From NCBI GenBank assembly GCA_036940085.1, contig JALLBK010000444.1:1-42725 (forward strand): a stretch of 42,725 nt of DNA. Direction: 5' to 3'. Made by a program: the position numbers and the translations under genes. The DNA is from Discostella pseudostelligera. Its lineage: Eukaryota; Bacillariophyta; Thalassiosirophyceae; Thalassiosirales; Thalassiosiraceae. Of this stretch, positions 1 through 42,725 are shown piece by piece (position 1 is the first letter of the stretch; the number at the start of each line of letters is the position of its first letter). The notes under the pieces were generated by a model, which was given only the letters and a program-made list of their open reading frames with translations, was not told the origin of the DNA and ran no database searches.

Positions 1-1093
1 CACCATTATTAACTGTATTCGTTGAATTGCGCTCCGTCCCTCTCTTTCTAATACGCATAAGTTCTGCGGCTTCTGTGGCTGCATCGACCAATACGCTCCA
101 TGCATCTTCTTTCTTCCCACCATCGTGAATGGGAATACGATCAGCGACATTATTTTCGCGTCGATGACCACTGGTAGAACAACTTCTACCATAGCAAGAA
201 CGACCACCATGAAGGTACATGTGTAGATGGGAGGCGGCCACGGCTGCCATTAACATAGCTAGCGATGTATCCTTCAATGCCTTCGATATGGATTTGTGAT
301 GTAATGAATGGATAATATTATGGTCACTTGTTCGCTGTCGCTTGTGTTTTTGACTAATTGCAGGGTTGTGCACACGCTCTGCTACTCTTTCTTCCAATGC
401 TTCACCTCCACTCAATGAAAATTCCACACCACATGATTCAATTAATGATGCTGCCGCCCCGAGAAGTGAATTTCGGTAGATTCTATTTGTTGAAAGTGCC
501 TCCTCCCACAGTAAGAGAAGGTCGGAATGTGAAGTGGAAGACATTTGTCTGCTTGTCATTGCGCGATAATTGGATGATAATACCGAGACCTCTTTTGGTA
601 ATAAATCTCCCACTGCAGATGGGTAAGAGGATTCTGATGTTGCCGCTGTTGATTCTGCTGACGATTGTAAGGCTCGTCGAAATTGGACCATGGCCACATC
701 CGCATGCCGAGCCAGCAATGGCAGCGCCATGAGTTCTACCCTCTTGTTTGGCCGATGACGTGGTCGATGAGTATGTAGCCGATCGTCAACATCATCAGCG
801 GCTATGATGATTGCATCTTCATTATTGTTGCCGTCGCTGTCCACAGACGCCGACGTCGACGGAAAGCTATTAGATGGAGGTGGCACACACACTGTCAATT
901 TGCGCCGCTCATATTCCCAAAGTTGATGACACCGTTGCAGTTCAGCTAATGATTGGTGATACCGTCCAGATTGGTAGTGATGAGCTGCTACCGCCGCCGC
1001 CGATGCTGCGGCTGTGGTGTCGAAAGTTGTCTCGCTCTCCATTTTCATAGATACCATAGTAGACGACGAAGAAGCGGCGGATTTCATTGTCAT
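1..1093 (-). CDS. Hypothetical protein, 3' end cut by the window edge
   Basis: An uninterrupted minus-strand frame runs from about 1093 to base 2 with no stop, about 364 codons, and leaves the window on the left, so the C-terminus is missing. I do not recognise the family. The N-terminal part is Ala/Ser-rich, then comes a helical stretch around residues 35-60 (a pattern HHYQSGRYHQSLAEL that resembles one tetratricopeptide-like helix pair), a polar Asn/Asp-rich insertion, and further helical stretches with Leu/Ala repeats. The start is uncertain: ATGs lie in frame at 1141, 1123, 1093, 1087, 1057, 1048 and 1042. I chose 1093 because it has A at -3 and lies just inside the short CATCGTC repeats. 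It is divergent from the secreted gene at 1626. Confidence 0.6.
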   Translation of the reverse strand, partial: MTMKSAASSSSTMVSMKMESETTFDTTAAASAAAVAAHHYQSGRYHQSLAELQRCHQLWEYERRKLTVCVPPPSNSFPSTSASVDSDGNNNEDAIIIAADDVDDRLHTHRPRHRPNKRVELMALPLLARHADVAMVQFRRALQSSAESTAATSESSYPSAVGDLLPKEVSVLSSNYRAMTSRQMSSTSHSDLLLLWEEALSTNRIYRNSLLGAAASLIESCGVEFSLSGGEALEERVAERVHNPAISQKHKRQRTSDHNIIHSLHHKSISKALKDTSLAMLMAAVAASHLHMYLHGGRSCYGRSCSTSGHRRENNVADRIPIHDGGKKEDAWSVLVDAATEAAELMRIRKRGTERNSTNTVNNG

Positions 1094-1625
1094 TGTCCAG
1101 TGTCTAGAAGAGATAGAGTCCATCGATCGTCCATCGTCCATCGTCCATCGTCCCAAGCCGACCGACGACAGAGCGAGGCGATAGGCGTTGGTATGTTGGT
1201 ATGGTACGTAGAGAAGGTAGGTAAGTATGGGTGGAATATGGAGATGGCGATACATAGGCGATAGGCAGATGGCGATAATAGGCGATAGGTAGATGGCGAT
1301 ACATAGGCGATAGGTTCATGGCGATAAAGTACCAAAGGTCAATGTGCGAGCACCTGCGAGCTCTCATGTCTCATGGGTATCGTATGAAGGCACAGAATCG
1401 AGGCTCAACGGTAGATTAGCGAGTACTCCTACAAAACGGGAGACTACTAACGGAGACTAACGGCAATGAAATGAGAAGGAATCAGAAGAAAGTGAAGAAT
1501 GATGTCATCAAAGCGAGGGTAAGGCATAAAACACCAGGATCAGGATCAAAATGACGAAGCTCATAACATATTGATCTGACATCGAAGTAGAACGAGATAA
1601 GAACCATCACTTAGTATTGCTCACC
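1094..1625. other. Divergent intergenic region with short repeats
   Basis: This region lies between the divergent starts of the edge gene and the secreted protein. It holds a run of four CCATCGTC-type units at about 1119-1153 and a GATGGCGATA tandem repeat at 1241-1329. I see no RNA gene and no E2F-like element here. Three overlapping minus-strand frames cross the repeats but have repeat-derived, low-complexity translations. Confidence 0.6.
1241..1329. repeat. Tandem repeat, unit about 25 bp
   Basis: Three near-perfect units of AGATGGCGATACATAGGCGA followed by TAGGC/T stand head to tail, plus a degenerate fourth (TCATGGCGATAAAG). The middle copy lacks one base. The array sits in the divergent promoter region, so it could vary in copy number between strains. 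Confidence 0.8.
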
Positions 1626-2987
1626 ATGAAGACCTCATTCTACTTTTCCATTCTATCCTCCCTCGCGTTGACCACCACTGTGTCGTTGGCTCAAGCTCAA
1701 GAACAAGCATCCAACACTATTTCTAAACCATCATCCCTCTTGCGGACAACAAACCAGAATGGTGCCAACGCAGCTGCACAATCAAGGAACGCCATCTCTG
1801 AAACATCATCGACGTTGACGCAATCACGAAACCTGAAAGGTGCCAACAGCAAGGCACAGAAGGAGCTCGTTCCCTCTCCCGGCTTGCTGTGGGGGTATCA
1901 ATACCTGCAGAATTCAGATTTTGGAATCTCTGATCCCTCCAGATACAACATTGATCTCTCCCTTGAGGTAGTCAATCCAGCCACTACTGCTGCCTTCGTG
2001 AGTGCAAGAAAGCGGTGGATGGAGATCATTACCGGTGATGTATTGGATATTAATGTACCTTCTACACTAGAGGATAGTGGAAAGGTTGAATCTGATGTTG
2101 ATGCATGTGACAACATGTTGCCCGAGGTCATTGATGATGTACATATCTGTGGCAAAGAGATTGAAATTGATGGTGAGGGAGGTGACTCCGGCAACATTCT
2201 TGGCTTTTTTTCCATTAATTTGGCTAGAATTCCAGCCACCTACCCAGATAATAGGTTTGCATATCAAACCATTGCTGGGAATATCCAATTCGATACATTT
2301 GATGCTAATAAGTTAATCAAGAAAGGACTGTGGGATGAGCTCCTTCTGCGTGTGATGGGCTTTGTTATTGGGTATGGTCTTCTTGTTCCGTCCGGGGTGA
2401 TCAAATCAGTGTGTTATTTTGGTTGCACTATTTCTCCATATAACGGAACAAATGGCAATGAAATTTGGAGTGAGGATTGGGGATGTTTAACAGAAACTCC
2501 TCCTCTTGTCAGCGATTTTACTCCTACTAACTTCTGGTTCCCTACTGCTTTTTGGGATGCAAGTTGCCTTGCGAATGAGCTCATGGCAGTACATTCAGGG
2601 CCCTTCTTCCCTGATCAAGATTCTCCAAGCCCCAAAGCCAAGATTTCGAAACTCACTATAGCCGCATTGGAGGATTTGGGTTTCGAAGTCGACTACGACG
2701 CAGCCGATGATTATGATGGTTCTGACACTACTTGCTGCTCCACGCCACCAACGACGGCAACAACAACTGCCAACGTAACTGCTCTGGCATCCGATCATGA
2801 GAATCCTTCCTTGTCAGATAAGGCAAGGGAGTATGCAACTTCGCATGGTCTAGAACTTTTGAGGAAAAGGAACAATAACCGTTCTAACCAGCAAAACATA
2901 GAAGGAGGTCAACAGGTCAAGGAAATGGTTACTGTCATGATCGAAGAGAATGGGCACATCTACAATGTAGCAGTGAGCAGTGAGTGA
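1626..2987 (+). CDS. Secreted leishmanolysin-like protein, predicted catalytically inactive
   Basis: A 453-residue protein starting at the ATG at 1626 (context CACCATGA); an upstream in-frame TTG was ignored. Residues 1-25 form a signal peptide ending near AQA|QE. From about residue 95 the protein matches leishmanolysin-like (M8-type) metalloproteases: a SARKRWMEIITGD segment, a DGEGG turn, an IAGNIQFD strand, and near the C-terminus a LTIAALEDLGFEVDY block that is typical of this family. The zinc site is lost. Where active members have HExxH followed by GxG, this protein reads RVMGF (residues 242-246). The position of the likely third ligand, normally H before W in the block preceding NELM, is F309. 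It is therefore probably a secreted pseudoenzyme with a binding or inhibitory role. The tail after residue 370 is Thr/Asn-rich and probably disordered. Confidence 0.8.
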   Translation: MKTSFYFSILSSLALTTTVSLAQAQEQASNTISKPSSLLRTTNQNGANAAAQSRNAISETSSTLTQSRNLKGANSKAQKELVPSPGLLWGYQYLQNSDFGISDPSRYNIDLSLEVVNPATTAAFVSARKRWMEIITGDVLDINVPSTLEDSGKVESDVDACDNMLPEVIDDVHICGKEIEIDGEGGDSGNILGFFSINLARIPATYPDNRFAYQTIAGNIQFDTFDANKLIKKGLWDELLLRVMGFVIGYGLLVPSGVIKSVCYFGCTISPYNGTNGNEIWSEDWGCLTETPPLVSDFTPTNFWFPTAFWDASCLANELMAVHSGPFFPDQDSPSPKAKISKLTIAALEDLGFEVDYDAADDYDGSDTTCCSTPPTTATTTANVTALASDHENPSLSDKAREYATSHGLELLRKRNNNRSNQQNIEGGQQVKEMVTVMIEENGHIYNVAVSSE

Positions 2988-3135
2988 TTGCCCCATTAGT
3001 TAATGATATGAGTTACGGTGCCTCCAAGACAAGACAAGACAAGATGAAGAGGAAACTCAAGATGCCTAATCTGTACAGAGAAGTTCATAAGAGACCATTA
3101 TTGCGGGAGAGGGTTTTGAAAGAGATGGTAAATTA

Positions 3136-3280
3136 TTGCACTCGGAGATGAGTAAGGAGATACACTCCAAAGCGTGAATAACACTGCACTCGGAACTTGG
3201 AGACGACTACGGAGATACACTCCAAATTTCATTCAAATTGCACTCGGAGCCAAGCAACGAGTAAGGAGATACACTCCAAT
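3136..3280. repeat. Three-copy tandem repeat, unit about 50 bp
   Basis: Three units begin at 3136, 3185 and 3238. Each starts with TGCACTCGGAG (A in unit 2) and ends with GGAGATACACTCCAA, separated by a variable 8-14 bp. They lie in the 418-bp gap between the 3' ends of two convergent genes. TTGGAGTG and CACTCGGA-type ends give weak dyad symmetry. I see no gene in the rest of the gap. Confidence 0.8.
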
Positions 3281-3405
3281 AATGATAAAATAAGTGCTCG
3301 TCAAATCCGAATTAGTGAACATCCCAACGCGCACCTCTTGATTTGTGGGTGACTGTGAAGGGCGTAGCGTCCTTTCTCGGATTACATCCTATTAATACTC
3401 ATCCA

Positions 3406-5124
3406 TCATCGATCACTTCTCATACTCGTACAATGCCCCTCTCGGTATCCAATCAGAGAATCCACCCCAACCGAACACAGTCGTTCGGCAACACAAAATC
3501 TGGATTGAGAATAGTCATGGTGACCCAACAAACCCGTCTCGTTCCTAAAAGTGCACGGAAATACCAAACCCATCACGAAACAATAATGCTCCATCAACAA
3601 CACAAATTCTTCAAGCTCATCGAGCATTTCGCATCGTGCGGCAACTCTACGTTCCTCATCTGAAATCACACCATAATTGTAGGCAGACATCATATCACAT
3701 CCAACGGCAATATCAAACCCACCAGAATGCACAAGCCGCGACAGTTGATCCGATAATGTCCGTGTCCCCTCGAGACCTAATAGGAGGTGCCAATATTTAC
3801 TTTCGCTGTCATTGTCAAGTACTTGGGACGTACCATTTTTTCTTTCATCGACCACTCCTCTATCCTCACCACGTACTGCTGATGTTATTCCCGCCTTATG
3901 CAAATTGTCAATCATCGTTCTGCCAAAGCGATCATGGGAAGGTATCGGATCATACACCGCGAGCGCCACAAACGATGATGATGACGTTGATGCTGATGTC
4001 GTCGACGAACTGCCAATACTATCACATGGACTCTCGGCAATGCACCGTAACAACTCCCGTATCGAACATTCCGGAAGGTACATCAAAACACACTCTAACA
4101 CAAATAATGTAGGACATGATTTGTCGTATCCGTGATTTGGTCGAGATAGTTTCTCAAATAGTTGGGAGGGATCGGAACGCAAATCATGTCCGATGAGATG
4201 ATAATTGGCCAAGGCTGTTGGTGACGGTTGTTGTTTTGAATTACTTTCCACTTTCTCCCTATTGATATTGATCTTCGTCGGCGGTGAAATGTTAATTGCA
4301 TACGAAGCATCATCGTCGATTCTATCGTTGTCATTCTTGGCATCATGATTATGATCATGCACGGCATTGTATCGATAGGTATATCCATGGGGTAACAAAC
4401 AGTTCGGTAACCAGTCTCGTGCTTTTTGTGACATGACCGATGGATGGTCTACCTCGTACCATCGAACGTTATCCTTCATCACGTTGCTGTTGCTACTGCC
4501 ACCAACTTGATGTTTTGTCGCATCTTCTTCCTTCTCCTCTAATGATTTCATTTTGTCTCCATACATGTAACGCAAATAGTTCGTATCCCTCCCAGATCCC
4601 AATATTACAATCTGTCTTTGTTGATGATGATGACGGTTATTCGTTCCATCGTCGTCAGTATGATTCCCCTCCGATTTTTCTGCCGGTGAAAATGTAAGGG
4701 AGAGGAACGCATCAATTGCCCGCTCAATGGCCTTGACACGTGCATGTGTGCCCCTTCGTATGATGGGCTCGATGGTGTAATCGGCGCCAGGGCTGCCTCC
4801 CCTACCACAACCAGCATGGCTGCCACCGCCACCGCAGCATCCGCCTCTACCAATTCTACCAACTCCACCAGAGGAAGCAGATGCTGCTGTAGACGAAGAA
4901 GATGAATTCAGCCCACGTGCACCACACGCCATTGCTTGTAAAAATGGATCCTGATAATATCCATATTCGACACAGGATAGTTTGGACAGGATGGCAGTAT
5001 CGGCGGTGGAGATTACCGATTGAGTGAAGTAGTTGTCGTCGGTGCCGCCGCAGTTGTTGTTGTTGCTTCTACGGCTCCCTTTGTTGCTTCCAGTGGTGGT
5101 AGTGTTACTCATGGTCATTATCAT
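3406..5124 (-). CDS. LCMT1: Leucine carboxyl methyltransferase (PP2A catalytic-subunit methyltransferase)
   Basis: A 572-residue intronless gene. Enzymes of this family use S-adenosylmethionine to methylate the C-terminal Leu carboxylate of the PP2A catalytic subunit in the cytosol, which controls B-subunit recruitment. Visible signatures, in order: an N-terminal block ending in SCVEYGYYQDPF, the IIRRGTHARVKAIE segment, the SAM-binding loop VILGSGRDTNYLRY, an acidic strand WYEVDHP, GHDLRSD (adenine-binding Asp), the LFVLECVLMYLPE strand, a YDPIPSHDRFGRTMIDNL block, and a C-terminal DMMSAYNYGV with LDELEEFVLLMEHYC, as in LCMT1/PPM1. It is longer than the roughly 330 residues of human LCMT1 because of Ser/Gly/Asn-rich insertions near residues 1-30, 75-110, 160-205 and 270-300. 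The start could be any of the first three Met. Confidence 0.9.
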   Translation of the reverse strand: MIMTMSNTTTTGSNKGSRRSNNNNCGGTDDNYFTQSVISTADTAILSKLSCVEYGYYQDPFLQAMACGARGLNSSSSSTAASASSGGVGRIGRGGCCGGGGSHAGCGRGGSPGADYTIEPIIRRGTHARVKAIERAIDAFLSLTFSPAEKSEGNHTDDDGTNNRHHHQQRQIVILGSGRDTNYLRYMYGDKMKSLEEKEEDATKHQVGGSSNSNVMKDNVRWYEVDHPSVMSQKARDWLPNCLLPHGYTYRYNAVHDHNHDAKNDNDRIDDDASYAINISPPTKININREKVESNSKQQPSPTALANYHLIGHDLRSDPSQLFEKLSRPNHGYDKSCPTLFVLECVLMYLPECSIRELLRCIAESPCDSIGSSSTTSASTSSSSFVALAVYDPIPSHDRFGRTMIDNLHKAGITSAVRGEDRGVVDERKNGTSQVLDNDSESKYWHLLLGLEGTRTLSDQLSRLVHSGGFDIAVGCDMMSAYNYGVISDEERRVAARCEMLDELEEFVLLMEHYCFVMGLVFPCTFRNETGLLGHHDYSQSRFCVAERLCSVGVDSLIGYREGHCTSMRSDR

Positions 5125-5776
5125 CTACTATCTCCAGTGTTCACGAGGCGGGACGAATTATGTGGTCCTCCATCTCCTTTCTCCATGGTCCGTCGGCAGC
5201 CGGCAGCCGGCCGGCGAGGGGGGATGTTTTGCCGCGGCTGGGCACGCGGAGAACAAAGCTTTCTTCTTTTTTAAAATAAGTTGTAAATGATCCTCAGTAA
5301 TGTAGATATTCTGTTTTCTCACATTTAAATTTTTGATTTTCGAAATTTCCGCTGTATGACTCTACGTCGGAATTTGTAATTCAAAAATGTCTCTATGAGT
5401 TCCTAAACACGTCGATTTAAATTCGGATTTTCATACTAGTTCCGATATATGTAGTATTTAAAATGGCGCGCCTGATTAAGCTATTGCAACAAGGATGGAG
5501 GACGTGACGGCGACGACGATGAACGATGGCAATCCATAATCCATGGCGATGGTACCATATCAAGGTAGAAGATCTGACGGAGCAAGATGGAACACTCATC
5601 TTAAAAGGGCAATGACCAAGGACCTTGATGTCGCTGCTGCCGTTTGCTAAGTCTAAGCTGGCATTCTAATTCATTGCCACGCTCGTCGATCTCTCTTCCG
5701 GCAGTTTCTTCAGCTGGAGTGCCAAGAAATCATAATTCATAATCAACATCGACATCATCATGGGCACACTCATATA
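5125..5776. other. Divergent intergenic region
   Basis: This 652-bp spacer is shared by the LCMT1-like gene (-) and the hydroxylase-glycosyltransferase gene (+). It includes an AT-rich block at about 5280-5470 and one TGGCGCGCC site at about 5464 that only partly resembles the E2F-like element seen elsewhere. No convincing open frame or RNA gene was seen. Confidence 0.5.
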
Positions 5777-8038
5777 ATGACTCCATCGACAATTATTCAA
5801 GGCTGGACGCCCAAAACTGACTTTCTCCTGCTATGCCCAATCGCATCATCGCAAACGAACGAGCGCCACGTCAATGGCAACCATCAACATAGCGGATATG
5901 ATATCATCGATCATGCCTTTGGCAAAATCTTTCCCGCGTCACTACTACATGAATTACAAAGTAATGGTTGGATTGACGATCCCAGCCGTGGCATTATTGG
6001 TAGTAGATTGAGCCCCGCACGGACGAAGACGGATGTCGATTTGGCGGGTTTGCTGCAGACCTTTGGCTCAACTACTTCCATGTTCGATGATAATAATGAA
6101 AGTGGTATTAGGGGGGATCTATCGGCATTCATATCTCGTCATGAACGAATGAAATTTTCGTTTCCAATGCAATATCCTTATCTTCACAAACTTGTCAGCA
6201 GTATCGAACATTCCGTCTGCAGCCGCATTGGGAAACAAACAATACTCGACAATGAATCTTTTCCCAGCAAAACCAATACAACATACTTTGAAATTGATAC
6301 AAACTTGACATCAGTTCAAATTGCCAAGTATGTCGGAGATGGTAAGGCGGGATATACTCGTCATTGCGATCGAGGAGCAGTTTGTCTAAATGAATTATCA
6401 AATAGCAGCAAAATGGAGTATTCGAATGGGAGCGCAATGGAGCGAATATTGACGTGTGTCTATTATGTAACGCCAGATTGGGATCAAGAGTTAGATGGTG
6501 GTGCATTGCGAATGTTTTCACCGAATATTAGAGATGATTCAATCGCCAATAATGTCGACCAGGATTCGTACTTTGATGTTTTTCCATATGCAGATCGGTT
6601 GGTTGTATTCCGGTCAGATATCATTGAGCATCAGGTCTTACCGAGTTTACGTCGTGATAGAATCGCCATTACTGTTTGGCTTTATGGAAAGGTTGTTCAT
6701 TCAGGACCAAACACAGAAGCGGTGATGTCATCTTCTGACGAATTGGATTTGCAACCATCGGTACTTTATTCTAACTGCCTTCCCAAGGAGACTGAATCTA
6801 GCCTTCCTCCGCCATTGCCAGTAGCATCGCACACAACATCATGCGAGGATCAGGTCCAATATAAGTCAATCTTTGTTGCCATTCCATCATACCGTGATGT
6901 AGAAACGTGGACGACGATCAAATCATTAGTTGAGATGTCATGTTGTCCGGAAAGGATTTACATTGGAGTTATTTTTCAGGTGGATACGGCGTCAGAAGAG
7001 GAAACCAAACGTTTCACAACAGCAGTCGGTAGTGGGGTGACGGTCCAATCATCTCGTTGGAATGAGGCAACAAATTTTCGATCGATCGTGATGGACTACA
7101 GGCATGCTACCGGTACGTATTGTTGTTGCCATATGAATATCTCTTCATTTGTCATTGAAGTAATTCTCATTTCTGCTGAATACAAATATGTTGATCGCTC
7201 AGGTCCTTGCTATGCTCGACACCTGGCTCAAACCTTGCATCGTGGAGAAGACTATGCATTGCAAATCGACTCGCATATGCGCTTCCGACCTGGTTGGGAT
7301 GAGTATCTGATTCAACAATTGAATAAGACAAAGAGCCCTGAGAAAGCAGTTCTAACGACATATCCACCAGGGTATGATCCGCTACATGGTCCAGGACCCA
7401 TGGCAGAAACTCGAGCAACCATTTTGGTTCCATGGAAGTTTGAGGATGGAATCTTACGACAAAAAGGAAGGTTGCTTGAGCATGATTACAAGCACGCTTT
7501 GCCCAACGACAACATACCATGCCTACTCTATGCGGGAGGGTTCAATTTTTTCCACTCGTCCATTCTGGAGACCTGTCCGTATGATTCCAAACTTCATGGG
7601 CTGTTTTTTGGTGAGGAGATTTCCATGGCGGTAAGACTCTACACTCATGGGATCGATCTCTACGCACCACCTCAAACGGTCTGTTATCACTTGTGGAAAC
7701 GCAATTCATTGAGAATCAGAGTGGAGAACGACCCGTACAGAGTAAAACGGAAAGAACTGTCGTTGGAGGTTGTCCGTAGGCAACTTGTAGGACTGGGCGA
7801 AGGTATCGGGAATGTGAGATCCGTTGAGCAGTTCACTAAGGCGCTTGGTGTTGACTTTGATAACCAAACTCTGGGTAAAGGTTGTGAAGATTCTGGGTTG
7901 CACTCAACTGCATTCGTTTCCTCGTTATTATCAGGTAGTAAGATAGAGAATAATTCGGAAGACGGTACAGAAGCGAGAACCAGTGACGAAATGAGGTCTG
8001 TTTTGACATTTGTGAGCCGATTCATAAGCGAAACTTGA
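5777..8038 (+). CDS. Fusion of prolyl 4-hydroxylase and GT60 hydroxyproline GlcNAc-transferase (Skp1-modifying type)
   Basis: Two exons, 5777-7112 and 7203-8038, encode 723 residues. The 90-nt intron 7113-7202 (GTACGT...CTCAG) is in phase and has no stop. Removing it restores the family motif YRHATGPCYAR. Residues about 40-305 are a 2-oxoglutarate/Fe(II) prolyl 4-hydroxylase: HCD at 196-198 and H285 bind iron, R295 would bind 2-oxoglutarate, with the flanking TCVYYVTPDWD and GGALRMF blocks. Residues about 365-630 form a GT60 domain: FVAIPSYRDVETWTTIKSL at its start, a DSH metal motif at 468-470, and YAGGFNFFHSS and FFGEEISMAVRLYTHG near its end. In Dictyostelium and Toxoplasma the equivalent enzymes, PhyA and Gnt1, are separate and hydroxylate and then glycosylate a Skp1 proline in SCF E3 ligases, giving oxygen sensing. 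No signal peptide is visible, which fits a cytoplasmic role. The Skp1 substrate is inferred from the family. Confidence 0.88.
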   Translation: MTPSTIIQGWTPKTDFLLLCPIASSQTNERHVNGNHQHSGYDIIDHAFGKIFPASLLHELQSNGWIDDPSRGIIGSRLSPARTKTDVDLAGLLQTFGSTTSMFDDNNESGIRGDLSAFISRHERMKFSFPMQYPYLHKLVSSIEHSVCSRIGKQTILDNESFPSKTNTTYFEIDTNLTSVQIAKYVGDGKAGYTRHCDRGAVCLNELSNSSKMEYSNGSAMERILTCVYYVTPDWDQELDGGALRMFSPNIRDDSIANNVDQDSYFDVFPYADRLVVFRSDIIEHQVLPSLRRDRIAITVWLYGKVVHSGPNTEAVMSSSDELDLQPSVLYSNCLPKETESSLPPPLPVASHTTSCEDQVQYKSIFVAIPSYRDVETWTTIKSLVEMSCCPERIYIGVIFQVDTASEEETKRFTTAVGSGVTVQSSRWNEATNFRSIVMDYRHATGTYCCCHMNISSFVIEVILISAEYKYVDRSGPCYARHLAQTLHRGEDYALQIDSHMRFRPGWDEYLIQQLNKTKSPEKAVLTTYPPGYDPLHGPGPMAETRATILVPWKFEDGILRQKGRLLEHDYKHALPNDNIPCLLYAGGFNFFHSSILETCPYDSKLHGLFFGEEISMAVRLYTHGIDLYAPPQTVCYHLWKRNSLRIRVENDPYRVKRKELSLEVVRRQLVGLGEGIGNVRSVEQFTKALGVDFDNQTLGKGCEDSGLHSTAFVSSLLSGSKIENNSEDGTEARTSDEMRSVLTFVSRFISET
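7113..7202 (+). other. In-frame, stop-free 90-nt intron
   Basis: The donor is G|GTACGT and the acceptor CTCAG|GTCC. The length is divisible by three and the 30 encoded codons have no stop, so simple gene prediction reads through it. The retained peptide is hydrophobic and Cys-rich and interrupts a conserved GT60 block. Confidence 0.85.
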
Positions 8039-8165
8039 CATGATATTTATCAAGCTTGTTCTACAAATGCATATAGATTCAGTAATGCTTATGGCTTTCA
8101 CCTAATTGGATAGTCAGCGGGGAAAAGTAAGCAGCGTGTGCTATCTAATTACAAGTGCTATCTAA

Positions 8166-10805
8166 CTACAAATCTCTTCCTGAAGCTCCGTACTCCACAA
8201 GGAGGCCGGGCCGTGGGATTACAGGCGGTGATTTTACAACATGATCTCTAGTCCATGATTCTTCTTTCTGCTTCCGCGTCTTCTTCGGCTTCTCGAACGT
8301 TGCCCTTTGCCTTGACGCCATATCTGTCTGGGCAACATGCCGAGTCCACTCCCTTGGTAATTCTTGTAAAGTAACTGAATGCGGTTTGCGAGACCGTCTT
8401 AGTGGCTCATCGTATCCACATTCCGCAAGTAGTGGTAAGAATGCGCGAGGTGGGATACAGCGTCTGATTTCATCAAGGCACATGCCTCCAACTAACCCTT
8501 CTTCGCAGCATGAGGCGAAAATTTTTGATGCAATTGCATTTCTTTGTTCTCCGGGTGGCATAAGATTCGCGCATGCCTTCAGCATGTGACCATATGATAC
8601 TGCATCAGGCGAAACATATTTGCTCTGTTTCATTTGGTTGAATGTTTCAACTGCCACCGAAAGGGCCTGTCGTCTTTCTGCTTCGCTCCCTCGAGCTGAA
8701 AACGCAGCTGCATTCAATACAGTGTTGTAGCAGATAACATTTGGTCTTGTGTCATTACTTCCATCAACTTCGTGTAGATCTACCATCGCCTGTAAGATTG
8801 CGCTACACTTCTTCGCTTTGAACTGAACAACTTCTGATTTTGCCAATGCATTCAACACACTGGAGAAAGTGACCGCGTCAGGGGAGACTGTTGCAAACGT
8901 GTCTGATTTGTAATATTTGATCATTCTTAGCAGCAATGCTTCTGAACGCAATGCCGACTCGGGAAGTTGGCTTTTAGCCCACGAATTGATTACCGTGTTG
9001 TATGATAGGCGATTTGGGCGCACTGTAACAATAGCTACAATCGATAAAGACTAGTGAGAGGTCTTGTTCTCGATGCATCAAACTCGCTGCAACGTAGTAC
9101 AGAGGTTGTATCTTGCTTACCGCCACTCCTTTTAGGATATTGTGGATTCTTTTCCAGATTAGAAAGAACTTCTTCGGCCTTTAATGGAGCATCTTGACGA
9201 ACAGAGTTGCACCACGCTTTGATACACGTGTTGAACGTTATTGTATCAGGGCGGACGTCGTACTTATCCATCTTTGACAAAGTCTCCATTCTACGAAGAA
9301 GAGCTTCTGCCTTTTCGCCTGCATTAGGACTACCACTTCGTGCCCTAAAGAACATAGACAATGTCGTCAATTACATGAACGTGGAAAGTGTAAGCACAAG
9401 GCTGCGAGGCTTACCAGGCATCAATAACACTGTTGAAGACAACATTGTTGGGCTTCAATTCCTCTGCATACTGGTAACAGTCACCCCGAGACAAAACTTC
9501 GTCATAATCATCAAAGAGCCTATTCAATATACTCTCCGTGTGTTGAGCTGCTGTGGCAGTTCCGCATTTTGCCCAAGCCGAAATTGCAATTGAATACGAA
9601 TGAATTGTGGGCTTGACGAACTGACCGAATTCCTTCAGGTATTCCATTCTCTCCAAAATGGCGGTGGCTTTTGCTGCGGCTTCCACATTCCCAATGTTTG
9701 CGTACGTTGACATGACAGCATTCATCATTTGTGCAGTAGGTGATACGCCTAATCCAGAGTTTGCCTGGAGCAGACGGTCGATGACATCTTCGGCACGCTT
9801 GGTTGCATCAAGTGTCCCACTTTTTGCATAGGCGTCAATCAGCAGAGTGTATTGAATTGGTCCGGGGAGGTAGTTATCGTCATTTTCTTGCTTGGCAATT
9901 TCCTCCAAAGCATGTATCATCTCCTCGGCTTTTGTTGCAGCACTTGGATCATTAGATTTGATTAATTCTCTCACTTCCTGCATCTTCCAAAACTTTTTCC
10001 TTCTAGCACGTCGAGCAGAAGCACTCTCCCCCGAAGACCATTCATCATCAAGATGGTTGCTGTTGTCATTTTCTTCGTCATTTGGCGGAGAAGGTGATTG
10101 ATCGTCTCCATTGTCTTCGTCTTCCTCTTCGTAACCCATTAAATCATCTAATGTATCCGCGAGCGTCGACCTACTCCTCACTATTATTGATGGAGATCTG
10201 TCAATAGCATCTCTTGCTTGTTCAGTGATTTGAATTGCATTATTCCCCATGGAACTATCATATTTCTTATCCGAATGTGCAGATTGTAGCCTTTCCATGA
10301 GTTCAGCCTTGCGCCCTCCGACCGGAAGTCCCAATTCTCTGAGCCGCTCTTTTAGAACTGGGACAGTTAATAAATTTAGGTCCTCGCTGATTGATTCGTT
10401 GCTACCGATGCCAGTAGAAGAGACGGCTTCAATCTCCATATCTTCTCCTCCTTGGCCAATTAGTACTGAATTCGAAAGCAAGTAATGATGATGCAATCTC
10501 TCAATCAGCTCATTTTTCCTCCCATCGACGGATAAATTTAGTTGTCTCAATTTCTCCTTCAACTCCAACACCGTCAATTTGGATAAATTTTCCACTCCAC
10601 TCGAATCATCCAACTGTTCATTCGCTGCAAATGCTACTCTGAACCTTCTGCCAAGAGACGTTTTCCCGATAAAATCGTCTCTGAATACACATGATGATGA
10701 CGATGACGATGGCGTAGGCGTAGCTGACATCGGCCGGATGTCAGTGAAGGCACTAGACACTGACGACACAGCAAAAGCGTGTAGAAGTACAATTGAGGAT
10801 CGCAT
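8166..10805 (-). CDS. PPR-repeat protein with two SAP domains, probably plastid-targeted
   Basis: Three exons, complement of 9415-10805, 9121-9344 and 8166-9022, encode 823 residues. The introns are 9345-9414 (70 nt, GTAAGC) and 9023-9120 (98 nt, GTAAGC). Junctions restore VIDAWARSGSP and RSGVRPNRLSYN, both inside PPR repeats. Residues 1-19 are a signal peptide followed by SSA|FTD and a Ser/Thr/Arg-rich stretch, the diatom plastid-type bipartite presequence. SAP-like helix-extended-helix DNA/RNA-binding modules lie at about 74-108 and 143-177; each has the LTVxxLKExLRxLxLxV pattern and then GRKxELxERL. An acidic linker and basic patch follow, then PPR motifs from about residue 305 to 745, for example NTVINSWAKS and NTCIKAWCNS. 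PPR proteins bind organellar transcripts. Three E2F-like elements lie 180-230 bp upstream. It converges on the fusion gene with a 127-bp gap. Confidence 0.88.
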
Positions 10806-10986
10806 GGCTTGTGATCAATGTTTCAATTACTCATCCCTCGGGCCTGATTCCCCCATCATCAATCGCTGGTGTTGGCATTTGGCATAGCATAGGGCATAGG
10901 CGATGCAGCAGTTGCAAATGAATAAGCAGCCGACCGTATGAGAAGTAGGAGATCGTATGAGTTTGTGTTGAAGTTAAGTGCGGATA

Positions 10987-11036
10987 TTGGCGGGAAGCTA
11001 GATTGTTGGCGGGAAGAGCAGATATTTGGCGGGAAA
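10987..11036 (+). promoter_or_regulatory. Triple E2F-like element upstream of the PPR gene
   Basis: TTGGCGGGAA occurs at 10987-10996 and 11006-11015, and TTTGGCGGGAAA at 11025-11036, spaced exactly 19 bp apart start to start. The third copy fits the E2F/DP consensus TTTSSCGCSAAA except for one base. They are 180-230 bp upstream of the PPR start at 10805. Binding is inferred. Confidence 0.6.
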
Positions 11037-11308
11037 ATGATTTTGGATGGAGGCAAGGATCCACGTGGATGTAATGTTGACCTCTCTGCATGCAGAATGC
11101 AGCGACCAGCTAGGTAGAGAGAGAGCAACCAAGTCGCAACCATGGCTGTTCTGTACATATTATTGAGCCTAAGGCAGAATGATGGCTGTTCACCATGAGC
11201 TGCAAAATAAGGCTTGAGAAATACTATCTCCATACAGTATTTTCAACAATTTTTCAACAACTGCTTCTCTACTTCGATGGACGGTGCAACGTACATCATT
11301 CTCTCGCT
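11037..11308. other. Spacer between esterase 3' end and PPR promoter
   Basis: No gene is supported here. A GCATGCAGAATGCAG stretch and two frames on the minus strand overlap the E2F-like cluster, but their translations look random. Confidence 0.4.
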
Positions 11309-13189
11309 TCAACGTGCGCCCGAGAACAAGAATCTCACTGTTAGAAAAGCAATCATGGCTGGAAACACCACCGATGATGTCTGCTCCAGAGTTGCCGCAT
11401 TACTAGTCATTGGTCGCACAACCGTAGGACTGCTACTCATAGGAGCAATGCTAACTATGGGCTCATTCGAATTCTCCAGAAAGATAGTGCCACTGCTGGT
11501 GGGTGGCGACGAAACATTCTCCAGAACGATAATGCTACTGCTGGTGGGTGGTGACGAAACAGGTTGCTGCGACGGAGCATTAGTAAGTTGTACAGTGGGT
11601 GTTTCCGACGATATATCGTCTTGCAATATTGTCGATCCCCATTCTTCAAGCGACGAAACATTTTCCGGATTCGTAGCGCTATTGCTGGTGGGTGGTGATG
11701 AAACATTCTCCAAATTGATAATGCCATCGCTGGTGGGTGACGACGATACAGGTTGCTGCGACGGAGCATTAGTAGATTGTACAGTGGATGATTCCGACGA
11801 TAGGTCGTCTTGCAATATAGTCGATACCCATTCTTCAAATCCTGTGTACTCTAAAGGTACATTCTGCCGATTCAAGATGAAATTTAACAAGTGAATAGTT
11901 TGTTGGTCCTATTTTTCTCTGAAGAAATATCACAAGAATTGTCTCGAACATCATTCACTTACCAAACCATAACTGCAATGTTCCGTCCCCTCCATAAAAT
12001 ACACATGAAAGTTGCTATGACCAACACCCGCAAGTTCGACGCTGTTCTCCAATTCGGTCAGCCACTGAGATTGCAAATCATCATCGCTCAATCCTCGATG
12101 CGAATTTGTGAAAGTTATACCATGGTCCATCGTGGGAGTATACCCACCTACCGCCAATGACAAAGACCTCAACCTTCGGCCACCATCATCTGCCAACAAC
12201 TCCATAAGCGACATTCCACTCATCATCTCATAATAAAATTGTGAAACTTCATCAGCATCATGAAATGTATACACCAAATCATCGTTACTCTTGCTCCGAT
12301 CCAACACATGATCGAGAATGGAAACTGAAAAATCCGTCTGATCCTTCACGGCCTCAAAATCAAAGTCAATCTTTTCCATAATTGTGTTCAAATTCCAATT
12401 GGAAATGTAGTTGTCAAGAAAGTATTCGGGGGTTAAGAAGACGGAGGAATCGGCAATGACATCAATGGGCACATTGACCCCACCACCATCACCACTACTA
12501 GCACTCGTTGTTGTCGATGATGAAGAGGAGGAAGAAGAATCAGCGTTCTGATAATGACGATTGATCAAATCATACACCACCGGCAAAGGCGTGGCACCCG
12601 CCGAACATCCCGTGAGTACAATATGCTCCGGCTTTGGATAATTCTCAAATATCCACAATAATGTACGATACAAATTATGTGAACCAACATGCGCGACACC
12701 ATATTCGGTGGATGCAGCGTCCCCCAAATGAATGTCTTGGGTACAGTAGGGTAAAAGAATGTAATTGTACGTGGTGAAATCAATGTCGGCAATGGTTTTG
12801 GAGCACAAAGTGTCCAGGGAGGCAAAGGATGCACAGCTAGCCCCAACAAAGGGGTTGAGTAATGTGGGAAAAGCAAGTTGAGACGATTGTAAGGTGCAGG
12901 TGATGCTATCCCAGCAGGCTCCGCCTCCACTCAATTCAATGACGATCTTCTCTCCATTATCGTCGGCGGCGGCGGCAGGACGAGTAACAAAGAAGGAGTA
13001 ATTCGAATTGTCTCCACAACGCGGCTGGCCTAATGGAAGAGTAGTTCCGTCATCGGAATCTTGTTGCAGTCCTGGACAGAGTTTGTAGAATTGATTGTAT
13101 TCCAAGGAAGATAGACTGGTGAGCTCGGCCGGGAGAGTGTCGGCATCGCAGAACTCGTAGGTGATGACGGGGGTGGTGGATGAAGACAT
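11309..13189 (-). CDS. Pectinacetylesterase/Notum-family serine esterase with mucin-like C-terminal tail
   Basis: Two exons, complement of 11963-13189 and 11309-11863, encode 593 residues. The 99-nt intron 11864-11962 (GTAAGT...GGCAG) joins in phase 0 to give HCSYGLNVPLEY. The esterase part has the SGGGACW oxyanion loop, the nucleophile S196 in GCSAGA, D247 in VIADSSVF and H404 in EHCSYG, which matches the Ser-Asp-His triad of carboxylesterase family CE13 (pectinacetylesterase, Notum). A Gly/Ser insertion sits near residue 215. The second exon adds a Ser/Thr/Pro stalk with two related repeats of about 60 residues (STILQDD, TNAPSQQPVSS, ENVSSPPTS) and ends in a hydrophobic stretch VVFPAMIAFLTVRFLF, possibly a membrane or GPI anchor. 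No signal peptide is visible at the chosen ATG, so an upstream exon may be missing: an acceptor-like TTGTAG lies 15 bp before it. The substrate is unknown. Confidence 0.82.
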
Positions 13190-13589
13190 TATATCGTTCT
13201 CCGCTACAATAAGGTGACTAGGATTAGAGTGTTTATTTCAATTGATGTATGCTATCGAGAGAGGGAGAGTATTGGGTTTGTGGTTACGGATATTATGGTC
13301 TTGGTTATTATTATGGCATGGCGAATCGTTACCATCGTCATTGTCATCTTGGTCGTCGTCGTCGGTGTTTGCTATTGCGTTGGCTGGTTGCGAATATCTG
13401 TATCTGTGATGGGGTGAATGGGCTCACCAGCACCTGCCTTCCTAAAGCCGCTGAGAAGGGCGCAATAAAAAGCTAAGATAGACTGCACCGTCTGTATGAG
13501 TTCCTATGTCAAAATTGATCTTGTTTGCATTCGTACGTCGTCATACACTTTCGTACAGATTCCTATGTGGTAGTAGCACTGACTATTTA

Positions 13590-13640
13590 TTTGGCGGGAA
13601 GACAGTGAGTCAGCGTACCGCCGAAATATGTGGCGGGAGA
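13590..13640 (+). promoter_or_regulatory. E2F-like elements upstream of the WS/DGAT gene
   Basis: TTTGGCGGGAA at 13590-13600 and TGGCGGGAGA at 13631-13640 lie 44-94 bp upstream of the acyltransferase ATG at 13684 and about 400 bp upstream of the divergent esterase. The rest of 13190-13589 shows no gene; it contains a (GTC)n-like stretch at about 13337-13365. Confidence 0.55.
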
Positions 13641-13683
13641 GAGGTCATTGAAATCCAAATCCGAAATCCGGCCGACCACAACC

Positions 13684-15858
13684 ATGGCGCCCTCGATTGC
13701 GTCCATGATGGGGCATCAAGTCCTCTTCCCCGCAGCGGCAGCAATTATTAGTTCATGGTCCTCCTCCTCCTCCTCCTACCGCTCTTTTCTCAATGACGAA
13801 ATTGATGGCAATTTTCTCCGGTCCTTCTTCGGCGTGTCATCGTCGACGTCCACGACGACGACGACCCTCTGCGAGGGGGCGACACCATCACCACCCCCAC
13901 CAACACTGTTAGTACCCAACAGACCATCGCCGCTGCCAAGACCACAACATGGAAGCATATTTGCACCACCTCTTCCCGAAACTATTCTACGGCGTAAAAT
14001 GACAGCCGTCGGTCGCTTCTCACTCAAGTCGGAAACGGAGCACAATCGTTCCATACCCACTTTTTTCTTGGCACTGTCGGGAGAAAAGATTAGTAATACC
14101 CAAATGGATTCATCAGTGATCACGAACCCCTCTCGCCATCTAGCATCAAAATTAGCCACTGGGATGAACACGTCTATGCACAAGGCTGCTTCTTCTTCAT
14201 CATCATCATTGCGATCGAATCAAAACAATATATTTACCGTATCTGATTTTGAGGAGGCATGGCTCTCCCAAGATATGCCCTCGCGTCATCCACGATTTCA
14301 TTCAACTGTGTGTCCCCAACAGCATTATTTTGAGGAGAAGCATCATATTCTACCATCATCATCGCCCGCAGCTTCTTCGTCTGAAGTCAATCAGCATGAC
14401 AAAGATGTTCCTGCCGAAGATCCAATTTTACAAATCAAGGCCGAACTACACAATCATGCATCCGAAACAATGCACTACTCCATCTATCGACATGACTTAC
14501 GCAATCGTCTCGAACACATGCTCACCAGTCCCATGAACGTGTCCGAGAAATTATGGGAGGTGCAGATCTCCAATGGTAAACTTGGATCCAGTGGTGCCAT
14601 TAGTCGAGCCAAGGTGGATGCCATTCTCAAGAAGATGAATCAGTCTTTTTCAGACAAGAGGAATGATGATGATGATGATGATGATGTAGATAATGGGAAA
14701 AAGGAATCGGGTGTGTGGTGGAATACTAACATCCATCGTGCCACTCCGGATGAGAAGAATACAATCCCCATGGAATCGGTCCTACTCTTCCGCTCCCATC
14801 ATGCCTTGGCCGATGGTGCATCGATCATGGCGGCTTTATCTGACTTGTGTGATGAGGCTGAGGAGATACGAGCGGAGATACAATTGAAATTGAACAGGTG
14901 GAAGCATCGAGGAAAAGGCCAACCCAAGAGTTTCTTTCGTCGACTATTGTCACGAATATTGCGTCTATTGAAGATTTGCGCATGGATAACATTTGGGACA
15001 TTGCATGCATTGCTCTATCAAGGGTATTTGCAAATTACTACTCCACGAAATCCATTTGATGCAGTGCGACGGGATGCGGAACGGAAAGGATTGACCTTGC
15101 ATGGTAGATCCATCTCATGGTGTGATGCTGCTCCATTAGAAGAGGTCAAGCAGATTGCAAAAGTGATAAGCAATGCCAAGGGGATGGAAATTACAGTGAA
15201 TGATTTGTTCGTTAGCTGTGTAACTTCGGCTGTGACACGACAACTTATCGAGCATGAAGAATTTATGTCCCCGATAGATGCGCACAAGCGTAAATTTGCC
15301 GTACCAAGCATTAATGTGGTCGTGCCGGTACATCTACGCGGTGGTGTTCTCCTACCAGGCGAGTCTGTGGGGAATAATATTGGTGCATTTGTTACGCGTT
15401 GTCCGGGAGAAATGAACCATGATGCTGTTGGGGGTGGCATTGATCCATGTCCGACCGAACGTCTTGTTAAAGTGCACAGGTCATTGTTGTATTCGAAACG
15501 CAGTCCCGCTCCATATGTATCCCATTACTTTGCCAAGTTCTGTTCCACATATCTTCCCGATGGAGTCACTCAACGAATATTCCAGTGTGCCAATGCCAAT
15601 GCAGCCGTGGTGGTATCGAACACTCGGGGATATGATAAGAAGATGCACATTAAAGGAATGACGGTGGAGTCTGCGGCGGGATTCTTGCCATTGCCACCAG
15701 GCATACCCATTGGGGTGGTGGTTCAGAGCTATGCAGGTGTGGTGTCACTGTCGGTGACGGCGGAGAAGTGGGCTGTGCCGGATGCGGATAAGTTCTTACG
15801 TTGGGTTTTGGATGAGTATCAAAGATTGCATGAGGCCGCGGCAAGAGTGCAAGGTTAA
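13684..15858 (+). CDS. Wax ester synthase/diacylglycerol acyltransferase (WS/DGAT family)
   Basis: 724 residues from the ATG at 13684 (CAACCATGGCG, a strong context); the frame is open upstream but only from a GTG. The family makes wax esters or triacylglycerol from acyl-CoA at the ER. The active-site HHxxxDG is intact as HHALADG, residues 372-378. Downstream are VPVHLRGG and NNIGAFVTRCP and the C-terminal DUF1298-type block with SAAGFLPLPPG, VVQSYAGVVSLSVTAE and DADKFLRWVLDEY. A hydrophobic helix lies at about 435-455 after RLLSRILRLLKICAW. The N-terminus is long and low-complexity (about 200 residues of Ser, Thr and Pro), and an Asp run of about ten residues, encoded by GAT repeats at 14662-14686, interrupts the region before HHxxxDG. 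The first Ala/Ser-rich hydrophobic segment (residues 10-25) may be a targeting signal. Confidence 0.85.
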   Translation: MAPSIASMMGHQVLFPAAAAIISSWSSSSSSYRSFLNDEIDGNFLRSFFGVSSSTSTTTTTLCEGATPSPPPPTLLVPNRPSPLPRPQHGSIFAPPLPETILRRKMTAVGRFSLKSETEHNRSIPTFFLALSGEKISNTQMDSSVITNPSRHLASKLATGMNTSMHKAASSSSSSLRSNQNNIFTVSDFEEAWLSQDMPSRHPRFHSTVCPQQHYFEEKHHILPSSSPAASSSEVNQHDKDVPAEDPILQIKAELHNHASETMHYSIYRHDLRNRLEHMLTSPMNVSEKLWEVQISNGKLGSSGAISRAKVDAILKKMNQSFSDKRNDDDDDDDVDNGKKESGVWWNTNIHRATPDEKNTIPMESVLLFRSHHALADGASIMAALSDLCDEAEEIRAEIQLKLNRWKHRGKGQPKSFFRRLLSRILRLLKICAWITFGTLHALLYQGYLQITTPRNPFDAVRRDAERKGLTLHGRSISWCDAAPLEEVKQIAKVISNAKGMEITVNDLFVSCVTSAVTRQLIEHEEFMSPIDAHKRKFAVPSINVVVPVHLRGGVLLPGESVGNNIGAFVTRCPGEMNHDAVGGGIDPCPTERLVKVHRSLLYSKRSPAPYVSHYFAKFCSTYLPDGVTQRIFQCANANAAVVVSNTRGYDKKMHIKGMTVESAAGFLPLPPGIPIGVVVQSYAGVVSLSVTAEKWAVPDADKFLRWVLDEYQRLHEAAARVQG

Positions 15859-16076
15859 TTGTATTGTGACTTCTATTTGGCTTAGAGATTCTAATCGTAA
15901 AATACTCAGTAATCCAAGTAGGAGACATATATCTACCATAGGTTGGTGTGCGGTTGATGCTGGCTGCTTCGCATGGACACTCTCAAATCCAGATATCACG
16001 ATTTATAATCACTCCTCAATCATTCTTTTGACATTGACGACGTTTGTCTGCAATAGGTAGGTGTAGATGAAGATAT
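15859..16076. other. Convergent spacer
   Basis: A 218-bp gap between the acyltransferase stop and the stop of the first MATE copy. I see nothing in it beyond presumed 3' untranslated sequence. Confidence 0.5.
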
Positions 16077-17704
16077 TTAATTACTCAATTCGTTACATAT
16101 TGTAGCAAAATAGTACCCATTGAAGACTTCTGAGCCCCCATTTGGATCACTGGTTTCACGTGGCCTAATAAAAGTTGACAATCTCTTAAGAGTTTTTCTT
16201 GACTCGTAGTTCCAATCTACTCGTCGCAAATACCAAACTCCGATTGAGCCAGACACATAGATTCCGATCGCCATTCCCCACCTACAGCAATGACATGATT
16301 AACAAAACGCTCAGCCCTGATCCTGCCTAACGAAATATATACACGCAGTAAACGATCTACTCACCAAAATCCGAATACGCCCAAGCCAGCTACGAAAGCA
16401 AACATTGATCCGATCGGGAGAGCGAGGATCCAAAATCCTAAAATGTTGAGCAGAAGGATAATTCTTTGTCTGCCCAGACCTCTGAGTACACCAGCTGTAC
16501 ATGCCTGAATTACATCCCCAACCATAAACACAAAAGCTATCGGTATCAAATGCGAGACAAGATGCGCAACATCATCATCACTACTAAACAAGTTGCCTAA
16601 TTGATCTCTGCATGGCACTAAAATAGCAATCAATACTGCCTGCACAGCGACATTGATGATGAACGAAGTGTGTGCTGATCGTTGGGCGTCTAGTGGCTTT
16701 TGCTCGCCGACAAGTTGGCCGACACGAATGGATGCTGCAATGCTGACAGCATATGCAAAACTCATGTAGAAGAAGGAAGAAATGGCCAACGTAATCAAGT
16801 GTGCATCAAGAGCTACCGTACCCAATAATCCAGCCAAGATGGTTGTAATCTCAAATGACCAGACTCCGCTGAGTAACTTAGCGATCCCGATATTGCTAAC
16901 TTCCAAAACGGTTTCAGTACTGAATACTTCATGTTCACTCTCGAAAATACTGGCCACGTATCCTTCAATGACTGCTTGTTCAGGAACATGTACAGACAGA
17001 TGATGAGGAGCTCCGCAAGCCTAGTCAACGACGTTGCCCATGGTGCACCCACAAGTCCCCCCCCCCCCACGCCATATATCAGTCCCCAGTTGAACAATGC
17101 ATTGATTGCATTGGCAAGCACGCCAATCCATACACCTGGTCCGAGTAAATTCTGAGTTTGCAAATACTTCATCAGCACCTTGAACAAATGATAGAGGGAA
17201 AAATCCGGGTATCAATCGATACGAAAATTCTCCAGCAGCATCTGCCAAGTCCGAATCCTGTCCGAATAGTTTCATACATGGTGCGCAAAGAGCCATGGCT
17301 CCAGACATAAGAATGGTAGTAAAGATGGTGATAACAAGTGAATTTCCCGTCCATATTGCATAATTGTCGAGTTGGTTCGCTCCATAACATTGAGACAAAA
17401 ATGTGTCGGTAGCTGTCTGAATGCCTAACATGGACGCATGCCACAAATCGAACCAAACTGTGGCAAGGGCGGCAGCAGCCAGGGCATCTTTGCCCAGATT
17501 ACCCACGAATGCGACGTCAACTACGGGCAAGCTATTTTGGAAGACGTCGGTTAGGATGATGGGATAGGTCGATTTAGACAAATCCATCAGATGCTGCCGG
17601 TAGGAAAGACAATCCAGCGGTGATTGTTCTTTCGCTGACACTGATGCAATTATGCTGTCCGTAGGAGGGAGGCCATCGTCATGTGTTATCTCTGCATTCT
17701 GCAT
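16077..17704 (-). pseudogene. MATE-family efflux transporter, copy 1, with two compensating frameshifts
   Basis: Complement of 16365-17704 and 16077-16281, with an 83-nt intron 16282-16364 (GTGAGT...TGTAG) that joins to GFWWGMAIGIYV. The total of 515 codons is divisible by three, but the frame is broken twice relative to copy 2. One extra base lies near 17190 (after GFFPL) and one base is missing near 16862 (before WSFEITT). Between them the correct reading continues for about 110 codons without a stop in the shifted frame, including the second-half MATE signature. A run of twelve C at 17057-17068 replaces a mixed sequence in copy 2 but is in frame. MATE proteins are 12-helix H+ or Na+ antiporters. 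The locus may be a young pseudogene or carry assembly errors. The C-terminal tail after DWNYES differs from copy 2. Confidence 0.75.
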
Positions 17705-18055
17705 TCTCCAAATTCATGATCGTTGAGGAATTGTGATTGTGTTCTCTTGGTGTCCTCTGTGGTGATATTGTACATTGTACCCCAACGTAAGTCCCAAAAG
17801 TCCATACGGGAATTCATCATCAACCGTCAACAAACCGTTATTCAACCTCGTTCGGCCGTCTCTAAAGAGGAGTCGAAGCGGGAGGCTCCATGTCCCATGT
17901 CCATGTCATGGTTCTCGTCTCGGTGATGGTGAATAGTGGTGAATGTTGGACGATGCACAGATGACGGTGGTGGTGACGGGTTTGGCGATACCTATTGGCG
18001 ACAATTGGAAATTACGGGAAGGACAGTGTGGCGATAATGCGGCGATGAAATCGAG

Positions 18056-18073
18056 AGGCGGAAATGGCGGGAA
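18056..18073 (+). promoter_or_regulatory. E2F-like element between MATE copy 1 and the ankyrin-type gene
   Basis: AGGCGGAAATGGCGGGAA occupies 18056-18073 and contains two overlapping GGCGGGAA-type half-sites. It lies 174 bp upstream of the ankyrin-type start and 350 bp upstream of the MATE start in a 542-bp divergent region where no gene is seen. Confidence 0.5.
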
Positions 18074-18246
18074 GAAAGTAGTACCGCTCAGGGCGGGCCC
18101 TGCGAGCTGCGCCACCATCGAACGAGTGTTCGTTCCACCGGCGGCGCCACGGTGAATGGTGAATTTTCATTATCGATCTGGATCGATCTACTAATAGATT
18201 TGAACAGGGCTCTGCCTCGATGTATCACCGCAGATGAATCGCTGCC

Positions 18247-20140
18247 ATGATGGGCACTGAAGACGACGAACACATTCAGTTGCACCGCGGAAATGATGGT
18301 GATGAGAATGACACCTCCAGTCATTGCAACCTGAATATCAACAATAGTGTGAGCTACCATGACATTATCAATGGAGAGGATGAGGGTATTATTAATATGG
18401 GTTGTCCGACCAACAAAGAATTCAGGATGGGGAAATATATAGGATATTGCGCACTTGGGCTACGGACATCGTTACATGACTCATGGGAGTTTGATTCAAG
18501 AAGTGACGAGCAAGATGAAATACAAGGCAGCGAGGTGTCTCCCAATAATAGCGAAGATGATGACGAAAATTGTAATGGAGAATTTGTAAGCTTTTGGGGG
18601 CACACTAATATTGATGGCGATGGATCCTCCATGCATGACGTAAAAGTTTATCACCAAAATCTGGAATATCCTACGTCACCTTCTGAACACGTCAGTAATG
18701 GTGATAACCAAAGAGGCATTGTGAAGTGGCTATTTCATAACAAACATCGAAGTGAGCAGCAGTATACTCTTGTTAGGAGAAGGTCAAGTTCCAAGATCAG
18801 TCAGAGTTGCGGGAGGGGGCACTCTGACTCTGCAGAGGAGATTAGCCAAGATGAATATTTGCTGCTGGCTTCTTCATCTACTGATTGCATTCTCCAACTC
18901 GAGTCGACGACTCAGACTCATTGTAAGAAGAAACATTCTGATCAAGAAGGAGCAAATGGGATCAATCATGTACAGATTCGTTGCAAAAGCCAACAATCCG
19001 GTGACGTTATGTCATTGCCAATGATACGCCCTTTATTCCACGGCTCGGTTAGATGCTTCATTGACAGTCGGAATAGAAAAGACTCATCGAATCAACATGA
19101 AGACGATGATGAATGCGACAGTAGTGAATATGATGTGAGTGACATGTCAATTAGGCGAGATCGTGCTGCAGTGATTCAATCCATATCACTGGGAATTGTT
19201 GGTACAATAGACGATACCTTGCTGAGCGATGCAAATTGCGGGGACACCATTCCAAATAGAGACAAAAGATTTCTTTCACGGTTTATCCACAGATTCAATA
19301 GGATTGGCAATCAATCTCTCATCGCACAACTTCACTGTCTACTGCAAAAGGAAGACTGGTCTCTTGCTACTATTCTGCTTCAATCCAACCCTGAACTTGC
19401 GGAGACATGGCATCATGTTGATCGTCTCTACGATGGGAGATATGGCGGTGCAGCTCTTCCGATCCATGCAGCGTGTGCTCTGCGTCCGCCTCCGTCGTTC
19501 ATTGAAATGCTAGCCACTTTATATCCAAAAGGATTATTGGAAAAAGACAAAGCCTTTGAACGAGTGCCTTTGCATGTGGCATGCCGTGGAGTGGCAGAGT
19601 CGGGTGTGATTCGAGTCCTTTGCGAGATGGAGCCGAAGTGTGTTGACGAGAGGGATACGTAAGTTCTATCAATTATATCACTTTGCTTCGATGGAATTTC
19701 CCTATCATTACAAACCGCGTGTGTTAACTTCTTTCAGTTACAAAAGAGTTGCTCTACATTACTTGGTAAAGAATTACTTTTCGTTTGGTGAAGATGATGG
19801 CGAAATCAGTATGGACGGCGATGATTCTACACAGAAAAAAGATTTGTATGAAGATGGAATGAATGTTATGCAGATTCTCATCGATACTAATTCCAACTGT
19901 GTTCGTGCAGCAGACCATCGAGGTTGGTTGCCACTACACGTTGCTTGCAGCTCCTCCGCGCGCAAAGGTATGATTCGTGTAATTAGACTGTTGCTGGCAA
20001 TATGGCCAGAAAGTATACATGTCAATACGGACAAAGAGAATGATGCACTCGCTTGTGTCACAATGGCAGGTTTGCATCATCCAACCAAAGATAGAGTTAT
20101 TGCGTTGTTGCAAGAAGCAAAATCATGTCCGACTGCATAG
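18247..20140 (+). CDS. Ankyrin-repeat-like protein
   Basis: Two exons, 18247-19658 and 19738-20140, encode 604 residues. The 79-nt intron 19659-19737 (GTAAGT...TTCAG) joins RDT to YKRVALHY. The first 330 residues are acidic, polar and probably disordered. From about residue 350 come helix pairs of ankyrin type: LLQKEDWSLATILLQSNPEL, LPIHAACALRPPPSFIEMLA, VPLHVACRGVAESGVIRVL, and after the intron LPLHVACSSSARKGMIRVIR, the last three carrying the LPLHxAC core. Such proteins are usually protein-interaction scaffolds, and I cannot say more about its function. The start could be the second ATG at 18250. It converges on MATE copy 2, with 185 bp between the two stops. Confidence 0.82.
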
Positions 20141-20325
20141 ATGCTTGAATTGGGGTGAAACACTGACTATGGATGACGTGCACCTCCAAAAGTGCAAGAA
20201 TTTGCTTTACTTGTCCTTTTTTGCTCCATCGGAGACACCAACTCAAAAATTATTTGAACTTCTCTGGGATGATAACACCCATGGTGAAAACTCTGATCCG
20301 TCGAGCTGTTCGAAGAAGTTAATCA

Positions 20326-21931
20326 TTAATGATGCTCACTATCTTGCGGAAGGCTCGAATCTGTGGCTTGTCTTGTATTGACAGTAGTAGACAATCGCTT
20401 CAGCATCTTCTTTGCCTCATAGTTCCAGTCGACTCGCCGCAAGTACCAAAGTCCGACTGCGCCTGCGACATAAATTCCTATCGCCATTCCCCACCTTCAT
20501 GATAGGCAATAGTTACAAAGCGTTAACGACCGGGCCGCAAGAAGTAGACACATGAGTATGCTCCTCTTACCAGAATCCAAATACACCCACTCCAGCAACA
20601 AAAGCCAAAATTGATCCGATTGGAACCGCAAGTATCCAAAATCCTAAAATGTTGAGCAGAAGGACTAATTTTTGTCTGCCCAAACCTCTGAGGACTCCGC
20701 CAACACAGGATTGAATAGCGTCACCCATCATGAATACAAATGATATGGGTATCAGTTGTGAAACAAGATGCGCAACTTCTTCGTCACTACTAAACAAGTT
20801 TCCCAAGAGATCTCTACAAGGGACAATAATCGCAATTAATACTACCTGGAGAGTGGCACTTATGAAGAAGGAAGTGTGGGATGATCGCTGAGCATCAAGT
20901 GATTTTTGCTCTCCAACAAGTTGGCCAACTCGAATGGATGCTGCAATACCGACAGCAAATGGGAAACTCAAAAAGATGAAGGTGGAAATCGTCAACGTGA
21001 TCATATGTGCATCCAGTGCCACCGTACCCAATAATCCAGCCAAGATGGTTGTAATCTCAAACGACCAAGCCTCCGCTGAAAAACTGAGCGCCCCCGAGAT
21101 GGCTAACTTCCAAAACGGTTTCAGTACTGAATACTTCATGTTCACTCTCGAAAATACTGGCCACGTTTTCTTCAATGATTTCTTGTTAAGGAGCATGTAC
21201 AGAATGATGATGAGGAACTCCGTAAGCCTAGTCAACGACGTTGCCCATGGTGCACCCATAAGTCCCCACCCCGCGCCATATATCAGTCCCCAATTGAATA
21301 CTGCATTGATACCATTGGCGAGCACGCCAATCCATACACCTGGTCCGAGTAAATTCTGTGTTTGTAAATACTTCGTCAGCACCTTGAACAAATATAGAGG
21401 GAAAAGTCCGGGTATCAATCGGTACGAGAATTCGCCAGCGGCATCTGCCAAGTCCGAATCCTGTCCGAATAGTTTCATACATGGTGCGCAGAGGGCCACA
21501 GCTCCAGACACAACAATAGTTGTAAAGATGGTGATTATGAGTGAATTCCCCGTCCATATTGCATAATTGTCGAGTTGGTTCGCTCCATAACATTGAGACA
21601 AAAATGTATCAGTTGCCGTCAACCATCCTATCGTAGCTGAATGCCACAGATCGAACCAAACTGTGGCAAGGGCGGCAGCTGCTAGCTCATTTTTACCCAA
21701 TTGACCCACAAACGCGACATCAACTACGGGCAAACTATTTTGGAAGACTTCAGATAGGATGATGGGATAGGTCAATTTCGACACATCTATCACATGCTGC
21801 CGGTAGGAAATATGATGTGTCGGTGAATTTACGCCAGCGCTTGTCGTTTCCGCCGATTCTGACGCTAGATGTGATGCACTGGCGCTATTCTCGGAAGGTA
21901 AGTCCTCTCTATTTGCGGCAGATGAATTCAT
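20326..21931 (-). CDS. MATE-family efflux transporter, copy 2, intact
   Basis: Complement of 20571-21931 and 20326-20494; the 76-nt intron 20495-20570 (GTAAGA...TGAAG) joins to GFWWGMAIGIYVAG. It encodes 509 residues. The N-terminal 45 residues are polar (Ser, Ala, Glu), then twelve hydrophobic helices follow, with MATE signatures such as VDVAFVGQLG, WATSLTRLTEFL and ASIRVGQLVGEQ. The membrane location and a substrate/cation antiport role follow from the family; the substrate is not predictable. Copy 1, 2.6 kb away, keeps the same intron position and nearly the same sequence, so the two arose by duplication. The tail past DWNYEAKK is copy-specific. Confidence 0.9.
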
Positions 21932-22533
21932 TTGAAGGCTATGAGCTATGGGGTGAGATTGAGAGTGGATAGTAGAGAAGACGACATCACGGTCGGTTAA
22001 GATGGCCCATCATGGCCATGGCACGTGGGACGGTGCACCGGTTGCCTAGTAGTGCGCGCCATTTTCAAAAATGGCGGGAAGCATTCATAAAAGAAAGCGG
22101 TCCAACCATGAGCGCCGTCGACGCCCCGTAGAAGATTTTCACGTGCATTTCCGAGGACAACGTTTCAACCCAAGGTGGTCAATCGCCCATTAATCAATGA
22201 TATTGCAACAAAATATCAGTATCGGATTTGTTTCCCGGTCGGCGGTCCCCAATAGAGCTACTGGATTGTTTTTACATGGAATTGCCAGGCGCGATTGCGA
22301 ATTGAAAGCGGCCATCGATGAGCGATGAGCCATGGCAAACAAACGCAACGATGCATCGCGATTGGCTTGGAAAACATCAAAGGTGTCATTCCTAAGTTTA
22401 TCTTGGTGACATTATCTTCAAAATAAGCGCCACCACAGGATATGCACTCAGCATGCTCAAACTGAACCGATGAATTCATCACATGATCTAGATCAACGAC
22501 AGACCTCATTCAGTTCTTGGGCCATCCTCGCAT
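21932..22533. other. Spacer between MATE copy 2 promoter and the phosphoesterase 3' end
   Basis: About 600 bp. Apart from the GGCGGGAA element I see no supported gene. An 83-codon minus-strand frame at 22258-22509 has two Cys pairs but no recognisable family and lies where the phosphoesterase 3' UTR should be. Confidence 0.5.
22071..22080 (+). promoter_or_regulatory. E2F-like element upstream of MATE copy 2
   Basis: ATGGCGGGAA lies 140 bp upstream of the MATE copy 2 start at 21931. The flanks are CAAAA and GCATT, so only the core is conserved. Confidence 0.45.
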
Positions 22534-24930
22534 TTACAACTCTTCCTCACTCCAAGGCCAGCCATCACTGCAACAATCCACGGACAAATCATCTCTCCTC
22601 CGACTGACCGTGATAGGATTCTTTTTACTCACATCAATCTCCACACTTATCGGCGGCGAAATACTCTCCCCGTCTAATGTAATCCTCATATAATTGTCGA
22701 CATCGTACTCTCCGCCCTCTGTCTCATAATACTCATGATAATCTCCATTGAAATGAATGGTGGGCTTACTCACTTTCTCGATAATTTCTGCTAACCCTTC
22801 GAAGAATTCTTCGTGTCCGGTTTCATACGTTGGGTCGGCATGAGCCAAAATCACGATCACTTTAAACTCCTCCGCATCTAATCCGTTGATGATCGTTCTG
22901 ATATTCGCCAAGTGCATAGCATACCGTATCTCCGCCTCGGATTCACTGTACGGTTTGCCGCCCACCACATTCAATCCAAAGTATAGTACTCCCTTGTTCA
23001 CAAACGAAAAACTCTCATCGAACTTTCCCCATCGTGTCAAGTTAAAGTCATGTCCCCAATATTCATCAATCTTGTGAAAGTATTGTTTCCACATATCCTC
23101 GCCGTGTTCATGATCTGGACAATCGTTCATATCATTATCGCCCGGTACGACAAATGTTGGGATTGGTGACTTTTTTATAATCGACGAGGCAATCTCGTAG
23201 GCCCACTCTTCGCAATTGTCTTCGGTGGCATACTGCAAATCACCCAAATGGAATAAGAAGGCGGCATCCGAACTTAGGTCCTCAATATATGCTGGCATGA
23301 GGTTCTCCCGTTCATTGTCATCGTAGGGACAATCGGCCATAACGTAAAATTTGGTGTAGGTTTCCGAGGTGGGAGCATAGGTTGGGAAGAAGACAGCGTT
23401 GGGATTCACGGTAGGTAGAGTAGCAGAAACATTGGAGGAGCCACTGCTGGCCGAAGAGGGTGATGTTGCTACAACATTGTTGGTGTTGGTGTTGGTACTG
23501 CTGCCAACGCTCACCGCTTCCCCATTATTTTGTACGGACGCATTCTGTCCAGCATTGTTGTTGTTGTTGTTATTGTTGCTGTTGTTGCCTTGAGCATTCT
23601 GTCCTCCTTCGGAAAACAGATACTCCATACTATCATCATTGGAATAATTTGCCACTCCGCTCACACTGCCTCCGCTGCCATTGCCACCACTAGCGCCTCC
23701 AACATTATTACCGCCTCCACTGCTACCACCACCACTACCCTGCACCGACACCACCTGCAACTGATTCGACGCCAATTTCTCATCGGTAGCACTTTTCTCC
23801 ACCACGGACAATACCACCCCACCTATACAACATACCACCAATACTATTGCCGACAAGATAATGGATCGACGTAATGAGAAATGGTACTTCAACCACTTGC
23901 TACCAAGTCCACCCTTTTTCAAATCATGATCAAAGGTGGATGACATTTCTATACTCTCGGCAACTGTTGACAAATCATCTTGATGATGATCTTCTTTCCG
24001 GGGTGATGATTTTAACAAGTCCGAAGTCTTGCGCCGGAATGAGAGTGGATTGCGTTGGAATGGAATTGGATCTAGGGAGTGGAGTACTACTTCATTCAAT
24101 TGACTACGTGAACGTTTGATGGGAGTGTGATCGGCTAAGGACACTTCCACATCACTCCGAAACAAGGGAGATTCATCGTCATCATGATGCACTTGAGTAC
24201 GGCGAGTAGTCGATGCATAATTTTCATGAAAGGCATCGTCCTCATCAAAGGATACGTCACGGGGATCGTAGGATTTCTCACGACGCAATACCGAGGAATG
24301 CAACCCGCTACCACCTACACCACCACCTTTGTTCCCCATTCTCATGGCCGCTGCAGCAGTATTGTTACTGTTGCCATGAGGCGTGGAGAGGAATTTACGC
24401 AATTGATACCCCCCACCCTTGCGCAATTGTTTCTGTTCCTCCAGCATGGCAGAGGCCACAATGGCATTATCTTGCATCAATTCGACATCCACATCTTCGT
24501 CTAATATCAATTCTGCCCCCTCCTCCTCTTCCTCTTCGATACCTGCATTTCTACCACTCTGTTTTTCGAGCACATGTGATGAAACACGATGGGATAATGC
24601 CAGACGACCACTACTGTCATTATTGTGCGGAATCAAATCTTGTGCCTCCTCTTCATTGGTAAATTGAGTTCGTGTATCTGAAGAAAATACTCGGCGGAGT
24701 GAGTAGGTTAGACTGCTAGCGTTGCTGTTGGTGGTGTTGGTCGATGATGACCGTGCTGCTGCGGCGGCGGTTGCGGCTGTGGTGGCATGTGTTGTGTCTC
24801 CGCCGCCCATGCCAAACGAAATGACACCACTGGCATGACGACGATGTTGCTGCTGCTGCGCGCTGGCGACAGGGGTCGACTTTGTCCGTGACAGGGGCAC
24901 GGGATTCTTTTTGTTGCTGTTGTTGGCCAT
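22534..24930 (-). CDS. Membrane-anchored calcineurin-like metallophosphoesterase-type protein
   Basis: 798 residues, intronless. Residues 1-350 are polar and low-complexity (Ala, Thr, Asp, Arg), probably cytoplasmic. A single hydrophobic helix at about 355-376 (SIILSAIVLVVCCIGGVVL) makes it a type II membrane protein with an outward-facing C-terminus. A Gly/Ser/Asn linker follows (about 400-490). The catalytic-like domain at about 525-770 has ADCPYDD (531-537), FHLGDLQYA, PGDNDMND (596-603), ILAHADP and FNGDYHEYY, matching the spacing of metallophosphoesterase motifs D-x-H, GDxx, GNHD, H and GHxH. Several ligands differ: DxP in the first, D in place of H in GDND, and GDYH instead of GHxH. The catalytic activity is therefore open. 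It may act at the cell surface or in an endomembrane lumen. Confidence 0.75.
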   Translation of the reverse strand: MANNSNKKNPVPLSRTKSTPVASAQQQQHRRHASGVISFGMGGGDTTHATTAATAAAAARSSSTNTTNSNASSLTYSLRRVFSSDTRTQFTNEEEAQDLIPHNNDSSGRLALSHRVSSHVLEKQSGRNAGIEEEEEEGAELILDEDVDVELMQDNAIVASAMLEEQKQLRKGGGYQLRKFLSTPHGNSNNTAAAAMRMGNKGGGVGGSGLHSSVLRREKSYDPRDVSFDEDDAFHENYASTTRRTQVHHDDDESPLFRSDVEVSLADHTPIKRSRSQLNEVVLHSLDPIPFQRNPLSFRRKTSDLLKSSPRKEDHHQDDLSTVAESIEMSSTFDHDLKKGGLGSKWLKYHFSLRRSIILSAIVLVVCCIGGVVLSVVEKSATDEKLASNQLQVVSVQGSGGGSSGGGNNVGGASGGNGSGGSVSGVANYSNDDSMEYLFSEGGQNAQGNNSNNNNNNNNAGQNASVQNNGEAVSVGSSTNTNTNNVVATSPSSASSGSSNVSATLPTVNPNAVFFPTYAPTSETYTKFYVMADCPYDDNERENLMPAYIEDLSSDAAFLFHLGDLQYATEDNCEEWAYEIASSIIKKSPIPTFVVPGDNDMNDCPDHEHGEDMWKQYFHKIDEYWGHDFNLTRWGKFDESFSFVNKGVLYFGLNVVGGKPYSESEAEIRYAMHLANIRTIINGLDAEEFKVIVILAHADPTYETGHEEFFEGLAEIIEKVSKPTIHFNGDYHEYYETEGGEYDVDNYMRITLDGESISPPISVEIDVSKKNPITVSRRRDDLSVDCCSDGWPWSEEEL

Positions 24931-25888
24931 GTTGTTGGGAATATTATGGCTGTTTGTTGCCGGTGCACAAGATGTACCTGTATCAAAGATGTTCCGACAG
25001 CGAACCTCCCCCCTCTCTTTCGTTGTTTCACCGCCTTTTAGCCCGCACTCTATTCAGCCTCTTTGAGCAGAGTTCGTGTGGGTTGTTTGATGATTATTTA
25101 TTGGCACTCCAATAGCAATAGGCTCCATGCAACGATGCTGCCGAACAAGGGCGCAGGAGGGCGGGCGCAGAGTTGTTGGCACAAGGACAAGGCCTGGTTG
25201 GAGTTGTGTGTGCGCTTTCGAACACCCACTAGTTCAGTAGTAGAACATAAACTAAAATAACAAGGTGTGTTGCTTTTGTTGGCTAGCAGAAGGGGGAGCG
25301 TGCCCTTTCTCGCATTCAAATTCAAATCTTCTCATTCTCAAATGCATTTTATTGATTCCGCCATATAAGAAACTCCTTCAAATTCGAGTTATTGATTCCA
25401 ATATATGTAGGGAATGCCACTCCGCAGGGGCTTAAATATTCAAAACAGATTACCTATTCCTACGTGAAAAGACGACCCAATACGTTCGTAGACGGAAAGG
25501 TAGCGGTGCAATTTTGGGGAAGAAACCAGCTTTTGCGGGAAGAGAGGGGGGGGTCGCGATTCGGTGTCGTAGTCATTCATTTTCGGCCATCGAAACTCGA
25601 AACCCGAAGACGAGAAAAAGCGAGTGGCAAAAAAAATTTACAAACGAAAGGAATTCATGTGCCTACTGATTTATTGGCCAAAATAGAGACTAATGTCGAA
25701 AGCAAATGAATTGGACATCCTCCCGACGTCCACACAACTCATCATGAAGCTCGATTGACATGCCTTCACAACATCGTCATCATCAATTCAATAGCTCATA
25801 ATTTCCCAAAATTCTTTACGTCAGTACCCGACACGAAGTCACATCACAACATTCACGCCATCACCACCCTATTTATCCCTACTACAAT
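24931..25888. other. Long divergent intergenic region
   Basis: 958 bp upstream of the phosphoesterase (-) and the first silaffin-like gene (+). Two related stretches around TTATTGATTCC occur at about 25349 and 25388. A partial TTTTGCGGGAAG site is at 25531-25542. The last 180 bp (about 25709-25888) match the leader of the second silaffin-like gene, for example TGGACATCCTCCCGAC against TGGACTTCCCTCCGAC and ACACGAAGTCACATCACA in both. A 105-codon plus frame at 25392-25709 needs a TTG start and has no recognisable family, so it is not called. Confidence 0.5.
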
Positions 25889-26462
25889 ATGTGGAAATTC
25901 ATCGTCTCGCTCACGCTCATCGCTGCTGTATCAAGTGCAAATGCGCAAGTCTCCCGATACAGAACAAATGTTATGGAGACGTGGAGCGTCGTGGATCAGA
26001 GCCAACCACTAAATCTTAACACCGCTACGAAAAATTTGAGGGCTCTGAAAGCATCAAAGAGCTCGAAGGAGAAGGATACAAGCTCGAAGGAAAAGGATAC
26101 CAAGAGCTCGAAGTCGAAATCGTCGGAAGGAGGAGGAACGAATGCACCGACAGCGACACCGAAACACCTGTGGCAATTGACGACGGTGGAGTAGAGATTA
26201 GTTCCATATCAATGGGTGGAGACGAGAGTATGTCAATGAGTGCTTCCATGTCGATGAATGGAGACGAGAGTATGTCAACGAGTGCTTCCATGTCGATGGA
26301 TAATTCCATGTCAATGAGTGGTTCTATGCCAAAGGTAACTGGGAAAACCTGAGAGCTGCCAAATCCATCAAGGACACCAAGAGCTCCAAGTCAATGACAA
26401 CGGAACAGCCACCGACATCACATGATCCGGATGAAGAGGGTGGAGAGGGGAGTGGAAAATAA
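25889..26462 (+). pseudogene. Short silaffin-like gene, frame broken twice
   Basis: Begins with MWKFIVSLTLIAAVSSANA, a signal peptide, then a lysine-serine region. Three successive frames carry the same kind of sequence: frame 1 (25889-26194) with KASKSSKEK and KSSKSKSS; frame 2 (to 26352) with SMSMSASMSMNGDES-type Met/Ser repeats; frame 3 (to 26462) with KSIKDTKSSK and a final acidic GEEGxG-like tail. No donor/acceptor pair of sensible length joins them, so I infer two small frameshifts, by decay or sequence error. It is a shortened paralogue of the gene at 28992. Lysine clusters of KxxK type occur in diatom silaffins and target them to silica; a wall role is inferred. Confidence 0.55.
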
Positions 26463-26601
26463 CACTTAAAAGATACAAGGATCGGACTTGCAGAGATGTA
26501 GGTCTTTGTTGATTCAATAACACAGGAACATGGGAAATATCATTCAAAAATACAATGATAGGATAGGACTTGCGCAATGATGTCAAGTCTTTGTTGATTC
26601 T
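26461..26601. repeat. Degenerate direct repeat 3' of the short silaffin-like gene
   Basis: Two copies of about 55-60 bp, 26461-26515 and 26540-26601, share a GGACTTGC core and the end TCTTTGTTGATTC. They fill the gap before the 3' end of the RRM gene. Confidence 0.6.
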
Positions 26602-26719
26602 ACATTTCATGTAATATAATTGTTTATTTACAATATTGACGATCGATGCTTACAGGTTTGCTTATCATCATCACTCAAAAACCGAAACAAAAGCGTAGAT
26701 AGGTTGAGAGTGATGATAT

Positions 26720-28457
26720 TTACATGTAGCCCCGACCTCTCCCTCTACCACGTGACATCGATGGGAAGATTTGTTCTATCTTCGAGCTACCATCACCTCC
26801 TCTTCGTCGGGAACTAATGCTCATATCGACTCCACTTCGTTGCAATATCGATGATTTAGATTTCAATCCACCACCTCCTCCACCACCATGACCATCGGCG
26901 CCACTACCCCGACCTCCACCGCCTCCTCTTCCACCATCCGATCTCCCTCTCCCTGCGCCACCCCCGCGACCACCAGTATTATCGGTACTATTCCTCTTTC
27001 TACTAGTACTACTTCCACCACTTCCTTTACTCGAATTCCCAATCCCCTCCTCGGCAATCCTTCCAATCATATGTGTTAAGAATGCACTTGGATTACGAAA
27101 TTCCAATCCTTCCTCCTCATCTCCCGCTTTCTTTCTAGCAGCAGTACTACCATCCCTCAACGATTCTTCATACTTGATCTTACGTTCCTTCTTCTCTTCC
27201 ACATACTCTCGTAATGCCGCCTCGACGACTGATGCCGAATGACGTTTGCACAATGCAATCACACCCTCATCTAATTCTTCCTTTTCGATATCACCATTCT
27301 TGGTAAAGCTCGTCAGGATGTTATCGATTGTTTCGGATATGTATTGGGATTGATGTTCGCGATAGGATGTAATGCGTGCCTTTTTGGAGGCGGTGCCCCC
27401 TCCTGCAGATCTTTCGACTGTAATAATAAGCCCGGATGAAAGAGTTTAATTGATGTAATGTATGGAATGAAATGATAGAAAACAACGATCATATGAGAGA
27501 CAGAGAGAAAACAAACATGATAGATTGCAAATGTATAGCACTTCATGCATTTCAGAAACCGAAAGACGACGAATGTGTTTACTCACCATTAATCCGTCTT
27601 CCATCCAAAAAAGTCAAATGCAATTTTAAACATTCATACATTAATTCAGGACTATCCAATTCCAAAAATGCCATACCACGTGATTTGTTCTTGTTTTTGG
27701 GGTCGGTTAATAATCGAATTTTCATAGATTCTTGTGTGGGTAGTAGAGTTGGCCCCAATGTCGATTGGAAGTGTTGGTATAGCATCTCGGTGGTGGTAGT
27801 GTAGGATAATTGTCCTACGAATATAATGTATGGTATTTTCTTACCCGAAGTGCTTTCAGGATCAGTAGTAGAAGTTGTTGTAGGTGGTGGTGCAATTGAT
27901 TCATACCATTGCAGTAATTCCGTAGTATCTCGGCCCCCAGTCTCTTCGGAGGCAATGGCCTCAGCCTTTCGTTTGGCGGATCGACGCTCTTTGGCATTCA
28001 GGTTGGTATCATTTTCGATGCTTGAAAGAGAAGTGTGTAGTTTTTTGGCCGTGTCGAATATTGCTTGTTCTTCCTCGGACAGTTGTGGTTGCGGACGTGA
28101 CACTGCCGCCGTATTCGCCTTCTTATTTTTCTTACTGGAACTAGCCTTGTGACGAGCATACCATTCCATCAATTTAGTTACGTCAGCACATCCCGACTCT
28201 TCTACTGCAATGGCCTCGGCCTTGCGCTTGGCCGATCGACGTTCCTTCGCGTTGAGATCAGGTTGTAGTGCGGCAAGCGCCGTTTCGAGTTTGTGGGCGG
28301 CGTTGGATTTGGCTTGTACTACTTCGTCGCTTTCGCCGCCACCTACATCGGCATCAGTTTCGGAATTAGTTGTTGGTTCGGGAGGAGTGTATTCCTCGCC
28401 TCTGGTGGCTGCCCGGGACGCATTTCGTCGGATTTTGGCAGCGGATTTCTTCGCCAT
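26720..28457 (-). CDS. RNA-binding protein with RRM, duplicated acidic/basic module and RGG tail
   Basis: Complement of 27587-28457 and 26720-27417, with a 169-nt intron 27418-27586 (GTGAGT...TACAG) joining RRIN to VERSAGG. It encodes 522 residues. The N-terminus is basic (KKSAAKIRR). A module of about 35 residues occurs twice, at about 65-105 and 150-190; both copies contain LNAKERRSAKRKAEAIA, then a Glu pair, a Gly-rich turn and a WY pair. An RRM spans about 205-300: IIFVGQLSYTTTTEM is RNP2-like and SRGMAFLEL is RNP1-like. After a helical region the tail is Gly/Arg-rich (GGRGGGAGRGRS, RGRGRGRGY). RRM plus RGG suggests a nuclear or nucleolar RNA-binding protein, possibly in ribosome assembly; this is inference. 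Two E2F-like elements lie 102-136 bp upstream. Confidence 0.85.
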
Positions 28458-28558
28458 GGTTGTAGGTCGTCGGTATTACCAAAAATGCAAGGTGGTGGTG
28501 GATGGTGATGGTGGAGGCGAGGATTTCGGAATTGGTTGGTGGGGAATGGATGGTGGGG

Positions 28559-28593
28559 AATGGCGGGAAATATATCTTGATTTTTGGCGGGAG
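28559..28593 (+). promoter_or_regulatory. Pair of E2F-like elements upstream of the RRM gene
   Basis: AATGGCGGGAAA at 28559-28570 and TTTTTGGCGGGAG at 28581-28593, 22 bp apart start to start. They are 102-136 bp upstream of the RRM gene start and about 400 bp from the silaffin-like start. No other feature is seen between 28458 and 28830. Confidence 0.6.
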
Positions 28594-28829
28594 CGCAGTG
28601 CATAGTGGTGACTTAAGTGGTCATTTTGTTTTCCTTCTCAAGTTGTTAAAGTTGGCAGGAAAGCCAGAAAGGCCTTCGAAATTATCCAGGGATCTATCCC
28701 AACTTGGGGGTCATTAGTGACCCGTCGCAAAGGAATTAATAGATGTCCGAGAAGTGTAAAGTATGGGCGATGAAATTCTCAAATGTTGAGAAACAGTACG
28801 ATAAAATGAGCTAAACTAGATCAAAGAGC

Positions 28830-28991
28830 AGAAACAATTGAAATGGACTTCCCTCCGACCCCTCCCTAAAAATGCACCAAACACTCGCCTCCCATCCAAG
28901 CTCTCACCTTCGTAACACCCAACACGAAGTCACATCACATACTATCCATCACTTACCTCATATTATTCAAACGAACGAGGTTACCAATACA
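28830..28991 (+). promoter_or_regulatory. Leader/promoter shared with the short silaffin-like paralogue
   Basis: Sequence just upstream of the coding start matches 25709-25870 in short blocks (AAATGGACTTCCCTCCGAC; ACACGAAGTCACATCACA; CCATCAC). This indicates that promoter or leader was copied along with the gene. An ATG at 28872 opens the same frame 40 codons earlier, so the block may be partly translated. Confidence 0.5.
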
Positions 28992-30785
28992 ATGATGGAA
29001 CCCCATGAAGAGTCGGCGCTAGTCACAGTCGATATCGAATCCAACGACATCGAATCCAAGCCAAGCTATGTCGAACTTGCTTCAGATTGTGGCATCGTTA
29101 TCCTGTCCGATTCGACACACAAAGCCGTAGGTGTATCGTCCACGAGACCCTACAACAAGATAAGGAAGTTCATTGTCCCTCTTACACTCATTGCTGCTGT
29201 ATCAGGTACCATTGTGGCAGTATCCCGATATGAAGCCAATATCAAGGAGAACCAAGCACTGCAGTCTACCACCACCGCTATCGAGAATTTGTTGTCTGTT
29301 GAACCGAGAGCAAACACCAATGCCACTACTATCGCCACCAACACCAGCAACAGCAACAAGAAGAACAACAATAGCGTGGTTGCATCCAAGGGCCCGAAGG
29401 ATGGAGAGGGTAACGGTTCCAAGAGCTCCAAGTCTGATGGTCGGGCAGGAGAAGCAGGAGGAACTGAAGAATTCGGTTCAATGAGTATGTTGTTTGATGC
29501 CGAAGACATCGACATAGCATTGTTAGCAGCAGAGGTTAATATCATGAAAGGCGGCGAAAGTAAGAAAGGTTCAAAGGGTTCCAAGTCAGGTGGTGGAGGT
29601 TTTGGAGAAGGAACATTTGGAGAAGGAGCTGGTGACGGTGGTCTAGAATCATTTGGATCAATCTCATTGTCAATGAACATGATGGTCGACATTGGGACCA
29701 ACTCACTCGACGTGACGAAAGCTGCGAAATCAAGCAAGATAAGGAAGGGAACCGGATCCAAGGGCTCCAAGGTAGCACCTGACTCGGCAGGTGCCGGTGG
29801 AACAGGTGCTGGTGGAACAGGTGCTGGTGGAACAGGTGCTGGTGGAACAGGTGCTGGTGGAACAGGTGAAGAGGGTGGAGATGATACTACGACTATAGTG
29901 CCACCGACAACGACTGGCCCAGATGAAGACGGTGGTGATGGAACTACAACGATTGCACCACCAAAGACCTCAGGTCCAGGTGAAGATGGCGGTGATGACA
30001 CTACGACGATAGCGCCACCGAAGACCACTGATCCAGGTGAAGATGGCGGTGATGATACTACGACGAAAGCGCCACCTACAACCGTTGGTGATGGAAGCAC
30101 TACGATAGTGCCAACGACTACGGCTAATCCAGATGAAGACGGGGGTGGTGACACTACGACGATAGTTCCACCAAAGACCACTGATCCAGGTGAAGACGGT
30201 GGTGATGGAAGTACTACGATTGCGCCACCAACAACGAAGAGCTCTGATCCTGACTCTGATCCTGGAGAGGGTGGTGATGACACTACGACGATAGTTCCAC
30301 CGAAGACCGCTGATCCAGGTGAAGATGGTGGTGATGGAAGTACTACGATTGCGCCACCAACAACGAAGAGCTCTGATCCCGGAGATGGTGGTGATGACAC
30401 TACGACGATAGTGCCGCCGAAGACCACTGATCCAGGTGAAGACGGTGGTGATGGAACAACGACGATTGCACCACCGACAACAGCTAATCCAGGTGAAGAC
30501 GGTGGTGATGACACTACGACGAAAGCGCCACCTACAACCGGTGGTGATGGAAGTACTACGATTGCGCCACCAACAACGGCTGAACCAGGTGATGACGGTG
30601 GAGAAGAGGGTTTTAATGGAGACGATTGGTTTTCCATGTCAATGTCGATGTCGATGGCGGCTTCGGAACAAGTAGTAGACGAGCATGCAACCTTTGGCAT
30701 GCCTATGGACTTTGAGTCCGAGGTCGAGATGCAGAATGGTCCAGTCTTTTACAGAAGAAAGTATATTGACAACCATTTGTTGTAA
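28992..30785 (+). CDS. Silaffin-like / mucin-like surface protein with lysine clusters
   Basis: 597 residues from the ATG at 28992 (an in-frame ATG at 28872 would add 40 polar residues; I prefer 28992 because the upstream part matches the non-coding leader of the paralogue). A hydrophobic segment at about 59-77 (FIVPLTLIAAVSGTIVAVS) can be a signal anchor. Lysine clusters KGSKGSK (about residue 193) and KAAKSSKIRK (about 243-252) resemble the KxxK clusters that direct silaffins to silica. Then five GAGGT pentapeptides and about twelve Asp/Gly/Thr/Pro units of DDTTTIxPPxTT type follow, a probable O-glycosylated stalk, and a Met/Ser segment SMSMSMSMAAS. The first half of the paralogue at 25889 matches this protein from the hydrophobic segment on. 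A wall/biosilica role is inferred, not shown. Confidence 0.75.
   Translation: MMEPHEESALVTVDIESNDIESKPSYVELASDCGIVILSDSTHKAVGVSSTRPYNKIRKFIVPLTLIAAVSGTIVAVSRYEANIKENQALQSTTTAIENLLSVEPRANTNATTIATNTSNSNKKNNNSVVASKGPKDGEGNGSKSSKSDGRAGEAGGTEEFGSMSMLFDAEDIDIALLAAEVNIMKGGESKKGSKGSKSGGGGFGEGTFGEGAGDGGLESFGSISLSMNMMVDIGTNSLDVTKAAKSSKIRKGTGSKGSKVAPDSAGAGGTGAGGTGAGGTGAGGTGAGGTGEEGGDDTTTIVPPTTTGPDEDGGDGTTTIAPPKTSGPGEDGGDDTTTIAPPKTTDPGEDGGDDTTTKAPPTTVGDGSTTIVPTTTANPDEDGGGDTTTIVPPKTTDPGEDGGDGSTTIAPPTTKSSDPDSDPGEGGDDTTTIVPPKTADPGEDGGDGSTTIAPPTTKSSDPGDGGDDTTTIVPPKTTDPGEDGGDGTTTIAPPTTANPGEDGGDDTTTKAPPTTGGDGSTTIAPPTTAEPGDDGGEEGFNGDDWFSMSMSMSMAASEQVVDEHATFGMPMDFESEVEMQNGPVFYRRKYIDNHLL
29789..29869 (+). repeat. 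15-bp minisatellite encoding GAGGT
   Basis: Five units of GGTGCTGGTGGAACA, nearly identical at DNA level, encode Gly-Ala-Gly-Gly-Thr in frame. The low divergence implies recent expansion or ongoing slippage. Confidence 0.9.
29880..30600 (+). repeat. Coding repeat, unit 45-57 bp, Asp/Gly/Thr/Pro-rich
   Basis: About a dozen units built on GGTGAAGATGGCGGTGATG followed by (GA/CA)ACTACGACGATAG and CGCCACC. They encode EDGGDDTTTIAPPTT-like segments. Two identical longer inserts encode TKSSDP, so units were also duplicated in pairs. Confidence 0.85.
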
Positions 30786-31267
30786 GCTGTATTGCATCCA
30801 GGTTGGTGGCGATGATAGAAGATAGAATGCACATAATCGGAAATGTCGGATGTACATAGTGTCGGAATTGAATAGGTAGTGCGAAATGATAAAAGTAGTG
30901 ATAGATGTTGTACGTAGCCATTTTTTCATTCTGATAAATGATGTTTATCAAGATTCCAATAATGGAATGCTGGATAATTGTGGTCGTCGCTGATGTTCAT
31001 GTGATGACGATGTTGTCGTGGTGTACTCCTACTAGCGTATTCATCGTTTGAGGACCGCCGACCTGGTAAATCAGCCGAGCACCGCTATGCACCAGCATAA
31101 ATATTGTTGAGTTGATGAACAATTATTGATTTCCTTGGGGTATTGTTTGCGGTAGGTGGCCACATGGCTATGGCGAGGCGATTGCTTGACGATGATGTTT
31201 GAGAGTGATTGAGCTTGAGATCCTGTGGCTTACACGTGGCAGCCCAAATGTCCACGTGGCAGGTAAG

Positions 31268-31328
31268 TTTTGGCGGGAAAGCGCCGATTTTGGCGACTCG
31301 AGCTGACTCGAGGTATTTTGGCGGAAAG
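31268..31328 (+). promoter_or_regulatory. E2F-like cluster upstream of the 31552 gene
   Basis: TTTTGGCGGGAAA at 31268-31280 and TTTTGGCGGAAAG at 31316-31328, with a weaker ATTTTGGCGAC at about 31287. They are 224-284 bp before the ATG at 31552. The rest of 30786-31267 holds no gene that I can support. Confidence 0.55.
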
Positions 31329-31340
31329 AGGCGGCAGAGG

Positions 31341-31365
31341 CAACAACAACAACAGCAACAACAGC

Positions 31366-31403
<38 letters not shown>

Positions 31404-31404
31404 C
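31341..31404 (+). repeat. CAA microsatellite
   Basis: About 21 triplets, mostly CAA with three CAG, directly after the E2F-like cluster and 150 bp before the next start codon. All three frames on both strands are open through it, which produces spurious poly-residue frames. Confidence 0.95.
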
Positions 31405-31551
31405 GCAACAAAATTGAAATTGACATGGACCATGACCACAGACAATGGACAATGCCTCAATTCTCCATCCGCCTTCAGCTTACCTACTAGAGCTAGATAT
31501 TTACTACTACTATCCATACCCATTAATATCCTAGTGCGGGTTTAATATTAC

Positions 31552-33234
31552 ATGACTACCTCCAAGCTGCGCCGTCCCAATTTCAATCTGTCTCTCCGGA
31601 GGCAGTCCAATGACGATGACTTGAATTTGGCGTCGGCATCGGCGTCGGCGCATTTCCGCAGTGTCGGTAGTGGTAATCCTATAGGCAGTGTGTCATCAAC
31701 GACTACGACGACTTCAGCACAATCATTGGCGAATTATACACGACAATGTCACAAGCGTCTAGCATCGTCGATACTTCCAAATCATGAAGTTGATGCACGT
31801 GGTTCCGAACAGGATCATCATCAATCTAATGCAACATCGGCATCGTTGCCCACAACTGGCGAGGTCGACGTTACAAACATCAACAGTAAAAACAACAATG
31901 ATACCACTCCAAACTTAGAACAATGCATCCTTCTATTAGAACCTATTCTCGATATATTCCAAAAGAATTGTGTCATGAATGACAAGGCCAAACGAAAGCA
32001 AAAACATCGTCAGGGTGGTGGTAGCATGGAGAGTACTAATGCAGCAACCAAACCACCACCATCACCTCCTACTGCTTCTTCATGCACTAGCAACAACAAT
32101 CATGACCATTCAAAGAATGAAACTCGTCCTGCAGCATCCGACAGTGCAGACGTAGAGCTGAGCCTCCACTATCGCCTCCGATTGGTACGAGCTTGTTGGA
32201 AACGTGGACTTGTGGCTGCTGCGGAATATGAAACATTGCAAAAATCATTGGAACGCACGACAAGTAAGAAGAGGAAGGGATGTAACAATACTGATGAGAA
32301 GAATGATGAGATAGTAGAAGAGGATGGTTACAATACAAACAACTTGATGGAACGCGTTCGACTTTCCTTCCTTAGATTGCCTACCGAGGCCATACATCCC
32401 CATCGATCAACATCGGCATGGAATCATGTTAAGGAAATGATAACACAATGTTGTGCACTTTGGGAGGACGAGATAGAAGAGGAGGAGGAGGATATGAAAA
32501 AGCCAGTATTAGATGATGGCAGGCCGAAGAATGATGTGAAAAGAAGCATTTCCCCCGACCAAGTTGCCGACTGGGCCATGACATCATGGACGGCAATATT
32601 GCTATTACGGGGGTTGGACTGCGCAGTAGCGCCACCGCTCGCATCGTCTAATCAGCATCGTGATAAATCCATATCTTCCATTGAGAGACAATTGGCTACC
32701 ATGTTGACCAATCGTAGCACGTCATCTGACACCAACAGTCCAGCACTTGATTTAGCACGTGCTGTCGAAAGTCGGATAAACATCCTCCTTCGTCCGGAGA
32801 ATATAGAATCCTTGAATGGTATACATATCTACTCATTGGGAAGATTGTTGGCATCATTTCACAATCGGGATGATGCCATACTGCATATCGCCAAATCGGT
32901 ATGCCAATGTGCAATAGGAAGAGGTGGCACGATGGGGTTGGAACAGCTAGCACGTCTAGTGGCAGTATATTTATGTTGCATCTCCTCCTCGACTTCACCC
33001 ACCTCTATGGATGCAAATCATTGGACAAACACGTCCTCGATTGTGAGAGATGTCGAAGCAATCCTTTGCGCCAAGCTTGGTGATTACGAATTCTTGAAAA
33101 CGATTGTTGAAGCCATGGATTATACTACCGGAGGGGTAATGCAACATTCACCATCATCGGTGAAGCTGAAGGCAACCTCGTTTTTAGAAGCTGTGTTGTC
33201 TACTACGGCCCATCTCGTGAAATGTTGTGAATGA
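31552..33234 (+). CDS. Conserved-looking hypothetical helical protein
   Basis: 560 residues, intronless, start ATG at 31552 after TTACATGAC. I do not recognise the family. Residues 1-110 are polar and low-complexity. The rest is mostly helical, with Leu-rich stretches such as LEQCILLLEPILDIFQ (about 124-139), YRLRLVRACWKRGLVAAAEYE (about 205-225), WAMTSWTAILLLRGL (about 342-356), and IYSLGRLLASFHNRDDAILHIA (about 425-446), suggesting alpha-solenoid repeats. An acidic run (EEEEED) lies near 308. There is no signal peptide or membrane helix. Its promoter carries the same E2F-like element as the ribosome-assembly pair, and it converges on EBP2 with a 210-bp gap. Confidence 0.7.
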   Translation: MTTSKLRRPNFNLSLRRQSNDDDLNLASASASAHFRSVGSGNPIGSVSSTTTTTSAQSLANYTRQCHKRLASSILPNHEVDARGSEQDHHQSNATSASLPTTGEVDVTNINSKNNNDTTPNLEQCILLLEPILDIFQKNCVMNDKAKRKQKHRQGGGSMESTNAATKPPPSPPTASSCTSNNNHDHSKNETRPAASDSADVELSLHYRLRLVRACWKRGLVAAAEYETLQKSLERTTSKKRKGCNNTDEKNDEIVEEDGYNTNNLMERVRLSFLRLPTEAIHPHRSTSAWNHVKEMITQCCALWEDEIEEEEEDMKKPVLDDGRPKNDVKRSISPDQVADWAMTSWTAILLLRGLDCAVAPPLASSNQHRDKSISSIERQLATMLTNRSTSSDTNSPALDLARAVESRINILLRPENIESLNGIHIYSLGRLLASFHNRDDAILHIAKSVCQCAIGRGGTMGLEQLARLVAVYLCCISSSTSPTSMDANHWTNTSSIVRDVEAILCAKLGDYEFLKTIVEAMDYTTGGVMQHSPSSVKLKATSFLEAVLSTTAHLVKCCE

Positions 33235-33444
33235 ACCCTATGCATTTTTCCTCTGAGGTCGGAGATATCTGAAGCGAGATAGCGATAGATACAACAGACA
33301 ATGGTATTACCATGCGTTAATTCGTTTCAATTTTGGCGCCTCTTCCGATGGCTACTACTTTCTTCAGAGTCTTTGTCACATGCATGAATATAATCCCTGC
33401 TCTCCCCTAACTAATATACCGTCCTCACTTCTTTTACACCCTCC

Positions 33445-35150
33445 TTACCGAGATCTTGCCGAATCTCGTGCCCTCTTTCCCGGTCGCTTCTTCCCTCCTC
33501 CACTATTCGATCTCTTCTTCCCTCCGCCGCTACCACCAGGAGTCTTCCGTCCACCTCCGGCAAATCCACCCCGAGGATTAAATCCACTCATATCATTCAA
33601 TGTCTTTTGATCATTCTGTTTAAACCTACCAGTCTTGCCACCAAATCCATACCGTTTATTCGCCGACTCGCGTCGTTTGTTGGGTCCACCACCTCCTCCT
33701 CCTCGTCCTCCCATCATTCCACGCAAACGACCATCATCCTCTTGTGAATCTCCCACAAACCTTCCGCTACGATTACGTTCTACATCCTTCTTCCAATCAT
33801 CAACTGCGGACATGTGCGCCTTTTTGGATTTTGCCTTCTCGGCAAGACGATGAGCATTCCGTTCCTTGGCCATTAAAGTGTGTTCTTTATTGGATTTACG
33901 ACGTTGTACTGCATCCATCTTCTTGGTTTCGTAGATGAGACGATCTTTGATTTTGGCCATGTGATCTGTATTGTATTTTATGTTGATCGAGAGAGCACGA
34001 GATGGTGAGAAATGGTCGATATTTGAATGTGTGATAATTGATGAAAAATAGAGGATAGTACCCAAAGCATTCCAGCATTTCACCACCAAGACAAAACATC
34101 ATTCGAACTCACCATCACTTTTGACCATCTCGGCAAAGAAATCCTCCGGTCTAGCAAAGGGTATACCAAATTTCTCACATTGTTCTCGTGCCAAGGTGGT
34201 GCATTCGAGTGCAGTATCGTAGAATGCCACCTCTCGTGCTAAATCGTCATGCACGTCGACACCACCAATTCCCTCACCATTGTCCATTTCTTCTTCATAC
34301 TCGTCCACGTCTCTTGCTGTAGATTTTTTCTTGGTAGATGTCGTTGAAGTGGTAGCAGCATCCGATGTAAATGGAAGGGGTGTCACAGCCGTAACAGCAA
34401 ATGATTCAGGCCATGGTAGGTGTCGATCGGACGAGAGTGCCGAGGTATGCAAAGCTAATGATCGGACAGATGCGGAATTGTTGCTGTTGGAGGTAGCGTG
34501 ATGATTTCCTTTCCTGTTGATGTTATTGTCTCCCTCTTCTTCCGAGGAGGAATCCTCTTCATCGTCATCGCCGTTAGACTTATCCTCGCGCTCATTATTT
34601 GCAGGTGATCCATCATCTTTCTCTGCCTCATCCTCTTCCTCATCTTCGTCATCCTCTTCATCATTACCTTCGTCATCTTCTTCTTCATCATCATCATCGT
34701 CCTCTTCCTTGACATCCTCTTCATCCTCGTTGACGTCTTCGTTCGCACCCGACGTCTTTGGCTTCAACAATTCATCGAATTTACCATCTCTAATCATCTT
34801 CCGCAGTGCATGTGCTCGTTTTTCGTCGTCGCCATCACCCCCCTCACCAGCGTCATCAACATCATCGTCGTCGTCATCTTCGTNTCATCTTCGTCACTCT
34901 CTTCATCTTCATACTCCTCGTCATCATCGCCATCGTCATCGTCGGACACGGCATCAATCAGCTCCTCGAGTGTCGACGCCTTCTGCTTCTGGGTGGCAAT
35001 CTTCACTTCGTCGGCGTCGTTCTTCTTCTGCTTTTTTGTAGCAGCTCCACCACCACTACTCCTACCCCCGCCACCACCACCACTGCCCTTTGCACCACGG
35101 CCCATTGTTGATTTCTTGGTGACACTGTTACGGCTGCCACCTCCTGCCAT
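33445..35150 (-). CDS. EBP2: EBP2 ribosome-assembly factor (frame interrupted by an ambiguous base)
   Basis: Complement of 34113-35150 and 33445-33965, with a 147-nt intron 33966-34112 (GTGAGT...TACAG) joining KSD to DHMAKIK. It encodes about 519 residues. EBP2 acts in the nucleolus in 27S pre-rRNA processing and 60S assembly. Family blocks: a VAFYDTALE...FGIPFARPEDFFAEMVKSD helix pair, then MAKIKDRLIYETKKMD and the Lys/Arg-rich helix KERNAHRLAEKAKSKK, ending in a Gly/Arg/Lys-rich basic tail. The N-terminal half is an acidic Asp/Glu region. A single N at 34884 lies in the acidic tract, and the frame changes there: one further base is needed to read through, so it is probably an unresolved base pair in the assembly and not a real break. 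It shares a 347-bp promoter with URB2. Confidence 0.88.
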
Positions 35151-35291
35151 GATGATGGATGGACTCTACCTCTACTCTCTACCGACTATCGTACCGATGC
35201 CAATGCAACGTGCGATGTCGATGATGCAGGCGGGCGGCGAGAGTTTGAGTGGCGAGCCGAGGGACAGACGTGCGCAATTTTTGGATCTTGA

Positions 35292-35306
35292 TTTTTGGCG
35301 GGAAAA
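35292..35306 (+). promoter_or_regulatory. E2F-like element in the EBP2/URB2 divergent promoter
   Basis: TTTTTGGCGGGAAAA, the closest match to the E2F consensus in the window, 142 bp from the EBP2 start and 192 bp from the URB2 start. The 347-bp region between the genes otherwise contains no gene. Confidence 0.65.
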
Positions 35307-35497
35307 GAACGGATGGCAAGATTTCATTCGGCCCGCCCGCCCGTACGTCGCTTCCGTCGGTCCACCATGCATGGCCATCGATCGACCACCAACCATGAAG
35401 GTGCCATCTGCCATCACTTGTGGCAATGGTGCAATGTGCCATGGCAACAAATAGTTTGGAACGGTAATCATTCCCTCGATTTGCAGCTTGATCGGTA

Positions 35498-38400
35498 ATG
35501 AATAATCTCAATGGCGACGTCGCTTTGCCGTTGCATCGTCATCGGAAGAAGCGAAAATTAAGTTTAAGTGCAGACGAGCAACATCACAAGCAGCAAGAGG
35601 AAGAGGCTGATGATGCTGATGCGGTGGCGACATCCACAGATGGGGGTGGGGGTGACAGTGCAGCAGCACGGGCGGCGATGGGAGCTTCCTCTCCCGCTAT
35701 CCCTGTCGCCGCGGCTGCTGCTGCTGATGGCAGCCATGCCAAGCACACCAAAATACACCAGCAGGGTCATCGAAAGAGATGTCGACGAGCTGCCGACGGC
35801 GACGACTATCCTCTATTGGTGACGCATGTCTCCACCTTTCTCAATTATTACTCGTCGTTATCTTCGTCTTCGACGACAGCAGCAGCAGCATCGTCATCGT
35901 CGTCACCAACCTCCACAATTTCCTATATGGCAGATTTCTTGAAGAACAGTCATGACAACAACAAAAATCATGATAATGTCACCCTATCGAAAAAAGATGT
36001 GGCATCCATCCTCTTGCCTTGGTCAGTTTCTCGTTTGCTTGCTCGAGAACAGAAGAATGAGATGGAATTGTCACATAATGACTGCTCTTCTTTTGTTGAG
36101 GAAAAGGATCGCTTAGATGATGATAGAGACGAAGATTCAGATGAGGATGATGACGAAGATATTGAAATCTCTGATGTTGGCCTCGTTGACAATAATAATG
36201 ATGATTGTGAAGGTTTCGACAACGATGATTACATGCAACTCCTTGAATGGATTGTGCTCTCGCACTGTCTAGATGTTTTGGATGCCACCACCATAGCTGT
36301 ATCTTCACAATCATTTGCAGAAGGGAGCACCGTTATTGAGACTGCGGATGATGAAAGCACATCTTTAATTTCATCAGCTTTGACCCAGAGCACACTCAAT
36401 CGACTGTTGCCACGGGCGGTACGCGTGGCATTAACTCCAGCAACATTCGCTACATCAATGACGGAATCTGTCAAGAGAAGTGAAGGGCTGATATCTAGAC
36501 GAAAGAAAAGGAGAGCGAGGATGGCGGATGCCGCTTCCAATGTCTACGTCCACCTCGTGCAACATGGAAAGTACTATCGACCGACGACATTGGATGTAGC
36601 GTGTCAGACACTTCTCCGCTTGGTGGATGAATATAGTATGCTGATCTCCCGCCAACAATTACAACAGAGGAGATGTCCACGACAGTGGATGGAACGGACC
36701 GCTCGCGTCAGAAATGCCACTCTATCAATGGTGCACATGCTTGTCGATACTGCCACCAATCATAAACGAGTGTTTGTCATCCTCTCATCGACGGAGGTGC
36801 TTCCAATTCTAGGTCGTTGGATGATGACCACGTCGTCTTCCATTTCTACCGACGACGAGCAGCAGCGAGCCGCAATCATCGTTGGTGATATACTGCAGAA
36901 GGGACTGTACAACATCAATGTGTCCATAGATGGATATAGAAGTGCGATTTCACGTCTTGATGAGGAGGTACGAGCTAGGGAAAAGGAGGCAGCAGCTGTA
37001 TCATCAACAGTAAAAGAGAAGTCGACACCATTGAAGAGGGACAAATGGATGTGCTTCCAGTCGAGCTTATTCAATTCCATCCGTAGATTGGTATTTCCTC
37101 CTCCACTTGAGACACCTCCCAGTTCTTCGACGCTTCCTTCACCAGCACAGCCACCTCTGCTAGAGTTGGGGGAGCGTGATGATGTAGTGATTGCCATGGC
37201 GGGTATACTACCACTTATCACGCGTGGATTCTTCGATCGGGTGTTACTATCTCGTAATGCTCTTCCACTTCAGCAGCAGCAGCAGCAGCAGCAGCAGCAA
37301 GAACAACAACAGAAATCATTCAGTGAAGGAGGATCATCATCGTCAACGACCATCGAGGGCGATGCCAACTTACAATTTTGCTTCTGGCGACACATCATTT
37401 CTCCAGTGGTTGATCAATTATCCTTCTTATTTGGGGTTGACAATTCAACATCCTTGTCGTCGATGCAAATTTGTCGTCAGCAGAAACAGTGTCTACGCGC
37501 ATTGCTTGGTGCCATGTCAGAAACTTTGGAATTAGTCCTCAAGTACGATGCGTATTCACCATCGTACACCGATGTTGATGGAGAGAATTTGTCGTTTTTG
37601 GAACGAGTTACAAAGTGTCTAATGTGTTGCTGCTCTCGTCGTCCGATGAGGCGCGACGACGACAGAAGCATCGACTCATTGATCCTCAAATCCCTCCATT
37701 GCATTCTATCGCTAAATCATCGGTTGCTTCATGAACGATTGGCCGATGTGATTTCCTTTGCGTGCTCTTGTTTACAGTCGTCGTCATCATCTGCTTCATC
37801 ACCCCTGTCTCCTGCAGTTTCTTCGCCGGACGCACCCCAATCTGCTAATAATATCCATGCTACTCCTTCATCGTCGAGATCAGAACAATTGAAAAGCACG
37901 AGTAAGTTGGCGAACGATATCCTTTCTGATATTGTCAAGACATATCGCGAACTGAGGCAGGTGGGATACTTCCTTTCGTCGGCACGAGGGGCCTTTGCTT
38001 CGGCTCTTACTGCTGCTTCTCGAAGGGGGGGCGACACCGAAGGCTGCAAGATGATGTTGATGATACGTTTAGGAAACATAACCGAAGACTTAGCATTGGC
38101 GTATCAAACTTGTCCATCGGGTCAGATCTGTGAAATATGGAGCTTCTTCAATGCCTGGACTTCTGACAATGTTAGTGTTTGTCGTCAAAATGACCTTGAA
38201 AGCGAGAATGCTACGAAGGAAGAGAGGAGTGGGAGTGGCGGAGAAGCTAGAACCTCCGAATCGAGCAACGATAATGATGACAACAGCAACAATTTGATAA
38301 CACCTGCAGCGTCGACATTCATGAAGGAGCATGTATTCGCTGTTCATATGTTCATTATGTTCATCCAGAACATTCGGGCTGGCAAACAAAATTGCACCGA

Positions 38401-41400
38401 GCTGCGCGGCTTATGCGAGGCAACCATGTCAACCTCTGTATCCAAGTTGTTGATTGGCACGAAATCTGCCACCGGCCGCCGGGATAATTGTAATGGCCTC
38501 TCTCCCGAAATTCTGTCTGACTTCAAACGAGGAGAAATAGCGGGAGCAGATCAAGTAGTTCTCATGCGTTTGCGGCATGGATTCGACTTATGTGGCTGGT
38601 TGGTAGATCTTCACACTCGCTGCTGCTTTTGGATGGACGGTGGGGATGCACACAGCGACAGTCGAGGGACGGCTTTTTTGCTATCGCATAACGAGAATGA
38701 CTGCTCAAACGACGTTCTGTCATACCTGCAGGCGGTGGCGAAGACTTCGTTGTCAACGCAGCGATTCAAGTTATGGAGGTCGACTTGGATAGCTAGATAT
38801 TGGCAATCCAGAGCGATAGGAAGCAGCAGCAGTAGCAGTGGGAGTGACTGCAGCAGCACGTATGATTGCTTCGAGGATTTATATGAAAATGACATACCAC
38901 GATCGTTGCATGGTTCATTGCAGCGGTTAGCGTTACATCGCATCCACCAACTGCACTCGATGATATATTACTGCAATCTTCGGGAGCATGAACTTCATAC
39001 AAGCGAGGACAACCTACATATCGACAACGCTTCAAGTCTGGCCCTAACGAATGAAGCGAGGATGCTAGTTGACTTTTCGATGTACCTCGCGTGTTCCCGA
39101 CTTACGACGCGTTGCAACTATTCGGTGGCCGACGAGTCGTCGTCTGAGTCGCTGTGGATTCCTATGGCTCAATCGTTATGCATCTGGAGTCGTTATAGTG
39201 ATGCAGTCCACATTGAGCTATTTTTGATCTGGTTCTTTGGCACGCTTTGTTGGAGATATTCTCTTGAAGCCACAGCAGATCAAGTATTTAGACTTGAAAC
39301 AAATGTCGCATTAACCCTTGCACGCGACGCCTCGTTCTACGACATTGGCGACGTTATGTCATTGTTCATGCGAGTCGGCATACAGTTTGCCACCAGTCGA
39401 TTCCTCGACAGCATCGTGTCAATTGACGTATCCTACAAAATGAAGATCCTTGAGTTCAACTCCGGATCAACAAAGTTGTGCATGGACTTAGCCAAGACGG
39501 AGGGGGCCAAACTGGCTCGTGACAATCATGTAGATGCCGTGTCTACGACGCTCACTTTCTTGGCAAGTGCGCCGATTGAACTCACTTTGACTAATCAAAA
39601 TGTCAAACTCGTCGACGGAATTGTTGGACTAGACATTTTATCATCACAAATGATCAAGCATGGTGTGGACGTATCAGAGCTCGACAGCCAGCAAATATTG
39701 AACATCGTTCACTCAAACAAAATCATCTTGTCCAACTTATTGCCAAAGGCACTACTGCTTTCATCCGATTTTGAAGATCCCTGCCTGGCAAACATGGCGT
39801 GTCATTTGCTCAAAAGCTGTCTTGACTTCAGATCAGCCGACAATGTTGTTGCTGCCTCCTGCAATGCCATTACTGAATACTTCACTCTGTGTGTTGATTA
39901 TTATGAGAGGAACAATAATGCTCTGGTGGAACTATTTACCCAGCTTGAATCCTTGGTTCGTGATATCGATGTTGACTTCTCGCCCAAAGCGACCTTTATT
40001 AGAAGTGTCATCCGGAGGATGAACATCTTAGATCGTTATCGCTCCTTGTCAAAAATCTCTACAGCAACTATCCCCTCGACGTATGAATTATGCCTGCAGT
40101 TTGTTCTGGAAACTCAGGAAGTGTTGCAGAGCATTGATTTTCAATATCTATCGAAGGCGGGGCGTGGTCTAGAAAATGACATAGTGGCAGCAAAGGCACT
40201 ACTGCTCGAAAGTGAAGTGTGGTCGTTCATCGGGAGTCACATAGAAGCAACGCCAGGCTCGATTCTGATTACGAACGGTCAAGTTAACAACGCTGTGATG
40301 AGTGTGGGGAATTTATTCCGGAGTATTTCACGCGCACAAGAATCACCATGCAGTTTAGTATTCATCAACACCGTGGACTACTTTTTGTCGGCCATGGCTG
40401 TCGCTCCAGGTTTCTTTCTTCAATGTGTGCCGACATCAGAATTGATAGATATGGTGCTCGAAGAATTGGCACAGTCCTTTGCAAGGGGACAAGAATCTAC
40501 ATGTTTGGATGCGGCACTGTGCTCGCTTATCCGAGCACCAGGCGTTGAGCAGACAAAGACTGCAATTAATCATTTATTGAGCAAGTCCAACGGGTGCAGT
40601 AGATTGGATTCTGCATTTATTACTAAGGCATTTCACTTGCTGATCACGTCCTCAAACAGCCAGGAGCAGAACAAATGCCTTTCAGATACATGTCCGAAGT
40701 TCCTCTTGATTTCCATTGGACTTCTTCGGGACAGGCAGTGTACAATGACTGAATTGGCTTCGAATGTTATGCTTCTTTCCAAGACACTAACCACCATAAT
40801 TTCAAAGAAGGAGCTTCTTCTACTGAGTGGGCGAGAGATTGCTATGATTTGTTGCGAGATGATTCCGATTTTAGACGATAACGGAGTCAACAAACATGAT
40901 GCCGATGGTGTTAGTGCTTCAATATTTATTTCATGCTGCACAGTTGTTGCGTCGTTGATCGCTCACTACCCGAAGCAGCTCTATGGATGCCCATCCCCGT
41001 TGTTTAGTCTCATGTTGGCACTATTATCGAATGTTCTCCGGACGAGCGTGAAGAAGGGTTTATCGAATAAGGCCCAAGAGTATGCAAAGTGAGTACAAAC
41101 ACGATGCCTGATTACTTGTTGTCGTTGTTTATTAACTTTGATTGTTGCGTTGACTTGGTATTTTGGAATACAGAGTTTGTGAATTGCTCATACCGCATAA
41201 AGACATTCTCAAAAAACATGTGGTCGGTCTAATATTACATTACATTTGGAGTCTCAATGATGGCCTGAATCCAACCATAAAGTCCAAGTTAACGCCTTCA
41301 ATCTTTGCACTGTTGGACATGTTATCTGAATTCGAAACGCGGCAAATTAATGCCATGATCGACGCGCCGAGCAAAGCTCTGTTTGCCCCGGTATTTCGTT

Positions 41401-41438
41401 CTTATCAAAAGTACTATCAGTATCATGGACAAGCATAA
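35498..41438 (+). CDS. URB2: URB2/NPA2-type nucleolar 27S pre-rRNA processing protein
   Basis: Exons 35498-41088 and 41174-41438, with an 85-nt intron 41089-41173 (GTGAGT...TACAG), encode 1951 residues. The acceptor at 41173 is fixed by the frame; using the next AG would give a stop. The diagnostic part is the C-terminus, about 1860-1951: LIPHKDILKKHVVGLILHYI, KSKLTPSIFALLDMLSEFE, INAMIDAPSKALFAPVF and a final YQKYYQYHGQ, matching the Urb2/Npa2 C-terminal domain. The remaining protein is a long alpha-helical solenoid as in URB2. Insertions include a basic N-terminus (HRKKRK), acidic Asp runs near 210-225 and a polyglutamine tract near 592-605. URB2 acts in early 60S assembly, in the same pathway as its divergent neighbour EBP2. 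Confidence 0.85.
37271..37312 (+). repeat. CAG/CAA triplet tract in URB2
   Basis: About 10 CAG codons followed by CAA/GAA/CAG give a glutamine-rich tract inside URB2, a likely length-polymorphic insertion. Confidence 0.9.
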
Positions 41439-41599
41439 TGCATAATCTAAAGTCACTTCTGATTGCGTACACTAGGTATTGAAGTTTCTTCATTTCAATC
41501 GGTTCGAAGGAGACTCTCTAGACGCTCCTCTCTCATCAGCTTCCGAAGACGGAAGGGGAGAGACTTGCTACTGTGCTAGGCAGGGCTACAATGCCGGTG

Positions 41600-42690
41600 G
41601 GTGGTGACGATGCTGTCTAATGATGATGATGATCCCGAAGAAGATGCTCCTGTCTGCTGATGTTGATGCTGCTTTTAGTAATCCTCAGCCTGACAATGAC
41701 AAACCTGACCATCCTGATGAATGCTACTGATAAGTGCTGATGACTCCCCATACTGACATTGCTTCTGAGTCTGCAGATGCTGAGGATGCTGTACATGATG
41801 CTAGCTCCTCCTCCTCTTGAGTGATGCTCCTGAGTGATGCTCCTGACTCCTCCTGAGTGATGCTGCTCCTGAGTGATGCTCTGGATTAATGCTCCTCCTG
41901 AGTGATGCTCTTGAGGGTCCTGAATTATGCTCGTGATACAACCTCCTGAGGAGGAGAATGATGACTCCTGAGTGATGCTCCTGAGCAATACTCCCGAGGA
42001 GTGATGCTCCTGGTGAGTGTGTGGTGAGTGATGAGCTCCTGAGTGAGGATGATGCTCCTGATGAGGCTGAGGAGGATAGTGATAATCCTGCTTACTGCTC
42101 AGTAATGCACCTGCTGAGGTGAAGGAATGATGATCCTATTCCTATGGTGAGTGATGCTTTTGAGTGCTGGTGCTCCCGGTGATACTCTGAGGAGTGATGC
42201 TCCTGAGTGATGCTCCTGAATGACAAATGACAATGTGCTTCTGAATGATGCTCCTGCTTGATGTTCCTGAGTGTTGCTCCTGAGTGTTGCTCCTGAGTGT
42301 TGCTCCTGAGTGATGCTCCTGATGAGTGATGCTTCTGAGGCTGCTCCTGTGATCATGCTGTTCCTGAGTATTCTTGTTACACCATTGTGATGCTCATGAA
42401 GATACCTCCTTTGCTCCTCCTGCTGAGTGATGCTCCTTAGCAGTGTTTGGGGTGTTCTTGTCCCTGAATGATGCTCCTCCTGAGTGATAGTGATAGTGAT
42501 GCTCCTAATGCACCTGATGCTCCTGAGTTATGCTCCTAAGGAGTGATCAGTGATCAGCATGCTCCTGATACAAAGAGATAAGAGCTGCATTTGAGTGACA
42601 ATGGTGATGCCCCTGAGTGATCATGCTCCTCCTGAATGATCATGCCCTTTGATGCTCCTGAGTGATGATGCTCTGACATAGGCCAGTGGT
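41600..42690. repeat. Degenerate minisatellite, 13-bp core, at the window end
   Basis: Core unit GTGATGCTCCTGA (13 bp), clearest from 41805 onward, repeats with many variants (GCTCCTCCTGA, GCTCCTGAATGA, GTTGCTCCTGA). Because 13 is not a multiple of three, each unit changes frame, and the plus strand is rich in TGA stops, so it is not coding. On the minus strand it gives spurious frames with SITQEHHSG-type text. Flanking plus-strand text at 41610-41760 includes GAT-rich pieces. The array passes the last 35 bp in a different CCAGG-rich sequence. 41439-41599 holds no gene. Confidence 0.8.
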
Positions 42691-42725
42691 TCACCCCTGG
42701 TTCCAGGTGTAACTTTGGTTCCAGG

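Follow-up and report, generated by a model that had tools for sequence, protein, structure and literature searches.

The locus described here raises the question of whether a single gene of the diatom Discostella pseudostelligera encodes the first two enzymes of Skp1 modification, a PhyA-type prolyl hydroxylase and a Gnt1-type GlcNAc-transferase. In Dictyostelium and Toxoplasma these are separate proteins. The window, which is the whole stretch of DNA that was analysed, comprises 42,725 nucleotides, and the features of the locus are collected in Table 1. A forward-strand frame is open from stop to stop at positions 5657-8038 (793 amino acid residues), with the first ATG at 5777 and the end of the stop codon at 8038. 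In its unspliced translation of 753 residues, Pfam places 2OG-FeII_Oxy_3 (PF13640, E 3.3e-15) at residues 181-303 and the GT60 family GlcNAc (PF11397, E 3e-62) at residues 364-673; these values exclude chance for both domains. The fusion in one gene, claimed in the first-pass annotation, is thereby confirmed: one ATG and one stop codon were found instead of separate starts and stops for hydroxylase and transferase.

Table 1. Features of the hydroxylase-transferase locus
Feature	Position	Strand	Details
PhyA-like P4H and GT60 (Gnt1-like) fusion gene, ATG to stop	5777..8038	+	723 aa spliced
Prolyl 4-hydroxylase (2OG-Fe(II) oxygenase) domain	6317..6685	+	PF13640; H196, D198, H285, R295
GT60 GlcNAc-transferase domain, split by predicted intron	6866..7795	+	PF11397, E 3e-62 to 7.9e-62; DSH 468-470
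Predicted GT-AG intron within the transferase part	7113..7202	+	90 nt, frame-keeping; splice prediction and alignment of relatives

The predicted intron has a GC content of 0.33, compared with 0.45 for the exons. Since it keeps the frame, the unspliced reading is also open. Splicing it out yields the segment ATGPCYARH, as in the relatives of the protein. A database search returned 217 such relatives, and the best 120 of them were examined and aligned. At the intron site, 110 of these 120 sequences are continuous, one (P0001) reads through, and nine diverge just after the site, which is how gene models would look if an intron in this position had been left unspliced. P0001, the top relative, has 753 residues and is nearly the same protein with the intron left in.

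The catalytic landmarks of both enzymes, which had been reported to lie in one spliced frame, are all there: His196, Asp198, His285 and Arg295 for Fe and 2-oxoglutarate, and Asp468-Ser-His470 for the transferase (spliced numbering). In the alignment of the best 120 of 217 relatives, His196 and Asp198 are each kept in 117 of the 117 rows with a residue (three gaps each), His285 and Arg295 in 120 of 120, and Asp468 in 111 of 112, with eight gaps. The first four residues make up the putative Fe(II) triad HxD...H and the 2-oxoglutarate arginine of a PhyA-type prolyl 4-hydroxylase. The Asp-X-His motif has a role in the catalytic domain of GT60, and its presence in the predicted transferase is consistent with Gnt1.

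Among prolyl 4-hydroxylases, the N-terminal domain appears to be closest to Dictyostelium PhyA and EGLN. In the ranking of PDB sequences, Dictyostelium PhyA (6t8m, described there as a hypoxia-sensing PHD) comes first at E 2.9e-13 and EGLN1 follows at 1e-7. When a PhyA fragment was compared with the 18 prolyl 4-hydroxylase loci of the same genome, the fusion scored 53.3 bits and the runner-up 27.8; only the portion of PhyA that aligns with the fusion served as the query, which gives a mild bias toward it. A structure model of the relative P0002, made with AlphaFold2 from 18 sequences, has a mean pLDDT of 67 and a pTM of 0.45, with a good hydroxylase core. The best 50 of its 434 Foldseek matches (E <= 0.001) are all PHD2/EGLN1 or, at rank 42, the Dictyostelium PHD, with TM-scores by target of 0.57-0.70 and rmsd values of 7-12 Å; this comparison concerns the hydroxylase part only. 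Between the domains, pLDDT falls below 50 at residues 326-358 and 370-376, and this stretch of the model fits a flexible tether but is no proof of the channelling that the first-pass annotation proposed.

The reading we prefer, with a probability of roughly 85%, is that the gene encodes a soluble enzyme with two activities, belonging to the pathway that modifies Skp1 in the cytoplasm. With O2, 2-oxoglutarate and Fe(II), the N-terminal PhyA-type domain would hydroxylate the proline that lies in the Skp1 segment NDFSPEEE; the resulting hydroxyproline would then receive GlcNAc from the C-terminal Gnt1-type domain. The earlier assignment of the domains to the first two steps of Skp1 modification is well supported at the level of sequence: PhyA is the top PDB match, the fusion has no strongly hydrophobic stretch, in contrast to the other seven of the eight GT60 loci examined, and one Skp1 carries the predicted acceptor proline.

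Three Skp1-family loci were found in the genome, on C131, C51 and C320. The strongest Skp1 match, the one on C131, has NIANDFSPEEEQQVREENKWCEEP at its end. It retains the putative acceptor proline, so that the proline predicted by the first-pass annotation for the organism's own Skp1 is present in one of the three genes. In the other two, both diverged, alanine takes its place (MTAEEE on C51 and DFSAEEE on C320). The acceptor proline also occurs in the Skp1 of organisms that lack the pathway, such as plants, and it is therefore necessary but not sufficient. As for the downstream steps, a GT8 gene on C949 (1318-2502, + strand) is much more similar to Pythium Gat1 (6mw5, E 2.4e-41) than to glycogenin (E 3.2e-9), which makes it a candidate Gat1. 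This enzyme acts late in the Skp1 pathway of Toxoplasma and Pythium. A GT2 search for PgtA, which combines GT2 and GT74, gave six matches and one candidate, on C67 (727-3180, - strand), which has a long N-terminal part free of Pfam matches and is possibly PgtA. The genome also has nine F-box and six cullin matches.

The enzyme might instead have both activities and be directed mainly at another cytoplasmic hydroxyproline protein. The lack of the proline in two of the three Skp1-family genes would agree with this. However, the strongest Skp1 match has the proline in its known context, and the genome encodes a relative of Gat1, which the PDB names as a Skp1 galactosyltransferase. We consider such a target unlikely, and Skp1 is retained as the probable substrate.

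The fusion can be compared with the remaining GT60 genes of the genome, which measures 23.0 Mb in 963 contigs. The 15 GT60 matches found by profile search are spread over nine contigs and the 18 PF13640 matches over 17; contig C444, which carries the fusion, is the only one with both. Eight GT60 loci were compared as raw stop-to-stop frames without exon models, two GT60 matches on C67 being left out. The seven other loci share the GT60 catalytic domain with the fusion (22-31% identity over the aligned pieces). They differ from it in having a strongly hydrophobic stretch and in the absence of a hydroxylase domain from the GT60 frame. The top 19-residue hydropathy is 1.08 in the fusion and at least 2.2 in each of the seven others. 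Judged by this hydropathy scan only, the fusion would be a soluble protein with no membrane anchor, as in cytoplasmic Gnt1. A second hydroxylase-GT60 fusion was found neither in the GT60-bearing frames of the seven other loci nor by contig overlap of the GT60 and PF13640 lists.

The same comparison bears on a Golgi enzyme acting on hydroxyproline proteins of the cell wall. Hydroxylated prolines do occur in diatom walls, and the seven other GT60 loci appear to be membrane-bound. However, the hydropathy maximum of the fusion is low, and among the best 120 of 217 relatives only five exceed 1.6. P0001 does so through its intron, P0081 and P0098 within the transferase domain, and P0101 and P0119 in what by eye resembles read-through of an intron. 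A Golgi location is thus very unlikely, and the cytoplasmic enzyme remains the preferred reading.

Some further observations on glycosyltransferase genes may be added. The nine contigs with GT60 matches exceed the number in a review (PMC8724618), which mentions up to four pp-alphaGlcNAcT genes in diatoms and other protists. PF03407 (GT77-like) has four matches in the genome and PF04488 (GT32-like) ten, and none of these genes was assigned to AgtA or Glt1. Two PF04488 genes with equal scores lie about 4.7 kb apart on the + strand of C52 (62519-62743 and 67179-67403), perhaps as a result of recent duplication.

The same architecture occurs elsewhere, as both Pfam domains are present in 120 of the best 120 of 217 relatives. 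Fifteen of these 120 rows have an organism name, covering nine named genera (Cyclotella, Skeletonema, Stephanocyclus, Thalassiosira, Chaetoceros, Attheya, Cylindrotheca, Nitzschia and Seminavis) and one unnamed member of the Bacillariaceae, all of which we take to be diatoms. Seventeen rows, by manual count among the same 120, bear the JGI name "[Skp1-protein]-hydroxyproline N-acetylglucosaminyltransferase". Three two-domain relatives (P0002, P0011 and P0103) carry MMETSP transcript labels. P0002 has 61% identity at 100% coverage, a similar start and end, and a continuous sequence across the intron site. Together with the single frame in Discostella, this indicates that both domains are probably encoded by one transcript. 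An artefact of assembly or gene modelling in which two adjacent genes are read as one is extremely improbable and was rejected: the assembly is fragmented, but no stop codon or predicted intron separates the two domains in frame 5657-8038, and the relatives, including those labelled as transcripts, share both. A search of IMG/VR viral contigs with an alignment profile of the fusion gave 14 pattern matches, of which none was confirmed.

The first-pass annotation had left it undecided whether this fusion has been described. It has: PHYa-Gnt1 fusions of protists appear in a 2019 mBio paper (PMC6437050), and a title in the reference list of PMC8724618 names a dual-function hydroxylase/GlcNAc-transferase acting on Skp1 isoforms of a plant pathogen. 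From PMC9485057 and PMC7864055, which report Skp1 modification in Pythium ultimum, we infer that the pathogen is Pythium, a water mould grouped with the stramenopiles in PMC11570480. The Pythium enzyme resembles the diatom fusion in having both activities in one protein, in coming from a stramenopile and in the presence of several Skp1 isoforms. It differs in that, by its title, activity on these isoforms is shown, while in the diatom the activity is presumed from the domains. Diatoms are also listed among the groups whose genomes have pathway-like genes (PMC3515798). In the open-licence papers searched, titles and beginnings of abstracts gave no description of the diatom fusion in particular, and no diatom activity or mass-spectrometric data on Skp1 modification were found there.

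The fusion architecture is already known and is not a discovery; the present analysis extends the reported protist fusion to a family that spans at least nine named genera of diatoms. Compared with PhyA and Gnt1 of Dictyostelium and Toxoplasma, the fusion has catalytic domains of the same kind and the same predicted substrate site, but joins in one gene what is separate there. Since the genome that carries the fusion also has an acceptor proline and a Gat1 relative, and the fusion recurs in other diatoms, oxygen sensing through Skp1 can now be put to the test in photosynthetic laboratory species. It is conceivable, although rather doubtful, that the diatom, itself a producer of oxygen, couples O2 and 2-oxoglutarate directly to Skp1 glycosylation by one processive tethered enzyme. 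One Skp1 isoform would then be modified and the two proline-less paralogues would not, so that the cell would have SCF ligases regulated by O2 next to others blind to it.

The genes flanking the fusion are a leucine carboxyl methyltransferase-like frame, divergent and upstream (3406-5124, - strand), and a PPR protein frame, convergent and downstream (8166-9050, - strand); they give no hint of a functional cluster. Elsewhere in the window, two closely similar adjacent frames on the - strand (16361-17713 and 20567-22009) look by eye like duplicated MATE-type transporters. A long frame on the + strand (28842-30785) has a hydrophobic segment followed by an array of repeats, recognized by eye, of the type DDTTTIVPPKTxDPGEDGGD.
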